In this document: one piece after another, positions 1-64,000 of the stretch
Layout: every line of letters begins with the position of its first letter
Position numbering within the stretch: position 1 is the first letter of the stretch
Source: a virus
Direction: 5' to 3' (one strand)
Virus record (IMG/VR): IMGVR_UViG_3300034198_015460
Location: 1-64,000 of that record
DNA: 64,000 nt
The notes under the pieces: model-generated
What the model was told of the DNA's origin: nothing
Database searches by the model: none
The model's input: the letters and a program-made list of their open reading frames with translations, nothing else
Made by a program: the position numbers and the translations under genes

Positions 1-70
1 AATTGGCTCGAATGAAGTTTGAAATCACGACGACCGGGTAATTCCCAATCGTATTCAAATCTTACACTGG

Positions 71-78
71 TATTTATA
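71..78 (-). promoter_or_regulatory. T4-type late promoter octamer (possible)
   Basis: Minus-strand TATAAATA directly after the encoded CCA end of the last tRNA. It would drive whatever gene lies left of the window. The remaining 70 nt to the edge contain no ATG start, so its target cannot be seen. A match of this length can occur by chance in AT-rich DNA. Confidence 0.35.
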
Positions 79-79
79 T

Positions 80-157
80 TGGTGCCCCAAACGAGACTCG
101 AACTCGCATCTCACAGGTTGAAAGCCTGTTGCTCTATTCCAATTAAGCTATTGGGGC
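80..157 (-). tRNA. tRNA-Glu (UUC)
   Basis: Read on the minus strand this folds as a complete cloverleaf. The acceptor stem GCCCCAA/TTGGGGC is fully paired, the anticodon stem is ACAGG/CCTGT with loop CTTTCAA (anticodon TTC, reading GAA), and the T arm has loop TTCGAGT. The 3' CCA is encoded. It is the last gene of the cluster in the direction of transcription and one of two Glu(UUC) genes here. The two differ in sequence and in discriminator base (A here), so they are not a recent duplication. Confidence 0.93.
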
Positions 158-164
158 TTAATTG

Positions 165-296
165 CCCGACTCACTACGTATTGGGTTAGGACTTGTCGAG
201 TGTAAGGAATCTCGACCAACACCAGCATCAAAGACCAAAGCCCTGTAAACCATGGGTGGGTTTATCGGTTTTACCAACAGTCATTTTGAAGTCGGG
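165..296 (-). ncRNA. structured non-coding RNA candidate between tRNAs
   Basis: This 130-nt stretch lies between tRNA-Glu and tRNA-Thr and is too structured for plain spacer. A 6-bp closing stem pairs GTCGGG (plus strand 291-296) with CCCGAC (165-170). Inside are a 6-bp hairpin (GTCGAG 195-200 with CTCGAC 211-216, 10-nt loop) and a 5-bp hairpin (247-251 with 259-263). The closing stem is acceptor-like, but there is no anticodon arm or normal T loop. It could be a small RNA processed with the tRNA transcript or a heavily inserted former tRNA. No promoter is seen directly upstream. Confidence 0.4.
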
Positions 297-327
297 TACC
301 CCATTTGCTCCGACTAGTCTTTGAAAA

Positions 328-402
328 TGGTGCCCACGGAGAGATTTGAACTCCCAACCTACTGATTACAAATCAGTTGCACTACCGTTGTGCTACATGG
401 GC
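328..402 (-). tRNA. tRNA-Thr (UGU)
   Basis: Minus-strand cloverleaf with acceptor GCCCATG/CGTGGGC (one G-T pair), anticodon stem ACTGA/TCAGT and loop TTTGTAA, giving anticodon TGT (reads ACA). The T loop is TTCAAAT, the discriminator is A and the CCA end is encoded. Only a few bases separate it from tRNA-Asn, so both are probably cut from one precursor. Confidence 0.93.
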
Positions 403-405
403 AAA

Positions 406-481
<76 letters not shown>

Positions 482-486
482 ATAAT

Positions 487-564
487 TGGTAGCGAGGGTA
501 GGATTCGAACCTACGACCTTCTGGGTATGAACCAGACGAGCTAACCAGACTGATCTACCCGTCC
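487..564 (-). tRNA. tRNA-Met (CAU) with mismatched acceptor stem
   Basis: The anticodon arm TCTGG-TTCATAC-CCAGA gives anticodon CAT. The D region and the AAGGTCG stretch after the anticodon arm resemble bacterial initiator tRNA, but the three G-C pairs typical of initiator anticodon stems are not all present. The T arm is perfect and CCA is encoded. The acceptor stem is poor: GGACGGG against CCTCGCT leaves two mismatches and two G-T pairs, and the D stem has one further mismatch. It may be initiator-like, elongator, a lysidine-modified Ile2 tRNA, or decaying. Confidence 0.75.
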
Positions 565-575
565 GTATATGAATA

Positions 576-647
576 TCATCGTATAGGATTTGCACCTATC
601 TCTCATCTCATTCCGCAGATGTGTCCTAACTTATAGACGAACGATGA
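576..647 (-). tRNA. degenerate tRNA-like gene, isotype unresolved
   Basis: The acceptor stem TCATCGT/ACGATGA is fully paired and extends to 9 bp. There is a short D stem, and a T arm ATAGG/CCTAT whose loop TGCAAAT has G instead of the near-universal T at position 55. The anticodon arm folds two ways. With a 7-nt loop CTGCGGA it gives anticodon GCG (Arg) and one stem mismatch. With stem CATCT/AGATG the loop has 8 nt. No CCA is encoded, unlike the other tRNAs here. It may be a diverged tRNA, a pseudo-tRNA or a tRNA mimic. Confidence 0.45.
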
Positions 648-667
648 TAACTGTATTCTTTACACCT

Positions 668-770
668 TATCGGTTTAGCCCTTTAGCTAATGAAGTCAGC
701 AATCCGATATTCGCAAGCATTCCCTTCTGTTAGTCTTGCTAGGTCTCTCCTGCGTATCTAGAAAGCAGGA
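668..770 (-). ncRNA. structured non-coding RNA candidate 2
   Basis: The interval between the degenerate tRNA-like gene and tRNA-Glu has no cloverleaf but contains three consecutive hairpins: TCCTGC/GCAGGA (748-753 with 765-770), GCAAG/CTTGC (713-717 with 735-739) and TATCGG/CCGATA (668-673 with 704-709). No ORF or tRNA arm consensus is visible. It resembles the other structured spacer in this cluster in size and position but not in sequence. It could be a small RNA or processing structures in the polycistronic precursor. Confidence 0.35.
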
Positions 771-775
771 TAATT

Positions 776-853
776 TGGCGCTCCGCGTCGGACTCGAACC
801 GACATTGCACTCATTGAAAGCGAGGGTTCCTATTCCAATTAGAAGAACGGAGC
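776..853 (-). tRNA. tRNA-Glu (UUC), second copy
   Basis: Minus-strand cloverleaf with acceptor GCTCCGT/GCGGAGC (one G-T pair), loop CTTTCAA with anticodon TTC, T loop TTCGAGT, discriminator G and encoded CCA. The anticodon stem is weak, with one mismatch and one wobble pair. The D arm and discriminator G match the bacterial tRNA-Glu pattern better than the copy at the left end of the cluster. The 50 nt between it and tRNA-Ile hold only a weak hairpin. Confidence 0.85.
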
Positions 854-904
854 AAAACTTCGGACCCGTAACTTGTTAAGACGCCACGGAGTCACGGGCG
901 CAAA

Positions 905-978
905 TGGTTGTCCCTACTGGTATCGATCCAGTGTCTCCGTCTTATCAGGACGATGCTCTGCCTCTGAGCTACCGGTCC
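905..978 (-). tRNA. tRNA-Ile (GAU) with mismatched acceptor stem
   Basis: First tRNA of the cluster in transcription order. The D arm (TAGCTCAG, GAGC), the anticodon arm with loop CTGATAA (anticodon GAT) and the T arm ACTGG-ATCGATA-CCAGT are normal, and CCA is encoded. The acceptor stem pairs at only three of seven positions (GGACCGG against AGGGACA). The 5' strand starts GGAC, as in the equally mispaired tRNA-Met of this cluster. Either the gene is decaying or the 5' strand has been replaced. Confidence 0.75.
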
Positions 979-985
979 AGAATCT

Positions 986-1001
986 GGGAGCTTTCGCTCC
1001 C
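986..1001. terminator. GC-rich hairpin between first CDS and tRNA cluster
   Basis: A perfect 6-bp stem GGGAGC/GCTCCC with a 4-nt loop, which is GAAA (a stable GNRA loop) on the minus strand. It lies just after the stop codon of the neighbouring small gene. No U-run follows on the minus strand and only a weak T-rich stretch on the plus strand. An RNA processing or stability element is as likely as a terminator. Confidence 0.4.
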
Positions 1002-1006
1002 TTATT

Positions 1007-1264
1007 TTAGCGAGAAGAAGCTAGTGCCTTATAACCAGCAGCAATAACTTCACGAGAAGGCTGACCAAGGAAATACTTATTAGTCACGCGACCCTTTGAG
1101 TCAACACATTCACGCTGATTGATAGGCCAACCAGACATACGAAGCTGATAAACAGCATCATATGGATTTGCAATACTAAACCGAGAACGGATTTGCTTTG
1201 CTGTTAGCCAATCGCCCTTAACAACTAGGGCATCGAATACACGCTTCGCTTGATTTGTCATCAT
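1007..1264 (-). CDS. small protein with possible helix-turn-helix
   Basis: About 85 residues. The start is the ATG at 1264, followed directly by a second ATG, because AAGGAG lies about 9 nt upstream; the longer open frame has no such site and overlaps the next small gene. The N-terminal half (AKRVFDALVVKGDWLTAKQI) followed by SRFSIANPYDAVYQLRMSGW looks like a winged-helix or HTH layout, with a short basic tail. It could be a small DNA-binding regulator or a conserved T4-like hypothetical. It is the last gene before the tRNA cluster. Confidence 0.7.
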   Translation of the reverse strand: MMTNQAKRVFDALVVKGDWLTAKQIRSRFSIANPYDAVYQLRMSGWPINQRECVDSKGRVTNKYFLGQPSREVIAAGYKALASSR

Positions 1265-1283
1265 ATTTTCATACTCCTTTAAA

Positions 1284-1463
1284 TTATAAAATATCAACAA
1301 GTCTACCGTTAGTATCCACTGCACGAATTCTCCGTTCCGGAAAGTTTTCTTGCAGCTCACGCATTGCAGAAGAAACCATAAAACTATTGTTAATAGTTCT
1401 CCGATAAGTCCTCCACAAACCAGAAGAATCCAAAGATTGAATATCGATCATATCTTCCATCAT
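1284..1463 (-). CDS. hypothetical 59-residue protein
   Basis: Short gene with an excellent ribosome site (GGAGGA about 5 nt before ATGATG) and an early-type promoter just upstream. The product is 59 residues. It has an acidic start (MMEDMIDIQ), a basic middle (WRTYRRT) and an ELQENFPERRIRAVDTNGR segment near the end. No known domain is recognised. It ends just before the next small gene, so the two are probably translated from one message. Confidence 0.7.
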   Translation of the reverse strand: MMEDMIDIQSLDSSGLWRTYRRTINNSFMVSSAMRELQENFPERRIRAVDTNGRLVDIL

Positions 1464-1490
1464 TGTATCCTCCTCAATTTCAACACCATT

Positions 1491-1519
1491 AGTATAGCCT
1501 ATAATTTGGTCTAGGTCAA
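1491..1519 (-). promoter_or_regulatory. early-type sigma70 promoter
   Basis: Minus-strand TTGACC (1514-1519), exactly 17 bp, then TATACT (1491-1496). It lies about 28 nt upstream of the 59-residue gene and would also serve the following small gene and possibly the tRNA cluster. It overlaps the end of the preceding coding region. Confidence 0.75.
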
Positions 1520-1705
1520 GCTTTTATTGAAGGCTTCTTCAATTTTTTTCTTGAGATTTTCTTTTTCTTCTTCTATCTTTTTGTTTAGCTGCAAACAAGC
1601 TCTGTAGTTTGAAGATATTTTCTTTTCTATCAACATCTCTGCTTTTAAACCTGTTAAGAAATCAATAGACTCAACAATCTCATTTATCAGCTGCTTCGAT
1701 ATCAT
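1511..1705 (-). CDS. small coiled-coil protein
   Basis: A 64-residue, Lys/Glu-rich, mainly helical protein. Its C-terminal half (KKIEEEKENLKKKIEEAF) should form a coiled coil. The start overlaps the end of the previous gene by 26 nt and a G-rich stretch precedes it, suggesting translational coupling. No family recognised. The compact packing between regA and the tRNAs supports it as real. Confidence 0.6.
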   Translation of the reverse strand: MISKQLINEIVESIDFLTGLKAEMLIEKKISSNYRACLQLNKKIEEEKENLKKKIEEAFNKSLT

Positions 1706-2036
1706 CCAAACCCCCCAAATCTAGATTATCAACGATTATATATTTTGAATCTTTATCAATGTTTGAATAGGCTTCAAGAATATGTCTAACTTGAAACAGT
1801 TGTTTCATAACTATAGCTATAGTGTCTTGGACAATTTTATCGTTTTTTCCATCTTGTAGATCTGTAAGAGCAGAATCTAGATTTGAGTCCACAGCTCTAT
1901 CAATTTGAATTTTAAACAATTTGCCTTGATTGTCTAAGGTTTCTTGAGTTTCTAATTCTGGAAACAGAATACTTTTTATTTTTTCCAGTCTGATTTCATC
2001 TGGAGTCTTATCTCTTTTTTTTAACCAAGAAAACAT
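1680..2036 (-). CDS. hypothetical protein downstream of regA
   Basis: A 118-residue acidic protein, predicted helical throughout, with an LxxLKK-type basic start (MFSWLKKRDKTPDEIRLEKI) and an acidic tail (DNLDLGGLDDIEAADK). No signal peptide or known motif. It follows regA with a short gap and overlaps the next gene, so it belongs to the clamp-loader/regA operon. Function unknown. Confidence 0.65.
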   Translation of the reverse strand: MFSWLKKRDKTPDEIRLEKIKSILFPELETQETLDNQGKLFKIQIDRAVDSNLDSALTDLQDGKNDKIVQDTIAIVMKQLFQVRHILEAYSNIDKDSKYIIVDNLDLGGLDDIEAADK

Positions 2037-2053
2037 AATATAAACCCTTCAAA

Positions 2054-2446
2054 TTATTTCTTTTTACGACCCATATTATATTTGGTTTCTAGAATCCACT
2101 CAATTTTTTCTTTATGGTTAAGAATTTTAATTTGATTCATTGATGCCAGAGGAGAACTAATTTCTTCCGAATTGACAACTGTCAATAAACCCCATTCTTT
2201 TAACAATTCAACAATTTTGTTTCGCCTTGCTTTATCTTCTTCGGTAAAATTAGAAGGTTTACCATCAATAGCAAACATTTCTTTAAAATGAACAATATAA
2301 TATTTCCCTTGTTTATGGAAAATATGGCATGATTGGAATAATCTTTTCTCTTTTCTTGAAGCAACACCAATTCTAGTTAATGTTTCTTTAATTTTTAAGA
2401 AATCTTCCTCCTCTGCAATCTTCACTTCGATTAAATTTTCTATCAT
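2054..2446 (-). CDS. regA: RegA translational repressor
   Basis: A 130-residue homologue of T4 RegA, which binds the start regions of many early phage mRNAs and blocks their translation. Family-specific stretches are the N-terminal EDFLKIKETLTRIGVAS, then CHIFHKQGKYYIVHFKEMF, and a TEEDKARRNKIVELLKEWGL segment. All align by eye with the T4 protein (122 residues). It has a short extra KYNMGRKKK basic tail. The ATG overlaps the stop of gene 62, so the order 45-44-62-regA is as in T4. Confidence 0.95.
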   Translation of the reverse strand: MIENLIEVKIAEEEDFLKIKETLTRIGVASRKEKRLFQSCHIFHKQGKYYIVHFKEMFAIDGKPSNFTEEDKARRNKIVELLKEWGLLTVVNSEEISSPLASMNQIKILNHKEKIEWILETKYNMGRKKK

Positions 2447-2928
2447 TTAACCCCACCTTTTTCTTGTTTTTTTCTAATAAACTCAATCTGTTCCTTTGTA
2501 AGAATTTTTAGAACTTCTTTGCTTCTCACAATATTGTATTTATAATATTCTGAAATTAGTTCTATTAATTTTTCTTCTTCTTTACGCCGGTCCAGTTCTT
2601 CCTGGGGTGTCTTTTTACTGAAGCGTTTATGTTTACGAACAGAATAAAAAAGATAATCGTATTGCATCTGGAACGGAAGATGATACATCATATTAACAAT
2701 ATTAGCATCAAATACCGTTTCTGGGTAATTAGATAGGATATTATTTGTTCTCCAAGGATTATATTTCTCATCTTGATCGGAAAGGATCAAACGCTCCTTT
2801 CCGGTATTGATGCTGTTTTCGTACCTCCAATCATATCTTTTATCTGTTGTTTGTTTCTTTTCTACAGAAGGCTCTTCTCGATCTTCAAGAAGAACATTAA
2901 CAAATTTCTTTTTTACAGGAACTCGCAT
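2443..2928 (-). CDS. 62: clamp loader small subunit (gp62)
   Basis: A 161-residue protein between gene 44 and regA, the T4 position of gene 62. The gp62 family is poorly conserved, but the pattern of a YPETVFDANIVNMM segment followed by YDYLFYSVRKHKRFSK matches T4 gp62 (SQFPE..., NYLMAAVPRGKRYGK). The product partners gp44 in the ATP-driven complex that loads the gp45 clamp. It overlaps gene 44 by 16 nt and regA by 4 nt. Slightly shorter than the T4 protein (187). Confidence 0.85.
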   Translation of the reverse strand: MRVPVKKKFVNVLLEDREEPSVEKKQTTDKRYDWRYENSINTGKERLILSDQDEKYNPWRTNNILSNYPETVFDANIVNMMYHLPFQMQYDYLFYSVRKHKRFSKKTPQEELDRRKEEEKLIELISEYYKYNIVRSKEVLKILTKEQIEFIRKKQEKGGVK

Positions 2929-3851
2929 TCTTGCATTACCTTCAGGAGAAAAGCTACAAAATTAATCTCTTGATTGGCCACAAACGCATTTTGATATTGA
3001 TATGTAGCAACCTCAAGAATCAAAACGGGAACGCTTGATTTTGCAAAATAGTCATATGCAGTTTCGTAGAACTCTGTATATAGATCAGAAACATCTGAAT
3101 CCATATTGTTCTTGACCCATTTACGAACTTCTGTTAGATTTTTATCCTTCATGAATTGAATCAATTCCTTAAGATTAGTTTCTCGCATATTAGCAAGAAT
3201 ACCAGAATCGATCTTACCGGTGGCTGAATATCTCTGAAGCTCATTGATAACACGGCGCCAATCTGGAAAATATTTATTGATTAGTTCCGCTACTACAGGC
3301 TTTTCATATTGGACGTTTTCTTTGTCGAGAATATAGAGAATTCTCTTCATAAATTGGGAAGCTAACTTCGCCATGTCCTTTTTTGAAATATTAAAATCAA
3401 TAACAGAACACCTAGAATGTAGGGGCGAGATTAGCTTATTCTTATAATTACAAGTCAGAATAAACCCACAATTCCGAGAAAACTCCTCCATAAAATTGCG
3501 AAGAGCAGGTTGTGTTGAGTTTGGATTAAGGTAATCCGCCTCGTCAAGAATTACATATTTACGACCACCAGAAAGGGAAACGCTCGAGGCGAAAGTTTGA
3601 ATTTCATTCCTAAGCGTATCAATGTTTCTATCTTTTGAACCGTTGATGATGATATAATCACAACCAATTTGTTCTAACATAGCACGAGCAACTGTGGTTT
3701 TACCCACACCTGCAGAGCCAGTCAAAAGGAGATTTGGAATATTTTTCTGATCGACAAATTGTTGAAACACAACTTTCAAATTTGTAGGAAGAATAGTATC
3801 TTCAATAGTTTTTGGCCTATAAACTTCAACCCAAAGAAAATCTTCAATCAT
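2913..3851 (-). CDS. 44: clamp loader ATPase (gp44)
   Basis: A 312-residue AAA+ ATPase, close to T4 gp44 (319). Visible motifs are Walker A GSAGVGKTT at 45-53, Walker B VILDEAD at 100-106 and the arginine-finger SRC at 146-148, followed by a helical collar domain. With gp62 it opens and loads the gp45 clamp onto primer-template DNA. The start is supported by GGAG 8 nt upstream. An intrinsic terminator lies between genes 45 and 44 and may set their expression ratio. Confidence 0.97.
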   Translation of the reverse strand: MIEDFLWVEVYRPKTIEDTILPTNLKVVFQQFVDQKNIPNLLLTGSAGVGKTTVARAMLEQIGCDYIIINGSKDRNIDTLRNEIQTFASSVSLSGGRKYVILDEADYLNPNSTQPALRNFMEEFSRNCGFILTCNYKNKLISPLHSRCSVIDFNISKKDMAKLASQFMKRILYILDKENVQYEKPVVAELINKYFPDWRRVINELQRYSATGKIDSGILANMRETNLKELIQFMKDKNLTEVRKWVKNNMDSDVSDLYTEFYETAYDYFAKSSVPVLILEVATYQYQNAFVANQEINFVAFLLKVMQECEFL

Positions 3852-3866
3852 TTTATATCTCCATAA

Positions 3867-3893
3867 CGAAAAGAAATGGGGGAATTACCCCCA
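3867..3893 (-). terminator. intrinsic terminator/attenuator between 45 and 44
   Basis: Minus-strand stem TGGGGG/CCCCCA (3888-3893 with 3877-3882), 5-nt loop, followed by TTTCTTTT. It sits in the 46-nt gap after gene 45. Because gene 44 lacks an obvious own promoter, partial read-through would make more clamp than loader, which fits their roles. Confidence 0.75.
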
Positions 3894-3897
3894 CATA

Positions 3898-4551
3898 TTA
3901 AAATTCAGAGTTGCTTTCTACTGCAATCCAGTATTCAGCTTCCTTTCCAACAAAATGTGAAATTCCCCTAGAACAAATAGATACCTGATAATCACCAGGA
4001 AGAATTTTAATATTGTCAGATTTAAAAATCGCTTTGAAAATTTTGTCAGTTTCTCCAATATCGATTGAAAAATAATCTTCTGTAGTATTTTTAGTATCTG
4101 CTGCTTGTAGAGCAATAACATTTTCAGCTCCAAGAATAACCAGTTCTGGCAAACCAAGAACTCCAAGAGCTTTTTCAACATCCTTTAGATGATCGTTTGA
4201 TAGAAAAAACGAGGCATCAATTGATGGGAGAACTAGATCTTTTTCTGGAGACTTTTTAATTGTGCTTTCGTCAGCATAAGCATAATTTGTTGTCCTTTTT
4301 CCATCTGTAATCTTAACAGATTTTTCCCCAAAAATTAGCTCTGGATCGGAAAAAAGACTTAGGATTGAAATGAACCGATCTAAATTATAGATAGCAAAAC
4401 GATTAGGAAATGCAGTGCTAACTACTGCCTTTGCCATGATTGTTTTTGCTGGAGAAATAGTTTTAATCACATTTCCTTCTTCAATCAAGATAGAAGGATT
4501 AATTTTCGCGAAATTCTTTAGAACATTGATAGTGTTTGTGTCGATTTTCAT
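3898..4551 (-). CDS. 45: sliding clamp (gp45)
   Basis: A 217-residue DNA polymerase processivity clamp. It starts MKIDTNTINVLKNFAKIN, much like T4 gp45 (228), keeps the FAIYNLDRFISILSLF segment and ends with YWIAVESNSEF, close to the T4 terminus. In T4 the trimeric clamp also tethers gp55/gp33-bearing RNA polymerase for late transcription; a gp55 gene is present in this window. It follows the glycosyltransferase gene after 15 nt. Confidence 0.95.
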   Translation of the reverse strand: MKIDTNTINVLKNFAKINPSILIEEGNVIKTISPAKTIMAKAVVSTAFPNRFAIYNLDRFISILSLFSDPELIFGEKSVKITDGKRTTNYAYADESTIKKSPEKDLVLPSIDASFFLSNDHLKDVEKALGVLGLPELVILGAENVIALQAADTKNTTEDYFSIDIGETDKIFKAIFKSDNIKILPGDYQVSICSRGISHFVGKEAEYWIAVESNSEF

Positions 4552-4566
4552 AATATATCTCCTAGT

Positions 4567-5418
4567 TTATTTTCTTTTACCACCAAGTTGAGAAGGATCG
4601 GCTGTGGCGGAAACGCCGATAGAAGCCAAGTCTGCCAGAGAACCACCAAAGATATAGCTACCAACGTGATTCATTTTCATCCAAGGACATAGCCAAGTAC
4701 GTAGTCCAATTTCTTGTGCTTTTTGACAGAACCAATAATCTTCTGATAGATAACGCTTTGATACTGGATCAACTTCTGCCTGAAAGAACATCATAATTTC
4801 ACGCGAACCATCAAAATGTTCTGTGCGAACGTGATCTGGTTTGTACATATACTGTTGATATGAATCAAAGAATTTCTGCATAGCGTTCTTTGTTACCATC
4901 ATGAATCCAGTACCAATTTCAAGAACTTCACAAGGATCGCTGATGGCGATTTGAGATTGACCTGATTTGGGATTAAAAACATAATCACCAACAAAACGCT
5001 CAAGAACATTTGGGTCTTGGTCTGCAATACCCTTATCTACAGCAACTTTAATTTTTTCCCATGAAATACATTTTTTAGGATATGGACCACCAATAATATC
5101 ATATTTCTCTGGTTCCATAGTTTGTAGAGCCATTAGTGCAATGACATCTTGTGCATTGAATCCAATGTCAGAATCGATAAACATTAGATGTGTTGCATCA
5201 GAACGCATAAACTCATCACAACAATAATTTCGAGCACGAGTAATCAGTGATTCATTAAAGAGAAAATAGAATTGTAGTGGAATACCATATTGAGCACATG
5301 TGGCTGATAGATCAGAAATAGACCTAGCAAACATACCAGCACATTGACCACCATACATTGGGGTCGCCACAAACAATTTACCTTTTCTTAGTTCTTCTAC
5401 AGATACATTAATTTCCAT
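4567..5418 (-). CDS. glycosyltransferase, GT-A fold
   Basis: A 283-residue protein with a nucleotide-sugar-type N-terminus (LFVATPMYGG), a donor-loop segment ESLITRARNYCCDEFM and a metal-binding MFIDSDIGF (DxD-type) at about 79-87. The C-terminal half has SEDYWFCQKAQEIG and CPWMKMNHVGSY, typical of acceptor and catalytic loops. No membrane segment. It lies between clamp gene 45 and the base-modification-like block. It may glucosylate DNA bases, as in T-even phages, but a cell-surface or virion target cannot be excluded. Similar enzymes occur in marine T4-like phages. Confidence 0.8.
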   Translation of the reverse strand: MEINVSVEELRKGKLFVATPMYGGQCAGMFARSISDLSATCAQYGIPLQFYFLFNESLITRARNYCCDEFMRSDATHLMFIDSDIGFNAQDVIALMALQTMEPEKYDIIGGPYPKKCISWEKIKVAVDKGIADQDPNVLERFVGDYVFNPKSGQSQIAISDPCEVLEIGTGFMMVTKNAMQKFFDSYQQYMYKPDHVRTEHFDGSREIMMFFQAEVDPVSKRYLSEDYWFCQKAQEIGLRTWLCPWMKMNHVGSYIFGGSLADLASIGVSATADPSQLGGKRK

Positions 5419-5462
5419 CTTTTAATCATCCTTTGTAATTGTGTATAAGTCAAGCTTTTTAT

Positions 5463-5996
5463 TTATCCAATCATAGAACAAATTTTGTTGAAAACTACTT
5501 CTTGATCGGAAAAATTATTATTGTCAAATTTGTCTACACTAAACATCAAAACGAAATTTGATAAAATATTAGATATTTTGCTTTCTCGGCCAGCTAGCCA
5601 AGTTTCGTTTTGTTCGCTGCCTCGTTCTTTGTATCGCTCTTGGCGAACTGGTTTATCTGTTCGTAGATAGATAATCTGCAATTCGTATTTATCCAAACAG
5701 TCTTCCAGAAAAGAAGCTGTGAATAATCTATCTCCCTCGTAAAGAACAATAGAATCTTTTGGTAAAGTCTCAAGGAATTTAATAGCTTCTGGTTGCACAG
5801 CCATACTCATGCGATCTGTTCCTTGGGCGTATCCACCTTCTTCATATTTACCTAATACGTAAATATTGTTATGCTGTAGATAAGGCACCAGTTTTACTGA
5901 TTCATATTTGGGTAACATATTATATTTTTCAATAATTTTCTTCATAAGAGTGGTTTTACCACACCCTGGTTCTCCACCAATTGCAATTACAAGCAT
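5463..5996 (-). CDS. P-loop kinase, candidate 5-hydroxymethyluracil DNA kinase
   Basis: About 177 residues from the ATG at 5996, which has GGAG 8 nt upstream and lies 1 nt after the stop of the preceding gene. Walker A is GEPGCGKTT near the N-terminus. A Walker B-like IVLYEGDRLF and a YAQGTDRMSMAVQPEA segment (substrate-loop candidate) follow, then a LID-like RTDKPVRQERYKERG. The size suits a nucleotide or nucleic-acid kinase. Coupling to an aGPT-PPlase-like gene and a TET/JBP oxygenase upstream suggests phosphorylation of 5-hydroxymethylpyrimidine in DNA. A deoxynucleotide kinase is the main alternative. Confidence 0.65.
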   Translation of the reverse strand: MLVIAIGGEPGCGKTTLMKKIIEKYNMLPKYESVKLVPYLQHNNIYVLGKYEEGGYAQGTDRMSMAVQPEAIKFLETLPKDSIVLYEGDRLFTASFLEDCLDKYELQIIYLRTDKPVRQERYKERGSEQNETWLAGRESKISNILSNFVLMFSVDKFDNNNFSDQEVVFNKICSMIG

Positions 5997-5997
5997 T

Positions 5998-6984
5998 TCA
6001 ATTCTCCAAATATGCCAATAAATCATTATTGAAGTCGTTTTTTTGGAACAACCCTGTAGCGTCTAGTATATTTTTGTTGAGGTATAGAGACATTTTACTA
6101 TTGTTTATGCTATTAGTCAACAACTTTTTTTCTAAACTTTCGTTTCTAAAATCCCAAAGAGGTTGCCAATCAATTCCATCCCAATTATCTTTTTCACAGG
6201 CTTTAATTTCTTCGGCTTGTCTATCTAGATAATATCCCAAATACCTTCCATGAGATACTCTAAAAAGCTTCTTGAAACTACAAAGAACTGTTTCCATATC
6301 AAAGTAATCAGTATTAGGATACTCTTTCTTGACCTCTTCAAGAATATAATAAGCCTGACCGTCTAGGTATTCTATTTCTTTATTGTTTAATTTTTTATCA
6401 TACCATTCATCAAGACCAAGAGCCATGACAAGACCGTTACGATGTGAACGACTGCCTTCGTGATCATCTAACATCAAATGAGATGGTTCTATGGGCAAGT
6501 TACAACATTGTTTTAATGTTTGTAAATAAAACCAAGTTGAATAACGACCAAATTTGTGAAATTTGTTTTTTACTTCTTGCCAAAGTAAATCAAAATTCTC
6601 TTTTACTGATCCTTGGAGGAATTCCGCAAAAGCTTCTGATTGAGAACTATCACCAACCCATTGTTTGTAACTTTCGAACTGCTTTGGAAGATGACCTTTG
6701 TTCCATTTGGTGTCAGTTTGATAACGGAGCCGTTTGTAATTGTTATTGTTCCATTCGCGGAGTCTTTCGATTCCGACGAGTTCCATATCTGGGAATTCAT
6801 TCCATATCACCCATGTAGTTGGAAAATAATATGTTGTTCCATAAATCCAAGCAATCCATAATTTTTGCTCGATATTGTGTTCAAATCTTTCAAAAAGATA
6901 ATTTGTCATATGTATAGCTGGATCGCAGTCCCTTATTTCAAGGGACCACTTATACCAATTTATAAAATCTTTTTTACGATTCAT
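5998..6984 (-). CDS. amino acid:DNA transferase / aGPT-PPlase-like protein
   Basis: A 328-residue, mostly helical protein without signal or membrane segments. Conserved-looking blocks are WIYGTTYYFPTTWVIWNEFP, RYQTDTKWNKGHLP, HKFGRYSTWFYLQ, DDHEGSRSHRNGL and a late CSFKKLFRVSHGRYLGYYLDRQ. From memory this resembles helical proteins that accompany 5-hydroxymethyluracil kinases and were predicted to replace the (pyro)phosphate on the base with an amino acid or polyamine. It is directly coupled to the P-loop kinase gene (stop and start 1 nt apart) and overlaps the upstream GIY-YIG gene by 11 nt. The family assignment is not certain. Confidence 0.5.
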   Translation of the reverse strand: MNRKKDFINWYKWSLEIRDCDPAIHMTNYLFERFEHNIEQKLWIAWIYGTTYYFPTTWVIWNEFPDMELVGIERLREWNNNNYKRLRYQTDTKWNKGHLPKQFESYKQWVGDSSQSEAFAEFLQGSVKENFDLLWQEVKNKFHKFGRYSTWFYLQTLKQCCNLPIEPSHLMLDDHEGSRSHRNGLVMALGLDEWYDKKLNNKEIEYLDGQAYYILEEVKKEYPNTDYFDMETVLCSFKKLFRVSHGRYLGYYLDRQAEEIKACEKDNWDGIDWQPLWDFRNESLEKKLLTNSINNSKMSLYLNKNILDATGLFQKNDFNNDLLAYLEN

Positions 6985-7429
6985 AAAAATTTCTTAAATC
7001 GTTTGTCTTTAAGTCAATAAGAAAACGAATATTTTTATTTAAATCTCTATCCGCCAAAAACAAATCTTTATCTTTTGGTTGTGGTTCTGTATTTTCCATC
7101 CAGGAATCAGCCGTTTCTATTAAAGATTGCGGTAGTTGAGAAAAACTATACATCTTTGCACCACCACCATTGCTTTGATTATACCAAGCGTCATTAGTAA
7201 CAGCATTATTTTTCGAAAGAATATAGTGTTCTAGAGTCATACAATCATCAACAGCGCCTCGATGAATTACTGTTTTACGCAGAAGTCCATGAGACCATGC
7301 ATGGCGCAAAGGATAATTGTCAGAGGAGAAAACATAACCATCATTTTCTTCATTGGTTTTATGATAACCAACATAGCGCATTCCGTTTTCAACATTGATA
7401 TATCCATAAACAATAGCTTCGTATTTCAC
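6974..7429 (-). CDS. GIY-YIG domain protein in modification block
   Basis: 151 residues with GTG start (AAAGGG about 8 nt upstream). The N-terminal AIVYGYINVENGMRYVGYHKT matches the GIY-YIG nuclease core, with YGYI and RYVGYH at the two signature positions; a DGYVFSSDN stretch and a MTLEHYIL segment (candidate catalytic Glu) follow. There is no DNA-recognition module after the ~90-residue core. It has its own early promoter. It could be a small homing nuclease or a nuclease acting on host DNA. Its place inside the modification block is suggestive only. Confidence 0.65.
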   Translation of the reverse strand: MKYEAIVYGYINVENGMRYVGYHKTNEENDGYVFSSDNYPLRHAWSHGLLRKTVIHRGAVDDCMTLEHYILSKNNAVTNDAWYNQSNGGGAKMYSFSQLPQSLIETADSWMENTEPQPKDKDLFLADRDLNKNIRFLIDLKTNDLRNFYES

Positions 7430-7464
7430 AATTTTATCCCTTTTACACGAAAAATTCAGAACAT

Positions 7465-7493
7465 ATTATAACATTATTCAGAGTAAAAATCAA
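7465..7493 (-). promoter_or_regulatory. early-type sigma70 promoter
   Basis: Minus-strand TTGATT (7488-7493), 17 bp, TATAAT (7465-7470), overlapping the end of the GNAT gene and about 36 nt upstream of the GTG start of the GIY-YIG gene. It would give separate early expression of GIY-YIG, transferase-like protein, kinase and glycosyltransferase. Confidence 0.65.
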
Positions 7494-8010
7494 CACCTTT
7501 ATACTCCACAAAACACTCTATACATCCACCCTTTCCTTTTCTATTCATCTGTTTCCATATATAAGAATCTATTTCCATATTATTCATTTTTATGTGTGAA
7601 TTTGTCAATTTAAACATAGACAATTGTGCTGTTTTTTGCCGACAAACAAATTTGAAACCGTATTTTTCATAAAATCCTACCGCGTCTAATTCTGCAGAAA
7701 CGCGAAAGTAATCAGACTGCATTTCGTGTGCAAAAGCTAATCCCCAATCGCATAAGATACTAGCCACACCATTACCTCTAAATTCATGAAATGTATGGAG
7801 TAATTGTAGATTTGCAACCTTTGGGTTTCTCTTTGAAATAGTAACAACTATAGCGCCAGCTAATTTGTCATCAATGATGACACCTCTGCAACCCTCCCAA
7901 CCATTTAGCATATCACATTTAGCCACAAAAGTTTTAGCAAAACGATCTTCTTTTTTATCTGTTAATGCTGAAACAAATTCTTGCCTATCAATTTTTCTCA
8001 TATACTTCAT
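7474..8010 (-). CDS. GNAT-family N-acetyltransferase
   Basis: About 178 residues from the ATG at 8010; an ATG three codons later is also possible. The acetyl-CoA binding motif A is visible as LLHTFHEFRGNGVASIL, preceded by a VVTISKRNPKVANLQ strand region and followed by ELDAVGFYEKYGFKFV, the usual GNAT C-terminal signature. The start overlaps the amidoligase gene by 23 nt. In this context it may acylate an amine on a modified base or a small intermediate, but protein or antibiotic substrates are possible. Confidence 0.75.
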   Translation of the reverse strand: MKYMRKIDRQEFVSALTDKKEDRFAKTFVAKCDMLNGWEGCRGVIIDDKLAGAIVVTISKRNPKVANLQLLHTFHEFRGNGVASILCDWGLAFAHEMQSDYFRVSAELDAVGFYEKYGFKFVCRQKTAQLSMFKLTNSHIKMNNMEIDSYIWKQMNRKGKGGCIECFVEYKGVDFYSE

Positions 8011-8872
8011 AAAATTCTCGTTGTTTCTTGCCTCTTGATTTGTCGTATTTTGTCTTTTCCCATCCAATATACATATCGTGATCGTATTCAAACTTAGGAA
8101 ATTGGAATTTATCTTCTAATAATATTTCATCAACATTAGGTCCATCGTTCAAAGCCGCAGATATAAATTTCTCAACAAATTTAAAAGAATCAGCAATTTC
8201 CTGTTCATTGACCGAAGAACGAAAACAACGAAATTCAATAGTTCCTGTGTGCTTCATACAATAAGTATTAATAGCGTATCGAAATGGTCTTCCCATAGAA
8301 ACACCATCTTTACCTGCTGCATGCAGCCTAATAAAGTCGTCAAAATTATTGGCTAGTTTAGTTATATTATCACACATATAATCTGGCATTGGTCTACCAC
8401 CATCCCATTTTAAATATGTTTTGGCTGTTTTTGAGCTATTCATCAAAGGAGATAGACGAAATTGATAACATTTTTCAATAGTAATATGTTGATTTTCTTT
8501 AATGTATCTGATTAGTTTCTTTAGAGATTCTATATCTTCTTTTAATCCAGGAACAAAAACGTGTAAATGTCCGTGATTAACACAACTAGCTGTCGGTTCT
8601 TGTTTTAAATCACGAAACAGAGAAATGATTTCATTAATACGATCAACTTGCTCTTTCCAAGTCTTGGTTGGTTTTGTGTTAATTTCTCCACCGACGGGTG
8701 GAGAAATACCTAGAGGATCACAAGCCAAACCTCTATATGGATCTGTTAGATTAACAATATCAGTTTCCGCATATTCCCATTTACCTAAATGATCTGGAAT
8801 AACAACATCTCTGCCTATATCTCCAAACTCTAATTCATAACCCCATGTAAATTTAGAAGAGTCATATTTCAT
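7988..8872 (-). CDS. amidoligase (glutamine-synthetase-like ATP-dependent ligase)
   Basis: A 294-residue protein of the amidoligase_2 type. The signature FTWGYELEFGD near the N-terminus supplies the Glu ligands. A CVNHGHLHVFVPG segment follows at about 97-109, then the late GTIEFRCFRSS. The family forms amide bonds between a carboxylate and an amine using ATP. It overlaps a class II glutaminase gene by 4 nt upstream, which could supply ammonia, and a GNAT gene downstream. This arrangement suggests tailoring of an amino-acid-bearing product; the substrate is unknown. Confidence 0.8.
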   Translation of the reverse strand: MKYDSSKFTWGYELEFGDIGRDVVIPDHLGKWEYAETDIVNLTDPYRGLACDPLGISPPVGGEINTKPTKTWKEQVDRINEIISLFRDLKQEPTASCVNHGHLHVFVPGLKEDIESLKKLIRYIKENQHITIEKCYQFRLSPLMNSSKTAKTYLKWDGGRPMPDYMCDNITKLANNFDDFIRLHAAGKDGVSMGRPFRYAINTYCMKHTGTIEFRCFRSSVNEQEIADSFKFVEKFISAALNDGPNVDEILLEDKFQFPKFEYDHDMYIGWEKTKYDKSRGKKQREFYEVYEKN

Positions 8873-9546
8873 TGTAAATCCTCTGCATTAGAACTGAAAA
8901 GTTTATCGGTTATATTAAAATCTATAATAGTGTATTCTCTGTACATTTCTGTAGGAACTGAAAAACTCAACCCAGACCTTTTTGCTATATCAGAAGTAGA
9001 CGTAAAAACAAACCCGTTCGCACCATAGGAATAATATAAAGGTCTTGCTTCGTTTCGAAAAGCAGTAAATTTCTTTTGATGATCAATAGTGCAAACAGCC
9101 ATACTAGAGGGTCTAAATTTTTCTAAAGGATGTTCATTGTTTTCTAATGCTCTCAATATCAATTCACTGTCATTAGAAGTAATTGTTTTATACCCATATA
9201 ATTCTTCCCATAGATCTTTACTTTCTTGAGAAATCACACCATTGTGGGCAATAGCTAATTTTTCGGTAGAAATTGGTTGATTGTATCTAAGGTCGCTAGT
9301 AGAATACCTTATGTGACCAATACAATACAAATTACCATCTTCATTTTTCCAAGAAAGTATATCTTGTTTTGATATAAATTCGTTCGCCGGGACAGGTTCT
9401 TTTATTGTATTTACAATATTATTTTTAACATACGAAACACCAGTAGCGTGTTTACCTCTTATCATAGATTGTAGAAAAAGATCGCGAATCAATCCACAAT
9501 CTTTTTCTTTAAAATCTTTAATCAATATTCCTAGAACACCACACAT
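8869..9546 (-). CDS. class II glutamine amidotransferase (glutaminase domain)
   Basis: 225 residues consisting only of an Ntn-type GATase II domain. Cys2 directly after the start Met is the expected nucleophile (MCGVLGI). GHIRYSTS at about 77-84, AHNGVI at about 102-107 and TSNDSELIL complete the active-site set. It should release ammonia from glutamine for a partner enzyme. No synthetase domain is fused, so the partner is probably the amidoligase encoded immediately downstream with a 4-nt overlap. It shares one base with the end of the dioxygenase gene. Confidence 0.9.
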   Translation of the reverse strand: MCGVLGILIKDFKEKDCGLIRDLFLQSMIRGKHATGVSYVKNNIVNTIKEPVPANEFISKQDILSWKNEDGNLYCIGHIRYSTSDLRYNQPISTEKLAIAHNGVISQESKDLWEELYGYKTITSNDSELILRALENNEHPLEKFRPSSMAVCTIDHQKKFTAFRNEARPLYYSYGANGFVFTSTSDIAKRSGLSFSVPTEMYREYTIIDFNITDKLFSSNAEDLQ

Positions 9547-10874
9547 TAAAAGAAAGTTTCTAAACTAGAAGTTTTTTCTATTTCCCCAAAAACGTCCACT
9601 AGACCATCTTCGTCTATGTGATTGTGTTTACGAAGAAAGTCTCTCCACTCTTCGATTTTAAAACAGCCCGGCGACACTCCATTCCAAAGCGGACGATAGT
9701 ACTTATGATCTTTGTTGGCTCGGCGTTCTTCGATGTATTGCTTACGAAGCTGCTCATAATCCCAAGATTTTAGATCCATCATTTTCTCTCTAAAATAAGC
9801 GACAATTGTCATACGATCATTATTTTCGCCGATCAATGCATCATTGCCATGGATACCACCGTGATTATTTACCAGCAACATATCACCTGGTTGTAGATTG
9901 ATAGCAATTTTAAATTCAGGAAGAATGAATTGACCGCCTTGCCAGCCTTTTCCTTCTGGTCCGGTAACTCCACAAATATTAGAAAACCCTTCATGAAGAT
10001 CTCCTGCGTCTCTATGGCAAGCAGTTCTCCAATTATGATTTACAGTCAATGTTGTGAACACAGTATCATCAATACGAAACCGAGGATCAAGCTTTTGTGC
10101 GCAATTGTTTTGTGAAGCCCATCTAACGGGAAGAAGCTCTTTAAATTGTTGATTTAATTTACGCAGATAAGGAAAACATTTCTGAAATAAATCATAATGT
10201 TTTTCTGTGTAAGAAGTTGCACGACCATAAGGAATTCGTGGGTAACGATCAAAATATCCTGCAATACCAGACATAACTGATTGAGCGTAATTTGTGTCAG
10301 AAACATAATATTTCAGAACATGTTCTGCTTCTTTTCTTTGTTCTTCTCTGGAATAGTTATGGATGGAGTCCACCCACTTATCAAACCATCCATGATATTC
10401 TGGATATCGTTTAGTTACTTCTGAACGAAGCCAAACTTGACCACGAGTCTCTTCTTTTTTTAGGCACGATTGATGGTAACGTCTAATCGACTCAATAGTT
10501 TCGTCTTGGATAATGATATTATCTGGTCTAATCAAATAATCTAGAACGTCTAGATGATATCCAGTCACCCAATCTCTACCGCCGCGTCCAGCAGAACCGA
10601 GAAACTCACCACGGGGACCGGCAGCAAGACCTCTGTTTTGAGATTCTGTTGCCGCTCCGATAAGACCTTCATAAGCAAGATCGCATTCCTCTTTTGTAAA
10701 GATATTTTTGCGATATTTAAAAATAATATTTGCTTCTGAAATATCACCATCAAGAGATTCAGCGTACAGATCACAGTCCTCTTCAAGAATAGTATCTGTA
10801 TACTCAGCACAAGTAATAAATTTTCCCAGGACATGTTCACAATCTGCTTTTTTTCTAACTAGAACTTTAACCAT
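9546..10874 (-). CDS. TET/JBP-type 2-oxoglutarate/Fe(II) dioxygenase
   Basis: A 442-residue protein. The C-terminal half has the double-stranded beta-helix set. FTTLTVNHNWRTACHRDAGD supplies iron ligands H287 and D289, LQPGDMLLVNNHGGIHGN supplies the distal His (H342), and DRMTIVAYFREKM supplies R354 for 2-oxoglutarate. The CHxDxGD...GF spacing looks like the JBP thymine hydroxylase branch to my eye. The family oxidises 5-methylpyrimidines in DNA. The N-terminal ~200 residues are helical and unassigned. A near-consensus early promoter lies just upstream and the glutaminase gene overlaps downstream, so this is the lead gene of the block. Confidence 0.8.
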   Translation of the reverse strand: MVKVLVRKKADCEHVLGKFITCAEYTDTILEEDCDLYAESLDGDISEANIIFKYRKNIFTKEECDLAYEGLIGAATESQNRGLAAGPRGEFLGSAGRGGRDWVTGYHLDVLDYLIRPDNIIIQDETIESIRRYHQSCLKKEETRGQVWLRSEVTKRYPEYHGWFDKWVDSIHNYSREEQRKEAEHVLKYYVSDTNYAQSVMSGIAGYFDRYPRIPYGRATSYTEKHYDLFQKCFPYLRKLNQQFKELLPVRWASQNNCAQKLDPRFRIDDTVFTTLTVNHNWRTACHRDAGDLHEGFSNICGVTGPEGKGWQGGQFILPEFKIAINLQPGDMLLVNNHGGIHGNDALIGENNDRMTIVAYFREKMMDLKSWDYEQLRKQYIEERRANKDHKYYRPLWNGVSPGCFKIEEWRDFLRKHNHIDEDGLVDVFGEIEKTSSLETFF

Positions 10875-10901
10875 ATCAATCTCCTATCTCGATAATATAC
10901 T

Positions 10902-10930
10902 AGTATATAGTAAGAATACTGTTGTGTCAA
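10902..10930 (-). promoter_or_regulatory. strong early-type sigma70 promoter of dioxygenase operon
   Basis: Minus-strand TTGACA (10925-10930), 17-bp spacer, TATACT (10902-10907), the best promoter match in the window. It lies about 28 nt upstream of the dioxygenase start, with a GGAG ribosome site between. Its strength suggests expression straight after infection. Confidence 0.85.
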
Positions 10931-11310
10931 GTCCTACTTTTTAGAATACCTGCAATGTCGGGAGGAGTCCATCCTTCTGGTTTTAGAACTTTACCATCAG
11001 CGCGACGAATAACCTTACCATCAACAAGTTTTGCCATATTAGAACGATGTACTTCGTCAAATACTTTATCTAAAGGAATACCGTAAGCAACAGCTGTTCC
11101 ACATGCGATATAAATTACATCAGCAAGAGCATCAGCAATTCCAACAATATCTGCCTTTTCTTCCGCTTCTAGATACTCATTAAATTCTTCTTGAAGAAGA
11201 TCAATTCTTAAATCCCTAATAGAGACATCTTCTGGCACTTCAGGATTTGATCCTATTGTTAGGTCAAAAGCTTTGTGAAATTCAAAAACATCTTTGTACA
11301 TATTGCTCAT
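10927..11310 (-). CDS. mazG: MazG-like NTP pyrophosphohydrolase
   Basis: A 127-residue all-alpha NTP-PPase. Metal-binding acidic positions are visible in LLQEEFNEYLEAEEKADIVGIADALADVIYIACG, discussed here in two parts: the EEFNEY helix and the DALADVIY helix. A conserved DEVHRSNMAK and GKVLKPEGW near the C-terminus match phage MazG proteins. The family hydrolyses (d)NTPs, or ppGpp-like alarmones in some phages. It starts 1 nt after the stop of the upstream conserved gene, and the early promoter of the dioxygenase overlaps its 3' end. Confidence 0.88.
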   Translation of the reverse strand: MSNMYKDVFEFHKAFDLTIGSNPEVPEDVSIRDLRIDLLQEEFNEYLEAEEKADIVGIADALADVIYIACGTAVAYGIPLDKVFDEVHRSNMAKLVDGKVIRRADGKVLKPEGWTPPDIAGILKSRT

Positions 11311-11311
11311 G

Positions 11312-11848
11312 TTAAATTATCCATTCTGGGGGGTTGCGGTTTTTCCAGGAATGCATTCTAGCCTTTCCTAGTTTGTAATAGTTTCTATAATTAACGATTG
11401 GGTCGTTGCTTATAATATATTGTTTATCCATGGCAGATGGTGGAGTAGTCCAATCCCATTTTTCTAAGTTTTTAGGAGGGGATTGAAGCATATAACTCAA
11501 TTCTCCAAAACAAGAATGTTGTTTGCTATAACGAAAAGTATATTCGCTCATCAAAGCAAAGAAATGATCAACAAGCCAATTGTAATTTTCAATTGACTCT
11601 CTACACCAAACAGCAGAAGGATGATTGATGTGCGTCGCTGAATATAAAACATTTTCTCGTGAATCGCTGAGAACCCAGCGGCGAGCTTTTCTACCAGAAA
11701 GAGTTTTCCCTTCAATTTCTTTGCCATCAAGAAATCGATGCGCTGTGGACAACAGTTGGGCGGATTCTAGAACCATTTTCACAACATGACGATCAACGAG
11801 ACAACGGGCTGCAGTCTGCGCGCATCGGTCAACATAGAAAATATTAAT
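11312..11848 (-). CDS. conserved phage protein with apparent AUU start
   Basis: 178 residues if initiated at ATT (11846-11848). The in-frame NIFYVD...ARCLVDRHVVKMVLESAQLLSTAHR matches, from memory, the N-terminus of a family common in T4-like phages, where it follows the initiator Met. The first standard start, GTG at 11782, would delete 22 conserved-looking residues and has no ribosome site. AGGAG lies 7 nt before the ATT, which is 1 nt after the stop of the homing endonuclease gene. Mostly helical, with HINHPSAVWCRESIENYNWL and RNYYKLGKARM segments. Function unknown. Confidence 0.7.
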   Translation of the reverse strand: MNIFYVDRCAQTAARCLVDRHVVKMVLESAQLLSTAHRFLDGKEIEGKTLSGRKARRWVLSDSRENVLYSATHINHPSAVWCRESIENYNWLVDHFFALMSEYTFRYSKQHSCFGELSYMLQSPPKNLEKWDWTTPPSAMDKQYIISNDPIVNYRNYYKLGKARMHSWKNRNPPEWII

Positions 11849-11849
11849 G

Positions 11850-12557
11850 TTAGCTCTCCTTCAAAGAACAGTTATCAAAATGATAACGTCTCATAGCAAA
11901 TGCACCTCCATTTTTACCACAGTGTGGGCATGCTGTCAATTCTTGTTTATAACCTTTTTCTCTTACTGGAGAGAAAGCTTCGTTAAACGCTTTGACTTGT
12001 CTGATAAGTCCTTCAGGTGAGATTGACTGTCTAGATCTTTTACCATGTTCTTTAAGTTCATCGGCATTCATCTTTGAAAATCTTGCTTTTTGAGCTTTAC
12101 TTTTTAATTGTCTGGAATGTTCACTTTCTTTGCTGCCTTTCTTATTTTTATTGGCAGATGATGTCAGTGCTTTCTTTTGTTCCTTTGTCATCTTTGATCT
12201 CTGAAGCTTTAAGCTCTCTGACATTTTAAGAAGTGTTTCTTCAGAATACTCACGATCTACACAACCTTCACCGCCAGCAGTCATGTTATATCCATAACCG
12301 TAATCATTTGATCTATAATGTTTTATCCATTTTTGTTCAGCTTCATATATTTTACCACTTTCACATTCTTCTAACATTTCGATTTTAAAGTTCTCAGAAC
12401 CGTATTTCTTCATAGCTTGATATAACAGTCGTCTTTCTTTATTGAGACTTTTGCTACATCTAACATGATCTTCAAACCTAGATTCGATTGAATGTTTTGT
12501 TATTCCAACGTACTTTTTATTATTAACTTCATTTTTGATTAGATATACGTATGACAT
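11850..12557 (-). CDS. GIY-YIG homing endonuclease
   Basis: 235 residues. The N-terminal GIY-YIG domain (YVYLIKNEVNNKKYVGITKHS, catalytic-type Arg in RFEDH, Glu in YEAEQKWI) is followed by a Lys/Ser-rich linker with NUMOD3-like helices (TLLKMSESLK) and a C-terminal zinc finger (ACPHCGKNGG, then RRYHFDNC). This layout is that of free-standing seg-type homing endonucleases. It lies directly against the start of the conserved 11312-11848 gene, so insertion there may have removed that gene's AUG. Confidence 0.9.
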   Translation of the reverse strand: MSYVYLIKNEVNNKKYVGITKHSIESRFEDHVRCSKSLNKERRLLYQAMKKYGSENFKIEMLEECESGKIYEAEQKWIKHYRSNDYGYGYNMTAGGEGCVDREYSEETLLKMSESLKLQRSKMTKEQKKALTSSANKNKKGSKESEHSRQLKSKAQKARFSKMNADELKEHGKRSRQSISPEGLIRQVKAFNEAFSPVREKGYKQELTACPHCGKNGGAFAMRRYHFDNCSLKES

Positions 12558-12613
12558 ATGTTACTCCTTACTTGACCACATGCTTATTTATCTTTACAGA
12601 GTGTTCAAGATAT

Positions 12614-13090
12614 TCATCGCTTCCACTTTTTAAAAGCCTGTTGACGATGATAAGGATTCGCTCTGCGGAAAAACAATTCTCCATTAAGATGATCTAATTC
12701 GTGTTGAAAAATTCTCGCTGTCATTCCAACAAATTGTTTTGTCATTACATCTCCATTAGGAGTATTGAATCTTACTCTGATCTGTTGTGGACGCTTTATT
12801 TTAACGTACAGATTTGGAAAAGTCAAACATCCTTCTTCAAGGAGAATTTGTTGTTCAGAAAAATGAACAATTCTAGGATTTATACAAACAAAATTTTCTG
12901 GCTGACCTCTCATAGCAAAAATACGATATGGAACACCAACCTGATTGGCGGCAATACCTATACCATTGTTATCATACATAAATTTAACAAGGTCTTTTGA
13001 AAATTCAATTAAATCAAAAGGTGGATTAAGAAAATCCACTTCTTGACAAGGAGTTTTTAAAATAGAGTCTTTGTCAGATACTAATTCCAT
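12614..13090 (-). CDS. def: peptide deformylase
   Basis: A 158-residue viral-type deformylase with all three family motifs: GIGIAANQVG (motif 1), EGCLTFP (motif 2, metal Cys) and QHELDHLNG (motif 3, two metal His and the catalytic Glu). It removes formyl groups from nascent proteins. Marine T4-like phages carry similar short enzymes lacking the bacterial C-terminal helix; here the tail is a short basic AFKKWKR. Its start overlaps the stop of gene 46 by 1 nt, so it is co-translated with the recombination nuclease. Confidence 0.95.
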   Translation of the reverse strand: MELVSDKDSILKTPCQEVDFLNPPFDLIEFSKDLVKFMYDNNGIGIAANQVGVPYRIFAMRGQPENFVCINPRIVHFSEQQILLEEGCLTFPNLYVKIKRPQQIRVRFNTPNGDVMTKQFVGMTARIFQHELDHLNGELFFRRANPYHRQQAFKKWKR

Positions 13091-14796
13091 TATACAATCC
13101 TCGAGAAATTTTTATGTTTTTCAAAACGAATTACTTTATCAAATTTGTCATAAAGCTGATCTGTTTTATGACTTATTATAAACGTGTTTGTGTCGGAAGT
13201 CAAGTCATTTATTAGTTTGAGAAATTCTTCGGTCCCGTTTGAGTCAAGAGAAGAATCAAACACCTCATCCATAATTAAAATATTTGTATTGATTGAGTTA
13301 CGCAGTTTTGCTACTGCTCTCCAAGTAAACAAAATAGCAAGATTAATTCTCATCTTCTCGCCTTCTGAAAAAGACTCATAGGAGAATTCGTCTCTGTATC
13401 TGGATTTAATTGTTTCTTTGAATGTTTCATCCAATTCAAATTGACACATAAATTCCATTGATGAAAGATATTTGTTTATCAACTTGTTTATGATTGGAAT
13501 ATACTGTTTGATAATTCTTGATTTAATCCCACCATCTTTAAGTAACAAAGAAGCAGCATTCAACACCAATTTTTCTTCTATCAAATCAATATGTTTCTTT
13601 TTTAACTCGTCATAATCTTGTTCTAATTGAACTATTTTAGAGGAATCTTCTTTTTTATCATCAATTTTTAAATTATTAATTTCTTCTATTAAAGTTTCCT
13701 TGTAATCGTTCAATGAATTCATTCTAGTTTTTAACTGATGTATTTCTATTTTTTTATCATTTATCTCATCGTTCACAGAAAGTATCTGTTTGATTTTTTC
13801 TTGTATTTCATTTTGCTGTTCTAGAAGCTTTGGTAAACCTTCATCTATCTCTGATATTTGTGAATCTCTTTCTCTAATAGCTTCTGCTTTGAAATTTTTT
13901 TCAATAGACTGTTTGCAAATTGGGCAGTCATCATTTTCATGAAAAAAATTCAATTCTTTTTTAAGAACTGCTCTGTTGGCTTCTATTCTATGTTGTAGAG
14001 TTTCAAGAGTTTTTAATTTCTTCTTTATAGAATCTTGATCTTCGGTTTTCAAAGATAATTCTCTTATCATATTTTCATAATATAATACATCTTTGTATAA
14101 GTCTTTTATTTGTATATCTGTTTCTTGTATTCTTAGTTTTTTATCTTCTACGAGCTGTGTATTGTTATTCTGTAGTTGTGAAATGTGTTCTTTTATTAGT
14201 TTTATTTTCTCCTCAACTAGTCTTTTATCGGCTTCACAAGTATATATTTTTTCGTTATTACCAGAAATTTTATCTTTCAATAGAGTATTCATTGTTGTAA
14301 AAATCTGCAGATCAAGCAAATCTTCAATAATATCTCTGCGTTGCCCAGCTGCCAACTGCATAAAAGGTTGAAATGTAGCTGTGCCAAGAACAACCACTTG
14401 ACAGAAAGATTTATGGTTTACTTTAATAATCTGTTTTTCTAAAATTTCTTGATAGTCTTTCATTTCAGCAGATTGATTAAGAAGCGAACCATTTTGATAC
14501 ACTTCAAATATATTTGGTTTTATTCCACGAATAATTCTATATTTGTTAAAACCTATAGAAAATTCAACCTCAACGACCATATTTTTCTGCGTAATGGTAT
14601 TAATAAGTTGAGGCTTATTAATTTTTCTAAAAGCTTTACCAAACAGAGAAAATGAAAGAGCGTCGAGAATAGTCGATTTGCCCGCGCCATTCTCTCCAAC
14701 AATCAATGTGGTATTATTTTTATTCAAATCGATTTCAGTGAAAATATTACCTGTTGAAAGAAAATTCATCCATCTAAGTTTTTCAAACAAAATCAT
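13090..14796 (-). CDS. 46: recombination endonuclease subunit gp46 (Rad50/SbcC-like)
   Basis: A 568-residue SMC-type ATPase, close to T4 gp46 (560). Walker A GENGAGKST at 34-42, long coiled coils on either side of the zinc hook CPICK at 291-295, signature SEGEKMRINLAI at about 478 and Walker B ILIMDEVFDS near 510. With gp47 it resects DNA ends for recombination-dependent replication and host DNA breakdown. It overlaps gene 47 by 4 nt. Confidence 0.96.
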   Translation of the reverse strand: MILFEKLRWMNFLSTGNIFTEIDLNKNNTTLIVGENGAGKSTILDALSFSLFGKAFRKINKPQLINTITQKNMVVEVEFSIGFNKYRIIRGIKPNIFEVYQNGSLLNQSAEMKDYQEILEKQIIKVNHKSFCQVVVLGTATFQPFMQLAAGQRRDIIEDLLDLQIFTTMNTLLKDKISGNNEKIYTCEADKRLVEEKIKLIKEHISQLQNNNTQLVEDKKLRIQETDIQIKDLYKDVLYYENMIRELSLKTEDQDSIKKKLKTLETLQHRIEANRAVLKKELNFFHENDDCPICKQSIEKNFKAEAIRERDSQISEIDEGLPKLLEQQNEIQEKIKQILSVNDEINDKKIEIHQLKTRMNSLNDYKETLIEEINNLKIDDKKEDSSKIVQLEQDYDELKKKHIDLIEEKLVLNAASLLLKDGGIKSRIIKQYIPIINKLINKYLSSMEFMCQFELDETFKETIKSRYRDEFSYESFSEGEKMRINLAILFTWRAVAKLRNSINTNILIMDEVFDSSLDSNGTEEFLKLINDLTSDTNTFIISHKTDQLYDKFDKVIRFEKHKNFSRIV

Positions 14797-15860
14797 TCCA
14801 ATGACAAAGCCTCTTCATATAATTGATTAATTTTAATTTCTAATTTATCTCTAGGAACATTCTTTAGGTCATAATTTTGAATATATTTCTTAAAAATATC
14901 CAAAGTGCTTTCAGCTTCGTTGATTATATCCTCATCATTCTCGACATCTAAATTGAAATGATCTTCTACAATTTGCATATCAACAGGATTTTCTTTTTCA
15001 AGATTTTCAATAAACCTATCAAACCAATATGGATTTGATTTATTTGTGACAATAACCTTTAGAATACAATTAGAATACTGAGAATAATCTATTTTATTTT
15101 TGATGAAATTTTCATCTGTGTCGTTATACCAAATTTTTTTGAACATCCTATAAGGATTTTCAACAAATTTTATTTCTCTTGTTTCCGTGTCAAATATATG
15201 GAATCCTTTCGGATCATCATAATCAGACCAAGTAAACTCAGCATGAGACCCGAGATAAAAGATTTGTCCATCACTGGAACGATGATGAAAATGACCGCTA
15301 AAAACCATATCAAATTTATTAAAAAGTTTCCTATCGTCTCCATGAGAAACGATCGATCCTTTATACATCTCAAATCCCTGAATCTCAAGATGCCCCATAC
15401 AAATTTGTGCATTGGTCCGCTCCATCTCTTGCAATATTTGATCTCTGTTTTCATCGCAAATCCAAGGAACAAATAAAATTGGTAGTCCATCAAATTCTAT
15501 AGTTTCAGCGTTATTAGTATAGGATATGATGTTAGGATAAACTCCAGTAATAAATTCATCAATACTATTAATTTTATTAGTATTTTTATAGTATGTATCG
15601 TGATTACCTGCAATAAGGTGCATCTCGATTTGCATAACATGCAATACCTCTAAAAAATCTTTTCTTAGCCTATTTGCAGTTTGAATGTTTACTTGTTTCC
15701 TCTTATCAAAGATATCTCCAAGATGGACAACAGTTGTTATATTGTTCTCTTTCAGATAAGGAAAAAAACTATTATCTAAAAATTTCTTTGTATAATCATG
15801 AAATATTGGGGAGTCGTTCCTTATCCCCCAATGAGTGTCTGTAATAAGAGCTAGTTTCAT
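14793..15860 (-). CDS. 47: recombination endonuclease subunit gp47 (Mre11-like)
   Basis: A 355-residue metallophosphoesterase nuclease (T4 gp47 339). The metal-binding series is complete: ITDTHWG (motif I), HLGDIFDKR (II), IAGNHDTYY (III), CMGHLEIQG (IV) and FSGHFHHRS (V). It acts as the nuclease of the gp46/gp47 complex. Its ATG overlaps the stop of a 54-residue upstream gene (ATGA), and both share an early promoter. Confidence 0.96.
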   Translation of the reverse strand: MKLALITDTHWGIRNDSPIFHDYTKKFLDNSFFPYLKENNITTVVHLGDIFDKRKQVNIQTANRLRKDFLEVLHVMQIEMHLIAGNHDTYYKNTNKINSIDEFITGVYPNIISYTNNAETIEFDGLPILFVPWICDENRDQILQEMERTNAQICMGHLEIQGFEMYKGSIVSHGDDRKLFNKFDMVFSGHFHHRSSDGQIFYLGSHAEFTWSDYDDPKGFHIFDTETREIKFVENPYRMFKKIWYNDTDENFIKNKIDYSQYSNCILKVIVTNKSNPYWFDRFIENLEKENPVDMQIVEDHFNLDVENDEDIINEAESTLDIFKKYIQNYDLKNVPRDKLEIKINQLYEEALSLE

Positions 15861-16021
15861 TTTCTTTTTTTACTATTGCGTTCAATCACAGCTGTTGTGA
15901 AATCTCTAACAGCCTCGAGCCTCTGTAATAGATATTCTTTCTCGGAAGAATATTCTTTACAATTTTCTAACTGTTTAGCTATGTCAACTATATTGACAGG
16001 TATCAAATGTTCTAATTTCAT
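15857..16021 (-). CDS. small helical protein upstream of gene 47
   Basis: A 54-residue gene. ATG at 16021 has GGAG about 7 nt upstream, and the stop TGA overlaps the ATG of gene 47. The product is helical, with a KEYSSEKEYLLQRLEAVRDF heptad-like middle and a basic end (ERNSKKRK). An early promoter about 30 nt upstream makes it the leader gene of the 47-46-deformylase operon. T4 also has small genes near 46/47, but I recognise no homologue. Confidence 0.7.
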   Translation of the reverse strand: MKLEHLIPVNIVDIAKQLENCKEYSSEKEYLLQRLEAVRDFTTAVIERNSKKRK

Positions 16022-16023
16022 TT

Positions 16024-16527
16024 CTATTCTCCAGAAAATTTATTTAACCCTATTATACTAGGTTTTTTATCTTTAGTCAATTTATTTTCGAAGTTTTCGA
16101 CAATTCTAGAAGAAATATCATTTGTTTTTAAATGCATATTGTCGGAGTCTTGCCATAATTCATTCATCAAAAAACTGTTTTCAAAATTTTTGTGTTTGAT
16201 ATAACTCTGTTTATGTTCTTTTTGAATACGTCGTATAAACGCATTCCAAGCAATTTGTGTGAAATATGCAAATGGGTTGTTTGTTTTTTCTGGATCAAAA
16301 TTGCTAATTGCTGCCAAGCAATCCACTATTCCATCAGAGATCAATTCTTGTTTATACGAATACCCAGAGAAATTAGGACGTTTAGCTAAATTATTACATA
16401 TCAGGAGAATCGATTGACCAATATAGTTAGAAACTTGTGTGTTTGGATTTTCTTTCAATTTATTTTTAAAATCAATCATAGCTTCATATAAATCTTTGTT
16501 GTTGATATAATTTTTCACTTTTGCCAT
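16024..16527 (-). CDS. 55: late sigma factor gp55
   Basis: 167 residues, a distant sigma-70-like factor that directs RNA polymerase to the TATAAATA late promoters found in this window. Recognisable is the region-2-like core YSYKQELISDGIVDCLAAISNFDPEKTNNPFAYFTQ, which I note in parts: SYKQELISDGI, then NPFAYFTQIAWNAFIRRI. Its size is near T4 gp55 (185). The 3' end contains the early promoter for gene 47. A weak TATAAT-type element precedes it. Confidence 0.92.
   Translation of the reverse strand: MAKVKNYINNKDLYEAMIDFKNKLKENPNTQVSNYIGQSILLICNNLAKRPNFSGYSYKQELISDGIVDCLAAISNFDPEKTNNPFAYFTQIAWNAFIRRIQKEHKQSYIKHKNFENSFLMNELWQDSDNMHLKTNDISSRIVENFENKLTKDKKPSIIGLNKFSGE
16052..16080 (-). promoter_or_regulatory. 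early-type sigma70 promoter for 47/46 operon
   Basis: Minus-strand TTGACT (16075-16080), 17 bp, TATAAT (16052-16057), inside the 3' end of gene 55 and about 30 nt upstream of the small leader gene. Confidence 0.8.
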
Positions 16528-16586
16528 AAAATAGCCCTTTACTTAATTTTGAATATGCATTATAATCAGTAATGCTGAATTGATAA

Positions 16587-18035
16587 TTAGATAGATAGCT
16601 CTACATTGTAGATCTTGTAGTTGAACTTCTCCTCGTTATAGATCTTTACTCTTTCCATGAAATGTAGTAAGGTAAAGTTCTTCTTTGTCTTCCAGCTCAG
16701 ATCATCAGCAATGTCAAATAGAGTAGATTCTGTCTTTGTTTCTGACTTTCTAAGTCCTCTACCGATAGACTGTAAGTTTCTAATCCTTGACTTTGATGGG
16801 CTAGAAAATATAATATTGTGAAGATTCCTAATATTGACTCCTGTAGAAAACGTGCCATAACTTGCAACAATAATAGCATTTTCTTCCTTTTCTACAATTT
16901 TTCGTATCTCTTCTCTTTCTTCACCAGAAACAGATCCAGAAACGAAAAATACCTTTCTATCCGGAGCTTCTGCTGCTATATTTTTATATAGTTCTTTTCC
17001 ATGTTTCTCAACAAACTGAAAAAGCAAAAGAGTATTGCCTTGTAAAGATAAAGCTAAGTTACGTATAAATTTGTTTCTAGCTTCTAATCTCACAAGAAAA
17101 TCAATTTCTGATTGAAAATCAGAATTGGAAATGGTTTTTCTCTCATGATCTGGATATTTTAAAACAATCGCTTTGATTTTAAAGTCTGCTAGATGTTTTT
17201 TCTCAATTAGTTCTGCCGTTGAGATTATTTTTCTAACAGGACCAAAAAGTCCTTCTAGAACCAATTTATGTGTTTGACTGCCATCTAAAGTTCCTGTGAA
17301 ACCGAATCTATATTGACAATCTTCTAGTTTTGTTAGAATATTTGTTAGAGATTTAGCTTTGAATAAATGAGCTTCGTCGCCAATTACTACATTAAACTGT
17401 TTGAAAAATTCTTTAGGCATTTTGTAAATTGACTGCCACGTAGAAATGGTAATTGGTTTAGTAGATAACTTGTCTTGTCCAGAATATATCCTATGCACCA
17501 AAGCATCAGAATTAAAACCATAATCAGCAAAATCGGAAGCCAACTGAGACACAAGAGAAGTAGTAGGAACAATAATGAGAGTACGTTCAGCATAATACCT
17601 CACGAGTAAATAGATAATGAATGATTTGCCAGAAGCGGTGGGTGAAAGTAATAAAGATCTTTTGTTTCTGACAGCGTGAATAAATGCGTCCATCTGATAG
17701 TCTCTTGGTTGCATTTTTGGATTTAGTGCCTTGATGAAATCTTCAGCTTCTTTTATTGAAAACTCTTCATCAGGAAATTCTGTCAAATATTCTACAACAT
17801 AATCTCTTTTTTTAGCAAATTCTTCAATATAACGATTTAAACCTGCATACAGTAAACAATTAAGGGGGCTTAAAAGTCTTAACTTACCATCCCAAAATTT
17901 GTTTCTATATGCAGGCATAAATTTTGCACCGGGAACGTCAAATGTAAAATATTCGCTAAGTTCCATTACAATTGAAGGTTCTGCAATGATTTTATTATAT
18001 ACTTCGTTTATTTTTTGTATTTGTATTATATCCAT
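16587..18035 (-). CDS. uvsW: UvsW-type RNA-DNA/DNA helicase
   Basis: A 482-residue SF2 helicase (T4 UvsW 503). The N-terminal ~100-residue DNA-binding domain is followed by Q-motif-like QPRDYQMDA, Walker A SPTASGKSF at 131-138, DEAH box GDEAH at 219-223, GFTGTLDGS (motif III) and the C-terminal SYGTFSTGVNIRNLHN and QSIGRGLRKSE (motifs V and VI). It unwinds branched DNA and R-loops, and in T4 it helps switch from origin- to recombination-dependent replication. It overlaps uvsY by 1 nt. Confidence 0.95.
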   Translation of the reverse strand: MDIIQIQKINEVYNKIIAEPSIVMELSEYFTFDVPGAKFMPAYRNKFWDGKLRLLSPLNCLLYAGLNRYIEEFAKKRDYVVEYLTEFPDEEFSIKEAEDFIKALNPKMQPRDYQMDAFIHAVRNKRSLLLSPTASGKSFIIYLLVRYYAERTLIIVPTTSLVSQLASDFADYGFNSDALVHRIYSGQDKLSTKPITISTWQSIYKMPKEFFKQFNVVIGDEAHLFKAKSLTNILTKLEDCQYRFGFTGTLDGSQTHKLVLEGLFGPVRKIISTAELIEKKHLADFKIKAIVLKYPDHERKTISNSDFQSEIDFLVRLEARNKFIRNLALSLQGNTLLLFQFVEKHGKELYKNIAAEAPDRKVFFVSGSVSGEEREEIRKIVEKEENAIIVASYGTFSTGVNIRNLHNIIFSSPSKSRIRNLQSIGRGLRKSETKTESTLFDIADDLSWKTKKNFTLLHFMERVKIYNEEKFNYKIYNVELSI

Positions 18036-18469
18036 TATCCACCATTAGTAAATTTTATGAAATCTATCGCTGCTCTGATATTATAACCTCTGTTATTCAA
18101 TGTTTTAATTATAGATTCTAATAATTCAATTTTTTCTTGTTGTATTCCTATTTTCAAAGATAATTCTATTATTTCTTTATCAGCTTCCATATACATGGGG
18201 ATATCTGCTTTTAATATCATCCCTTTGGCTGGCATTCTCCAACCCTTTGTTTTAGTTTCTTCGTTTGGTCCTTGTGTATAAAACTCGTATTTATCTAGTT
18301 TAAGAGATTTCATTTCGTTTTCTAGATTGCGTAATCTTACTCTTTCACCTACCAAAATTTGATAATATTTATGATGTAGTTTTGGAATTTTTAAAGATTC
18401 ATCAGCTAGTTCTGTTTTATCGATAAAGGAGTCTTTTTCCCATATTTGAAATATTTCTTCTGTTTTCAT
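18035..18469 (-). CDS. uvsY: UvsY recombination mediator
   Basis: About 144 residues, helical, near T4 UvsY (137). Similarity is by pattern and position: FIDKTELADESLKIPKLHHKY at the N-terminus mirrors the T4 VFIDSTKL region, a KADIPMYMEADKEI segment mirrors the T4 central part, and a NNRGYNIRAAIDF end mirrors SRGFAIKHIQDM. UvsY loads UvsX recombinase on gp32-coated DNA. Adjacent to uvsW as in T4. The start is taken at ATG 18469; GTG one codon earlier is possible. Confidence 0.85.
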   Translation of the reverse strand: MKTEEIFQIWEKDSFIDKTELADESLKIPKLHHKYYQILVGERVRLRNLENEMKSLKLDKYEFYTQGPNEETKTKGWRMPAKGMILKADIPMYMEADKEIIELSLKIGIQQEKIELLESIIKTLNNRGYNIRAAIDFIKFTNGG

Positions 18470-18528
18470 CACAACGTCCCCGATACATAATAATTGGAAT
18501 TATACTATATTTTAAGTATAAAGTAAAA

Positions 18529-19050
18529 TTAAATTTTGGTAATATCAAACAATGTATACTTAAATGTTGCTGACGCTTCTATGTAGTTTACAGACGAATC
18601 AGTAGTCAGAAATGTTAGCGCCGAAAGTGATATTGGAAAAGCGTCACGGTAAGTAATGTCGTAATTTGGTGTTTTGGTACTTGATAAAATCAATAATGAA
18701 ATATCTGAATATATTCCATCTCCAGTATATGGTTTTACATCTTGAATTGTCTTATATTCTTCGTATTTTTCTGGGAATCCTAGTGCTCTGATCCAGTTGT
18801 GTATTTCTAGATAATTTGTTAAATCTTCATCTACTTTGAATGTTATATCTAAAGAGCCATATGTTATATGATCGCCTGGGTATGGTAAATTAACAAAGGG
18901 ATTTGGTGTATCAACGTTTCTTAATTGAATTGATGGTATATTTACTTTTTGTATGAAAAAGTTGACATGAGGAGCTTTCTTAATTTGGAAACGAAAATTA
19001 AGCGGACTAAGAAAGTTTTTGTTTGATGGCGTATTGTCAATCGCAGACAT
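18529..19050 (-). CDS. tail-tube-like / baseplate structural protein
   Basis: 173 residues from the ATG at 19050, which has GGAGG 6 nt upstream. It begins SAIDNTPSNKNFLSPLNFRF and has a beta-rich body (FFIQKVNIPSIQL, HITYGSLDITFKVDEDLTNY, then WIRALGFPEKYEEY). This pattern is shared by virion proteins of T4-like marine phages that resemble the gp19/gp48/gp54 tube fold. A late promoter octamer lies just upstream, as expected for a structural gene. Exact role (tube initiator or tube-like) is inferred. Confidence 0.65.
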   Translation of the reverse strand: MSAIDNTPSNKNFLSPLNFRFQIKKAPHVNFFIQKVNIPSIQLRNVDTPNPFVNLPYPGDHITYGSLDITFKVDEDLTNYLEIHNWIRALGFPEKYEEYKTIQDVKPYTGDGIYSDISLLILSSTKTPNYDITYRDAFPISLSALTFLTTDSSVNYIEASATFKYTLFDITKI

Positions 19051-19069
19051 AGAGTTCCTCCATTTCAAC

Positions 19070-19077
19070 TATTTATA
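19070..19077 (-). promoter_or_regulatory. T4-type late promoter
   Basis: TATAAATA about 20 nt upstream of the ATG of the tail-tube-like gene, directly after the terminator of the upstream endonuclease gene. Confidence 0.75.
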
Positions 19078-19107
19078 TAAAAAAAGAGGGATCCGAAGAC
19101 CCCTCTT
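19078..19107 (-). terminator. strong intrinsic terminator with UUCG loop
   Basis: Minus-strand 10-bp stem (AAGAGGGGTC with GATCCCTCTT, one G-T pair) closed by the very stable UUCG tetraloop and followed by seven T. It ends the transcript of the endonuclease gene downstream of gene 23. UUCG-capped terminators are typical of T4. Confidence 0.93.
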
Positions 19108-19145
19108 AAAGTTTGCGGCTTGAAACCGTCTTATGTACTTTGCCT

Positions 19146-19757
19146 TCATTGCACAAGTTCAATAGTATTTAGTTCTTTTTGTTTTCTAAACTCTTCCCAT
19201 CTTTTTTTAGATGCAGCAGAAACAGCCAATTTTCTTTTGTTATTGGGATCCGACCATTGTTCTTTCATACGTTTAGAATTTTCTTGTTTCCATTCAGCTG
19301 TATGTGGAGCCTTTTTAATTCCTGTAAGAGCAGCTTTATGTTCTTCGGTTAGAGCTTTACCTTTTTTAGCAGCAGAAATCGCTGATCCTCGGCTTGGTGG
19401 TGCTGGAACGCTTTTACCTTTTTTAGAGAATGATATTTTTTGACCAATAGTTTTTACGGATTCTGGGTAAGCATGCCAAGCTGTTGTATTTGATTTATTT
19501 AAGTTATAATAACGTAATTTTATTTCTTCTGGCTTTATCATGTCTAAATAACGCTGTTCTTCTTCGTACATATTAATTCTAGATAAATTTGTTTTTAATA
19601 TACGTCTTTTAAAATCTTCTGACCTAATTCTCCACGCTTGTTTCATCCAAGAAGAACTACATATATATCCATCTTCAACAGTTCCCCAATGACAACCGAT
19701 ATAATATCTTTTATGTTTACGATCAAACCAAAGATAAACAAATCCGTATTTTTCCAT
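19146..19757 (-). CDS. GIY-YIG homing endonuclease downstream of gene 23
   Basis: About 203 residues from the ATG at 19757 (GGAGG 6 nt upstream). The N-terminus KYGFVYLWFDRKHKRYYIG is a GIY-YIG core variant. HWGTVEDGYICSS follows, an Arg-rich FKRRIL and Glu-bearing YEEEQRYLDMI, then NUMOD3-like repeats with Lys-rich linkers (SFSKKGKS, AAKKGKALTEEHKAA). It is a close paralogue of the gene between 13 and 14. It is flanked by two terminators, so read-through from gene 23 is limited. It could be mobile between T4-like genomes. Confidence 0.88.
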   Translation of the reverse strand: MEKYGFVYLWFDRKHKRYYIGCHWGTVEDGYICSSSWMKQAWRIRSEDFKRRILKTNLSRINMYEEEQRYLDMIKPEEIKLRYYNLNKSNTTAWHAYPESVKTIGQKISFSKKGKSVPAPPSRGSAISAAKKGKALTEEHKAALTGIKKAPHTAEWKQENSKRMKEQWSDPNNKRKLAVSAASKKRWEEFRKQKELNTIELVQ

Positions 19758-19770
19758 ATTAACCTCCAAA

Positions 19771-19798
19771 GAAAAAGCCAGGAGTTTCCCCCTGACTT
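19771..19798 (-). terminator. intrinsic terminator after major capsid gene
   Basis: Minus-strand 8-bp stem AAGTCAGG/CCTGGCTT (one G-T pair, 8-nt loop) followed by TTTTC, about 45 nt after the stop of gene 23. It separates the abundant capsid message from the endonuclease gene. Confidence 0.75.
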
Positions 19799-19841
19799 TA
19801 TTTAGTAAAGTTATTATGAATAACTTAATAAAATATATATT

Positions 19842-21200
19842 TTACATCAAATTATTAACAATTACGCGACGGTAATAAACGTTTGTTGATGTTGTCAACG
19901 CACCTTGTGTGGTAGCAGCAGAACCATCGGCGAATGGATTTGATACCATACCATAACGTGTCTTGAAGCCAATTTTTGGTTGGAAGCTAGACTGATCAAC
20001 GGCGCGCACCATTTGTAGTGGTACATATGGGCAGTAGAACAAACCAGCATCAAAAGAAGAAGAGCCTTTGTAACCAACTGTTAGATAGTTACCACCGATA
20101 GCATATGGATCGATGTAAACTTTTAGACGACCATTTAGAACACCAGCAAATGTATTACCAGTATCGTCAACTTCAAGTTTGTTGCTGTTTAGAGCAGGAG
20201 CGTAGTCAAGAACACCAGCCATTTGAAGAGCAGAAGCTACGTCAGAAGAGCAGATAACAATGTTACCCTTACCTCTACGAGTTTCACGAGCAATTTTATT
20301 AGCTTCACGTTCTAGTTGGAACATAAGACCTTTGAATTTTTCAACTGACCAACGACCATTGGAGTCAGTGTCAAGGTCGAATACGCCAGCAGTTGTTGTA
20401 TTATCTTGAGCACCGGCTTTAGCTGTGATGTTGATTGTACGAACCACTTCACGATTGATTTCAGATAGAATTTCAGCAGAAAGAATGTTAGCTAGTTCGG
20501 TTTCAGCATCTAGACCATGAATTGCTTTTAGGTCTTGTGCTAGTTCCATGGTGTATTCGGCTTTTAGAGCACGAGATTGAGCAGTTACTGTAACTTTCTC
20601 AATTGAGAATGCCATCTGTGCGAAAGCTGAGTTTGAATCTGTGCCAAGGGCTTCAGCTTGTGCTGTTGACATACCAAAAGCAGTGTTATAGTTGGCTGTA
20701 TTAACAAGTGGTGTTGTATTTGTTTGACCAGGGATACCGGCACCTGCTGTAAAGCTTTCACCAAAAGTAGAGTTACCAGCTCTAACAGAGGAGAATGCTG
20801 TATTAACTTCGTCGTAAAATGTTTCTGATCCGGAGTTGTTACCATAGCGTGAACGCATGGCAAAGATCAATCCTGTTGGACCGGTCATTGGTTGAACGCC
20901 ACAAATATCATAGGCAATCAAGTTTGGCATTGCGCGACGAACCAATGAAATCAACACTGGATCGAATGTGTCAATGTTTGAAGAACCACCAGAAGCTTGA
21001 ATAGCGTTAACTGGAATTACAGAAGAAGTTTCTGTAATTGTTTGATATTGGCCATGAGAAGCAGCTTCGGTCAAAGCTTTTTCTGTGTTTTCGAGAACAA
21101 TCGCTGTAACAGAACGGCGATGTTGATCTTTAATTGATCCTAGGGCATCATGATCAAGAATTGGTGCCCACTTTTTTTGAATTTCCTCAGCTAGATACAT
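19842..21200 (-). CDS. 23: major capsid protein gp23
   Basis: A 452-residue HK97-fold capsid protein of the T4 gp23 family. N-terminal WAPILDHDALGSIKDQHRRSVTA region (family-typical), VRRAMPNLIAYDICGVQPMTGPTGLIFAM in the body, and the C-terminal FYCPYVPLQMVRAVDQSSFQPKIGFKTRYGM. I cite them in parts: IKDQHRRSVTA, PNLIAYDICGVQPM, and GFKTRYGMVSNPF. An L-x-E prohead protease site (ALTE|AA, about residue 45) would remove the N-terminal prosegment. It has its own late promoter and terminator, as expected for the most abundant protein. Confidence 0.97.
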   Translation of the reverse strand: MYLAEEIQKKWAPILDHDALGSIKDQHRRSVTAIVLENTEKALTEAASHGQYQTITETSSVIPVNAIQASGGSSNIDTFDPVLISLVRRAMPNLIAYDICGVQPMTGPTGLIFAMRSRYGNNSGSETFYDEVNTAFSSVRAGNSTFGESFTAGAGIPGQTNTTPLVNTANYNTAFGMSTAQAEALGTDSNSAFAQMAFSIEKVTVTAQSRALKAEYTMELAQDLKAIHGLDAETELANILSAEILSEINREVVRTINITAKAGAQDNTTTAGVFDLDTDSNGRWSVEKFKGLMFQLEREANKIARETRRGKGNIVICSSDVASALQMAGVLDYAPALNSNKLEVDDTGNTFAGVLNGRLKVYIDPYAIGGNYLTVGYKGSSSFDAGLFYCPYVPLQMVRAVDQSSFQPKIGFKTRYGMVSNPFADGSAATTQGALTTSTNVYYRRVIVNNLM

Positions 21201-21236
21201 TTAATTTCCCTTTCTAATTTTCTTTGGGTTTAGGTA

Positions 21237-21244
21237 TATTTATA
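21237..21244 (-). promoter_or_regulatory. T4-type late promoter of gene 23
   Basis: TATAAATA about 37 nt upstream of the gene 23 ATG, in the gap after gene 22. A GGGA ribosome site lies between. Confidence 0.85.
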
Positions 21245-21249
21245 AAAAA

Positions 21250-22500
21250 CTAAACTTTAACGGTTCTTGAAATTGCTTGTAGATAACGATTTACTTGTGG
21301 ATCGACATTCTCAACATTATTGTTGATTTGGCCTTCAAAAGTTTCTTCGTTAATATTTGAAGAGCGTGTTGTTGATTCGCCCTTGAAATAATTTTCTTTT
21401 ACAATTTTCAATTTTTTCTCGTATGTTTCAAGATTGCCATCAAAATCAATGCCTTCAACAAGAGCTAAAAACTTCTCTTTTTGTGTTAGTGCAAGATCAG
21501 CTGACACGGACTCAAATACATCTCGCATTTGAGCTTCGTATACAACAGATTTTAGCTCATTATTTTCAGTAATTGATTCGTCAAGTTTTTGTTCTAATTC
21601 TTCAACTTTTGAAGCCATGGCTTCTAGAACATCAACTTTTGTTTGTGGAACATTGATATAATGTTCTGTAAACAAACCTTTTAGGCCATCAATAAACTCT
21701 TCCATGAGTTCGTTACGTAGAGTAGATTCGATGGCGACTTCGTTTTCTTTCATCCAGTTTTCAACAACATAGTCTAGATAAGCATCTAGTTTTGTTGTCA
21801 ATTGTTCTGTTAGATCGGAAACTTGTTCTTGCAATTCTTGTTCAAATTGTTCTTGAAGAGAAGCAACTTCTAAAGTTATACGAGCATTTACTGCTGCTTC
21901 AAAAATTGTTGAAGCTTTTTCTTTGAAGTCTTCAGAAAGTTCTTGGCCGTTGAACATTTCTTCAACATCTTCTTTGACATTAATTTTTGGCATTGGCATT
22001 TTTGTTTTTGGACCTTTAGAAGCAACAGCAGCAGAAGCATTCATATCAATTGAAGAAGCGTTTTGTGCTGATTTATCAGTAGCTCCTGGCATTTTATTGG
22101 GGCCAAATTGAGCAATAGTTGCACGGAAATGATTGAGGTCAGTTGTATTCATTGAAGCCATCATATTAACAACATTTTTCATCGTTGAAGCACGAGATTC
22201 AGCAGGAATTTTTACATCAGCAGTTTTGTGTGCTTTGATGCTGGAGGCAGCAATGGTTTCTTCTTCCATTTTCTTTTTCTTCATGGAACTTTTACCACCT
22301 TCTTCCTCTTCTTCCTCTTCACCTTTTCCTTTTCTATCATCGTCTTCAGTATCGCCATCATCGTCATCATCTTCTTTTCCGTCATCGTCATCGTCTTTCT
22401 TTGAAGATTCTTCCTCTTCTTCTTCACGGCGACGACGAGCTTCTTGTAGAGAAATCTTGAAAATATCTTCAAGTTCTGATTGTTCTTTTCTTTCAGTCAT
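21250..22500 (-). CDS. 22: prohead core scaffold gp22
   Basis: A 416-residue scaffold protein, longer than T4 gp22 (269). The C-terminal two thirds are helical and acidic, with coiled-coil repeats (LQEQFEQELQEQVSDLTEQL, KVEELEQKLDESITENNEL), as in gp22. The extra N-terminal ~100 residues are an extreme run of Glu, Asp and Lys clusters, a low-complexity insertion. It lies between 21 and 23 as in T4 and is expected to be degraded by gp21. A late promoter lies directly upstream. Confidence 0.92.
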   Translation of the reverse strand: MTERKEQSELEDIFKISLQEARRRREEEEEESSKKDDDDDGKEDDDDDGDTEDDDRKGKGEEEEEEEGGKSSMKKKKMEEETIAASSIKAHKTADVKIPAESRASTMKNVVNMMASMNTTDLNHFRATIAQFGPNKMPGATDKSAQNASSIDMNASAAVASKGPKTKMPMPKINVKEDVEEMFNGQELSEDFKEKASTIFEAAVNARITLEVASLQEQFEQELQEQVSDLTEQLTTKLDAYLDYVVENWMKENEVAIESTLRNELMEEFIDGLKGLFTEHYINVPQTKVDVLEAMASKVEELEQKLDESITENNELKSVVYEAQMRDVFESVSADLALTQKEKFLALVEGIDFDGNLETYEKKLKIVKENYFKGESTTRSSNINEETFEGQINNNVENVDPQVNRYLQAISRTVKV

Positions 22501-22531
22501 TGTAGGGTTTCCCTTTGTTAGATTTTAAAAA

Positions 22532-22539
22532 TATTTATA
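22532..22539 (-). promoter_or_regulatory. T4-type late promoter of gene 22
   Basis: TATAAATA about 32 nt upstream of the gene 22 ATG, in the short gap after gene 21. Confidence 0.8.
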
Positions 22540-22543
22540 TCAA

Positions 22544-23209
22544 TTAAAATTTTACTGTAAGAGAAGCAATATAATTCTCAAACAACGCAAGACTGTTTTC
22601 CTCTAATTGACGAGTACTCATTTTTCTCATGCCTTTTTTCATATTATCAAGTTTCTCTTCATGCCATGTATGTTTGACTGGATCATAAATCCACTCTACG
22701 TTTTCCATAATTCCTTGAACAAAAGCTCCTGGAGCGGATGGATCAGCAACAATATCAGCAGCAGTTGCTAAACGAAAATCGTCTTTGACCATCATTCCTC
22801 TTGCAGTTTCTTGTAATGTTCCAAGACCTCTTGAAGAAACACCTAAATTTGCACCAGATTCTAGAAGACCTCTAGCAATATTGCCCATTGGTGTTTCTGT
22901 AATTACTGCTTTACCAACAAAAACATTTCCATCTCTTTTTAATTCTTTGATGATATGTGAAACACGATCAAGATTAATTTGTGGACCTGATGGATGGCCC
23001 AATTCACCATAAGCTCTGTTTTCTTTGATAACTTCTTTTACATATCTATTAACTTCTGATTCCAAAACAGAAATGGGATAAACTCTACCATTTTTGTTTT
23101 TTTGTTCAGCAACAAGAAATGTTCCTTGAATATAATGTTTTTTATTACCGTTTTCTGTTGCTTCGGTAATATACTCTACTGATTCTATTTCTTCTCTAAT
23201 AAGTTTCAT
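22544..23209 (-). CDS. 21: prohead protease gp21
   Basis: A 221-residue serine protease of the T4 gp21 family (212). The catalytic His lies in YGELGHPSG (H72) and the catalytic Ser in GVSSRGLG (about 125-126). A conserved NGRVYP precedes them. An N-terminal YITEA (I-x-E site) is a likely self-cleavage point. It cuts scaffold, capsid and internal proteins after (I/L)xE during head maturation. It follows the 80-residue gene after 1 nt. Confidence 0.95.
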   Translation of the reverse strand: MKLIREEIESVEYITEATENGNKKHYIQGTFLVAEQKNKNGRVYPISVLESEVNRYVKEVIKENRAYGELGHPSGPQINLDRVSHIIKELKRDGNVFVGKAVITETPMGNIARGLLESGANLGVSSRGLGTLQETARGMMVKDDFRLATAADIVADPSAPGAFVQGIMENVEWIYDPVKHTWHEEKLDNMKKGMRKMSTRQLEENSLALFENYIASLTVKF

Positions 23210-23210
23210 A

Positions 23211-23453
23211 TTAGTGCCTATAAGCTACAGGAGCAGCTTTCATATTTGCTCCGGTTAAAAGATCGGTTGTGGTTTTTTGTAAAATCACACTTTCTGTGTT
23301 TGAAATAGAAACATTTGCATAAACAGTGCCATTTGAATAAGCAATATTTGCTGTAGCAAGAGCACCAGTATTGATTATTCTTACCAAACCAGAATTAGCA
23401 ACATTATTAGCGGTGGCGATTGATACTTCTGCACCAAGAACTTTAATTATCAT
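23211..23453 (-). CDS. small predicted virion protein
   Basis: 80 residues, beta-rich and polar: MIIKVLGAEVSIATANNV, then RIINTGALATANIAY and VSISNTESVILQKTTTDLL. No signal or membrane segment. Genes of this size and composition are found next to gene 21 in marine T4-like phages and are presumed structural. Position between the gp68-slot gene and protease suggests a head role. Not recognised further. Confidence 0.65.
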   Translation of the reverse strand: MIIKVLGAEVSIATANNVANSGLVRIINTGALATANIAYSNGTVYANVSISNTESVILQKTTTDLLTGANMKAAPVAYRH

Positions 23454-23508
23454 AGTATTGCTCCTCTACTTGGCATATCACCTATATTTCCACTGGGATA
23501 ACTTAGAT

Positions 23509-24150
23509 TCATTGGGCTGTCTGGTCCTGATTCTTTTTCAGATCTTTTTTTTTATTCTTCTTGCCATCTTCAAGCATCGGCATGGCCAAATCTTCTTCCA
23601 TTTTTTTAGATTTTTCAGGATGCATGCCATAATATGCACCAAGAGCCATGCGTTTACGTTCTTCTTTAGATTTACCAGCAAACTTTGGGTCTTTTGAATG
23701 AATGAAATCAGAAATGACTTCTCCAGCAGATGTTTTTTTGGTTAATACTTCTTGAAGTTTTTTCTTTCCACCAAAAAGCATGCCCTTTTTTCCGGGCTTT
23801 GCTTCTTTGGCGCTACAAACACAAAGAGATTCACCACATGTTTCACACTTCATTTGCTTGGCTTCATAGACATTTTTAGATTGTCTAGGATATTTTGCTA
23901 CTTTTGTGCCGCCCTTATAAGGAAATTCTGTGTTTCCGGCGCGGTCAGCAAATTCTGCTGTTTTATGTATTTTAACAAAATCTTGTTCATCTTTTGACTT
24001 GGGCATGTAATCAACATAGGGATCAGAGCCTGTTGAACCGGGTCTAACAGTTGATTTATTTGAACCTTCTAGTTCCTTTTTATACATAACAAATTTATTG
24101 TCTGTTTGACCGGGTGTGGCTTTTACAATATCCCTTAGAGATTTTGACAT
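23509..24150 (-). CDS. head-region protein in the gp68 slot, with Cys-rich motif
   Basis: A 213-residue, strongly basic protein rich in Lys. It contains a four-Cys cluster MKCETCGESLCVC (zinc-binding candidate, about 100-112) and a TSAGEVISDFIHSKDPKF...AGKSKEERKRMALGAYYG stretch seen in several marine T4-like phage proteins (quoted in parts: GEVISDFIHSKDPKF and KSKEERKRMALGAYYG). It sits between genes 67 and 21 where T4 has 68, a prohead core gene, but I see no clear similarity to T4 gp68. Starts soon after the gene 67 stop. Confidence 0.7.
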   Translation of the reverse strand: MSKSLRDIVKATPGQTDNKFVMYKKELEGSNKSTVRPGSTGSDPYVDYMPKSKDEQDFVKIHKTAEFADRAGNTEFPYKGGTKVAKYPRQSKNVYEAKQMKCETCGESLCVCSAKEAKPGKKGMLFGGKKKLQEVLTKKTSAGEVISDFIHSKDPKFAGKSKEERKRMALGAYYGMHPEKSKKMEEDLAMPMLEDGKKNKKKDLKKNQDQTAQ

Positions 24151-24154
24151 TTGT

Positions 24155-24331
24155 TTATTCCTCTGATGAATCTTCTAGACCATTAAACATCGATTTTGCG
24201 ATTTCAATTTTTTTATTTTCAACTGCTGAAGATAATCTATCAATAATCAAATCGTTGAAAATATGAGAAAAATCGCTTGGTTTTTGTTCTAATGTTGCGG
24301 AAATTAATCCTTCAATATCATATTTATCCAT
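24155..24331 (-). CDS. 67: prohead core protein gp67
   Basis: A 58-residue gene. ATG at 24331 follows AGAGG about 7 nt upstream, just after the portal gene. The product IEGLISATLEQKPSDFSHIF, then LIIDRLSSAVENKKIEIAKSM with an acidic end EDSSEE, mirrors T4 gp67 (MEGLIEAIKS..., IDLIKEEKIAIARNF, acidic tail). Order 20-67-(68)-21-22-23 is that of T4. It is shorter than T4 gp67 (80), with a reduced acidic tail. Small core component of the prohead scaffold. Confidence 0.75.
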   Translation of the reverse strand: MDKYDIEGLISATLEQKPSDFSHIFNDLIIDRLSSAVENKKIEIAKSMFNGLEDSSEE

Positions 24332-24340
24332 TTTTACCTC

Positions 24341-26158
24341 TTATTGTGTCATGCCTAATTGAGCCGCCAAATCTCTATTTTTTGCTAGAATTTGCACTGC
24401 TGCTTTATATTTTGATTGATCTTGAATTGAACGACCAGCTGGAGTTGTGCCTTTCAGCTTGTCAACAATCATTTTTGCGTTTCTAATTTCTTGCATTTTT
24501 TGTTGCATTTGTGGATCTTGTGTTGCTCCAACATTAGGATCAATAGGAGCGCCGCCTTGTTGCTGTGGCTGTGCATTTTGCTGCGCCATTTGTTGATTTT
24601 GTTGGACCATAGATTGAGTCTGCAATTCCATTTGCAAATTTTGATCTATTGCTGGATTAATCCATCTAGGATCATCAGAACTCTTTTCTTTTTGAATTTG
24701 AGAATCCATGGTCTTCATATCATCGTCAGTTTGACGAAGGATATTTCTTCTGACCCATTCGTGTGAATAATATTTACCAGTAAAGTTTTGATAAGAACCT
24801 GCCAAAGAAAGTCTATTGTTATATATTTCGGCATTTTTCAGTTCTGTGAAATAATTATCTCTAGCATAATCAAACTTTATATCTTGTCTGATTTGTTCCC
24901 AATCTTCTAATGTCATAATTCCTTTTAGAACAAGCTGTTTTTCTAACATTTTAATGAAAAGATCGGAAAATTTTGTTCTAAGACGAATAATGAAACGAGC
25001 AAATTTTAGTTCGTCTCTAGTAATTTCTGTTGCTCTACCAATAGAAAATACTGCATCACTATTTAAACGACTAACAGGAACATTTAGTGTTTGAAGAAAT
25101 TTCTTTTGAAAATATAAAACGTCGTCCATTTGACCAAGAGTTTGACCACCAGGTAGTGTTGTTACTTCTGTACCACGACCACCTTCTCTTCTTGGAAGCC
25201 AATAATCTTCCAACATAGTCATAAATTTACGATCGTCTCTGATCTCACCACTTTGTGCATCATAGATTAAACGGTTTTTGTGTTTGACCATAATATCACG
25301 AACGTATTGTTCAGCTTTCATTTTTGGGAGATTACCAACATCAATATACCAAATTCTACGTTCTGGCGCTCTTGCTAAACGATAGATAACCAATGAGTCT
25401 TCAAGAGTTCTTAATTGATTTAGTGCTTTAATTGCTTTGTGAAGATAAGAAAGAACCATAGTTCCTTGATTATCTGTCAATCCAGAAGTAACGTGGACAA
25501 TAGAATCTTTTGCAATTTTCAATCCAGCAGTTGTTGGCCCAGTAACTTTATTACCGTAATTAAATCCTTTATCATTAAAAATAAAATATTCATTTACAGT
25601 TTTAGTAGTAACTGCATCCATGGGATTTCCGTGTTGAATACGTTTCCTAGTTATTTCTCTTACTTTACGAATTTTTCTAGGATCAATATATCTAACGTCT
25701 TTAATGCCTTCTTTGGGAGAATTTTCATCTATAACTGCATGATAATAAAGTCTTCCGTCTACATACCAACGTCTATAGATATCGTAAGCGTGTCTTTTAA
25801 AATCTAATAATTGTAAACAAGTTTGAAATTCTGTTTTAATTGCGTTCTTTATATTTTCCGAAACTTTTAAATCTTCTAAATTTATGTTAATTACATCTTC
25901 TTCATCAATAGAAATTGATTCGTTTACTATTTCTTCAACAGCAGAATCACATTCTGGATGAAGAGACATTTCTCTATATTTTGTGACTAATTCTGCTTCA
26001 GTTCTTACAGTGCCGTCTAAATCAACATATGTTCCAAAGGAACCACCAGCAGCAATAACAACTGCGCCATCATCAGTTTCCTTTTGAGAAAAAGAAGGAA
26101 GCTGTGATGTATCTTCTTTAGATTTTCTTTTAAACTCAAAACCAAAAAGTTCTGCCAT
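24341..26158 (-). CDS. 20: portal vertex protein gp20
   Basis: A 605-residue portal protein (T4 gp20 524). Family segments: MSLHPECDSAVEEIVNES near the N-terminus, YRRWYVDGRLYYH, then RAPERRIWYIDVGNLPK and the wing/stem part LPGGQTLGQMDDVLYF with LNVPVSRL. The C-terminus carries a Gln-rich, low-complexity region (QQNQQMAQQNAQPQQQ) and an extra ~70 residues. The dodecameric ring starts head assembly and passes DNA. Confidence 0.96.
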   Translation of the reverse strand: MAELFGFEFKRKSKEDTSQLPSFSQKETDDGAVVIAAGGSFGTYVDLDGTVRTEAELVTKYREMSLHPECDSAVEEIVNESISIDEEDVININLEDLKVSENIKNAIKTEFQTCLQLLDFKRHAYDIYRRWYVDGRLYYHAVIDENSPKEGIKDVRYIDPRKIRKVREITRKRIQHGNPMDAVTTKTVNEYFIFNDKGFNYGNKVTGPTTAGLKIAKDSIVHVTSGLTDNQGTMVLSYLHKAIKALNQLRTLEDSLVIYRLARAPERRIWYIDVGNLPKMKAEQYVRDIMVKHKNRLIYDAQSGEIRDDRKFMTMLEDYWLPRREGGRGTEVTTLPGGQTLGQMDDVLYFQKKFLQTLNVPVSRLNSDAVFSIGRATEITRDELKFARFIIRLRTKFSDLFIKMLEKQLVLKGIMTLEDWEQIRQDIKFDYARDNYFTELKNAEIYNNRLSLAGSYQNFTGKYYSHEWVRRNILRQTDDDMKTMDSQIQKEKSSDDPRWINPAIDQNLQMELQTQSMVQQNQQMAQQNAQPQQQGGAPIDPNVGATQDPQMQQKMQEIRNAKMIVDKLKGTTPAGRSIQDQSKYKAAVQILAKNRDLAAQLGMTQ

Positions 26159-26168
26159 TTAGATCTCC

Positions 26169-26193
26169 AAAATTGGGGAGAAAATCTCCCCAA
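26169..26193 (-). terminator. intrinsic terminator between genes 19 and 20
   Basis: Minus-strand stem TTGGGGAG/CTCCCCAA (8 bp, extendable to 9) with a short T-rich loop, followed by TTTT. It lies in the gap after gene 19. The U-run is short, so read-through into gene 20 is likely. Confidence 0.65.
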
Positions 26194-26210
26194 ATTCATC
26201 AAATATTATA

Positions 26211-26822
26211 TTAAGGACCTTGTGGGCCATCGATAAGTGCTGCTGCGCCATAAACATTAGTACCACCAGCTAGTTTATCTGAAGTTTCTACTGTTGGAAT
26301 CCAGTAATCATATGAGAAATTGACAGGGAACATTTCAATAGAATTTTGAGAACCCCAGTCTAAAGCAATTGCACCAACTTCTGTTGGGAAAGCCCCAACA
26401 ATTTGATATGCTCTTAAGATAGATCCATCTTTTGAATATTGGATTACATCTAGATCTGTTTTATATTGTTCTGCTGAGATGTTTGGATCACGAACGTTTG
26501 AGACTAGACGATTTAAAGCATTTGACCAAGATTCAAACATTGATCTGACAGAAAAATCTTCGTCGTTCATAACGCTTACGTTCCAATCAGCAAATGTTCT
26601 ATCGCCAGCAAGCTTTATTTGTCTTCCAAAATAAGGCACGGCAAAGTTTCCAACTGAAGAAGCTGGTAAAGCTGCTGATTGGCAAACAAAACTGAATTTA
26701 CTGACTGATGTTGTTGAGATACCAATATTCTGTGGAACAGATAGAACAACATTAAATAGTGATGGTCTAGCGCCACCATAAACAAGAGCGTTTTGTTTAA
26801 AACTATTAATATTAAAAGGCAT
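26211..26822 (-). CDS. 19: tail tube protein gp19
   Basis: A 203-residue tube subunit (T4 gp19 163). Typical elements are the beta-strand FVCQSAALPASSVGNFAVPYFGR near residues 45-67 (quoted in part: LPASSVGNFAVPYFGR), KLAGDRTFADWNVSVMND, and the late FPTEVGAIALDWGS. About 40 residues longer than T4, with a glycine- and alanine-rich C-terminal tail. It follows sheath gene 18 as in T4, with an inverted repeat between. Confidence 0.93.
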   Translation of the reverse strand: MPFNINSFKQNALVYGGARPSLFNVVLSVPQNIGISTTSVSKFSFVCQSAALPASSVGNFAVPYFGRQIKLAGDRTFADWNVSVMNDEDFSVRSMFESWSNALNRLVSNVRDPNISAEQYKTDLDVIQYSKDGSILRAYQIVGAFPTEVGAIALDWGSQNSIEMFPVNFSYDYWIPTVETSDKLAGGTNVYGAAALIDGPQGP

Positions 26823-26861
26823 TTTTTACTCCTATGAGTTTTATATTATTTAGTGTTCTTT

Positions 26862-26900
26862 TCAAACTCTCTCTTTGATATTATCTCGGAGAGAGTTTGA
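26862..26900. repeat. 12-bp inverted repeat between genes 18 and 19
   Basis: Perfect TCAAACTCTCTC (26862-26873) and its complement GAGAGAGTTTGA (26889-26900), 15-nt loop. No U-run follows on either strand, so it is not a standard terminator. It is more likely an mRNA processing or 3'-stabilising hairpin for sheath message. Confidence 0.7.
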
Positions 26901-26913
26901 CAGAGTAAATAAA

Positions 26914-29184
26914 TTAGAATTTACCTACAACCTCACTAAATTGTACCCCAGTTCCAACAGCTACGAAGTTCAACTGAATGAAATTGATGCTTCTTGCTGG
27001 TTTAATGTATATATCGCCAACAAATTGATTTGTATCGATGATTTGTGCAGTATTATTGGTATCATCACACACAACCAAGAAATCAGTAATACCACGACGC
27101 CCTTGAATTTGACGAAGATAAGGTGTTACTAGATTTTTAAATTGTGCTCTTGTGAACGCATCATTGAACTCAAACAGAGAGTATTTTGCAGCAGTGGAAA
27201 TTGCTTTTTCAAGAACAATGAATAGACGACGAACATTAATTCTATCGAATGCAGATGGTTTTGCTTGTAGAGTTTTATCGCCATAAAGAATAGTGCCTTG
27301 ACCTGGGAAGGACACAACAGGATTTACACCATTTTTATATAGAATATCTCTATCTGCTTGTGTTGGATTAAAGGCAAGTTTAACAAGATTTTTAATCTGG
27401 CCACGATTGAAACCAGCGGGAGACCACCATGCATCGTTTGTATTATCTGTTCTTACACAAAGACCAGCAACGTCGCCATTCATTGGAATCCAGCGGTATA
27501 GATCATTGTAGCGGTCGTATTGATATTTGTAACCACTGTCCATCACAGCATAAGAAGAACTGTGAAGAACATTTCTCCAAGCTACTGTATTTGTTGCTTG
27601 TGTACCAAAAGCGTTTAGAGTCAAGCTTTTTTCAGGAGAAATTAGAGCAATACAATCTTTTCTTTTTTCACAAATATTATCAATGATGTAATTAGCAAGT
27701 TGATATCCTGTAACAGTTACACCACCAGAGCTTGTTGATCCACCAAGCGGTTTACCTTGAAGAACAAGAGAAATATCAACTTGTTCAGCAGAAGCAAAAA
27801 GATCATATGCAGCAGCAATAACAGAGAACGCGCTTGTATTTGATTCATTATAACCATCGGCGCCTAGTGAGAAAGTAATATTTTTTGGCGCTGTTGCAGT
27901 AGAAGATGCCAAAGAAGCAGCAGTTTTATTAACTGAAATTGTGGTTGGATCGTTTGTCCACCACATATATGGTGAATTGTCATTGATAACATTTTTATAA
28001 TAGTTTGTCGAACCATCAAGATTTTGAGAATCTGTTGCCGCAGATAAACCTTTGTAAACTTCAAGAACAGTTCCTGGCGTACCAGTGAATTTACCGCCAT
28101 TATCAACTACAACAATGTGCAATTCATCGTTTGCTGATGTATTACCGTTGTTTAATTGATATGATGATTGGCCAGGAGCAACATCGACTACATTGAAGAA
28201 TTCCCAATTTCTTTGAATAGTATTTGATGAGAATGCAGTATGGAGTCTATATGTCTCAGTTAAAGAAAAAGTCAATAGAGTATTGCTGTTATAGCTATTA
28301 TTAACAGAAATAGCAGCAATTTTTAAATATTGATTACCAATAGAAGAATTACCTGCCAAAATTTGATCACCAACAGAGAAACTAGCTGCTGCGGTTGTAG
28401 CAGAAGCATTAGAGAGACCAGAATATTCTGCTGTGGCTGTGTTGCTTCCAATTGTAAAATTGATATTTGGAGTTATAGAAACGTTTGATTGAAAAGATGA
28501 TGAAGTTTCACACATGGAAACTCTTAGAGAATTACCAATTTCACCTGGATATTTGGCTGCAAAAATAACATCGGTATCAAAATTACCATCTTTTGAAGTA
28601 TAATCATCTTGATTTTTTATAATTTGATTTACAAGATTTCCCACAAATGCACCAGAAGGAAATGCAAGAGCATTATATGCAGTTTGTGGATTAGCTAGAT
28701 ACAATGTAGCAGTATTACCAGCAACAGCATTTGAGCTTAATTGAATCGCTGTTGTATTAGTAATTGCTGTAATTGTAAGTGTGTTGGCTGGAGCAAAAAC
28801 TGATGTGTTAGAAGATTGATATACATACATACCTGCTGTAAGCCCAGATGTATTTCCTGAAGTCAAAACAACTACGTTGCTGGAAGTATTTCCAGTTAAT
28901 GCAACTGATGGTGTTGATCCACCAGTATTTGCAGCTCTGGACACATATAAGCGATTACCATAATTCAAAAAGTTTGCGGCAGTAAAAAATGTTTCTGGGT
29001 TTAAATTTGTTGGTTTTCCAAATTGGCTGACCAATTTATTTTCACTATCAACTAAAACTCTTTCACCAACAGGTCCCCAGCGGAAAATTCCTGCAAAAGC
29101 GCCATCTGATGAGGCTACTGCTGGTACAACTGTTGTTAAATCTACTTCTGTGACATTTACGCCTGGACTTAATTGAAAAGCCAT
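26914..29184 (-). CDS. 18: tail sheath protein gp18
   Basis: About 756 residues from the ATG at 29184 (GGGAG about 8 nt upstream), starting MAFQLSPGVNVTEVDLTTVV. T4 gp18 is 659. Conserved FRWGPVGERVLVDSENKL near the N-terminus, LFEFNDAFTRAQFKNLVTPYLRQIQGRRGI and the C-terminal SINFIQLNFVAVGTG belong to the contractile sheath fold (cited partially: YLRQIQGRRGITDF). The middle has an enlarged Asn/Thr/Ser-rich surface domain. Contracts to drive the tube. Confidence 0.95.
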   Translation of the reverse strand: MAFQLSPGVNVTEVDLTTVVPAVASSDGAFAGIFRWGPVGERVLVDSENKLVSQFGKPTNLNPETFFTAANFLNYGNRLYVSRAANTGGSTPSVALTGNTSSNVVVLTSGNTSGLTAGMYVYQSSNTSVFAPANTLTITAITNTTAIQLSSNAVAGNTATLYLANPQTAYNALAFPSGAFVGNLVNQIIKNQDDYTSKDGNFDTDVIFAAKYPGEIGNSLRVSMCETSSSFQSNVSITPNINFTIGSNTATAEYSGLSNASATTAAASFSVGDQILAGNSSIGNQYLKIAAISVNNSYNSNTLLTFSLTETYRLHTAFSSNTIQRNWEFFNVVDVAPGQSSYQLNNGNTSANDELHIVVVDNGGKFTGTPGTVLEVYKGLSAATDSQNLDGSTNYYKNVINDNSPYMWWTNDPTTISVNKTAASLASSTATAPKNITFSLGADGYNESNTSAFSVIAAAYDLFASAEQVDISLVLQGKPLGGSTSSGGVTVTGYQLANYIIDNICEKRKDCIALISPEKSLTLNAFGTQATNTVAWRNVLHSSSYAVMDSGYKYQYDRYNDLYRWIPMNGDVAGLCVRTDNTNDAWWSPAGFNRGQIKNLVKLAFNPTQADRDILYKNGVNPVVSFPGQGTILYGDKTLQAKPSAFDRINVRRLFIVLEKAISTAAKYSLFEFNDAFTRAQFKNLVTPYLRQIQGRRGITDFLVVCDDTNNTAQIIDTNQFVGDIYIKPARSINFIQLNFVAVGTGVQFSEVVGKF

Positions 29185-29229
29185 TTTTAATCTCCCTAAA
29201 AATGAAAACAAATTATTTTTTGATATTTA

Positions 29230-30411
29230 TTAAAAGGACTCTCTTACGGAAAACATCCAATTATCAGGCACAAATTTTTCATATTCATCGTCAAAATCTT
29301 CCCTTCCATCAAAAACAAATCCAAATGGAGCGAGATCTTGCTCTATATCTTCTTCAGTCTTGTCTCTCAGAGACATCAAAGTATTAATGTTTGTATAATC
29401 TTTAAAGTATTGTTGGTCTGAAAGCCAAGCAAACAAAACCAAACACATCACTAGGTCATCGTGTTTTTGTGGTTCCGCTTCGTATGAATTTCCTTTTTTA
29501 GAAAACGTTGAAAATTCGTTAATTGTATTAAAATCGTTAATAACTAATTGATTTTGTTCAATTAATAATTTAAGAATAGAACAACCAATTGTTTTGACAA
29601 CCTTAGTTGTTCTAATACCTTTATCAATTTGTGTCGAGCTTACTCCAAAACCACTAGTAATTCTTTTACCACTTCTGCCGGCATTTTCAGTAAAGAGCAC
29701 ATTTTCATAGCCAAAATCGTAGTGAAGGCTATGAGATACTTGTTCGCCTATGTCGTTTACCTCAACTAGAACAGAAGCATTGTTGTAGCTTTTGGCGGTT
29801 CTATGAATAATACTTGCATAATCAATTGGTGATACTGAGTTATTACGGAATACACATACCTGCTGATATGGCATAGAAGTAACATCTAAAAGCTGAAAAG
29901 CCGAATAATCAAGTCCTTTACCTCTTGATACGTCACAAACCATCATGTATACTCTGTCTTTGACGGGTGGAAAATATTGAATCATGCCATCTTTTTCCAT
30001 AATAGGATTTTGATGGACCATTTCTTTCAATTTCCAGCCAGCAATAAGAGTACCAGAACTACCAAGAAATTCACAATTGTGGTTAACAATATCATTACCA
30101 TAATAACAATATTCTTTTTTGACTTCCAGAGGATCGTAAAAAAATTGTTTTTCGTTGACAAATTCAAAACTTAAAATTTCACGATTGCCTTGTTTGGTAA
30201 CAATGAAATCAGATGAATTGATTTCAGCCGCTGTTTTGAATCCGTTTATTGTTAATAATAAATGCTCGGGTGTACAAATTATTTCTTTGAAATCTTCGAG
30301 TATAATACGAACATTTTCTTGTCTTTTAATCTTTCGTATGCCATCAAAATCACTCCATCCGTGAGGAGTTAAGATTTCATATTGACTATTTTTTCGAACA
30401 GTGATTTCCAT
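29230..30411 (-). CDS. 17: split terminase large subunit: C-intein + nuclease half (gp17-C)
   Basis: 393 residues. The first 112 are the C-terminal part of a split intein. It has block-B-type ICTPEHLLL (TxxH) and ends GNDIVNHN before Cys+1 (30073-30075). The remaining 281 residues are the terminase nuclease half, starting CEFLGSSGTLI, with acidic sites in MMVCDVSRGKG, LVEVNDIG and KHDDLVMCL. Protein trans-splicing with gp17-N should restore ...EQEYN-CEFLGSSG..., the expected continuous sequence. The start ATG lies inside the 3' end of the endonuclease gene and has only a weak ribosome site. Confidence 0.92.
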   Translation of the reverse strand: MEITVRKNSQYEILTPHGWSDFDGIRKIKRQENVRIILEDFKEIICTPEHLLLTINGFKTAAEINSSDFIVTKQGNREILSFEFVNEKQFFYDPLEVKKEYCYYGNDIVNHNCEFLGSSGTLIAGWKLKEMVHQNPIMEKDGMIQYFPPVKDRVYMMVCDVSRGKGLDYSAFQLLDVTSMPYQQVCVFRNNSVSPIDYASIIHRTAKSYNNASVLVEVNDIGEQVSHSLHYDFGYENVLFTENAGRSGKRITSGFGVSSTQIDKGIRTTKVVKTIGCSILKLLIEQNQLVINDFNTINEFSTFSKKGNSYEAEPQKHDDLVMCLVLFAWLSDQQYFKDYTNINTLMSLRDKTEEDIEQDLAPFGFVFDGREDFDDEYEKFVPDNWMFSVRESF

Positions 30412-31022
30412 ACTATGTTATTGCCCTTGATTATTTTTTTTAAATTTGGTATAGACATATTAAATTTTTCTGCATATTGTATACAGAAAGCCGAATCATA
30501 ATCTATAGTTTTCCCGTTTTTTCTTTTGAAATCTAAATTTAAAATTGGTTTGGAAACATACAAATTTAATATATTTTCTATACACTGTTCGTTAAATTTT
30601 TTACTATGAACCTTTCCTTTTCTTTTTTGTGACCACATGATTTTTGTTTCTTGGCTATGATGTTTATTTAACATGGGGGGAATATAATTTTCTTTTTTAG
30701 AATAGTGATTTAATCTCATTTTTTGCTTAGATTCGTCCGAAAATTTAAATCCATGTGTTGTGAATTTTTCCGTATAATTGTTGCCAGAACCATCGGGTGT
30801 TTCGTTCAATCCGTTGTTGTAAGTATCATACAGTGATATAAAAAATTTTTCAGCACAACTGATCATTTCGTGATCTTCGGAATAAAATAGAACTTCGTAT
30901 GAAAAATTATAGTCAAGAAACCTTTTAGTTTTTTTATGACTAGACATTCTGTTTTTTATATTTTTGGCTTTACCAATATATTTTTTTCCGTCTTCTCTGG
31001 TTATACAGTAAACACAATACAT
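30369..31022 (-). CDS. GIY-YIG endonuclease in the gene 17 break
   Basis: 217 residues. The N-terminal MYCVYCITREDGKKYIGKAKN is a clear GIY-YIG domain, with Arg in NIKNRMSSHKK and Glu in CAEKFFISLYD. NUMOD3-like repeats (FKFSDESKQKMRLNH, HHSQETKIMWSQKRKG) and a C-terminal helix-turn-helix-like DNA-binding tail follow. It sits between the two gene 17 halves, overlaps the start of the second by 43 nt and has its own late promoter. It probably spreads the fractured allele by cutting intact gene 17. Confidence 0.9.
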   Translation of the reverse strand: MYCVYCITREDGKKYIGKAKNIKNRMSSHKKTKRFLDYNFSYEVLFYSEDHEMISCAEKFFISLYDTYNNGLNETPDGSGNNYTEKFTTHGFKFSDESKQKMRLNHYSKKENYIPPMLNKHHSQETKIMWSQKRKGKVHSKKFNEQCIENILNLYVSKPILNLDFKRKNGKTIDYDSAFCIQYAEKFNMSIPNLKKIIKGNNIVWKSLFEKIVNMKS

Positions 31023-31046
31023 TTTATTTTCCTAGAAATTTACATT

Positions 31047-31054
31047 TATTTATA
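31047..31054 (-). promoter_or_regulatory. T4-type late promoter of inserted endonuclease
   Basis: TATAAATA about 25 nt upstream of the endonuclease ATG, in the short gap after gp17-N. It would also drive gp17-C, giving the second terminase half late expression. Confidence 0.7.
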
Positions 31055-31058
31055 TATT

Positions 31059-31970
31059 CTAGAAATTCTCATTATTCATAAGATCATATGCTTCTTCTAT
31101 GGATAAATTCAATATTTCACCCGTATTTTTGTTTCTTAGGGTTATTTTTGCATTTCCATAAACACAATTATATTCCTGTTCAAACTTCTCAAGGTCAAAA
31201 TTCATTGCAGCAAGAGTGTTCTGTTTCCAGTTATCATCTCTGCCAGGAACATCTTGCCATCTAACCATAATATTGTTATATCCATTTCTATTTTCTTTGG
31301 AATTTACCCAAATACTATAGAAGTGGTTTAGACCATTAGGAGTTGATACAAGAATAATTTTAGTTTCCGAACCAGAAGAAATGGTAGGATACACTGATGT
31401 GAAAAAATCGTCCCAGTTTTCAATAAATGCAGCTTCGTCAATGAATAGAAGGTTAACAGAGAAACCACGAATGTTATTTGAAGAAGTCGCCGTAGCAATA
31501 ACACGAGATTGGTTTTCTAGAACGAATGAACCTTTGTTCCATTCAACAACACCTTGCTGAAGCCATTTTGGAAGATGCTGGTATGCTAACTGAATACGAC
31601 TTAGAATTTCTCTAGCGGTGTCTCCTTTATTGGCCAAAAGAGCCACTGTTTTTTCTGGATGAAATATGATATACCATAAAATAAAAGCACAAGTTGTTGT
31701 TGATTTGCCTGCCTGACGAGCAGTTGTGATAATATTAAATCTACCATTAGCAAAAGCTCGTAACATATCTTTTTGATATGGATATAGTTCGAAATTAACT
31801 AGACCTTTATCAATATTGATGATTTTCATATAAGTTTCAGTAAAATAAATTACATCCTGCGAACACTTAATATATTCTTGAACAAGATCAGGGGTCCAAT
31901 CTATAGATTGATTGGCTCTTTTTAGATTTATATTACCGTTATAACCACCAAGATTATTGAATTGATCCAT
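31059..31970 (-). CDS. 17: split terminase large subunit: ATPase half + N-intein (gp17-N)
   Basis: About 303 residues from the ATG at 31970. The ATPase half has FNIITTARQAGKSTTT (Walker A), LLFIDEAAFI (Walker B) and LVSTPNGLNHF (coupling motif). It runs to EFEQEYN, where a 35-residue N-intein begins with Cys1 (31164-31166): CVYGNAKITL, then GEILNLSIEEA. It ends at a stop after NNENF. Such a short N-intein is the atypical split known from AceL-TerL-type terminase inteins. Motor ATPase for DNA packaging once spliced. Confidence 0.93.
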   Translation of the reverse strand: MDQFNNLGGYNGNINLKRANQSIDWTPDLVQEYIKCSQDVIYFTETYMKIINIDKGLVNFELYPYQKDMLRAFANGRFNIITTARQAGKSTTTCAFILWYIIFHPEKTVALLANKGDTAREILSRIQLAYQHLPKWLQQGVVEWNKGSFVLENQSRVIATATSSNNIRGFSVNLLFIDEAAFIENWDDFFTSVYPTISSGSETKIILVSTPNGLNHFYSIWVNSKENRNGYNNIMVRWQDVPGRDDNWKQNTLAAMNFDLEKFEQEYNCVYGNAKITLRNKNTGEILNLSIEEAYDLMNNENF

Positions 31971-32367
31971 CACCTTCTCTAATATTCTTTATCATTTTTT
32001 GCAATTCTGCTGTAGAACCAACAAAAAGATTGTTGTTGATAGTTCTTGCGCCATTTATTGGTTGATCAATAGCCTTAATTTCTCTGACCTTACTTTGTAA
32101 ATCCATCAAATCTCTATTGGCCTGGAGCATAGTTTCCATCAATTTTGACAATACTTCGTATGCTCTCGGATGTTGAGAACTATCGGCAATCAACGCTAAT
32201 TTATCCATAGCATCTTTGCCATTTTCAATTAAATCATGAATATTGGCTCGTGCCTGTTCAAAATCTTTTTTTGCACTATCGTCCAAAGCGGTTTCAATAA
32301 TACCATTGACTGTTTTAGTGATATTACTTAATTCTGGAAGATTTGGTTCGTCTTCTTCTTCATTCAT
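31954..32367 (-). CDS. 16: terminase small subunit gp16
   Basis: A 137-residue, acidic and helical protein (T4 gp16 164), located between 15 and 17 as in T4. The central helical part (NGKDAMDKLALIADSSQHPR, then EVLSKLMETMLQANRDLMDL) matches the gp16 oligomerisation region and the tail FVGSTAELQKMI the end of the family. Ring-forming DNA recognition subunit of the packaging motor. The start overlaps gene 15 (TAATG) and its end overlaps gp17-N. Confidence 0.9.
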   Translation of the reverse strand: MNEEEDEPNLPELSNITKTVNGIIETALDDSAKKDFEQARANIHDLIENGKDAMDKLALIADSSQHPRAYEVLSKLMETMLQANRDLMDLQSKVREIKAIDQPINGARTINNNLFVGSTAELQKMIKNIREGDGSIQ

Positions 32368-33242
32368 TAGATCAATTGCTCTTCGTCATAAATTTGTGTT
32401 AAATAACCAAAGTCATCATTTATATCAATTTCTGTATAAGCTACAGACTGTGCTGCTAAAGTGGTATTTGCTGCACCATAATAATTTAAAGGTGAATTGT
32501 TTGCAGAGTATATTCCTGGCTGTATTGTTACTCTACTTATAGCTTCTGTATTACCAACAGCAGATTGTAATTCACCATCAGCAACGTTTGGAGTATAAAA
32601 ATTAGTATCAACGAATTTGATAATTCCTGACTTCTTAACTGGACCATAGAAATAACCTTTTAATACCAAATCAAGAGTCCAAATTATAGCTCTTCTTTTA
32701 GTAAAATCACCTTGATCGTAGTTATCCTCATATCTAATATCATTTAATATTATAGGAATATCCATAATGATATTCATTTCTGGTATTAAATTGACTGTGG
32801 TTGTCCAATCGGGTGTAAAATATGGCAAAACTTGCTCAAGTATTTTGGTTCCATCTTCTACATTTTTAGCATAGATATAAAGTTTAAAATCAATATTATA
32901 TGGTACAGGATTATATTGATATGCAAATTTGCTTGTATTTGCTGAATCTCTTACAACACTTCTATTAATTGTTGGTAGTTTTCTTGAACCATCATATTTC
33001 ATTTGACCCATTTCGAAGGAAATAAGTGGAAGCGGTGCAGTCGCTGTAGGTCGGTCAATATTGGGGTCTTGTGTAACACGAGCCAACATCTTATCTTTTG
33101 GAGCATATGTAATAGGAACCTTTAAACGAGCAACTGTATTGTTTGCAGAATTTGTTCTGGTTATATGAATGTCGTTAAATAATGTTCCGACCAATACAAC
33201 ATATTTTCTTATTGTTCTGAAATAAAACGTTGAACCAAACAT
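32367..33242 (-). CDS. 15: tail terminator / sheath stabiliser gp15
   Basis: 291 residues (T4 gp15 272). Family-typical stretches: MFGSTFYFRTIRKYVVLVGT, FNDIHITR, VPITYAPKDKMLAR, and the late NIIMDIPIILNDIRYEDNY, WTLDLVLKGYFYGP. It caps the tail tube and sheath and binds the neck. The extra C-terminal ~40 residues are polar. It follows gene 14 directly. Confidence 0.93.
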   Translation of the reverse strand: MFGSTFYFRTIRKYVVLVGTLFNDIHITRTNSANNTVARLKVPITYAPKDKMLARVTQDPNIDRPTATAPLPLISFEMGQMKYDGSRKLPTINRSVVRDSANTSKFAYQYNPVPYNIDFKLYIYAKNVEDGTKILEQVLPYFTPDWTTTVNLIPEMNIIMDIPIILNDIRYEDNYDQGDFTKRRAIIWTLDLVLKGYFYGPVKKSGIIKFVDTNFYTPNVADGELQSAVGNTEAISRVTIQPGIYSANNSPLNYYGAANTTLAAQSVAYTEIDINDDFGYLTQIYDEEQLI

Positions 33243-33965
33243 TTAAATGTTCCCTTCTGAGAAAGGATCACGAACTGTAAAGTCAACGAACTGATCTGAT
33301 TCAACTTGGAATTCATCGCTATCATCCATAGCAACCAAATCACCAACACCTTTTCCTTCAAGAATTAAATAATTTCCATCTTCGTCTGTCAAATAATCAC
33401 CGTTTTCATCTTTAATTCCCCAAGTAAGTATGTTTGTATCAAATTTCTTTTGAATAGAATCAATTTCTGGTATGCCAGTATTAAATGTTTCATTAGAATA
33501 TTCAAACAATTCTGTTGTCATTTCCCAGGTCTGAAGAGCGCCTAGTTGATAGAACATCTCATATTTGTTCACAAATTTAATTTGAAAACATTTTTTATTT
33601 AAAGGAAAATATATTAAATCGCCTTCGTTTGGTCTTACTTGTGTTGTAAAGTTTCCAACCTCTTCATTGAATATTCTTTGAGCAACAGACCAAATAACTT
33701 GATCTCTGATTTCAAGACCAAACTTAGACATGAAATTACCATCACCCTGAAACCCATCAAAGCTTTTGATATACATTTCAATAGGATAGGCGTTTTCATA
33801 TGACGATTGATCATCGGCTCCATAGATATCATCGTAATTGTTTAGTTTACGAGGAATATAGAAAACGTCATGACCGTAAATACGTATTGCCTCGATAACT
33901 AGGTTTTCGAGGAGAAGCTGTTCCTGTGACGATTGAAAATTATTGAAGAAAAAATTTGTGGCGAT
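33243..33965 (-). CDS. 14: neck protein gp14 with apparent AUC start
   Basis: 240 residues if initiated at ATC (33963-33965). The first ATG, at 33776, would remove 63 residues that clearly belong to the family: ATNFFFNNFQSSQ, NLVIEAIRIYGHDVFYIPR, compare the T4 AESIQMRGVECYYVPR. No ATG, GTG or TTG occurs upstream in frame before a stop. AGGAGG lies 5 nt before the ATC, which is 1 nt after the stop of the preceding gene. Later EGDLIYFPLNKKCFQI and YEMFYQLGA match T4 gp14. It joins head and tail. Confidence 0.88.
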   Translation of the reverse strand: MATNFFFNNFQSSQEQLLLENLVIEAIRIYGHDVFYIPRKLNNYDDIYGADDQSSYENAYPIEMYIKSFDGFQGDGNFMSKFGLEIRDQVIWSVAQRIFNEEVGNFTTQVRPNEGDLIYFPLNKKCFQIKFVNKYEMFYQLGALQTWEMTTELFEYSNETFNTGIPEIDSIQKKFDTNILTWGIKDENGDYLTDEDGNYLILEGKGVGDLVAMDDSDEFQVESDQFVDFTVRDPFSEGNI

Positions 33966-33966
33966 G

Positions 33967-34566
33967 TTATCCTCCTATATCTTTTTGAGGAGGATTATAT
34001 CCGGTCACTATTTTCATTCTTCCTATTTTTTGCTGTTCTGGATCTTTTGAGCCATACGGTATATGAGTAATCATATCAGAAGTTAATGGTTGAGCGAAAC
34101 CATTAGAGTGTAAACCATGCACTCTCATTTCTGGATCACTCATCATTCTATTTAAAGATTTTTGCATGCCTTCGGAATTTTTAGTCCATTCTATAGACGC
34201 ATTATGAGTTCTTGAAATAGATTTAATAACATCATTCATTCTAACAGGAGAACTTTTTCTGCCCTGCGTGGTTGGAAATTGATATGTTATTGATTTATCA
34301 GGATTATTTATTTGACCAGCAAATCTAACAGTATGATGTATTTTCTTATCTTCTGGATTATATGTGAAATAAGAAGCTCCGCTTCCTGGGGAAGAAGAAT
34401 GGTATAAATGTAAACCGCCTACTTCTCCAATTTTGTTAGCGTTTTTATCAAATTTATTTGGATCGTCATAAGTTATAGGTTTTGTGTCGCTGACAATTGG
34501 ATCTCTTTTTGTTTGAGATATATCGGCGGACCAAGCTTCTTTTATGTATTTTTTAAATGTCAGCAT
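33967..34566 (-). CDS. predicted capsid-internal (injected) protein
   Basis: 199 residues beginning MLTFKKYIKEAWSAD, very like the capsid-targeting sequence of T4 internal proteins (MKTYQEFIAEA). An I-x-E cleavage site (IKE|A) would be cut by gp21. The body is basic and unrecognised: GLHLYHSSSPGSGASYFTYN, IHHTVRFAGQI, MRVHGLHSNGFAQP. It lies with a homing endonuclease between genes 13 and 14, which are adjacent in T4. The product is probably packaged in the head and ejected with DNA; activity unknown. Confidence 0.7.
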   Translation of the reverse strand: MLTFKKYIKEAWSADISQTKRDPIVSDTKPITYDDPNKFDKNANKIGEVGGLHLYHSSSPGSGASYFTYNPEDKKIHHTVRFAGQINNPDKSITYQFPTTQGRKSSPVRMNDVIKSISRTHNASIEWTKNSEGMQKSLNRMMSDPEMRVHGLHSNGFAQPLTSDMITHIPYGSKDPEQQKIGRMKIVTGYNPPQKDIGG

Positions 34567-35296
34567 TTTTTAATCTACATTTCTCGTTGTGGTATCTATA
34601 AACATTGCCTTTATTTCCCCAAAAATCACAATAAACACATTTTATTTTAGTATTATTTATAAGAGAAAATGCTCCAGCGTTTTTGATTTTTTGTTTGTGT
34701 TCTTCTGTTAATGGTGCTCGTTTTATACCTTTAGACGCTGCAATTAATTCACCCGAAATCCATTTTGGATCATCATGCGTTGTATGAAAAATATTGCCAT
34801 CAGAATCTTTAACTGTAATTTTACCTTTATTTCTATTATTTTCTAACATAGTATTTCTACGTTTAATTTTAGTTTCAATATTAGACGACTTTGTATCTCT
34901 TGTTTTTAATCCTTCAATATATTTTTCACGAATTTCTGGTCGCTGCATTGCTTCTTTAGTACGAATAGAGATTTTTTCTTTTCTAGATAATAAGTTACTT
35001 TCATCTAGCCATGTATCATTTACATTTTTTGAAAGATTATAATAACGAATTTTAAGTTCTTCATCTTTCACTAAAGAAAGCCAATATTTTTCACGTTCAT
35101 ATAATTCTTTACGGTTGATATAAACACGTTCTAAAATTCTACGTTTAAAATCTTTAGGGCGGTGCTTATGTGCTTGTCGCATCCACGGAGATGAACAAAT
35201 ATACCCATCATTTTCTGTTCCCCAGTGCATACCAATATAATATCTTTTTTGTTTACGATCTAACCAGATATAAACAAAACCATATTTTTCTTGCAT
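34553..35296 (-). CDS. GIY-YIG homing endonuclease between genes 13 and 14
   Basis: 247 residues. The N-terminus KYGFVYIWLDRKQKRYYIG and HWGTENDGYICSS are nearly the same as in the endonuclease downstream of gene 23, so the two are paralogues. FKRRILE and ELYEREKYWL carry the catalytic Arg and Glu. The middle is Lys-rich with NUMOD-like stretches; a C-terminal zinc finger (IKCVYCDFWGNKG, RYHNEKC) resembles that of the endonuclease at 11850. Its end overlaps the capsid-internal protein gene by 14 nt. Late promoter upstream. Confidence 0.9.
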   Translation of the reverse strand: MQEKYGFVYIWLDRKQKRYYIGMHWGTENDGYICSSPWMRQAHKHRPKDFKRRILERVYINRKELYEREKYWLSLVKDEELKIRYYNLSKNVNDTWLDESNLLSRKEKISIRTKEAMQRPEIREKYIEGLKTRDTKSSNIETKIKRRNTMLENNRNKGKITVKDSDGNIFHTTHDDPKWISGELIAASKGIKRAPLTEEHKQKIKNAGAFSLINNTKIKCVYCDFWGNKGNVYRYHNEKCRLKNADI

Positions 35297-35326
35297 TTAA
35301 ATACTCCTTTGAAGTTATCTCTAGAG

Positions 35327-35334
35327 TATTTATA
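35327..35334 (-). promoter_or_regulatory. T4-type late promoter
   Basis: TATAAATA about 31 nt upstream of the endonuclease ATG. It can also serve the internal protein and gene 14 downstream, and so may compensate for the insertion. Confidence 0.7.
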
Positions 35335-35347
35335 TAAAGTATATATT

Positions 35348-36088
35348 TCAGCCGATCATATCGCTGACGGGCAACGAATAAGACGTAATCATATCTCTTT
35401 CTAATTCTGCACGTTCTTGATTGGCGTCAGCTAAAATTTGCAAACCATTAAACTCGATACCACCAGGAAGTTTCATACCACGAAACTTTGAAAGATTAGC
35501 TCCCCATTGTTGCTTAATTAAACACGTAGCATATCTAAGCAACCAACGATCTCCCCATGCTTTTGTATAAACTTCTGGGTCGACTACTTGATATACTTCT
35601 GCTATTAAATAATTACCAGCGTCAAATTTATTCCAATCCATATCAAGATAAAGTTTATTGATGTGGCGATTGTATCTAAGTGGTTGTTTACCAACCAACA
35701 TCATTTCAAGAAACTGAATATGTTGTAGAGCCATATAATATGGCACCATAGAAACAGAGGTAAGAGTGTATAAATCATTCAAAGCAATTTGATAACGAAT
35801 ATTGAATAGATTGTTTGTATTCAAAGCCTGACCGACCTCAAATACATTAACAGCGCCGATCACGTTATCTGGAAGAGTAATGTATTTGTTTGTTATATCG
35901 GTTTGAGTGACCTGATGCTTATAGTATATTTTCTCAGCGCCCTCAAAATGATAATCCCAAAAATAACGAAGAGCTTCGTCGACGCGATCATCAACTTGAT
36001 CATCATCGACGTTAATTTCAATTACAGGTTTGCCTAAACGACGTAGGCAGTACTCTTTGAATTCGCTCTTTGTGGTAGGTATTGCCAA
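35348..36088 (-). CDS. 13: neck protein gp13
   Basis: A 246-residue protein (T4 gp13 309) with TTG start (36086-36088), 1 nt after the stop of a small membrane gene. Typical features: MAIPTTKSEFKEYCLRRLG start, DDDQVDDRVDEALRYFWDYH acidic segment, and YGLGWGDR-like TKAWGDRWLLRYATCLIKQQWG with KLPGGIEFNG. These match gp13 of T4-like phages. It forms the neck ring with gp14. The non-AUG start is supported by AAGG and by the conserved N-terminus. Confidence 0.93.
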   Translation of the reverse strand: MAIPTTKSEFKEYCLRRLGKPVIEINVDDDQVDDRVDEALRYFWDYHFEGAEKIYYKHQVTQTDITNKYITLPDNVIGAVNVFEVGQALNTNNLFNIRYQIALNDLYTLTSVSMVPYYMALQHIQFLEMMLVGKQPLRYNRHINKLYLDMDWNKFDAGNYLIAEVYQVVDPEVYTKAWGDRWLLRYATCLIKQQWGANLSKFRGMKLPGGIEFNGLQILADANQERAELERDMITSYSLPVSDMIG

Positions 36089-36089
36089 T

Positions 36090-36206
36090 TTAGTTACCTT
36101 TGAATTTTGCTATTACTTTATCAACATTATCTTTAACAAATTGTGGTTGAGGAAGAAAATTCCAACCGACAATAAGACCAATAACAAAAGAAATAAGTGT
36201 TAGCAT
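36090..36206 (-). CDS. small single-pass membrane protein
   Basis: A 38-residue gene with AAGGAGAG about 6 nt before its ATG. The product begins with one hydrophobic segment (LTLISFVIGLIVGWNFL) followed by a polar basic tail (KDNVDKVIAKFKGN). It lies between the holin and gene 13. It could be a holin regulator or spanin-like accessory protein, or encode no lysis function. Not recognised. Confidence 0.65.
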   Translation of the reverse strand: MLTLISFVIGLIVGWNFLPQPQFVKDNVDKVIAKFKGN

Positions 36207-36227
36207 TTTTCTCTCCTTTTATTCTAT

Positions 36228-36680
36228 TTATTGAAATGGACCACCTTTTCTTGGTGGATCAGGTTCGTCATCAACAGTTACAGTTTGTGTTGTTGATGGT
36301 CTATTATAACTGGGTGTATACTGAGAAGAAGATGGCGAATAAGATGATCCAGAAGATTGACCATATGACATTGAAGAAGATGATCCGTATGGAGATTGAG
36401 TTGTTGTAGTAGATACTGAAATTTTCTCTTGACCTCTGGACCAAGCAGAAACACCAATAATTGCACCCATGGCAATATGATATAATCCAGCGCCCTTTAG
36501 TGTCATTGGGTCCCACTGCTGAAATTTAGTTGCATTGAATAGTGCAAAGAAAACAGCATTTAGAATGGGTGCAATTAGAAAATCAAATAAACAGATAATA
36601 AAATAAGACCAACCCATTGCTGGTCGCCAATACGATTTAAGCCAATGTTCTTCTTCTTTTTTTTCTGTATTATCTGACAT
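36228..36680 (-). CDS. holin-like membrane protein
   Basis: About 150 residues from the ATG at 36680. Two or three hydrophobic segments follow a HWLKSYWRPAMGWSYF start (RP motif), with FFALFNATKF between, then YHIAMGAIIGVSAWSRG. The layout is that of the three-TM GTA-type holins. A long Ser/Tyr/Gln-rich tail (SPYGSSSSMSYGQSSGSSYS) ends KGGPFQ. The gene overlaps the endolysin gene by 11 nt, supporting a lysis role. The tail is unusual for a holin. Confidence 0.7.
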   Translation of the reverse strand: MSDNTEKKEEEHWLKSYWRPAMGWSYFIICLFDFLIAPILNAVFFALFNATKFQQWDPMTLKGAGLYHIAMGAIIGVSAWSRGQEKISVSTTTTQSPYGSSSSMSYGQSSGSSYSPSSSQYTPSYNRPSTTQTVTVDDEPDPPRKGGPFQ

Positions 36681-37302
36681 TGAATTGCTCTTGAACTTGT
36701 GGATACAATAGGTGGAAATGGTGTTTTCTATCATCAAGGCCGATGGTGCCACCATTAATTTTCTTTGTTATCATAACAATATCGTCGTGATCAGCATCTG
36801 GATTAATGTTTCTTGATTTCCAGTATTCACAGGCTACTTGAAGAGAAACAACAGGATCATATGCTGCTTCTGGATCGTTGATAAGATCAATACCAATAGC
36901 ATTTCCATAACGATTGTAATTATCTTTACCAGTTAACTGGAATATGCCTCTGCCACGATATCTCCAACCATCACCAGATTCTTCTGATCCATTTCCCATA
37001 CGATTAGAATAAACTCTATTGGCAATCATTTCTGGTTTACGAGCGTATTGTTCTGCCAATTGCATTGACGGAAAATATCTTGGAAATACTCTAGTAAGAC
37101 CTTGTGCAGAATAATTAAGATTTTCTACATTGATAGAAAACTCTCCTGATTCGTGCATGGCCTGTGCAAGAAAATGCGCGATTCTTAATGGAGTATTGAT
37201 TTCATAAATCTCAAATATTTGATTCATATTATCGACCATGCCTTGTTGAAATTCTGGCTTGGCTCTTCTTGTAATACGTCTAATAAATTCTTCTGAGAGC
37301 AT
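36670..37302 (-). CDS. endolysin, GH19 chitinase-like muramidase
   Basis: A 210-residue GH19-type enzyme. Catalytic-domain segments: HFLAQAMHESGEFSINVENL (catalytic Glu region), RVFPRYFPSM, YARKPEMIANRVYSNRMGN, and GDGWRYRGRGIFQLTGKDNY, the hallmark of this family in phages. No signal peptide, so it needs the holin encoded next to it to reach the peptidoglycan. T4 uses gene e lysozyme instead. Confidence 0.93.
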   Translation of the reverse strand: MLSEEFIRRITRRAKPEFQQGMVDNMNQIFEIYEINTPLRIAHFLAQAMHESGEFSINVENLNYSAQGLTRVFPRYFPSMQLAEQYARKPEMIANRVYSNRMGNGSEESGDGWRYRGRGIFQLTGKDNYNRYGNAIGIDLINDPEAAYDPVVSLQVACEYWKSRNINPDADHDDIVMITKKINGGTIGLDDRKHHFHLLYPQVQEQFNVR

Positions 37303-37312
37303 GTGTGTTTTC

Positions 37313-37900
37313 CTAATATTGATAGTTTATATGTAGAATGACAGAATCTACATCTAAAGATGGTGGAAGAGATTTTTGATCTGAACCATCGTGGATACCT
37401 GGAATCATATCTCCGCTATAATATGGTAATCTTTTATTTATTAAATTATTTTGTATGATACCATTAGCTGGTATTTTTTCTACAATAGATATTACATTGT
37501 CTTCTACAAATTTCTGAGTTTGTCTGGAAATCCATTCATTATAAAATGTTTCTGAAGTGTATACGTAAGCTACTTTAAATTCTCTAATGATCATATCATT
37601 TATTGTATAGATTATTAAATCATCATATTCATTTTTATAACTATCATTATGAATGGGAGGAAAATGATCTATGTGGTATGCAAAATTATTGATTTCACTG
37701 ATACTAGTGACTGCTTGTAAAGAGTTGTCTATATACAGCCCATAAGCTTGTTTGTTGATTTCAGGTTTGCCGATTTCTTTTTTTATCCGCATTTTTAAAA
37801 TATTTGCAGAATTTTTAAAATTAATTTTAGTATTTTCAATGAAATTCAAATATTCTTTTGAATCAAATACATCTATATTAAGATTTTTAATTTCTATCAT
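37313..37900 (-). CDS. hypothetical protein near lysis genes
   Basis: About 195 residues from the ATG at 37900, which has GGAG 8 nt upstream and lies 4 nt after the end of the oxygenase gene. Asn/Ile-rich, mixed alpha/beta, with YGLYIDNSLQAVTSISEI and IIYTINDMIIREFKVAYVYTS. A His/Pro-rich HIDHFPPIHND stretch near the middle may bind metal. No family recognised. Coupled with the 2OG oxygenase gene upstream, so it may act with it. Confidence 0.65.
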   Translation of the reverse strand: MIEIKNLNIDVFDSKEYLNFIENTKINFKNSANILKMRIKKEIGKPEINKQAYGLYIDNSLQAVTSISEINNFAYHIDHFPPIHNDSYKNEYDDLIIYTINDMIIREFKVAYVYTSETFYNEWISRQTQKFVEDNVISIVEKIPANGIIQNNLINKRLPYYSGDMIPGIHDGSDQKSLPPSLDVDSVILHINYQY

Positions 37901-37904
37901 ATTT

Positions 37905-38609
37905 TTATCTCCATCTAGGACCGCTAAACCAAGCCACAAGAGAATTTCTCTTTCCTGATGTTACCGGATTTACTTTATGAAGAGCAAATGATGGGAATAT
38001 TATCGCTTCACCTTTATCCATTTTAAAACTACATATAGGATAATTATCTGGTGCTGTAGAAAAATCATAAAAAAGAAATTCACCACCTTCATATTCTTCG
38101 TGTGAGCTTAACATTAATACAGTTGTTAATTTTCTAAATTTAGTCGATTCTGTTATGGAAGAATTGTCTGGAATGTCATACCCAAAATGTTCGTCCATGT
38201 GCCAGTCGATGTGATTTTTATCTTGACCGGTATATCTAAGAAGATTAAATCTAAATAAGCTATCAAGATCTAAATTAAAATATTTTTGATTTATATTCAA
38301 AGATTTCTCAATTATTTCATCAGCAAAGTATATATCATCTTTTTTATCGAATCTACTTATAGTAAAATGAATGCGGTCTATATTATTATAATTTTCACCA
38401 ATTAAAGAGCCTTTCTTTTTATCCAAAGTGGGTTCTAATGTAAACAATTTATAATTAATCTCATCAACTTTTTCTTTTGAAAGAAAATTTTCATCGTAAT
38501 AATGAGTAACTCCTTTTGTATTATATCCATTTTTAGATAATTTTTCTTGGTGTATAGGCATTACATCAGTATTTTTTTCTGATCCCAAACCATATTTTAT
38601 ATCAATCAT
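37905..38609 (-). CDS. 2-oxoglutarate/Fe(II) oxygenase (prolyl-hydroxylase type)
   Basis: 234 residues from the ATG at 38609 (AAGGGG 6 nt upstream); a GTG five codons earlier with AGGAGG is also possible. The iron facial triad is visible as DWHMDEHFG and FPSFALHKVNPV, with the 2OG-binding Arg in SGKRNSLVAWFSGP. EEYEGGEFLFY is the usual strand between. Such PKHD/P4H enzymes hydroxylate protein side chains. Position next to fibre genes suggests a virion or host-envelope target; distinct from the DNA-type dioxygenase at 9546. Confidence 0.85.
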   Translation of the reverse strand: MIDIKYGLGSEKNTDVMPIHQEKLSKNGYNTKGVTHYYDENFLSKEKVDEINYKLFTLEPTLDKKKGSLIGENYNNIDRIHFTISRFDKKDDIYFADEIIEKSLNINQKYFNLDLDSLFRFNLLRYTGQDKNHIDWHMDEHFGYDIPDNSSITESTKFRKLTTVLMLSSHEEYEGGEFLFYDFSTAPDNYPICSFKMDKGEAIIFPSFALHKVNPVTSGKRNSLVAWFSGPRWR

Positions 38610-38626
38610 TTCAAACCCCTTCACAT

Positions 38627-38878
38627 TTATCCTCCTATAGAGCAAACACCAACACCAACTGGCGCTGTATAACTATACAAAACAGTCGAAGCATTTGCTG
38701 AAATACTTCCAGTGCTGCTTGACATATTAAGTCTTTTAAATCTTAAATAAGAGGTATTTGCTCCGTCTGCAATTGCACCATTTCCAGAGGCTAAATTGGT
38801 AACATTAGCAATAGCTACAGTATTTTGAGATGTAGAATCATTAAAAATAATAGCTGTTGCATTAATAGAAACGGTCAT
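38627..38878 (-). CDS. short fibre-like protein with shared N-terminal module
   Basis: 83 residues, Ser/Thr/Asn/Ala-rich and beta-type. It opens MTVSINATAIIFNDSTSQNT, a module repeated at the start of the next two genes. The end SYTAPVGVGVCSIGG is glycine-rich. Probably a minor fibre or fibre-tip subunit. Directly followed by the oxygenase gene. Confidence 0.65.
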   Translation of the reverse strand: MTVSINATAIIFNDSTSQNTVAIANVTNLASGNGAIADGANTSYLRFKRLNMSSSTGSISANASTVLYSYTAPVGVGVCSIGG

Positions 38879-38888
38879 TGATTTCCCT

Positions 38889-39098
38889 TTAAATTGTAAA
38901 AGTTATAACATTAGCATTTTGAGTTATAGAACCAGTAGTCGTTTCAAATAATATTCTACATTCAGCATTAGAACCAGATTTAGAATAATAAACTGTGTTT
39001 CCAGAACCTAAATTTGTTATTGTCGTTATCCCCGCTGAATTTTGAGATGTAGAATCATTATTAAAAATGATAGCGGTTGAATTTATAGAAACAGTCAT
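38889..39098 (-). CDS. short fibre-like protein, paralogue
   Basis: 69 residues starting MTVSINSTAIIFNNDSTSQN, almost identical in its first 20 residues to its neighbours, then diverging (ITNLGSGNTVYYSKSGS, ILFETTTGSITQN). Same beta-type composition. The shared start with variable remainder is typical of modular fibre genes that exchange ends. Confidence 0.65.
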   Translation of the reverse strand: MTVSINSTAIIFNNDSTSQNSAGITTITNLGSGNTVYYSKSGSNAECRILFETTTGSITQNANVITFTI

Positions 39099-39104
39099 TT
39101 TTAT

Positions 39105-40136
39105 TTATCCGATGGTTATATGAGTAGAATTACCAGAAATAGTCAAATCTCCAGAAACTGCTATACTTCTCAAAGACGGAGTATTTTCCAAAGTAAATTG
39201 TTGTATTCTTGAATCATTAATATCACTTAAATACATTTTATGACCATTAGAAGAATATGCTATTCCAGAAACATTTCCTAGACCAGCAGTTCTTCCTGCA
39301 CTAGTGGAAATGCTTATATTTGCCACTAATGTAGCCGTATTAACTTGCCATGGGGTTGATAAATTATATTCATATATAATATCACTTGTATAGTCACCAA
39401 TATACATTTTTGAACCAGTATTATTAAATTCTAATGCATTTGGTGATGTATTAGAAACAGAAACGTTTCCAACCAAAGTCGCTGTCGATAAAGTCCAGGC
39501 AGAAGACAAGTCGTATTCATGTACTTTATCTAAAGTTAAACCAAGTACATACATCTTGGTACCATCTGATTTAAATTTCAAACTTGTTGGATTGGTTTCG
39601 CCTGGAGTAACACCAATTACTAAATTACTTGTCATTGAGACAGTTGCTGTATTTACTTCCCATGCACTAGAAACAGCATATTGAACTATTTTTGAACTTG
39701 ATCCTGCTTGATTTGTTAAAAATAATTTACTTCCATCAGAACTAAAATCCATTCCATATGAATTTGTCATTGCTCCCAAACTAGAACCAGTAAAATCCGC
39801 TATACCTGAAGTATATACTTGAGTTGCAGTATCTATTTGCCAAGCAGTTGACAAATTAAATTGTAACACTTGATCTGGACTGGAATCAAGTATATACATT
39901 TTTGTACCATCTGTTTTAAATCTTATTTCTTCTAAAGTTGTTCCATTACCACTTTTTTGTGTTTGTAGATATATTGTATTGGTTTGATATGCTACACCGT
40001 CTCCCGGAATAGAAATAATAGATACACCAGCAGTGCATGCAGTATTAGAATCAGCTAAGAAACGTTGTGTTACCGCAGTATTTTGATAAGTTCCATCACT
40101 AAAAATTAACGCAGTAGAATTAATGGATACTGCCAT
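39105..40136 (-). CDS. beta-propeller-like fibre protein
   Basis: 343 residues. The N-terminal module MAVSINSTALIFSDGTYQNT is shared with two short downstream genes. The rest is at least five repeats of the pattern F-x-x-DGTKMY(I/V)...V-x-(Q/E)-(Y/F)-(D/N)LS(S/T)AW-x-(I/L/V)-x-TAT, for example LKFKSDGTKMYVLGLTLDKV. It predicts a beta-propeller, as in NHL/YVTN proteins. C-terminal ISGNSTHITIG. A receptor-contacting domain or fibre head is likely. Confidence 0.75.
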   Translation of the reverse strand: MAVSINSTALIFSDGTYQNTAVTQRFLADSNTACTAGVSIISIPGDGVAYQTNTIYLQTQKSGNGTTLEEIRFKTDGTKMYILDSSPDQVLQFNLSTAWQIDTATQVYTSGIADFTGSSLGAMTNSYGMDFSSDGSKLFLTNQAGSSSKIVQYAVSSAWEVNTATVSMTSNLVIGVTPGETNPTSLKFKSDGTKMYVLGLTLDKVHEYDLSSAWTLSTATLVGNVSVSNTSPNALEFNNTGSKMYIGDYTSDIIYEYNLSTPWQVNTATLVANISISTSAGRTAGLGNVSGIAYSSNGHKMYLSDINDSRIQQFTLENTPSLRSIAVSGDLTISGNSTHITIG

Positions 40137-40926
40137 TCTTTATTTCCTCAATTTCTTTTCTTAATTCTTTAATGGATTCGACTAATAATCCAACAATATT
40201 TCCATAAGCAACAAATTTCATACCATTTTCATTTATACTGACCGCTTCTGGTAATACTTTTTCTACTTCTTGAGCTATCAATCCTGTACTGATAACATCA
40301 GTATTGATGAATTTAAATGTTATACCATTTATAGCATTTATTTTTTCTAATGGATTTTCAATGATTTTTATGTCAGACTTTAATCTTTCATCTGAAGATG
40401 AAGAAATAACACCAAGAGAAGTCACATTTCCGTTAAAATAACCAGTACCATTGACTGACAATTTATCGGCAGGCGCATTATTAGAAATACCAAAATTACC
40501 ATTAGATACAAAATATGCTGCTGTGCCAATGGTTGCTGTGTTTGTTTGTAGAGTTAAAGCATATGCGTTCACAAGAGAAGAATTTGCAGTGAACAGAGTT
40601 CCTGTTGAAACCGTTGTCGCATTAACAGTGCCAGTTGTATAAACGCCAGAAGTATTGGCTATTACTGATGTCCCAACAGTATGCGAAGCGGCGTTGATAG
40701 TTCCAGTATGATATGCTCCAGTTGTATTAGCTATGAATGATGTGCTAATATTATAAGCAACTGCATTAACAACACTAGAATTGGCGGTAAAAGAAGTACC
40801 AACAGTATGTGATGCAGCATTAATCACTCCTGTTGTGTTCGCTATATACAACCCAGAACTGTTGGCTACTATATTAGAAGAAGCTACTTGAAGTCCGTTT
40901 TTGACTAAAAAATCTCTATCTGCCAT
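40120..40926 (-). CDS. tail fibre with S74 intramolecular chaperone
   Basis: 268 residues. The N-terminal 150 are repeats of the type (S/T)x(F/V)xANSSxVNA, a beta-helical shaft. A C-terminal S74 peptidase/chaperone domain follows: SSDERLKSDIKII (autocleavage Ser and Lys), GLIAQEVEKVLPEAV, then a trimerising coiled coil VESIKELRKEIEEIKN. Such domains fold the fibre trimer and then cut themselves off. It has a late promoter and overlaps the propeller gene by 17 nt. Confidence 0.88.
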   Translation of the reverse strand: MADRDFLVKNGLQVASSNIVANSSGLYIANTTGVINAASHTVGTSFTANSSVVNAVAYNISTSFIANTTGAYHTGTINAASHTVGTSVIANTSGVYTTGTVNATTVSTGTLFTANSSLVNAYALTLQTNTATIGTAAYFVSNGNFGISNNAPADKLSVNGTGYFNGNVTSLGVISSSSDERLKSDIKIIENPLEKINAINGITFKFINTDVISTGLIAQEVEKVLPEAVSINENGMKFVAYGNIVGLLVESIKELRKEIEEIKNGSIH

Positions 40927-40961
40927 CTGGTTCCCTTTCCCACAGAGGTTTTATTTTATTT

Positions 40962-40969
40962 TATTTATA
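40962..40969 (-). promoter_or_regulatory. T4-type late promoter of fibre genes
   Basis: TATAAATA about 36 nt upstream of the S74 fibre gene start, after the last polyglycine adhesin gene. Confidence 0.75.
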
Positions 40970-40975
40970 TAATTC

Positions 40976-41869
40976 TTACCACCAAGAAACTATAATAACT
41001 CCTGGACCACCATCACCACCCCTACCACCTCCTAATGAACCTCCAGCACCTCCGCCACCACCCCCAGAACCAAAAGCACCAGCGCCGCCAGCACCCCCAA
41101 CAAATATTGTGCTTGCACCCGCACCACCTCCGCCTGAACCTCCACAAGACATGAATGGTTTTGTGAACATTACACCAGCATTACCATTTGTTTGAGAAGC
41201 ACCACCAGGAATAGTAGGTATAAATCCTGCACCTGTTATAGCACCACCAGCACCTGTGCTAGCACCACCTGTTCCACCTGCGCCACCTGATACTATAATA
41301 TTAGCTATAGCACCCCAAGTAACCGCTGAAGGGCTAACGGCTGAGCTTTCATTCTGCGCACCTCCAGCGGTACCTACTTGACCAATAGAAGTAGTGTATA
41401 GACCATAGTTATTCCATCTATCAGAAGTAGAGGCTGAACCAGCAGTGCCAGCAGCACCTAATGCAATAGAACTTCCACCACCTCCTGCACCACCACCACT
41501 TGCACTTAAAACATAATCTCCTGTTGGACCTATGAGAGCAACATAGCTTACAGTTCCTGCTGTTCCGCCAGTAGAAGCAGCACCACCCGGACCTCCAGGT
41601 CCTGGTGAGACGTAAAGGGTATCTGGAATATAACTAGCAGGTAACATAAGAGTCGTTATTGCACCAGAACCTCCGCCACCACCGCCGCCTCTAGCAGTAG
41701 TAGATGAGTTAGTATGACCACCTCCACCTCCACCACCACCTCCAACAAGATAGAAATTGAAGTAACTTACACCTCTTGGTTTTATGAAAGTATAGACGTT
41801 TGTTGCTTCAGCAAAATAGATCGCATAGTTACCATCCATTGATCTCGGTAGATGTGAAAAATCACTCAT
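40976..41869 (-). CDS. polyglycine-rich adhesin, paralogue 1
   Basis: 297 residues, about a third Gly. It opens MSDFSHLPRSMDGNYAIYF and has a beta start, then blocks of 4-9 Gly (LVGGGGGGGGGH, ARGGGGGGGSGA, GGAGGTGGA) and a Cys in MSCGGSGGGG. It ends GPGVIIVSWW. The pattern recalls the polyglycine-II sandwich adhesins at T2/S16 fibre tips (gp38), which determine the receptor. One of three tandem paralogues. Confidence 0.8.
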   Translation of the reverse strand: MSDFSHLPRSMDGNYAIYFAEATNVYTFIKPRGVSYFNFYLVGGGGGGGGGHTNSSTTARGGGGGGGSGAITTLMLPASYIPDTLYVSPGPGGPGGAASTGGTAGTVSYVALIGPTGDYVLSASGGGAGGGGSSIALGAAGTAGSASTSDRWNNYGLYTTSIGQVGTAGGAQNESSAVSPSAVTWGAIANIIVSGGAGGTGGASTGAGGAITGAGFIPTIPGGASQTNGNAGVMFTKPFMSCGGSGGGGAGASTIFVGGAGGAGAFGSGGGGGGAGGSLGGGRGGDGGPGVIIVSWW

Positions 41870-41870
41870 G

Positions 41871-42779
41871 TTAAAACCCCCAGATCATTACTAAACCAGA
41901 ACCACCTCGTCCTCCTAAAGAAGAATTTCCAGAGTTGTTGATATAAGTACCGCCACCGCCGCCGCCAGAACCAATACCCGCATCACCTCCAGTTCCGCCA
42001 TTACCAGTAGCGGCTCTACAACCTCCACCACCGGAACCTCCACAAGACATAAAAGGCTGCATATAAGTAAGCCCAGATTGACCATTAGTTGCAGTTGAAC
42101 TTGTGCTTCCAGCACCCCCACTGATTGTCGGCATAAAACCAGCACCAGTTATAGAACCTCCTGTACGCGCTGTTGGCGTTGTAGTACTACCACCACCGCT
42201 AGCACCACCGGATAAAATTATAGAACCCCATGTAATACCCGCAGATGGCTCTGATGTAGTTCCTGTAGCGCCCGCTTGCCCCGCAAATAAAGAATAACTT
42301 CCATAAGACCCAAGAATCATATTTGTAGCAGTTGCAGCAGCTCCCGCCGAACCACCGGCTGCGCTTCCGGCGCCACCGCCACTTGCATAACATATTACAT
42401 ACGCGGCAGTAGTATTTGGTTGTACAGAAATATAAGACGCGCCTCCGCTACCACCGGATGTACCATGCGATCCATCGATCGTGCCAGTGTTAATTCCTGC
42501 TGATCCTCCAGCGCCTGAATTGACATATAGAATATCAGGAATTAGACTAGCATGGATTAACATAGTAGTAATTCCTCCTGAACCACCGCCTCCACCGCCA
42601 AAACCATTACTAGCTGAAGCTACTGAGCGTCCAGCACCGCCGCCTCCACCGCCACCTATACATACAATATAGATGCTTGTTATTCCTCTAGGCTTATTCC
42701 AGACTTGCCATTGAGAAATACTATAATATACTGAAAAGTTTGATCTGAGATTTTGTGAAATATGTGAGAAGTCTAACAT
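41871..42779 (-). CDS. polyglycine-rich adhesin, paralogue 2
   Basis: 302 residues; start MLDFSHISQNLRSNFSVYY, first aromatic/hydrophobic strand WQVWNKPRGITSIYIVCIGG, then Gly blocks (GGGGGGGAGRS, FGGGGGGSGG) and the common MQPFMSCGGSGGGG, end SGLVMIWGF. The frame and end (hydrophobic strand) match its two neighbours while the loops between Gly blocks differ, as expected for receptor specificity loops. One base separates it from paralogue 1. Confidence 0.8.
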   Translation of the reverse strand: MLDFSHISQNLRSNFSVYYSISQWQVWNKPRGITSIYIVCIGGGGGGGAGRSVASASNGFGGGGGGSGGITTMLIHASLIPDILYVNSGAGGSAGINTGTIDGSHGTSGGSGGASYISVQPNTTAAYVICYASGGGAGSAAGGSAGAAATATNMILGSYGSYSLFAGQAGATGTTSEPSAGITWGSIILSGGASGGGSTTTPTARTGGSITGAGFMPTISGGAGSTSSTATNGQSGLTYMQPFMSCGGSGGGGCRAATGNGGTGGDAGIGSGGGGGGTYINNSGNSSLGGRGGSGLVMIWGF

Positions 42780-42783
42780 GTTA

Positions 42784-43704
42784 CTACCATGATGTTATTA
42801 TTACCAAGCCAGGACCGCCGTTACCGCCAGCACCACCGCCACTTGTACCTCCAGCACCGCCACCACCGCCGCCGCATCCATATGTTGCATTACCACCTCT
42901 AGCACCTGCTGTTGTCGTTGAGTTAGATGAACCCCCACCTGACCCTCCAAGAAAAACTAAAGGGACTAAAAAACCAGATCCGGCTACTCCAGCACCCGGA
43001 GAAGCGCCACCAGAACCACCAGAAATTATGGTACTTTGAAAAACTGAAGGTAGTGGTGCACCACCAGTTCCCAAGTTACCTCCCGCAACACCAGAACCGC
43101 CTCCACCACCAGCACCGCCAATAGTTATGTCACCTCCCATGGTTGTGGAACCCGCAGCAGTACCGCTTACAGCACCACCAGCTCCACCAGTATTTCCCGC
43201 AACAGCGGTAAATATTGCAAAATTTGAAAAAGTAGCAGAAGTTGAAACCATAGCAACAGCAGCAGCACCACCAGCAGCATTGAGGGTAGTTGGACCTGCT
43301 GCACCCCCACCACCACCATTAGCATAAGCAAGTAAATATGCTGCTGTGGTGCTTGGATATAAACTTACATAACTAGCCCCGCCGTCAGAACCATTAACTC
43401 CTGAGCCAGTTGAACCAGCACCTCCTCGACCAACTTGAATGTATAATAAATCAGGTAATAAAAAAGCAGGCACTAATAATCTTGTTGTTGTTCCTTGCGC
43501 ACCACCCCCGCCACCACCTCTAGAACCGGTAACTGAATTAGATCGACCGCCACCGCCGCCACCGCCGCCACTAAGACAGAAGATATTGATCATAGAACAG
43601 TTGCGAGGTTTATTCCAAACTTGCCATTCTGTAGCTGCGTTCAATGCATAGAAGTAGTCTATCTTTGCTGTCTGAGAATCAGAAACGTGAGAAAAATCAA
43701 GCAT
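42784..43704 (-). CDS. polyglycine-rich adhesin, paralogue 3
   Basis: 306 residues; start MLDFSHVSDSQTAKIDYFY, shared EWQVWNKPRNCSMINIFC strand, Gly blocks (SGGGGGGGGRS, RGGGGGGAQG, GCGGGGGGAGG) and end GPGLVIITSW. Closer to paralogue 2 than to 1 in its opening. It is the first of the three in transcription. Three in a row implies duplication and divergence rather than one adhesin gene as in T2. Confidence 0.8.
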   Translation of the reverse strand: MLDFSHVSDSQTAKIDYFYALNAATEWQVWNKPRNCSMINIFCLSGGGGGGGGRSNSVTGSRGGGGGGAQGTTTRLLVPAFLLPDLLYIQVGRGGAGSTGSGVNGSDGGASYVSLYPSTTAAYLLAYANGGGGGAAGPTTLNAAGGAAAVAMVSTSATFSNFAIFTAVAGNTGGAGGAVSGTAAGSTTMGGDITIGGAGGGGGSGVAGGNLGTGGAPLPSVFQSTIISGGSGGASPGAGVAGSGFLVPLVFLGGSGGGSSNSTTTAGARGGNATYGCGGGGGGAGGTSGGGAGGNGGPGLVIITSW

Positions 43705-43875
43705 TTATTGTTCTATTGTTGTTTTGTAAGACATCCCAGTATTAGTGACATCTTCTCCATCATCCTTTACTATTCTGACCACCGTAAAATTTGTCTGTTC
43801 AACTTCCATCCAGCCTAAACCTTCATGACCACTTAGGAACTCAATTCTATATCTTATTACGTTGGATTCGCTCAT
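43705..43875 (-). CDS. small hypothetical protein before adhesins
   Basis: 56 residues from the ATG at 43875 (TAATATG after the upstream stop). Acidic, beta-type: YRIEFLSGHEGLGWMEVEQT and FTVVRIVKDDGEDVTN. It directly precedes the adhesin genes with no gap. Possibly a fibre accessory or chaperone; not recognised. Confidence 0.55.
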   Translation of the reverse strand: MSESNVIRYRIEFLSGHEGLGWMEVEQTNFTVVRIVKDDGEDVTNTGMSYKTTIEQ

Positions 43876-43876
43876 A

Positions 43877-44323
43877 TTAATAGTTACCTGCAATTACAAT
43901 TGCCGCCCAGTATGTGTTCGTTGCTGGGGCTGAGTGGTTTGTCACCAATATAGCATAACTTGGAGGAAGTGCAACGTTCATCGGAACGTCGATAGGATAT
44001 GTAGCAACTGTTGCATTAGCAGCAGAAACTGAAGGTAAAGCAACTTCTTGAAATAAAGTACATGTAGTATTATTAGCTGTAGTGTTAGATGAACTTATAT
44101 AAATTCTTCCAACCGTAGCTGTAGTTGAAAGAGCAGCAGAGTTGGCTACGGGCGACCATCTAACACGCTGTACAAAACTTCCATTTGTTGCATCAGCAGT
44201 AAAAGCAAGAAACGTATCAGTACCTACTGTTCCTGTTCCATCACTTCTTGTTAAACCTGCTGTAACACGTGTTTGACCATAAGCCCCTACTCTACTATAA
44301 ATTGGTATTTGATTACCAGCCAT
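43877..44323 (-). CDS. predicted virion/fibre protein
   Basis: 148 residues, beta-rich: MAGNQIPIYSRVGAYGQT, LAFTADATNGSFVQRVRWSP, ATVGRIYISSSNTT, then ILVTNHSAPATNTYWAAIVI. The closing TNTYWAAIVIAGNY resembles the C-terminal strand (TNVYWMAIGV) of the fibre protein at 56344, suggesting a shared tip fold. No catalytic motif. Confidence 0.6.
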   Translation of the reverse strand: MAGNQIPIYSRVGAYGQTRVTAGLTRSDGTGTVGTDTFLAFTADATNGSFVQRVRWSPVANSAALSTTATVGRIYISSSNTTANNTTCTLFQEVALPSVSAANATVATYPIDVPMNVALPPSYAILVTNHSAPATNTYWAAIVIAGNY

Positions 44324-44339
44324 CTAGTTTATCTCCTGT

Positions 44340-45101
44340 TTAAGCCATTGCTAAATTGTTATAAAGAGCCACTATTTGACCCATAGTGTTTAAAATTGAA
44401 CCATCATTAAAAATTATACCAGATGCAATTATATCTGTATTAACTGTGCTATTTCCAATAGAAATTGTGTTTGAAATAGTTAAAATTGCTGTAGTTTTAT
44501 CAAAAGTTAAATTGGCATCACCGCCAAAAGAACCAGAGTTATTAAATTGTATTTGTGTATTTGAACCTCCAGGAGTCCCAGACCCACCACCTGATACTGT
44601 TGACCAATAAGCTGAACTACCATTAGTTGTTAATACTTGACCGGCAGTACCTGTGCTACCATTCGCTGATACTGCAACACCACCAAGAGTAATGTTACCG
44701 TTAAATGTGGTCGGAACAGAAAGACTAAAAGCACTTGTAATACTATTAGCAAAAATTGACCATATAGCCCTTTGCCCGTATGCCGTGTTTGTGCTATAGA
44801 AAACAAAGTTATCGTCAGTTTGTTGACGCATCGCAACAAAAGCTGATGTATTTACTGTTTGAAAATATATATTTTTATCATTATTAAGTGTTAAAGAATT
44901 TGTGATACGCTGACTGGTTATATTAGCACCAACTGTAATTAAATTTGTTCCATCTGATGTATAGAGAATACCATCAGACATATTAAGAGCAAATTCGCCA
45001 GCAGCGATATATTGTGAATTTGTCGCATAAGATGCAGTTGTATTAGGAGTTCTTCCTGAAACAGAAGTTCTCCTTACTTGAAACTTTGTATTAGCAGCCA
45101 T
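44340..45101 (-). CDS. tail fibre protein
   Basis: 253 residues. The N-terminal KFQVRRTSVSGRTPNT, then IAAGEFALNMSDGILYTSDG is the common attachment module of marine phage fibres (compare 45387). A shaft with Asn/Thr/Ser repeats and TAGQVLTTNGSSAYWSTVSG follows. Near the end, IIASGIIFNDGSILNT resembles the SINSTAIIFNDSTSQNT module of the genes at 38.6-40.1 kb. Confidence 0.7.
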   Translation of the reverse strand: MAANTKFQVRRTSVSGRTPNTTASYATNSQYIAAGEFALNMSDGILYTSDGTNLITVGANITSQRITNSLTLNNDKNIYFQTVNTSAFVAMRQQTDDNFVFYSTNTAYGQRAIWSIFANSITSAFSLSVPTTFNGNITLGGVAVSANGSTGTAGQVLTTNGSSAYWSTVSGGGSGTPGGSNTQIQFNNSGSFGGDANLTFDKTTAILTISNTISIGNSTVNTDIIASGIIFNDGSILNTMGQIVALYNNLAMA

Positions 45102-45131
45102 GTGGCTTCCTCTTTAATGGCATGTGCCGAG

Positions 45132-45356
45132 TTATTGTTCAAAACCGTCTGTATCAGAAGTATTTACTTCTTTTTTATTTATTCTCTTTTCTTTTTTCTC
45201 TAATTGTTTTTCTAATTCAACAATTCTTTGATTTAAAGAAATATTTGTAGCTTCAGAAAACTTCAATTGTGCTTTCATAAAAACATTATTTTTCATCAAT
45301 TCTTCAATTTCTTTAAATAAAGTTTCAATATAAACATTGACAAACTCAGGTGACAT
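45132..45356 (-). CDS. small coiled-coil protein in fibre cluster
   Basis: 74 residues, helical, with heptads NQRIVELEKQLEKKEKRINK and an acidic end DTDGFEQ. Like the small helical protein at 48627, it sits between fibre genes and could be a fibre-assembly chaperone (T4 gp57A is a small helical protein of this kind). That role is only inferred. Confidence 0.6.
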   Translation of the reverse strand: MSPEFVNVYIETLFKEIEELMKNNVFMKAQLKFSEATNISLNQRIVELEKQLEKKEKRINKKEVNTSDTDGFEQ

Positions 45357-45386
45357 GGGTATATTCCATTATTAAATTAATTATTT

Positions 45387-47192
45387 TTAAAAAGTTCCGC
45401 CATCAAGTATTCCCCAAGTCACAAGAGAATTGTTGACTTGGAGAACATAACCTTCAGTTCCTAATGAAAGTTTTGAAAGACCATTACTTGTATTACCAAC
45501 AAGTAAATCTTGTGAAGTAAATGTATTCCATCCTGTACCACCAGAAGTTCCAACAAGAGCAGTTGTAAGAGTCAAAGAATTGGCAGCTAATGCGGCAGTA
45601 ACAGATGAATTAGCATTGATTTGAATAGCAGTAGAATTCACAACAAATACGGAACTGTTATTGCCATATGGCATTAAGTATGCTTGTAGAGTAGCAGTTC
45701 CCGAATTTGCGCTAGTATCAATTGTGGACGATGTATTTGGATTTGTATTTGATCCAAATAACCAGAAGAATGGAGCAGAATTAGTTGATTTTGCTGCAAT
45801 TCTTGCAAGACCAGCATACCAAATAGCAGAAGAATTACCGGCAGGAGAATACCAACCAGCATCAACAACATCAGTTGTTGTATTATTAGAGGCTAATTCT
45901 ATGACATTATCTTTGATAATTAATGAAGTAACATTGACAGAAGTAAAAGTACCAGAAACAATTAAGTTTCCTGAAAGCGTTAGGTCTGTTAATGAAAGAA
46001 CAGAATTTACAAACGCACCAGATGTGTTTACTACAAGAGTATTATCACCATTTTTTACAGATATACCAGAAGAATTAGAAACTATACCGTTATTAGCTAG
46101 AACATTGATGCCAGAAGAATCAACTGAAATACCATTTGCTTGTTTAGCCCATATCCCAGTAGAATTTGCTACGATGCCGTTATTGGCAATTGCATAAAGA
46201 GTTCCAGTGCTAGTAATTGTACCACCACCAATACCATTTGATGTAGCAACGGAAGTTACTGTACCAGTGGAATCATTTTTCCAATATGGTGATCCAGTTG
46301 CACCATTTGAAGCTAGTATTTGACCGGCAGAACCAACTCCACCATTTGCTGATAACTGAATATTTGAAAGAGTTAATTGAGTAGAATTGGCAATAAAGTT
46401 TGTGCCAACTGTAATCGATGCAGCGTTAACTGTTCCTGTTGTATTAGCAACAAATATACCAGATGTATTGGCTATTACAGATGCACCAACAGTAATTAGT
46501 GCGGAATTAACTGATGATGAAAGATTCGCGGTAGAGCCAATTATATTTGCATATAACGTAGTAGTAGAAATTGTACCAGCATTAACTGTTGAAACACCAG
46601 CTGTGTTTTGAACAACAACCTGACCAGTTGTTTGTGTAGTTGAACTATTACCAACACTAATAGCACCTGTATTCGCAATAGTCACTGTTGGAGAAGTAGT
46701 TGTATTTCCAACCCAATAATATGCAGTGCTATTAATTACAGCGTTTGCAGCAATATTAATTGTTGAGGAAAATGTTATGGTATTTTGAAAGGTTTGTGTA
46801 TTAGTCCATGTGTACTGCGCCGCAGTATTTACACCAACAGAAGCAGATGAAACCCAATAAAGATTTGAAGAAGCACCACCAGAAGCTAGAAAATAACCAG
46901 CAGTGCCGGTACTACCATTAGCAGAAATTGTTTGCGTTGTTCCAACAAAGGCCAAATTCCCAATTTGAATTTGATTTATACCAGATGTTGAGTTGGCAAC
47001 AAGAGCCTGATTAGCAGTAAGAGTTCCTGGGCTTCTTACCCCACCAATTGGAACCACTGTTCCGCCATCTGTAGAACCAATAAAGAGAACACCAGAACCA
47101 CCTGTAGCATTAGAATATGCTAATTCCCCTGGATTAAGAGAAGCAGGTGATGCTGTAGCAGCGCTTCTTTTGATTTGAATTCTATTAGCCAT
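45387..47192 (-). CDS. long repetitive tail fibre protein
   Basis: 601 residues. Attachment module MANRIQIKRSAATASPASLN, GELAYSNATGGSGVLFIG at the N-terminus, then repeated GxxVANTSGIFVANTTGTVNAA-type 14-residue units (for example IANTSGIFVANTTGTV and ANNGIVSNSSGISV), predicting a beta-helix or triple-stranded shaft. A SAPFFWLFGSNTN knob region follows; end SLVTWGILDGGTF. The final DGGTF is shared with the neighbouring 47226 gene. Late structural gene. Confidence 0.75.
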   Translation of the reverse strand: MANRIQIKRSAATASPASLNPGELAYSNATGGSGVLFIGSTDGGTVVPIGGVRSPGTLTANQALVANSTSGINQIQIGNLAFVGTTQTISANGSTGTAGYFLASGGASSNLYWVSSASVGVNTAAQYTWTNTQTFQNTITFSSTINIAANAVINSTAYYWVGNTTTSPTVTIANTGAISVGNSSTTQTTGQVVVQNTAGVSTVNAGTISTTTLYANIIGSTANLSSSVNSALITVGASVIANTSGIFVANTTGTVNAASITVGTNFIANSTQLTLSNIQLSANGGVGSAGQILASNGATGSPYWKNDSTGTVTSVATSNGIGGGTITSTGTLYAIANNGIVANSTGIWAKQANGISVDSSGINVLANNGIVSNSSGISVKNGDNTLVVNTSGAFVNSVLSLTDLTLSGNLIVSGTFTSVNVTSLIIKDNVIELASNNTTTDVVDAGWYSPAGNSSAIWYAGLARIAAKSTNSAPFFWLFGSNTNPNTSSTIDTSANSGTATLQAYLMPYGNNSSVFVVNSTAIQINANSSVTAALAANSLTLTTALVGTSGGTGWNTFTSQDLLVGNTSNGLSKLSLGTEGYVLQVNNSLVTWGILDGGTF

Positions 47193-47225
47193 TTAACTAT
47201 ATTGCCTTTTGTTTTTTTTATTTAG

Positions 47226-47498
47226 TTAAAAAGTTCCGCCATCAATATCACCATCAATATTAGAAAAATTCATTTTTTGAACAACATAGGTATCAGAAGA
47301 ACTGTCGTAAATTAGAGTAGCACCATTTGCTTCTGTAGTAGCATTAACATCTTGTAAACGATCTAGTCTTGTAGCACCACCAACAGTTAATGCAGGAGTT
47401 GGTTTGAGTGTTACTGGAGTTGTTGTGTCAATAAAACCAGCAGTAGCGTTAGTCGCTATATGTATTGTTCTTCTTCTTGCAACAACTACATTAGTCAT
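47226..47498 (-). CDS. fibre-associated protein
   Basis: 90 residues: basic start MTNVVVARRRTIHIAT, then GGATRLDRLQDVNATTEANG, LIYDSSSDTYVVQKMNF and DGDIDGGTF. The LQDVN...LIYD...YVV pattern occurs in fibre shaft segments of T4-like phages, and the end matches that of the 601-residue fibre. Probably a fibre connector. Confidence 0.6.
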   Translation of the reverse strand: MTNVVVARRRTIHIATNATAGFIDTTTPVTLKPTPALTVGGATRLDRLQDVNATTEANGATLIYDSSSDTYVVQKMNFSNIDGDIDGGTF

Positions 47499-47500
47499 TT

Positions 47501-47827
47501 TTATCTCGTGACTTGTGGGGTGACTGTTACAATACCTTCAACAATTCTAGAAGTAGTTGTACCATCATTTATCTCTACATCATATACATATCTACCTGAA
47601 GTTAAAGAGCCAGTTTGGTTGGCGCTTAAAGATAAAGTAACGGTTCCAGTGCTTACATTAATAGATGTAGTAAAATCTGTTGCATTAGAAGATGTATACC
47701 ATTTTCTAATTTGAGAATTAGCGGTATACCCACTTAAATTTAAAGAATCGCCGTTCTCATCAGTTAAAGATAAGTCAGTAGAAAATGTTGCACCTTGATC
47801 TATAACTAAATTAGCTTTAGTTGCCAT
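47501..47827 (-). CDS. virion protein with Ig/BppU-like beta domain
   Basis: 108 residues. Start MATKANLVIDQGATFSTDLS, SLNLSGYTANSQIRKWY, then SGRYVYDVEINDGTTTSRIV and GIVTVTPQVTR. The layout, gradient polar beta-sandwich with YVYDVEI, resembles the N-terminal module of baseplate upper (BppU-like) proteins in other phages. It overlaps the next gene by 1 nt. A baseplate-fibre adaptor is likely. Confidence 0.65.
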   Translation of the reverse strand: MATKANLVIDQGATFSTDLSLTDENGDSLNLSGYTANSQIRKWYTSSNATDFTTSINVSTGTVTLSLSANQTGSLTSGRYVYDVEINDGTTTSRIVEGIVTVTPQVTR

Positions 47828-48630
47828 TATACTATGACCCTAGCATATCTTAATGTGGTTGATGAAACAGAAGCAGGAGTGAATTGAACTGCGACGTTAC
47901 CAGAAGCAATTGTTGCTGAAAATGTACCAACAGAAGAAGATGGAATTATTGAACCATATTCTGTAACATATGCAGTTGATCCATCATGAACAACTAGAAG
48001 TTTTGTCAAATGATATGCAGAACTTGTATTTGCTTGGACCAAATACTCTGCACCAAGATATGTTGAAGTTGAAAAAGAATCTATATTTACTGTTGATGTA
48101 GAAGAAGTTGTGATAGTTCCATTTGATGCTGGATTATAAACAGTTGCAATTGTCGCCCAAGAACCATTAGCGTTTAAATAGTAATTTCCACCAGTCCATT
48201 GAGCTGATGTAGGTACAGTAAATGATATATTAGATGTGGAGTTACTAATAACTACACTAGAAGAATTTATAATAGCATTAGCAGTCGAACTGCCTATCTT
48301 TAGAGATGTATTAGTTATTAGCGTATTATTAATTTGTACAGAAGATGCATTAACAGTGACATTTCCAGACGAATTGCCAACTTTAATGTTTGTTAAATCG
48401 ATAGAAGTAGAACTTATTGTATTAGAAACAGTAACAGCCGTTGGAGAAACGGTTGAGTTGGCAGTCGAATTTCCAGAAGTAAAGGTACCCGATATGCCAG
48501 CATTACCAGTTGCTATATTGGAATTAACCGTAACAGCCTGAGTTGTCATTGCATATGCAAGTTCGTTTGTTCTAGTACGCCAATAATCAAATGTATTTGT
48601 ATTAGCGGTATTTGCTACTGTTACAGTCAT
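47827..48630 (-). CDS. tail fibre protein
   Basis: 267 residues; start MTVTVANTANTNTFDYWRTR, TNELAYAMTTQAVTVNSNI, common in fibre proteins of marine T4-like phages. The shaft has SSxVxISNSTSNI repeats. The C-terminal domain is beta-rich (STYLGAEYLVQANTS, YHLTKLLVVHDGSTAYVTEYG, VAVQFTPASVSSTTLRYARV) and likely forms a knob. Confidence 0.7.
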   Translation of the reverse strand: MTVTVANTANTNTFDYWRTRTNELAYAMTTQAVTVNSNIATGNAGISGTFTSGNSTANSTVSPTAVTVSNTISSTSIDLTNIKVGNSSGNVTVNASSVQINNTLITNTSLKIGSSTANAIINSSSVVISNSTSNISFTVPTSAQWTGGNYYLNANGSWATIATVYNPASNGTITTSSTSTVNIDSFSTSTYLGAEYLVQANTSSAYHLTKLLVVHDGSTAYVTEYGSIIPSSSVGTFSATIASGNVAVQFTPASVSSTTLRYARVIV

Positions 48631-48809
48631 TTAAGTCTCTCTAAAATTAGGTGAAGCATTGATTTAATTTCCGAAACTTCTTCTTTTAAATTATCAAACT
48701 CTTTTTGTTTATTTTTTTGTAATTTATAAGCCTTCAAAGAAGCATTATCTGTGTTCAATACTGCACCTGGATTGTTTGAATCTCTCATAAAACCGTCATT
48801 ACTTTTCAT
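48627..48809 (-). CDS. small helical protein
   Basis: 60 residues: MKSNDGFMRDSNNPGAVLN, then a helix KAYKLQKNKQKEFDNLKEEVSEIKSML, quoted here only in part (EEVSEIKSMLHLILERLK). The C-terminal heptads predict a coiled coil. It lies between the giant baseplate gene and the fibre genes and overlaps the next start by 4 nt. Similar small proteins precede fibres in other T4-like phages; function unknown. Confidence 0.6.
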   Translation of the reverse strand: MKSNDGFMRDSNNPGAVLNTDNASLKAYKLQKNKQKEFDNLKEEVSEIKSMLHLILERLK

Positions 48810-48821
48810 ATATTTATTCCA

Positions 48822-51800
48822 TTAAATCTGCAAACAAATTGCTCTCACATCATTTAGTCTTGGAACTTTAGCGGCATTAGATGAAAGAAGAACAATCTTC
48901 AGAGCAACTTCTTTATAACCAATAAATCTAGAATTGGCACTGTTTCTATATTCAACAATACCGTCATTCCCCGGAGATGAAAACACATAGTAAATAGCGG
49001 CTGAATTTGAAGCAGTTAAGTCGCTCATACCTTTATCAACAGTCAAAGAAGTATCACTTGCAATATTTGTTATTGTTCTTATTGCTGTATAGTTAGAAGA
49101 AACTATTTTAATAGTGTCTCCGACAACAAAATTAGTTTTGAATGCTGTTCCAGTTCCAGTAATAGTTTGAGATGTATTGGCAATACTAATTGTTCCTGCC
49201 AAAGCATTATATGTGTCAACACCTGTATTTGCAAAAGCTCCCTGTGCAACAGAATTGCTTGAAGGCATATTAAATTCATATTCAATAAAATCATTCACAT
49301 CAGTTGGTGAGCTATATTTTGTATCACTATCGTTACTGTATTCCAGAACAGACCATACTTTATCATCAAATGATTCGGCGTCTTCTTCGTTTCTAAATTT
49401 AGCATAAACCTTAATATCAGTGTCGCCGGGTCTATATGCTGTCATATAAACTTTTAAGTCTTCTGCTTCTTGACCGTCAGCTAAAACCACTCTTTTACTA
49501 ATATATTTTGAATATGAATTACCATATTTTGTATGTTCATTTGTAACACTGTTATTAATAATATTTTGAATATACAAAGAAGCTTTTCTTGTCAAAGACA
49601 CAACAGGAGATACATAATCAGATTCAGTTGAAAGAGTAATCTGATATCTTGATGATTTTCCTGTTTGATTTGATTTACTAAGAACTCTTCTTTCTTTGTC
49701 TAAGAATTCATATTCATAACCATTAGTGACAGTAATATAACTGGCGTCGTCAATTAATGTTGCTGATGTTGAGGTTCCTTTATAACCAAAGGAAAGAGAT
49801 GTTCTTGCTGGTTGAAGAGAACCAAAATTTGGAGCAACAGCATGATATGTCAGATTATCAACTGTTTGAATTGTGCCATATGCAATCTTATTTGCATCAG
49901 TTAGCAATCCTGTATTAGTTGGATCAGAAACTCTGAATATAGCGAAATATGGATTAATTGCAGTTCCTGCTGTATTAGAAAAACCACCAGTAGAAGAATC
50001 TAGGTAAATTTTACCATTTACTTCATCAAAGAATTGAACTCTACCATAATAACTTGTATTTGCTGAATTTAGTGTTCCATTCGCATAAACATTTGCGCTA
50101 TAAAGCATATCACCAACTTCAATAGTAACTGAGCTATTTGCTTTATTGAGAGATGTTACACTTAGATAATCATCATTTTCATTTTCAAAAATAGCTGTTC
50201 CTGATGTTGATGAGAATTTAGCTCTATAGATATTGAATTTCAAATCTTCTTTTTGTATAGCTGTCCAAGTTTTTCTATTCGCTGAAATGAATAAAACACC
50301 AGAATAAGGATTTGAAAACACTTGTTCATTTGTAACAACATCAAATCCACCAGTTTCTCCAACCCAAACATTGTAATTAGGAGAATTGCCATCTGGTTGA
50401 ATAACAACAGCATAATCTGTGCTAGTTAACAAATATACAGGATAATCTAGTGTGAATACAGTCTCAGTAGCAGCAGTCGCGCTTGTATTAATAGAAGATG
50501 CTGCTAGATATGATTTACCAATTATTTTTGATGCATCAGGGAAACCATTATTCATTTCAACAATGAAAACAGAGCAACCAAGAGAACTGTCTTTTGATTG
50601 GAAATAAACACCAATTTGTTTGATGAATACACCAGAAATATCAGAAGGAAGATTTTCAATTCTAAATGATTGAGAAATTGGATCGTCAGGATTCCAAGCT
50701 GGTGCTGGTGGTGGAATTGTTCTGGTTTCTACGTAACTTTCATGTTTCACTGTTGGATTAGTGACATTTATAGATGTAGAGCCTTTAGTTACAGAAATAT
50801 TAGAAGCACTGTAAATAGCCAAGGCTTTTGTAGTTACTGCTGAAACACCAGTAGTTAAATTATCAACATTCACAAGTTGAAAATTTCTATCGCCAACTCT
50901 GAAAGAAGAAGCGGGAATTTTGAATACACCGCAAATAAATCCATTTGAATCAGAAACTAGTGCATCACCAAAGTTTCCTTTTTGTGTTACAATTGAATCT
51001 TCTTTACCAAATTCTGGATTTGTTGTTCCTGAAAGAATGCCAGGAGCACAATAAGCATCTACATTAGTATCGTCAAAGAAAGCATGAAGTGTAGTGTTTG
51101 GTTTTAAATTATATGCGACAAATGAAACCAATCTAGAACGCATATATGGTTGAACAGAAATATCTTGTACGTAACTACCTGTATCTATTTTTTGAGATAG
51201 CGTATCAAGAGAAATAGTTGTTACTGTTCTTTCTTGTGTAGATGAACTTGTTGTTGTTCTATTGCGATTTCTAATACTTGTTCCAGAGAATGGTTCAATA
51301 TTTCCATTTCTATCAACGTGTTGTGTTGTTGAACTTGGGCCAACTGTTCTCCATTCACCATAATTAGTGCCCCATGTAATATTTGAGAAGTCTTCCCATG
51401 GTGCAGACAAATCTAGATTTACGTTAATATTAGGAGTAACAGTTTCATCTTTAAAATAATCTTCTCTTGGATAAAGGTCAATTAGACCATTCCATTGCCA
51501 GACAGACTCGCATGCATTTCTGTATTTTGTTGCAAATCTTTGAGAAATGTATAATTCAGAACTATTGTTTAACATGACAACAGAACCATAATTATTAACA
51601 CCAGAAGATGTTGTATTAGAGAAAGTCAGATCAACATTGTGTTTTTTGAAATATGATCTTGCAACTGTTGCTATTGGATCAATGGCAATTTTATACTCAA
51701 AATCGGTAACATCACCCAAGTTATGAGAATTAAATGGATCAGCGAAAATGCCATTTTTAAATCTATTCAAACCATTGGCATCAGGAATTGTTAAATCTCT

Positions 51801-54782
51801 TGCTTGTTGTTCAAGAGTGTTTAACACTGTATAATATTCAACTCTCTTAATACGTTCTTCGAGAGCACCAATATCTTTCATAGTATAACGACGATTGGTT
51901 TTTAGATTAATTTTTGAAGAAATATCACGACGATTATATGCTTCTGCTTCTCTTTGTGTTATTGAAGGATAAGGAGGAACATAAATTTGTGCTATTGTGC
52001 TTTGGTCATTTTCAACAAAAGGAACTCTTGGATTTTGTGAAGGTTCACCTTTTTGAACGACAAAATTTCCTATAGAGCTTAGTGTTAATAGATCATATCT
52101 TGGAAGATAATATTCAAAATCAGCAGTGAAATTGCTATCTGGAGCAAACAAATGTTGACCATTAACATCAACAGTAAATGTATTTGTTGAGACTGGATTT
52201 ACTGTTGCGCTGGCAAATGTTGTTGTGCTAATAGCAGTATTTGATTTGATAAATCTTAAATCAATCGCATCTCTTAAATCGATACTGTTATAAGATGGTA
52301 TTTGAACAGTTTGAATGGCGGTTGTATTTGCTGTATTTGCATCATCGATTGGATATGAATTGACATTGAAATATCCTAGACCAGATGTTGTATTAGCTAC
52401 AAAATGATCTAATTCTACTAGAATATAAGAAGAAGAATTAATTTGAGAAGAATAATCTGGTTTTATATAAAGTTTTGCATGATCATAGTATTCATCTCTT
52501 TGGCCATTATCAAAAGTAAACCAATATGAACGCTCTGGATTTGATGTATTAGCAGCTGTACCGATATAAACATTTCTTATTTGAGCAACATCAGATAAAC
52601 CCAAATCCCAAGGACCAACACTTGTTGCTGAATTATTAGAGCAATAGATTGTAACAAAACGATTTTTTCTAATTTCTTTTTGTATTGGTGAAGTCACTGT
52701 TCTGTAAACTGGATAAGATGCATTCACAGTATTTGAAGCATCAAAAGTGTACCCAGTATTGAAAACAAATGAAGATGTAGTTGATATTTGAACATTTGAT
52801 ATCGGTAGTGAAGAACCTCCAGTAAAATATCTTTTAAAATTAGAAGATGTGTTTGTAGACCCAGGAACGGTATCAACAATCATTTGTGTATTTGTAGAAA
52901 TATTTGTAACACCAACGACCCAAGTATTTCCACCACCCATATCAATTCTTACAAGAGAACCAACGGCTAATTGTGTTTGGAATAATGTACTGGTGCCGAT
53001 AATTGTTGTATTACCAGAATTTACAGCAACAGTTCCAGTTAAATTTGCAGTGTATGTATTAGAAGCAACAAATACACTAAATCCATCTGTAGAAGAACCA
53101 GTTAAGGTTGATCCAGCAGAGTATGGTAATTGATTTGTGCCGCCTGTAGATGCATCAATTGTAATTGACACTGCACCAGCAGTTGTTAAAGAACCGCTTT
53201 TTATTTGATTGAAAGTAAAATTTGAATCAGAAATTGTTTCAATAGCAGTTATACCGGTGTCAAAAACAAGGGTTTTTGATGAATCTTTAAGAACTGCTTT
53301 ATCGTTTTCAAGAACAATATCTGCTCTAGCAGTGTCAGCAACAACTATACTTTTCACATTATCAGAAAAACTGTATCCTGAATTCATTCTGATATTGAAC
53401 AAATAAATTGCATATTGTGCTGTTGAAACACCCTTTGTTCCGCTGTAGAATTTTACAGCTTTTACATTTGCATAACCAATGGTTGTTCCCGCACCAGAAC
53501 CAGTAATACCTTCTTTTTCTGAAAATGAATTTTGTGCAGTATCTTTTAATAATACTTCGGCCAAAGATTCATAATCAAAAGAACCTAAGAATTCGTCGCA
53601 AATTACATAATTGCCATAATTAGCAGAAACAATTTGATTTTGGGCGTTTGATGTGGTAATAGCTCTTGAGGTTTCTACTTTAGACGTGCCAATTTTCTCA
53701 ATACGATTTCCTCTGACATATGCAATGCCAGGAGAAACTTCATAATAAAATGCTTGAGTGTTTGATTCGTGGGCAATTGTTTCAATTTGAAAAGGACGAA
53801 TAACATAATCGCCTGATTCTTCATATGTTCTGTTTGAAATTTGTTGATTTAATGCATTATATGCTGGATCATTTTGTTGTTGTGTTGGTTGATTATTATC
53901 AAATTCAACAATAGAAAAGAAATTTATATTATTAGCAGCATCTGTTCTTGTTTTTGATACAAGAGTTGGAGTAAGTTTTAATCTATCGGCGCCTGGAGCA
54001 TTCTCATTTGGATAACCAAGAGCATTATCGTTTAGAGATGAATCGATATTTTCGTTGACAATACTTTCCGTTGTATCAAATCCAACAACATAACCAGCAA
54101 CATTTGTGCTGAAATCTCTAACAGCAATTATTTGTGGTTCTACTTTTGTGAAGAATCCTTTTTGGTAAATAATACCATCAGAAACTCCTATGCAATAAGC
54201 ATATCCATTAGAAGTAAATGTTCCATTTGATGCAAGAGTTGATATAGAATCGGACAAATATGCAGAATTTAAAGAACCAAATTTATCTTGTGATGAATTA
54301 TAGAAATAAAGAGTGTCGCCAGGAGAGAATTCACTAATATCTGTATTTGATACAGAATTTGTACCAGTGGCAATATAATCAAAATAAATTCTGTTTGTGC
54401 TTGGAGCGTTTAATGCATTGCCGTCTTTTGCTATTTTAATAACCGCTCTTACAGCATTGTTGCTGTCTGTTGAATTGGTTATTAGGTAAGTGTTATCAAA
54501 ATCAGAGACAAAGGCATTTGTGTTTGTGTTGAAAGAATCTGCCAAACTGATATAGTGTGTATTTGGATAATATGTAATAGCCACACCATCAACAATCGAC
54601 CCATCTTTAAATATATGATCACCAAATCTCTGAATTTGGTTTTGAAGGATGGTTTGAGATTGTGTTAATTCTCTGGCTTGAACAGCTCTAGAAGGACGAA
54701 ATAAGACTCTATGAAATCTTTTTTCTTCGTCAAAATCATCGAAATATGGTGCAGTATTGAAATCTGTATTAAGAGAGGACAT
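48822..54782 (-). CDS. giant DUF4815-like baseplate/fibre protein (gp10 slot)
   Basis: 1986 residues, the largest gene here. The N-terminal FDDFDEEKRFHRVLFRPSRA, VQARELTQSQTILQNQIQRF and GDHIFKDGSIVDG are typical of DUF4815-type proteins of marine myoviruses. Long beta-rich Asn/Ser/Thr regions follow, then a helical MKDIGALEERIKRVEYYTVL segment near 1010 and carbohydrate-binding-like repeats toward the C-terminus. In T4 gene order it occupies the gp9-gp12 place and probably forms the peripheral baseplate or side fibres. No frameshift seen over 6 kb. Confidence 0.78.
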   Translation of the reverse strand: MSSLNTDFNTAPYFDDFDEEKRFHRVLFRPSRAVQARELTQSQTILQNQIQRFGDHIFKDGSIVDGVAITYYPNTHYISLADSFNTNTNAFVSDFDNTYLITNSTDSNNAVRAVIKIAKDGNALNAPSTNRIYFDYIATGTNSVSNTDISEFSPGDTLYFYNSSQDKFGSLNSAYLSDSISTLASNGTFTSNGYAYCIGVSDGIIYQKGFFTKVEPQIIAVRDFSTNVAGYVVGFDTTESIVNENIDSSLNDNALGYPNENAPGADRLKLTPTLVSKTRTDAANNINFFSIVEFDNNQPTQQQNDPAYNALNQQISNRTYEESGDYVIRPFQIETIAHESNTQAFYYEVSPGIAYVRGNRIEKIGTSKVETSRAITTSNAQNQIVSANYGNYVICDEFLGSFDYESLAEVLLKDTAQNSFSEKEGITGSGAGTTIGYANVKAVKFYSGTKGVSTAQYAIYLFNIRMNSGYSFSDNVKSIVVADTARADIVLENDKAVLKDSSKTLVFDTGITAIETISDSNFTFNQIKSGSLTTAGAVSITIDASTGGTNQLPYSAGSTLTGSSTDGFSVFVASNTYTANLTGTVAVNSGNTTIIGTSTLFQTQLAVGSLVRIDMGGGNTWVVGVTNISTNTQMIVDTVPGSTNTSSNFKRYFTGGSSLPISNVQISTTSSFVFNTGYTFDASNTVNASYPVYRTVTSPIQKEIRKNRFVTIYCSNNSATSVGPWDLGLSDVAQIRNVYIGTAANTSNPERSYWFTFDNGQRDEYYDHAKLYIKPDYSSQINSSSYILVELDHFVANTTSGLGYFNVNSYPIDDANTANTTAIQTVQIPSYNSIDLRDAIDLRFIKSNTAISTTTFASATVNPVSTNTFTVDVNGQHLFAPDSNFTADFEYYLPRYDLLTLSSIGNFVVQKGEPSQNPRVPFVENDQSTIAQIYVPPYPSITQREAEAYNRRDISSKINLKTNRRYTMKDIGALEERIKRVEYYTVLNTLEQQARDLTIPDANGLNRFKNGIFADPFNSHNLGDVTDFEYKIAIDPIATVARSYFKKHNVDLTFSNTTSSGVNNYGSVVMLNNSSELYISQRFATKYRNACESVWQWNGLIDLYPREDYFKDETVTPNINVNLDLSAPWEDFSNITWGTNYGEWRTVGPSSTTQHVDRNGNIEPFSGTSIRNRNRTTTSSSTQERTVTTISLDTLSQKIDTGSYVQDISVQPYMRSRLVSFVAYNLKPNTTLHAFFDDTNVDAYCAPGILSGTTNPEFGKEDSIVTQKGNFGDALVSDSNGFICGVFKIPASSFRVGDRNFQLVNVDNLTTGVSAVTTKALAIYSASNISVTKGSTSINVTNPTVKHESYVETRTIPPPAPAWNPDDPISQSFRIENLPSDISGVFIKQIGVYFQSKDSSLGCSVFIVEMNNGFPDASKIIGKSYLAASSINTSATAATETVFTLDYPVYLLTSTDYAVVIQPDGNSPNYNVWVGETGGFDVVTNEQVFSNPYSGVLFISANRKTWTAIQKEDLKFNIYRAKFSSTSGTAIFENENDDYLSVTSLNKANSSVTIEVGDMLYSANVYANGTLNSANTSYYGRVQFFDEVNGKIYLDSSTGGFSNTAGTAINPYFAIFRVSDPTNTGLLTDANKIAYGTIQTVDNLTYHAVAPNFGSLQPARTSLSFGYKGTSTSATLIDDASYITVTNGYEYEFLDKERRVLSKSNQTGKSSRYQITLSTESDYVSPVVSLTRKASLYIQNIINNSVTNEHTKYGNSYSKYISKRVVLADGQEAEDLKVYMTAYRPGDTDIKVYAKFRNEEDAESFDDKVWSVLEYSNDSDTKYSSPTDVNDFIEYEFNMPSSNSVAQGAFANTGVDTYNALAGTISIANTSQTITGTGTAFKTNFVVGDTIKIVSSNYTAIRTITNIASDTSLTVDKGMSDLTASNSAAIYYVFSSPGNDGIVEYRNSANSRFIGYKEVALKIVLLSSNAAKVPRLNDVRAICLQI

Positions 54783-54794
54783 GTAGTTTCCCTA

Positions 54795-56342
54795 TTAAAC
54801 CTGAATAATAATTTTAAAAGACTCAGTTTGGGTGTTTGATCTTGTTACATTATTTATATTCTCATAATAAAGAGGAATAACATCTTTGGCATAAATGTTT
54901 CCAAGGCTGTTAATATTTATGGTTCCTATGGAAGAACCAGAGCTATTTGCAATATATTCACCATTACTGAAATTTTTATCTCCTGTTATTCGAAGAATTG
55001 TGCTATTAGAGAATACAACTGTTCCTTTTGCTCCACTGGTAACACCACTTAAACTCTCACCAACGCTGAAAACATAACCAGAAGATAGATTTGCTTCCAA
55101 GACTTGTTTAAATGTGTTTGAAGAATATCTAGAACCTTTTGTATTATTAGCGTTTAAAACATAAGGATTTTTAATTAGTCCTATTTTATTATAAACGGTG
55201 TTGGATGGTATGGTATTGCTTTCATCTTTACTAAAATAGAAACCTATTCCTAGACCCTTAATATTCAATTCAGAGACAGGTGAAGAACCATGACCACCTG
55301 GAGGTGGAACAATTGCATATAAATTTGCACCAGAACCATAACTTAAAGTAGCAATAGAAACATTTGCTCTGGAAATATTGGAACCAGAATCTAGAATAGT
55401 AATGCTTGAAATAGTATTTGTTGATGTGTTAACTACACTATATGCTATTGGAGAAGTGCCATCAGTATTAAAAACTACTCTTGGTGAAATTAAATACTGT
55501 GTGACGTTAACTGTAATATTGTCAGTATTGGCCGCCGAATCTAATGTCACCCATCTACCAGAAGAATTTGACGTATAAGAAGAAATATTTTTTAATTGAG
55601 ATGTACTTGGAGAACCAGTATTATAAATGTATATAGAATTATTATTATAGTAACCAAGAGTTTGTGGTTCTGATGAATCTATTTGTAACAATGTTGTATT
55701 TGATTTACTTTGTATTTTCAGACCAGATTGACTATATGTTTGGTATCCAGAACCACCATTAGCGACCACTACAACATCAATACCACTATAAGTTTTTGCA
55801 GTTGAAACAATTGTAGCATCAGGAAATACAGGGACATAATCATTTGTTGCAAATTTTGTATAAGTTGCAGCAGAAATTGATGTAATATATCTCCATTTGT
55901 AACTATCAGCAGTCTGAAATGTTATAGCAGATGATCCACCGGTTGCTGGATTTGTTGTCGAATTTGCGCCGTTGTTATTGTCTATACATTTATAGATATA
56001 ATGTTTTCCATCTGTGGGAGATGGTTCACATACAACGTAGAAATTATTGTTTGAATATAAAGTATTTGATGTATCAATGTAACGATCATATACGGTCCCA
56101 GAAGTCCAGACATTGTTTTCAATCATATATGCAAAATCACCGGGTTTTAATTTTTTACCAAAAATCATTTGCCAATCATTGGTGAAATTTGCACTATAAT
56201 CGTCATCAGTTGTTGTTGGAGGAGAACCAACATAAGCTATTGGATTTGAAGCAAAAGCATAATATTGAGAAGTATTTGCTGTTACTGCATCAATAATTTC
56301 ATCAATTAATACTTTTTTATAATTAGGTAAAACTTTTCCCAT
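54795..56342 (-). CDS. 8: baseplate wedge protein gp8
   Basis: 515 residues, longer than T4 gp8 (334). The first part has YYAFASNPIAYVG, NDWQMIFGKKLKPGDFAYMI and YVVCEPSPTDGKHYIYKCID, then ADSYKWRYITSI, matching the T4 gp8 strands (VVCN...YRCLD, DGYVWEYLFEI). The very end, PLYYENINNVTRSNTQTESF, mirrors the T4 IYMENRPPIIMAMDQTEE. Inserted beta-rich domains account for the extra length. Confidence 0.8.
   Translation of the reverse strand: MGKVLPNYKKVLIDEIIDAVTANTSQYYAFASNPIAYVGSPPTTTDDDYSANFTNDWQMIFGKKLKPGDFAYMIENNVWTSGTVYDRYIDTSNTLYSNNNFYVVCEPSPTDGKHYIYKCIDNNNGANSTTNPATGGSSAITFQTADSYKWRYITSISAATYTKFATNDYVPVFPDATIVSTAKTYSGIDVVVVANGGSGYQTYSQSGLKIQSKSNTTLLQIDSSEPQTLGYYNNNSIYIYNTGSPSTSQLKNISSYTSNSSGRWVTLDSAANTDNITVNVTQYLISPRVVFNTDGTSPIAYSVVNTSTNTISSITILDSGSNISRANVSIATLSYGSGANLYAIVPPPGGHGSSPVSELNIKGLGIGFYFSKDESNTIPSNTVYNKIGLIKNPYVLNANNTKGSRYSSNTFKQVLEANLSSGYVFSVGESLSGVTSGAKGTVVFSNSTILRITGDKNFSNGEYIANSSGSSIGTININSLGNIYAKDVIPLYYENINNVTRSNTQTESFKIIIQV
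54851..54858 (-). promoter_or_regulatory. possible late promoter
   Basis: TATAAATA within the 3' end of gene 8, about 69 nt upstream of the giant baseplate gene. It is further from its gene than the other octamers, so it may be fortuitous. Confidence 0.35.
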
Positions 56343-56343
56343 T

Positions 56344-57324
56344 TTATACGCCTATTGCCATCCAGTATACATTTGTTGAAGTTGTATTGGAAGTTCTTAT
56401 TATTGCATGTGTAGTATTTGGAGCATATCCAGAAGCAATATATGTTCCAGTTGCATTACTTGTTGTTTGAACATTGTATACAGTGGTAAATGCAGATGTG
56501 AATTGTGCATTTCCGTCTGAACTATTAGCAGAAATCCAACCCCAATTCATTTTTATACCATTTGGAAGATATGTGTATCCATTAGCAGCTTTAGTTGATG
56601 ATCCGAGCGTGAAAGTATTAGTAGATACAGTTAAATTTGCTCCAATAGTCATATTACCAGAAATATTTGCTGTACCTGTTACTGCTAATTTTGCATCTGG
56701 AGCGGTATTTGATATCCCCACATTTCCACCAGCAACAACATAAATTGTTGTACCAATATTAGCTGTGTTGGTTGTTGTTGTTAAATTTGCAGAAGTTAAA
56801 GAACCACCGATAATAACATTACCAGAAACATTGGCTGTTCCAGATACTTGCAATTTAGCATTTGGCGCGGTATTAGATATTCCTACGTTACCCCCAGATA
56901 CGACATACAATGTTGTCCCTATGGTAGTTGTATTAGTGGTTAATGTTAAATTCGCAGATGTTAAAACTCCACCAATGACAACATTACCAGAAATATTTGC
57001 TGTACCTGTTACTGCTAATTTCGCGTTTGGTGATGTATTAGCAATACCAACGTTACCAGAAGCATCAATTATAAAAGGCGTACTATCAGGATTTGCACTG
57101 TCTTCTACAACAAAAGAATTTCCCGCTCCTGTCTGTGTTATACGAAATGCATCACTTGAAGAACTGACATTGACAATTACAGGAGCATTTATCGTATTAC
57201 CAGAAATACCAATTGCATTATTAATGGTTAAGAAATTACCATTGATCGTGGTAAATGCAGCTCTGATTGTGTCTCCTGTGCCGCTATCGGCTGAAGTCCC
57301 AATGTTTACGTTAGTAAAAGCCAT
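56344..57324 (-). CDS. fibre protein with 35-residue-type repeats
   Basis: 326 residues. It starts MAFTNVNIGTSADSGTGD. Three near-identical repeats follow, each with GNVGISNTAPNAKL then VTGTANISGNVVIGG and SANLT. The C-terminal domain NWGWISANSSDGNAQFTSAF, then YWMAIGV resembles gp53-like fibre tips found at the end of many phage fibres. It lies between gene 8 and the gp7-slot gene, an unusual place for a fibre. Confidence 0.75.
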   Translation of the reverse strand: MAFTNVNIGTSADSGTGDTIRAAFTTINGNFLTINNAIGISGNTINAPVIVNVSSSSDAFRITQTGAGNSFVVEDSANPDSTPFIIDASGNVGIANTSPNAKLAVTGTANISGNVVIGGVLTSANLTLTTNTTTIGTTLYVVSGGNVGISNTAPNAKLQVSGTANVSGNVIIGGSLTSANLTTTTNTANIGTTIYVVAGGNVGISNTAPDAKLAVTGTANISGNMTIGANLTVSTNTFTLGSSTKAANGYTYLPNGIKMNWGWISANSSDGNAQFTSAFTTVYNVQTTSNATGTYIASGYAPNTTHAIIRTSNTTSTNVYWMAIGV

Positions 57325-57335
57325 TAATATTTTCC

Positions 57336-59579
57336 TTAAAAGCTAATTGATGTTCTGTCTACTGTTATAGTTGTAACGTCTGCGGTTTTTACTGTCATAT
57401 CAGAGGTTAAATACAAATTTGCAGTAGTGTCAGCAGTAGTAGTGTTATATAATACGTCTATAGTAGAATTTCCTGCGCTAATAGAATAGAATTGACCAAA
57501 TAATTCAGTTCCCGCTGTATGAAATGTCTCGTATAAAATATCTCTATAGGTATCTAAAGCTCTAGCAACTTTTATTTCATACGAATAATCTTGATAATAA
57601 TAACTGTCTTGAATGTATTTATCAGAATTCAAGAAACTTCTTGTTGTTGACCAATAACCTCTACCTTTACCTACACCAGATTTTACAACCTTTCCAATGA
57701 TTTCTGCGGCTGTATCCAATTCTTGTATTGATGCAGAAAATACTGCTCCTGATCCAGTATTTGATTGTATTTTAATTGTAGGAACATCTAGATAACCTGA
57801 ACCTGGATTTATCAAATTAATACTCGTAACTGATCCAGAACCATTGACAGTTAAATTGGCAGTAGCGAATGTTGATGGCTCTCCACCAGATATTATAACT
57901 TTATCATTTGCAGTATAACCAGAACCTGCACTAATGATAGTTATATTATTAGAAATTGTTCCAAATAGATATGCATAAACAGTTTCGTTTTCTACATACC
58001 CTTTACCAGAATTAATTACACTTGTTGTGCTAACTACACTATTACCTACCGATGGCAATCCGTAAATAATTTCGTTATTACCAGTTCCTTGACCATCAAC
58101 TCGGTTTAATACGCCTTCATAGGTAGCAAAATTTGATTGTAAAATTATAGGTGCTGCTCTATGAACAGCAGAAGCAGTGGAATTTATAGTTGGTGGACCA
58201 TAAAGAATTATTTGTGTAGAATTAGTTACAGTTCTAATAACAGCCAATTCTTTTGTTGCTGAATTAGAAGTATTAGCTTGTAGAGCAATAACATCACCAT
58301 TTGCAAAATATGAATCGAATATAGTGGAAGTACCAGTAATCGTATTTGATGTTGTATTATAACTTATTGTTCCCGGTAAAGTATTTGATGCAACAGTTAC
58401 AGATCTTACAAATATTGTTGCTGGATTTGTATAACCGTTACCTGTTCTTATATTTGAAAGAGAACCTATAGAACCAAAAATACTATTTGTAAAAGACAAT
58501 GTTGGACTTATAGTCGATCCTAAATTGGCTGATGTATTCCCTGGAAATCCGAAAGTTGTTGAATTTAACGTTAAATTAGCGTAATCACAGATCAAATCTG
58601 TATTATAAGAAATATATTGAGAAGATAGTCCAGAAGAAACTTCGCCAGTTAAAGAACCAACAGTGAAAGATGCTCCACTTCCTGTTGTATCATTTCTGTA
58701 AATAAAAACATTAGCATTAGCTAGATAACCAAATCCACCATTAATAATATTAAAATTTAAAGAACCATAACCTCTTGAGAGAGAAGTAATTTTCAAAATA
58801 CCATCAACACCATAAGAAATAGTATTACCAGTTGTTGGACTTGTGTGAGCAACCTTTATAAGATCACCCACAGCAAAATTCTGTCCACCATTAATAATAT
58901 TCAAAGTATCCAAAGAACCAATAACTATTGGCGCTGTACTGAGAATTGTAGAATTGCTTTGATCACCATCTACGACTATTTTCTCATTTATTTCAAAATA
59001 AGAACCTTTGGGTGAAATATTTGAAATGTTTACAATATTATATTTTGAATATCCAAAAGATTGATTGATTACACTTTCAATAACAGCTTGTGTGCCAGAA
59101 ACCAAACCAATAATAGTTTTTCCAGCTTTTGATGGCAAATAATCATTTTCAGAAACTTCCAAATATGTAGGTTCTTCCCATGTACCATCAGAAACTCTCA
59201 ATACATCAACGCCAGGAAGATATACTTCTACGTCTTCATTATAGATCAATTTAAAAAGAAGTCTATAACACTGAATTGTTCCTTTAGAACGATATACATC
59301 CAAAATATGTTTTAAAAGAAATCTTTTGTTTGCAATTACATTAAAAGGTATTCCATATAGATATTTTTTCTGGAAATATTCCAAGAATGTTTCTAATGTG
59401 TTGTCAATATCTCTATAATCTAGAAGCCGTCTAGTTTCATATATAATTTGATTTTCTGTTTCCATCCATTCATAGTATGCTTTAACAAACAAAATAAAGT
59501 TTTCGCCTTCCTCAGCATAAAATCTGGGAAATTGATTTTGGATGAAATTTGATATATATTTTTCTGTTTGAAAAGCCAT
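57336..59579 (-). CDS. baseplate wedge protein in the gp7 slot
   Basis: 747 residues. A helical N-terminal domain (ISNFIQNQFPRFYAEEGENF, FVKAYYEWMETENQIIYE, TFLEYFQKKYLYGIP, YRSKGTIQCYRLLFKLIYNE) is followed by a long beta-rich region with GxGY repeats (INGGFGYLANANV, ISAGSGYTANDKV, INPGSGYLDVPTI). This family is common in marine myoviruses between genes 6 and 8, where T4 has gp7 (1032 residues). Similarity to T4 gp7 itself is not evident to me. It overlaps gene 6 by 1 nt. Confidence 0.75.
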   Translation of the reverse strand: MAFQTEKYISNFIQNQFPRFYAEEGENFILFVKAYYEWMETENQIIYETRRLLDYRDIDNTLETFLEYFQKKYLYGIPFNVIANKRFLLKHILDVYRSKGTIQCYRLLFKLIYNEDVEVYLPGVDVLRVSDGTWEEPTYLEVSENDYLPSKAGKTIIGLVSGTQAVIESVINQSFGYSKYNIVNISNISPKGSYFEINEKIVVDGDQSNSTILSTAPIVIGSLDTLNIINGGQNFAVGDLIKVAHTSPTTGNTISYGVDGILKITSLSRGYGSLNFNIINGGFGYLANANVFIYRNDTTGSGASFTVGSLTGEVSSGLSSQYISYNTDLICDYANLTLNSTTFGFPGNTSANLGSTISPTLSFTNSIFGSIGSLSNIRTGNGYTNPATIFVRSVTVASNTLPGTISYNTTSNTITGTSTIFDSYFANGDVIALQANTSNSATKELAVIRTVTNSTQIILYGPPTINSTASAVHRAAPIILQSNFATYEGVLNRVDGQGTGNNEIIYGLPSVGNSVVSTTSVINSGKGYVENETVYAYLFGTISNNITIISAGSGYTANDKVIISGGEPSTFATANLTVNGSGSVTSINLINPGSGYLDVPTIKIQSNTGSGAVFSASIQELDTAAEIIGKVVKSGVGKGRGYWSTTRSFLNSDKYIQDSYYYQDYSYEIKVARALDTYRDILYETFHTAGTELFGQFYSISAGNSTIDVLYNTTTADTTANLYLTSDMTVKTADVTTITVDRTSISF

Positions 59580-61396
59580 TAGTTTACAGTTTCTATTAGA
59601 GAAATTGATATATCATTGGAATCAAATAATAAAATTTTGTTTTGAGAAGCTATGATGTCTTTATTCTTTGGAACCATATACAAACTAATATAAGAGCTGT
59701 ATTCAGAAACTTTTAATGAATTTATTATGACCTGTCCAGTAACATAGTCTATGCTTCCGATATTTGAATTTATCACAGTATCAATATCATTTATTGTTGT
59801 GTATACTTCAAGAACACCATCGTCGTTATCTCTTATATATGAAAGTGGATATTCTGTGGAAGAGGAGTCAACATATGTGAAACTAGAAGAAGAAATGATA
59901 GATGTTGTATCGCTTGTTTGACCAGCTACTTTATGTCTATGAGCGCCACTTTCATTGCCATAATTTATTTCATAGCTTGTTGGATAATATAATTCTGGTG
60001 TAATTCTTTTTATCATATAAACTTCTGTATCATTACTTGTGATACTTGCTTCTGTATTATCAATATGTGAAACAAATTTACTATATCTAAAATCACTACC
60101 AAACATACCTAGATGGTCATCACCAAATTGTAAAATTTGTTCTGAGAGCAAATTTTCTAACTCTGATTTACTTTTTGTTGTTAATGTCGCATCATATTGC
60201 ACAATTGTGTTAATTTTACAATAAAAGTAATCTGGATCACTTGTTATTACTCTATTTGGTAGAACAATATAATTTTGAAGATAATTTACTATATCATTTT
60301 TTAGGTTATCAGAAGCCACTGTTGAACCAGCCGGTTTTATACAAACTACAACTCTGCCATATAATTTTTCTGGCAATTGTTCACCACCGTAAATAATAAC
60401 GTCGTCAATTTCACCACCAAATTGACTTAATATTAAAGAAGAATAGTCGTCAGAAGAAACTGCTCTTTGTTGAGTGGCAAAATATCTTGGCGCTCTTGTT
60501 CTTATAGATTCGATAGATTCTTTGATTGCACCACCAGAAGAATTAGAGGATACTGTTATGATACCAATTGTTGCTGTTCCACCATTAGGCAGTCCCAAAT
60601 CATCAGAACAAACAAAACTAGAAACTCCATCAGCGTTTGGACCAGCAGCTACTCTATATTCTATTGTTATGGTTGAAAGATTTAGTGGTTTTCTGCCAAA
60701 TAAATCGTCGCCAAATATAATTTCATATTGATTGTTCTGAGAAGCTTGAAGAAAATATACTTCTGATGAAGAATTTAATCCAAAAAGAGTTTCAGCTTTG
60801 GAGAATGTAGTATTAGTTCCATTTTCGGTAACAGTGACTTTTATAGAACGATCATCCACATTATCATTAGTAATTAAAAATCTTTGTGTTTCCGCCAAAT
60901 CATAATTCATTACATATGCATCTGTAAAATATACACCTTCGTAGACATTTAAACTAGAGACATTGAATGTTGAATTTGGTGAATTATAATAATATGTTTC
61001 ACTTGTTGTGAATGTATAAGAACCGTTTGAATTAGTTCCAGAAAATTTAGTTCCCTTTGGAACAGTGAATGGTGAAGATATTCCACTGGTATCCACAGAA
61101 AAACTTATTGTTGCAATTGATGATTTATAGGATTGTGGATTATAATTCAATTCTTTTGCGTGGGACACTACAGAATCGTATTTTTGCGCCGAATCCAAAA
61201 ACATCTCAGATGCAATCATATTTAAATAAAATGCATTGAGATATGAATTATAAGACATAACGTCGAGTAGGACGTTAATGTTCGATCCATTAAAATCATA
61301 GTCTTTAAAAACAGACTGAGAAGTTAAGTAGTTTTTAAAATTTTGTTTTAGTGTATCAAAATCTAATGATGAAAGGACTAAAGAGCTATTTGCCAT
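59579..61396 (-). CDS. 6: baseplate wedge protein gp6 (J-like)
   Basis: 605 residues (T4 gp6 660), baseplate J-like. Marker stretches: LDFDTLKQNFKNYLTSQSVFKDYDF (quoted here in part, KNYLTSQSVFKDYDF), VLLDVMSYNSYLNAFYLNMI, SEMFLDSAQKYDSVVSHAKE, NYNPQSYKSS, and IRTRAPRYFATQQRAVSSDD with LYGRVVVCIKP. Dimeric gp6 forms the inner iris of the baseplate and triggers sheath contraction. It starts 1 nt before the stop region of gene 25. Confidence 0.94.
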   Translation of the reverse strand: MANSSLVLSSLDFDTLKQNFKNYLTSQSVFKDYDFNGSNINVLLDVMSYNSYLNAFYLNMIASEMFLDSAQKYDSVVSHAKELNYNPQSYKSSIATISFSVDTSGISSPFTVPKGTKFSGTNSNGSYTFTTSETYYYNSPNSTFNVSSLNVYEGVYFTDAYVMNYDLAETQRFLITNDNVDDRSIKVTVTENGTNTTFSKAETLFGLNSSSEVYFLQASQNNQYEIIFGDDLFGRKPLNLSTITIEYRVAAGPNADGVSSFVCSDDLGLPNGGTATIGIITVSSNSSGGAIKESIESIRTRAPRYFATQQRAVSSDDYSSLILSQFGGEIDDVIIYGGEQLPEKLYGRVVVCIKPAGSTVASDNLKNDIVNYLQNYIVLPNRVITSDPDYFYCKINTIVQYDATLTTKSKSELENLLSEQILQFGDDHLGMFGSDFRYSKFVSHIDNTEASITSNDTEVYMIKRITPELYYPTSYEINYGNESGAHRHKVAGQTSDTTSIISSSSFTYVDSSSTEYPLSYIRDNDDGVLEVYTTINDIDTVINSNIGSIDYVTGQVIINSLKVSEYSSYISLYMVPKNKDIIASQNKILLFDSNDISISLIETVN

Positions 61397-61822
61397 CTAT
61401 CGAACTCTTTTTAAAATTAAATTGACAGAAATTGGAGTCGGATTATTTATTAAACTGTATATTATATTTATTTGTATTTCATTTGGGTCGTAGGTGTCGA
61501 AGACAGAAACTTCTATGACGTAAGCTCTTGGCTCATTAATTTCTAAAGTTTTTTGTATATGATAACGAATATCTTCCAAGATAGCATGATTATTATTCTC
61601 GAAAAGAAGATCGTTTACATGACAACCAATATATGGCTGGAAAGGTCTTTCACCAAAACTTGTTAATACCAAATTTTTTATAGATTGTGTTACTGCTTTT
61701 TCATTAGTAACTCTACCCAATTGATTACCAATAGGCGTTACAGCAAAACTGTCCAAAAAATCCGAAAATTCTTCTATTTTTTGTCTGTTTCCAGAAATTG
61801 CTTCTGCTCTTGTTACAGCCAT
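61397..61822 (-). CDS. 25: baseplate wedge protein gp25
   Basis: 141 residues (T4 gp25 132) of the gpW/gp25 family, with T4-lysozyme-free beta-alpha fold. NEKAVTQSIKNLVLTSFGER is the family hallmark (SI.NLLLT..GER), followed by RPFQPYIGCHVNDLLFE and a C-terminal strand region. It nucleates sheath assembly on the baseplate. It directly precedes gene 6, an order seen in many marine T4-like phages. Confidence 0.95.
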   Translation of the reverse strand: MAVTRAEAISGNRQKIEEFSDFLDSFAVTPIGNQLGRVTNEKAVTQSIKNLVLTSFGERPFQPYIGCHVNDLLFENNNHAILEDIRYHIQKTLEINEPRAYVIEVSVFDTYDPNEIQINIIYSLINNPTPISVNLILKRVR

Positions 61823-61830
61823 TTTTATTC

Positions 61831-62634
61831 CTATCTAAATGTAGTTGGAGGAGCAATACGACCACCACCTTGAATTTTTGTTGTCGTGCCTTGTGTTTTG
61901 ATATCACCATCTGCATTAAGATTTACATAACCAGTGGAATCAATTTGAACGCCATTTTGATCAATAGTTATTTTATTATTACCAACACTTAAAACTATTT
62001 TCATTGCACTTATAATTGTCAACTCATCACCAGAATATATTTTTATTTTTTGTGCAATATTATAATCAAGATTACCACCTTGAACGTGATTTCCATAATC
62101 ACCTTCAGTAATCATCATTCTATTACCAGTAACATGCATAACAGTATCACCTTCATTACTTACATGAAGACTGCCTTGATTTACTGTTACTATATCTGAT
62201 TTTGTTGAAGTATATACTTTACCATCAGTTTGATTTTGAAAACTTCCTTTTCCAGAACCTTCTATTGATTGACCAGCAACTCCTTGATATGCATTTCCCC
62301 CAGAAGAAAGACCTACGTCTTGTTTGAAAGCAGTATTTTTATTACTCTGACCATATTCGGCAGAATTTCCGTCTGTGTTTCTACTTCCACCACCAGAAAT
62401 ATATGATCTTGATGAATTTTCCAAAGTATTTGTAAGACCACCAGCCTCAACAATACTAAACGAACCATCGTGATTTACTGTCTCAACATAAGATTTATCT
62501 GGTTTTGATGGGTCTGCATATGTAATATTTCTATTACCATTTCTTCCATTACTACCAGAATACCAAGGATATTCAGGAGAAGCCCTGTTATCATCATATG
62601 GAGCTTTGGGAGAAAGTTGATTTATTTCTGTCAT
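61831..62634 (-). CDS. baseplate central-spike-like protein
   Basis: 267 residues. A Gly/Ser/Asn-rich N-terminal half (ENSSRSYISGGGSRNTDG) precedes a regular beta-strand series: SLHVSNEGDTVMHVTGNRMM, KIKIYSGDELTIISAMKIVL, VGNNKITIDQNGVQIDSTGY, NLNADGDIKTQGT. That is typical of the gp5/VgrG C-terminal needle. No lysozyme domain is present, unlike T4 gp5. It lies just upstream of gene 25. A spike shaft or spike-associated protein is likely. Confidence 0.7.
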   Translation of the reverse strand: MTEINQLSPKAPYDDNRASPEYPWYSGSNGRNGNRNITYADPSKPDKSYVETVNHDGSFSIVEAGGLTNTLENSSRSYISGGGSRNTDGNSAEYGQSNKNTAFKQDVGLSSGGNAYQGVAGQSIEGSGKGSFQNQTDGKVYTSTKSDIVTVNQGSLHVSNEGDTVMHVTGNRMMITEGDYGNHVQGGNLDYNIAQKIKIYSGDELTIISAMKIVLSVGNNKITIDQNGVQIDSTGYVNLNADGDIKTQGTTTKIQGGGRIAPPTTFR

Positions 62635-63986
62635 TAACTAATTCCTATAATTCTTAGAGTATTATAAGAAGAAGCTATGGCAGAAGCACTGTTTAATCCA
62701 GAAGCTTGCATTATTGTTGAGACAGCAGTTGCAGTTGTCATAGTTGAAATTGATGATACCAATCCTGAAATATTTGAAAAATTTGCTATATTTCCTATGT
62801 TTACTATACTAGAAATACTCAGACCAGATATTAAATTATTTAAATTTGTTAATGATGAAGGTAAAGCAAACGCGGTATTTGTTGCTTGTTGCATTTTTTT
62901 AGCAAAGGCAATATTTTTATTAAATTTATCTAAAGTTTGTTGCACAGATGATTGTGAAAGAACAGATTGTGGTAGAAATTGATTTTTTGTCAAATTAGTT
63001 GCAACACCAACAACGCCCATGATATTATTTATCAAGGACAAATTGATTGATGCATTTTTTCCAAGAGATTTTTCCATACCTTGATTTTGTATGACTGTGT
63101 TTTGCTCTGATAAAGCATTGTTTATTATAGTCGTTGTCAATGTATTAGATATTACATATGGCTCAAATGTTCTTGCAATTGCTTGCTCTGAATTTGACAC
63201 AATTTCATCATCAGAAGTCTCAAATGGATTTTGATAACTATATCTTTTACTGTAAACAAATACAGTTGAATCATCTGGATTTTGCCACTGAATATAGCCA
63301 GGATATGGGTCTGATTCTTGGTCATAATATTGTTGTATGTACAAATCAGGAACATTTTCGTATGTATAAAGAGGAGATGGTACTATATCACCATAAGTTA
63401 TTGGAGGAATAGTTCTTGATTGTATTCCTGTATCTCCACTGATCATTGCTTCTTGAATTATAGTAGCAAGAGAATTTTTTACCATATCTTGATATTCAGA
63501 GTTTATTTGATTTATTTTTCCAAAAGCAAGACATGTTTCAAATGCTAGTATTACTACTTCAAAACCATATTTTTCACATAGAATTCTCAATGCGCCAGTC
63601 AAAGCATCGTTTGTTTTTTCGTTATGAGAAGCAGTATCATTTGAACTCATAACACCTCTTGCCATTTTCATTGCTTTGAACATTCCAGCAAGAATTTGAG
63701 ATTTTCCAAGAGGATCGGCTTTTAACACTGCTTCTGGTAATTTTAATTTTGGATCAACAGATGCAGTTGTTGGATTATCAGCATTAGGTGCTTTTATGCT
63801 TCTAATTGTTGCAAGTAGTTTTTGACCTTCATCTAAAATTGATTGAGGTTGTGTATATTTGTCATTTAATGATAGAAACGGTTTACCACTAGCCACGGCA
63901 TTAAAAGGATTTTTATCAAATCCTGGTGTATCAACACCCTCTGTTCCAGGTTTATTTCTTTGCGTGTCTGGTTTATTTTCAGGCAC
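62634..63986 (-). CDS. baseplate hub-region structural protein
   Basis: 450 residues with GTG start (AGGAG 9 nt upstream). A charged Pro-rich beginning, a helical middle (MFKAMKMARGVMSSNDTASH, LTGALRILCEKYGFEVVILA) and a Tyr/Pro-rich YVPSP-type stretch (PSPLYTYENVPDLYIQQYYD) precede an alanine/serine-rich helical C-terminus (ISSIVNIGNIANFSNISGLV). Not recognised with confidence. Overlap with the spike-like gene and position beside 25/6 suggest a baseplate hub or tail-completion role. Confidence 0.55.
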   Translation of the reverse strand: MPENKPDTQRNKPGTEGVDTPGFDKNPFNAVASGKPFLSLNDKYTQPQSILDEGQKLLATIRSIKAPNADNPTTASVDPKLKLPEAVLKADPLGKSQILAGMFKAMKMARGVMSSNDTASHNEKTNDALTGALRILCEKYGFEVVILAFETCLAFGKINQINSEYQDMVKNSLATIIQEAMISGDTGIQSRTIPPITYGDIVPSPLYTYENVPDLYIQQYYDQESDPYPGYIQWQNPDDSTVFVYSKRYSYQNPFETSDDEIVSNSEQAIARTFEPYVISNTLTTTIINNALSEQNTVIQNQGMEKSLGKNASINLSLINNIMGVVGVATNLTKNQFLPQSVLSQSSVQQTLDKFNKNIAFAKKMQQATNTAFALPSSLTNLNNLISGLSISSIVNIGNIANFSNISGLVSSISTMTTATAVSTIMQASGLNSASAIASSYNTLRIIGIS

Positions 63987-64000
63987 TTGGTAATGCTCCT

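Follow-up and report, generated by a model that had tools for sequence, protein, structure and literature searches.

In the stretch of DNA analysed here, a window of 64,000 nucleotides that is part of an 81,135-base IMG/VR virus record from a T4-like phage, a conserved gene with a weak match to the endonuclease V family begins at ATT, one base behind a free-standing homing endonuclease gene (HEG). Homology places the start of the gene at this codon, and we regard AUU as very probably its true start; we also have good confidence that the AUU start is linked to the HEG. A second gene of the window, gp14, starts at ATC behind an insert that holds another HEG. As a whole explanation we lean, by a little, towards a start codon that was carried in by the HEG, recoded in a way that spoils the endonuclease target, and compensated by a strong Shine-Dalgarno (SD) sequence. 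The features are collected in Table 1, where L followed by a number names a locus of the comparison; ATH stands for ATT, ATC or ATA.

Table 1. Features at the two junctions of the window
Feature	Position	Strand	Remarks
def, peptide deformylase	12614..13090	-	PF01327 E 3.3e-41
ATGAATATCTT, remnant of the original start (M N I F)	12607..12617	-	fused to def stop codon
Free-standing GIY-YIG HEG	11850..12557	-	between def and endonuclease V-like gene; PF01541 E 4.2e-11; phrog_314 E 6.3e-31
AAGGAG Shine-Dalgarno	11856..11861	-	within final HEG codons
ATT start codon	11846..11848	-	
178-aa phage gene, weak match to endonuclease V (Pyr_excise) family	11312..11848	-	PF03013; phrog_624 E 1.3e-50
Gene 13, TTG start	35348..36088	-	ends GGC TGA; HEG-free contiguous relatives end TAA
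GIY-YIG-like HEG between gp13 and gp14	34553..35296	-	own Pfam match none; blastp-related to L095 and L117 inserts
Cargo ORF behind the gp13-gp14 HEG	33967..34566	-	relatives between gp13 and gp14 in L117, L121, L127, L157
AGGAGG Shine-Dalgarno of gp14	33971..33976	-	
gp14 (head closure/neck protein)	33243..33965	-	ATC start 33965-33963; phrog_460 E 1.6e-66

The ATT start of the endonuclease V-like gene

An earlier note on this DNA had proposed a near-cognate start at this ATT, shortly after an SD sequence and one base behind the HEG stop, and the letters confirm it. The minus strand around 11848 reads TTG AAG GAG AGC TAA C ATT AAT ATT TTC TAT GTT GAC, with the HEG stop TAA at 11852-11850, a C at 11849, ATT at 11848-11846 and a gap of 7 nt between AAGGAG and ATT. 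Reading back from ATT, the frame stays open for four codons and meets TGA at the fifth; it holds no ATG, GTG or TTG on the way, and the first in-frame start downstream is GTG at codon 23.

Relatives of the gene were gathered in a protein scan of IMG/VR, of which the best 80 of 572 were kept. All of these 80 align from residue 1, and the annotated coding sequences of Pelagibacter phage HTVC008M and Methylophilales phage Melnitz-3 start at the same residue as well, so that the family alignment, which had been named as the means of choosing between ATT and the internal GTG, fell on the side of ATT. The start codons of the best 80 of 572 were ATG in 46, GTG in 23, ATT in 9 and TTG in 2. Residues N2, I3 and F4 are invariant in 50/50 aligned proteins, and the ATH alleles differ in codons 2-7 by 538 synonymous versus 124 non-synonymous changes (210 non-independent pairs), an excess that is the expectation for a translated sequence.

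The ATT start is shared by a second, 99%-identical contig, IMGVR_UViG_3300032282_002939, and a search selected for GGAG found ATT or ATC starts in further contigs (44 stretches, including L202, which has an ATA start and is apparently an unrelated match). A DNA search for the junction in cultured phages gave no match. Protein and pattern scans yielded 192 distinct sites for both genes together, where the endonuclease V-like gene starts with ATG at 80, GTG at 28, ATT at 27, TTG at 4 and ATC at 3; part of its ATT and ATC rows were GGAG-selected, and the extra queries L206 and L193 are ATT and ATC alleles. With the reading frame and the N-terminus conserved from a non-AUG codon and an in-frame alternative absent nearby, the gene would be classed, from its sequence, among those with a near-cognate start.

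We give almost no credence to a true start at the internal GTG or ATG (codons 23-25), or to an intron or a +1 frameshift by which the HEG or def would be linked to the gene. In favour of such a link, splicing ATGAATATCTT to CTATGTT would give M N I F Y V. Nevertheless, splicing of the remnant to the gene body was rejected, as the window holds no Rfam intron and the presumed 3' edge has no G; a group I intron core around the HEG was absent, the Rfam gathering scores returning only tRNA families over the whole window. A programmed +1 frameshift from the HEG fails because the TGA five codons upstream interrupts the frame of the gene and because several HEGs are antisense, and because antisense HEGs exist a HEG-gene fusion is excluded as well. 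The invariant residues and the mostly synonymous changes described above speak against the internal start. A sequencing miscall or assembly error was also discarded, being unlikely since ATT and ATC recur across many other contigs. A phage tRNA with anticodon CAT lies at 487-563.

The match of the protein to PF03013 is borderline (23.6 bits, cut-off 23); its predicted fold has a pLDDT of 91, and no significant or informative PDB match to this fold was listed. In T4 endonuclease V the nucleophile is the N-terminal amine; with such a nucleophile the exact start would matter, and the adjoining deformylase gene would be suggestive. In many relatives the peptide deformylase gene and the endonuclease V-like gene adjoin and often overlap (window 11312-13090, minus strand), the def stop then overlapping the start of the next gene as RTGA (gap -4).

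Remnant of the original start and the inserted genes

It had been supposed that the insertion ended exactly at the old start codon. This has to be abandoned, given the remnant listed in Table 1: after the def stop the window reads CGATGAATATCTTGAACACT, that is ATG AAT ATC TT, and the sequence is foreign from there on. Because the end of def still carries ATGAATATCTT, the insertion lies inside codon 4, past nucleotide 11 of the gene, and the ATT behind the HEG is a rebuilt and altered copy of the start. Among the ATGA sites of the window (both strands) 2 of 677 continue as ATG AAY ATH TT, and the def-fused remnant is one of these.

The HEG of the window carries a GIY-YIG nuclease domain (PF01541, 43.4 bits, cut-off 22.6; phrog_314, phrog_7168). 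In L213/L028 the HEG is an unrelated one of HNH type (phrog_655) in antisense orientation; the same remnant, ATGAACATCTT, is found there with foreign sequence next to it, and the ATT start is rebuilt in a similar way. The two kinds of HEG thus share one break point, 11 nt into the gene. A clear start remnant was not seen in the other HEG-bearing alleles L209, L231, L190 and L222.

The parallel with gene 14 that the earlier note had drawn stands: the ATC start of gp14 lies behind AGGAGGATAAC and the junction reads AGGAGGATAAC ATC GCC ACA AAT; the start is also seen in the twin contig L081. The immediate upstream gene is the cargo ORF, whose final codons (GGA GGA TAA) hold the SD of gp14, and the HEG is one gene further upstream. 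The L095 member of this gp13-gp14 HEG group matches phrog_314 (homing endonuclease, E 1.1e-16). The cargo ORF gave no Pfam or PHROG match, and its relatives occupy the gp13-gp14 interval, in some cases beside a HEG and in others not.

Elsewhere in the window the gene for the terminase large subunit is split (29230-31973, minus strand). The end of its N part (31059-31973, Terminase_6N) is intein-like and is followed by a GIY-YIG HEG (30369-31022) and then by an ORF in which an intein splicing segment (PF14890, scoring below cut-off) precedes Terminase_6C, an arrangement resembling a split intein accompanied by a free-standing HEG. At 40976-43704 (minus strand) three glycine-rich ORFs of similar sequence follow one another; they are probably tail fibre or adhesin paralogues.

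Start codons with and without homing endonuclease genes

For gp14 the rows were not pattern-selected, and both queries (the window and L122) are ATC alleles. In both genes duplicate junctions were collapsed in the counts, and L234 (the window's own genome) and loci without a match from residue 1 or 2 were removed. The gp14 starts among the 192 sites are ATG 37, GTG 5, ATC 4, ATT 3 and TTG 1. Where gp14 lies directly behind gp13 (32 rows) ATG is used in 31 and GTG in one, and the 18 rows whose insert exceeds 250 nt show ATH 7, GTG 4, TTG 1 and ATG 6. Inserts were assigned a HEG by GIY-YIG or HNH similarity, partly through ORF reading by eye; on these calls the eleven with a HEG have ATH 7, GTG 3 and ATG 1 (L156), and the seven without have ATG 5, GTG 1, TTG 1 and no ATH. 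The share of ATH is therefore 7/11 in HEG-flanked gp14 versus 0/39 in the others, with a Fisher value of 3.3e-6 (50 rows) that is too small because the rows are related. Since ATH is absent from the non-HEG inserts, the effect does not come from any insertion, and insertion of any kind was rejected as the cause given that ATG is kept beside HEG-free inserts in 5/7 gp14 rows and 2/2 rows of the endonuclease V-like gene. The stop codon of gp13 changes too, from TAA in 32/32 contiguous rows to TGA (9) or TAG (2) in the eleven HEG rows; TGA also occurs in 4/7 non-HEG inserts.

In the gp14 tree (both trees were built without duplicates and without proteins of <130 or <150 aa) there are 5 ATH changes, and still 5 on the starred branches alone. 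In 7 independent pairs that differ in the HEG, a non-ATG start went with the HEG in 5.5 on average and ran counter to it in 0.1. The sign test gave a median p of 0.03 for non-ATG starts and p 0.06 when ATH was taken by itself. The proposed link of near-cognate starts with inserted mobile genes is supported by these results. The weak starts cited along with it, TTG of gene 13 and GTG of the 6974 gene, are as described; a general tolerance of weak starts is not the explanation, as the HEG-free gp14 siblings use ATG.

A scan centred on the HEG, with that of L422 as query and the best 80 of 152 kept, gave 42 distinct gp14 junctions, some of them already counted (L425 is L422, and L456/L457 are L095/L098). 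Within these best 80 of 152, ATH was found at 16 junctions (ATC 11, ATT 2, ATA 3), GTG at 5 and ATG at 21, L450 being counted as ATG by eye; GGAGG precedes 16/16 of the ATH starts, and ATG, GTG or TTG lies within 8 codons in 0/16. In the same set the 26 junctions with >60% identity to the gp14 of the window have ATH 16, GTG 5 and ATG 5, and below 60% ATG is used in 16/16; the ATH effect is therefore limited to part of the tree. At some of these junctions a cargo gene stands between the HEG and gp14. Not all rows are independent, because an ancestral edge may be common to the HEGs of a family.

Near-isogenic pairs show the change most directly. The gp14 proteins of L095 and L098 (HEG, ATC) and of L097 (no HEG, ATG) are the same beyond residue 1 and the last 48 coding nt of gp13 are identical, whereas the gp13 stop is TGA versus TAA, the gp14 start ATC versus ATG and codon 2 GCC versus GCA. 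L422 and L414 differ at 11 of the last 48 nt of gp13 and at none of the 192 beyond them; on the gp14 side they differ at 6 of the first 45 nt and at 11 of the following 192. Both in this pair and in L368 versus L109 the recoded patch is densest by the insert and the genes are otherwise near-identical; in L368 the patch on the gp13 side extends further, with 19 differences in the next 192 nt. The gp13 ends of L136, L368, L122 and L156 have the same or a very similar recoded tail (YSLPCTDLIG then TGA) and belong to three HEG types. The existence of near-isogenic gp14 pairs with and without the HEG is an indirect indication that the HEG at 11850-12557, too, may cut HEG-free alleles and drive its own inheritance.

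In the endonuclease V-like gene, among rows more than 250 nt from def, the ATT rows have a HEG in 7/7 and the ATG rows lack one in 2/2. Two of these seven HEGs are sense GIY-YIG and five are antisense HNH-type; three of the rows (L190, L222 and L231) came only from the GGAG-selected scan. The tree of this gene is poorly resolved, with 18 changes by parsimony, 4 of them forced by starred branches, and 2 independent pairs. ATT alleles without a visible HEG are L031/L221, L220 and five rows that lie 56-57 nt from def (L195, L206, L214, L216 and L224). These five are possible scars of lost HEGs, and L031/L221, with no HEG in between, may be another scar of HEG loss. In 16 further ATH rows def was not located, and a HEG-like ORF was seen in three only (L194, L199 and L212). 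Termination-reinitiation, on which translation was supposed to rely, may assist at the HEG stop of the window; it cannot be general, because five of the seven HEGs are antisense, nor is it required, several ATT alleles having no HEG.

The SD sequences differ in strength between the two kinds of start. In unselected rows GGAGG precedes gp14 in 7/7 ATH versus 0/43 other starts, and the endonuclease V-like gene has GGAG in 12/12 ATH versus 28/111 others and GGAGG in 9/12 versus 1/111. GGAG lies 6 to 8 nt ahead of the start codon; L012 was left out of the SD count, having only 11 nt upstream.

Proposed origin of the recoded start and comparison with known systems

We propose, as the simplest reading, that initiator tRNA would start translation at AUU, guided by the strong SD in the final HEG codons. 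The AUU would have arrived with the element: the gene would have been broken behind ATGAAYATCTT, beside def, by the HEG or an ancestor of it, whose 3' end would have restored the lost start as ATTAATATTTTC. An exact copy of the start would remake the endonuclease target beside the element's own gene; with the third base of ATG altered (at gp13-gp14 also the upstream stop codon), the protein would be kept and the target spoiled. The strong SD would then maintain initiation at the recoded start, and homing would spread the HEG with its recoded edge into ATG phages.

We infer that the endonuclease reads the G of the start codon and that its change is protective; a third-base change fits this need, as it removes the G from the recognition sequence and leaves the protein unchanged. 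Whether the start codon does lie within the endonuclease target and was recoded as self-protection seems to us evenly balanced, and a point counter to it is that HEG-flanked gp14 also starts with GTG (5/42) and ATG (21/42) at the HEG-side junctions (best 80 of 152). The ATT alleles with no visible HEG and the restriction of the effect to one part of the gp14 tree weigh against it as well, as do the gp13 stop TGA in HEG-free inserts and the few forced changes in the tree of the endonuclease V-like gene. We would go tentatively, and not quite half-way, towards the wider reading that unrelated HEGs in T4-like phages target gene starts, where ATG to ATT, ATC or ATA would immunise the HEG allele and a strong SD would be portable at the edge, spreading even into the gene for the neck protein.

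It is also conceivable, and in our view unlikely, that one ancestral insertion made the strong SD and the AUH start and that co-conversion spread this edge, the start codon being irrelevant to cleavage. Co-conversion does leave short recoded patches like those around the HEGs in the near-isogenic pairs, and the ATH edges of gp14 are alike, mostly GGAGG-N-TAA-N-ATH; however, the edge recurs with different HEG families (phrog_314 GIY-YIG and phrog_655 HNH), in both orientations and in two genes, and ATT, ATC and ATA are all found. AUH starts are inherently weak, and in E. coli infC and pcnB starts of the AUU/AUC type regulate expression, IF3 discriminating. The recurrence of ATT in the endonuclease V-like gene family would suit a similar role, in which AUU or AUC lowers or times downstream expression and the HEGs are mere neighbours; we find this highly improbable, near-identical phages without a HEG starting the same gp14 protein at ATG.

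Relaxed selection, where the insert supplies a strong SD because coupling to the upstream gene has gone, leaving the start codon free to drift, is very unlikely. GGAG accompanies every ATH start here, and according to PMC5622118 bacteria are known to pair weak starts with a strong SD; nevertheless drift yields GUG and UUG, the switches counted in that study being 363 to GUG, 113 to UUG and 1 to AUU, and at this ratio 5/10 AUU-like changes would have a p of about 1e-11, a rough figure with approximate lineage counts. Moreover, ATG is kept in most non-HEG inserts.

If the recoding is indeed protective, start codons would be a cheap hiding place from a homing endonuclease, gene callers that accept only ATG, GTG and TTG would cut conserved phage genes short, and the natural allele pairs would be a ready test of an extended SD rescuing a bad start codon.

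Natural AUU starts include those of infC and pcnB and the internal AUU of T4 gene 26. Initiation at AUU behind an SD is alike in these, yet they are single conserved cases, whereas here AUH is an allele acquired with a mobile element. HEGs that bear a replacement piece of the invaded gene are those of fungal mitochondrial rps3 and Allomyces atp6. They resemble the present case in the insertion within a gene whose displaced end is rebuilt by the element; the phage case differs in that it concerns the 5' end, start codon included, and in that the rebuilt copy has been recoded.

Our search of the open literature found no report of a HEG-linked start-codon change. According to PMC5622118, bacteria and archaea very rarely switch from AUG to AUU (1 case in 61,358), yet such switches are recurrent here in two genes beside mobile elements. 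The compensation of weak starts described there is alike in the stronger SD of non-AUG starts, but concerns GUG and UUG in bacteria and archaea, and here it is AUH. That HEG targets lie over conserved coding sequence, and that target variants escape cutting, is established (PMC2988022, PMC3229294).

The closest likeness is with the free-standing GIY-YIG and HNH genes seg and mob of T4-like phages (PMC2988022, PMC2993671): the HEG lies between conserved genes, the flanks change with the HEG, homing is intronless with co-conversion, and different HEG classes hit the same target. For the free-standing enzymes of T4, PMC2988022 describes cleavage sites that are hundreds to thousands of bp away from the HEG, whereas here the changes cluster at the HEG edge, and this distance counts against a target at the edge. 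In contrast to seg and mob, it is the start codon of the next gene that is altered here at the edge of the HEG.

What the first reader, a model, noticed from the sequence alone, without database searches (positions are those of the whole stretch)
33967..35296. Cargo island between genes 13 and 14: homing endonuclease plus a predicted injected head protein
T4 genes 13 and 14 are adjacent, but here 1.4 kb separates them. The first inserted gene is a GIY-YIG endonuclease. The second starts MLTFKKYIKEA, matching the capsid-targeting sequence of T4 internal proteins with an IxE protease site. So a virion-packaged effector seems to travel with a homing endonuclease. Its body matches no family I know, leaving room for an anti-defence or host-takeover activity.
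Basis: partly seen in the sequence, partly recalled or inferred. Interest (0 to 1): 0.62.

Follow-up and report, generated by a model that had tools for sequence, protein, structure and literature searches.

The report
Phage cargo slot for injected proteins
Between two neck genes of an uncultured T4-like phage sits a gene for a protein that carries the phage's "pack me into the head" tag and is predicted to fold like an acetyltransferase; relatives keep other tagged proteins or DNA-cutting genes, or nothing, in the same slot, which makes it a swap-in site for proteins that are probably injected into the bacterium.

Summary
Between gp13 and gp14 the window carries 1.38 kb with a GIY-YIG homing endonuclease gene and a 199-aa gene beginning MLTFKKYIKE|A. 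All orthologues found keep this leader, and two unrelated ADP-ribosyltransferase-like families at the same junction carry it too; none of the 21 GIY-YIG clusters there does. A DNA pattern for the leader picks out exactly ipII, ipIII and 61.1 in T4. Among 173 distinct gp13-gp14 junctions from related viral contigs, 120 are empty and 52 occupied by endonucleases, this family, ART-like genes or combinations. The two genes are separable: near-identical effectors occur with no endonuclease, one upstream, or one downstream. Comparison with gp14 shows the effector is exchanged between phages and under purifying selection. No Pfam or PHROG family matches, but two AlphaFold models have a GNAT topology and Foldseek returns mainly acetyltransferases (PDB, weak) or NAT-like phage proteins (E down to 6e-9). 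The acetyl-CoA loop is altered, so catalysis is open. Best reading: a head-packaged, injected GNAT-fold effector in an exchangeable cargo slot, a new variant of the T4 internal-protein theme. Packaging could not be tested. Side finding: gp14 repeatedly has AUC/AUU/AUA start codons after endonuclease insertion.

The parts
33967..34566 (-). 199-aa cargo protein with T4-type leader; predicted GNAT-like fold (P0001)
   Evidence: ORF; orthologues; AlphaFold/Foldseek; dN/dS 0.04-0.16 in relatives
34537..34566 (-). leader MLTFKKYIKE, predicted capsid-targeting sequence, with predicted prohead-protease cut after Glu10 (IKE|AWSAD)
   Evidence: matches T4 ipII/ipIII leader pattern; kept by all orthologues
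33970..34536 (-). predicted mature protein (residues 11-199); confidently modelled GNAT-like core from about residue 31
34553..35296 (-). free-standing GIY-YIG homing endonuclease, 247 aa, C-terminal Cys/His zinc-finger-like motif
   Evidence: PHROG 314 E=3e-13; other GIY-YIG-like ORFs at 19146, 11850, 6974 and 30369 in the window (by reading)
35327..35334 (-). TATAAATA late-promoter-like motif of the endonuclease gene
35300..35337 (-). RNA hairpin (AAATACTC...GAGTATTT) that sequesters the endonuclease Shine-Dalgarno; similar hairpin in most related loci with this type of endonuclease
   Evidence: T4 segB/I-TevI precedent in PMC2988022
34654..34661 (-). second TATAAATA motif inside the 3' end of the endonuclease gene, upstream of the effector start; candidate late promoter
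   Evidence: motif only
33971..33976 (-). AGGAGG Shine-Dalgarno inside the effector's last codons, placed for gp14
33243..33965 (-). gp14 neck protein; start codon is ATC, no canonical in-frame start upstream
35348..36088 (-). gp13 neck protein
22544..23209 (-). gp21-like prohead protease (the enzyme expected to cut the leader)
   Evidence: position in the gp20-gp23 head gene order and reading of the ORF; no family search was run
21250..22500 (-). gp22-like scaffold core protein (expected partner of the leader)
   Evidence: position and composition; reading of the ORF

Best explanation
The 199-aa gene encodes an internal head protein of the T4 type. Its first 10 residues direct it into the prohead core. 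The phage's gp21-like protease then removes them (IKE|A), and the GNAT-fold body stays in the head and is injected with the DNA. There it probably acts at once on a host factor, either by acetylating a protein (host takeover, analogous to the ADP-ribosyltransferase Alt) or by binding and blocking a defence enzyme. The gene sits in the gp13-gp14 slot, an exchangeable cargo site among the late structural genes. The adjacent GIY-YIG gene is a separate homing element using the same slot; it can help spread whatever lies next to it by co-conversion but is not needed. Shown here: leader conservation, shared slot, exchange, purifying selection, predicted fold. Inferred: packaging, cleavage, injection, activity, target.
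For: Leader kept by all orthologues, which are 31-43% identical to the window protein, and shared with two unrelated ART-like families in the same slot; strict leader pattern in 15 of 17 effector/ART clusters against 0 of 21 GIY-YIG clusters. Leader pattern in 15 related records: 16 hits against 2 for the reversed control, 14 of them ORF starts; in T4 it finds ipII, ipIII and 61.1 only. GNAT topology in two models, mean pLDDT 72.7 and 82.5; the PDB lists are led mainly by acetyltransferases, and the viral library gives NAT-named phage proteins, best E 6e-9. Exchange: L091/L099 effectors 79% identical with gp14 43%; L092/L093 gp14 97% with effectors 79%; dS effector/gp14 0.87/0.15 and 0.37/0.96, in opposite directions. 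dN/dS 0.04-0.16. Injected T4 Ip1-3 inhibit GmrSD enzymes (PMC12373910); ART and GNAT domains are known in phage-delivered effectors (PMC5512222).
Against: No proteomics. The I/L-x-E cleavage site is not strict in every orthologue (for example FSE|A, FCE|A, NAE|A). The GNAT assignment rests on models: no sequence hit, PDB E-values only about 0.002-0.3 and TM-scores about 0.3-0.45. The acetyl-CoA loop is RxxSxV rather than Q/RxxGxG/A, and the alpha-4 Trp common in the family is Leu in the window protein, so it may be a non-catalytic scaffold. No host or target known.
Confidence: 0.7

Rival explanations
1. Packaged and injected, but a non-catalytic anti-defence inhibitor that uses a degenerate GNAT scaffold to bind a restriction or other defence enzyme, as T4 Ip1, Ip2 and Ip3 act on GmrSD.
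For: Altered acetyl-CoA loop (RxxSxV) and loss of the alpha-4 Trp in the window protein; all three T4 internal proteins tested inhibit GmrSD; patchy distribution and exchange as expected for anti-defence genes.
Against: Several residues (HH in the central strand, R-x-x-S-x-V, T-x-x-S) are invariant across all orthologues, more like an active site than a fast-evolving binding face; low dN/dS; neighbours in the slot are ART-like enzymes.
Confidence: 0.35
2. The leader is a head-assembly tag but the protein works inside the head or in head maturation (core or DNA-packaging accessory) rather than in the host.
For: Sits among the neck genes; several leader-bearing small ORFs of unknown role exist in these phages.
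Against: Absent from the slot in most relatives (120 of 173 junctions empty), replaced by unrelated ART-like genes, horizontally exchanged; enzyme-like fold.
Confidence: 0.12
3. Endonuclease and effector form one mobile unit: the homing endonuclease has acquired a beneficial cargo and the two move together.
For: Both occur together in several lineages; L092 (no endonuclease) and L093 (with one) share 97% identical gp14 but only 79% identical effectors, as co-conversion could give.
Against: About half of effector sites lack the endonuclease; L095/L098 (none), L096 (upstream) and L097 (a different GIY-YIG downstream) carry 94-98% identical effectors; L091 has the effector upstream of gp13 without one.
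Confidence: 0.1
4. The leader resemblance is coincidental and the gene is an ordinary cytoplasmic late protein.
For: Short motif; no direct packaging data.
Against:: strong enrichment over the control, retention by all orthologues, and sharing with unrelated cargo at the same site.
Confidence: 0.06

Closest known systems
T4 internal proteins IPI/Ip1, IPII/Ip2, IPIII/Ip3 (capsid-targeting-sequence proteins)
   Same: Leader of the same form (MKTYQEFIAE|A; ipI MKTFKEF), small, dispensable by distribution, diverse bodies sharing only the leader, at an exchangeable locus
   Different: Different locus (gp13-gp14, not the e or 57B regions), body unrelated by sequence and predicted GNAT-like; packaging and injection not demonstrated
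T4 Alt and ART-PolyVal injected ADP-ribosyltransferases
   Same: Host-modifying enzyme class delivered from the head; ART-like proteins with the same leader occupy the same slot in relatives, and one occurs in isolate Caulobacter phage Cr30
   Different: The window protein is not an ART; it is GNAT-like
GNATs in phage polyvalent proteins and solo capsid-associated GNATs (mycobacteriophage Alice gp113; PMC5512222)
   Same: GNAT fold inferred to be deployed from the virion; a mycobacteriophage Rizal protein is among the weaker Foldseek hits
   Different: Those were recognised as RimI-like by sequence; this family has no detectable sequence link and an altered CoA loop; here with a T4-type leader
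Free-standing GIY-YIG homing endonucleases of T4-type phages (segA-G)
   Same: Intergenic position between essential genes; late promoter in an RBS-sequestering hairpin as in T4 segB and I-TevI
   Different: Site gp13-gp14, not among the T4 seg sites listed in PMC2988022; the cleavage site is unknown
Homing-endonuclease-linked anti-defence loci (SegB segmental amplification, PMC13096335; HEG islands, PMC10448857)
   Same: Endonuclease next to genes that may counter host immunity
   Different: There the link is amplification in cis or in trans, or large flanked islands; here neighbouring, separable occupants of one slot

Membership tests
T4-type internal (capsid-targeted) proteins | N-terminal capsid-targeting sequence of T4 form | tested here: met
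   MLTFKKYIKEA against ipII/ipIII MKTYQEFIAEA; pattern specificity; conserved in orthologues
T4-type internal (capsid-targeted) proteins | gp21-type cleavage motif (I/L-x-E) at the end of the leader | tested here: met
   IKE|A in the window protein; a gp21-like ORF 22544-23209 is present by reading. Orthologues vary at -3 (IIE, VRE, VGE, INE, LNE, but also NAE, FSE, FCE). Cleavage itself not shown
T4-type internal (capsid-targeted) proteins | Present in the mature virion and injected | not testable with these tools
   needs proteomics and an injection assay
GNAT acetyltransferases | GNAT fold (antiparallel beta 1-4, alpha 3, beta 5, alpha 4, beta 6-7) | tested here: inconclusive
   both models give this order; Foldseek mainly acetyltransferases but weak, stronger to NAT-like viral models
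GNAT acetyltransferases | Sequence profile match | tested here: not met
   no convincing Pfam, PHROG or PDB sequence hit
GNAT acetyltransferases | Q/R-x-x-G-x-G/A acetyl-CoA loop | tested here: not met
   RxxSxV at the beta 4-alpha 3 position, all three residues invariant
GIY-YIG homing endonucleases (34553-35296) | GIY-YIG domain and intergenic, variable distribution | tested here: met
   PHROG 314 E=3e-13, YGFVYIW...YYIG; Pfam GIY-YIG only E=0.33; present or absent at the same junction in relatives
T4 Alt-type ADP-ribosyltransferases (considered for the 199-aa protein) | ART fold or motif | tested here: not met
   no ART match and a GNAT-like model; other cargo in the slot does resemble ART-PolyVal (L016, E=2e-6)

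The most novel reading that the evidence does not exclude
The gp13-gp14 junction of a large environmental clade of T4-like phages is a dedicated, endonuclease-associated exchange slot for head-packaged host-modifying enzymes, and this family is a head-injected acetyltransferase of T4-type phages, acting beside leader-tagged ADP-ribosyltransferases and other tagged enzymes in the first minutes of infection.
Probability: 0.35. Interest if true: 0.75.

Novelty: new variant of a known kind. Interest (0 to 1): 0.56.

Why it matters
In T4 the injected internal proteins are few, and all three tested ones block one class of restriction enzyme. Here a short leader marks proteins with unrelated bodies, GNAT-like and ADP-ribosyltransferase-like in the slot and others elsewhere in the genomes, across uncultured T4-like phages. 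That gives a simple sequence handle for finding injected effectors in metagenomes, and one locus where they are swapped, so effector repertoires can be compared between otherwise similar phages.

Tried and rejected
Sequence searches for the body: Pfam, PHROGs and PDB profiles, tblastn against 50,697 phage records and bacterial/archaeal genomes gave nothing convincing; weak hits (mS34, CoV NSP15, RPC4, CarD, Aeromonas phage D3, Klebsiella jumbo phages) were judged chance. 'Endonuclease and effector are one unit' was tested with natural pairs and rejected as obligate. 'ORF is spurious' rejected by dN/dS 0.04-0.16. 'Leader is chance' rejected by pattern controls. Paper searches on a leader in cyanophages and on AUU/AUC starts in phages gave nothing that bears on this case.

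Full report
WHAT IS THERE. The window is bases 1-64000 of an 81,135-base virus record. On the - strand, between gp13 (ending at 35348) and gp14, lie a 247-aa GIY-YIG endonuclease gene (34553-35296) and a 199-aa ORF (33967-34566) that overlaps it by 14 nt. A second contig is identical over 12.6 kb. In most relatives the two neck genes are separated by 2-10 bp, as in Cr30, Mosig and S-T4 they are adjacent, so the 1,382 bp are an insertion.

ENDONUCLEASE. It matches PHROG 314 (homing endonuclease, E=3e-13). Upstream is TATAAATA (35327-35334) inside an inverted repeat that pairs with the Shine-Dalgarno; most other loci with this type of endonuclease have a similar RBS-sequestering hairpin. This is the control arrangement described for T4 I-TevI and segB (PMC2988022). 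This part is ordinary.

LEADER. The ORF begins MLTFKKYIKEAW. T4 ipII and ipIII begin MKTYQEFIAEA and ipI MKTFKEF. A DNA pattern for the leader occurs once in the 81-kb record, at this gene, with none for the reversed pattern. In T4 the slightly wider pattern finds ipII, ipIII and 61.1 only. In 15 related records the pattern finds 16 sites against 2 for the reversed control; 14 are starts of ORFs of 80 aa or more, including nucleotidyltransferase-like and ParB-like proteins by my reading. In isolate Cr30 it marks an ART-like ORF (MKTFKQFFNESLTESDDYYYHGT...; weak Pfam matches to PARP, KptA and ART-PolyVal). All orthologues of the window protein keep the leader, with length variants.

THE SLOT. 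Scans with three gp14 queries and with the effector family gave 173 distinct gp13-gp14 junctions: 120 empty (60 bp or less), 52 occupied, 1 between. At 90% clustering the cargo is 21 GIY-YIG clusters, 12 of the window's effector family, 5 ART-like clusters in two families, and single others including HNH-like and nucleotidyltransferase-like genes. The ART assignment of L016 rests on Pfam ART-PolyVal at E=2e-6, slightly below its curated cut-off; that of L077/L081 on a weak KptA-family match. The strict leader pattern is in 15 of 17 effector/ART clusters and 0 of 21 GIY-YIG clusters; the two exceptions have longer variants of the leader by reading (L099, L015). L170's small ORF begins MKKFKELFEA, leader-like by eye. 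The nucleotidyltransferase-like L230 ORF lacks a clear leader. Junction counts are not corrected for phylogeny, and each scan returns only its best 80 loci.

EXCHANGE AND INDEPENDENCE. L095 and L098 carry the effector alone, L096 has the GIY-YIG gene upstream and L097 another GIY-YIG gene downstream, with 94-98% identical effectors. L091 has the effector upstream of gp13. Effector and gp14 histories disagree in both directions: L091/L099 effectors 79% identical, gp14 43%; L092/L093 gp14 97%, effectors 79%; dS effector/gp14 0.87/0.15 for L092/L093 and 0.37/0.96 for L095/L098. dN/dS of the effector is 0.04-0.16, like gp14. So the gene is real, constrained and exchanged. L092/L093 is what endonuclease-driven co-conversion would leave, but other explanations are possible.

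FOLD AND MECHANISM. Sequence libraries give nothing convincing. AlphaFold with 8 and 13 orthologues gives mean pLDDT 72.7 and 82.5, with a low-confidence leader and a core in the order of a GNAT fold. In the PDB, acetyltransferases (NatD, RimJ-type, HPA2, HAT1, KKT23) dominate the head of both lists, though E-values are about 0.002-0.3 and TM-scores about 0.3-0.45. In the viral library 16 hits have E of 0.001 or less, some named NAT_SF. In the beta 4-alpha 3 loop, where GNATs carry Q/R-x-x-G-x-G/A, the family has an invariant R-x-x-S-x-V; an invariant His-His lies in the central strand. I take the fold as likely (about 0.75) and acetyltransferase activity as open (about 0.4). Injected T4 Ip1-3 each block a GmrSD enzyme (PMC12373910), and ART and GNAT domains are known in proteins delivered by phages (PMC5512222); both host modification and anti-defence are therefore plausible.

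GP14 START CODON. Where this slot holds an endonuclease, gp14 often begins with AUC, AUU or AUA directly after AGGAGG-N-TAA or GGGAGG-N-TAA at the end of the preceding gene. This is seen in the window, L018, L034, L045, L087, L228 and L251, with no canonical in-frame start upstream in those checked. Such starts were called at 12 of 40 occupied junctions with a readable start against 3 of 103 empty ones (Fisher P about 1e-5, not corrected for relatedness; the three empty cases may be misplaced). This suggests that insertion costs gp14 its ATG and that a strong coupled ribosome site compensates.

NOVELTY. A search of the held papers found the T4 leader, injected Ip proteins and endonuclease-linked anti-defence loci, but no account of this family, of a GNAT-fold internal protein in T4-type phages, or of gp13-gp14 as a cargo slot. 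Subscription literature is largely missing from that library. I class it as a new variant of the T4 internal-protein theme.

Noticed in passing
33963-33976 (gp14 start); L018, L034, L045, L087, L228, L251: gp14, an essential neck gene in T4, starts with AUC/AUU/AUA right after AGGAGG-N-TAA (or GGGAGG-N-TAA) of the inserted gene in several lineages that carry an endonuclease in the slot; empty sites use mostly ATG or GTG.
   Followed up: partly
29230-31973: Terminase gene 17 is split into two ORFs whose facing ends look like intein halves (C-part matches Pfam Intein_splicing, E=2e-7, below its curated cut-off), with a GIY-YIG-like gene (30369-31022) between them: a probable split intein with an endonuclease in the break.
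   Followed up: partly
L127 (Caulobacter phage Cr30, 28015-28335): An isolate carries a leader-tagged, ART-like ORF annotated hypothetical (MKTFKQFFNESLTESDDYYYHGT...), a ready candidate for virion proteomics.
   Followed up: partly
L102, L103, L105, L106, L108, L109, L111, L114, L117: Leader-tagged ORFs of several unrelated families elsewhere in related phage genomes (nucleotidyltransferase-like, ParB-like, others without a family).
   Followed up: partly
L018:1467-1934: A 155-aa ORF upstream of gp13 begins MKTFKQYIAEA, almost the T4 leader; no Pfam match.
   Followed up: partly
L093:2519-3487 and L080:331-1254: Genes resembling TctC-type periplasmic solute-binding proteins lie just upstream of gp13 in two relatives; possible auxiliary metabolic genes, by reading only.
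   Followed up: no
L094:3981-4994: gp13 matches in two pieces about 295 bp apart, perhaps another insertion or an intron within gp13.
   Followed up: no
window, - strand: All ten TATAAATA motifs of the window lie on the - strand, several upstream of head genes (22532, 21237) and endonuclease genes.
   Followed up: no
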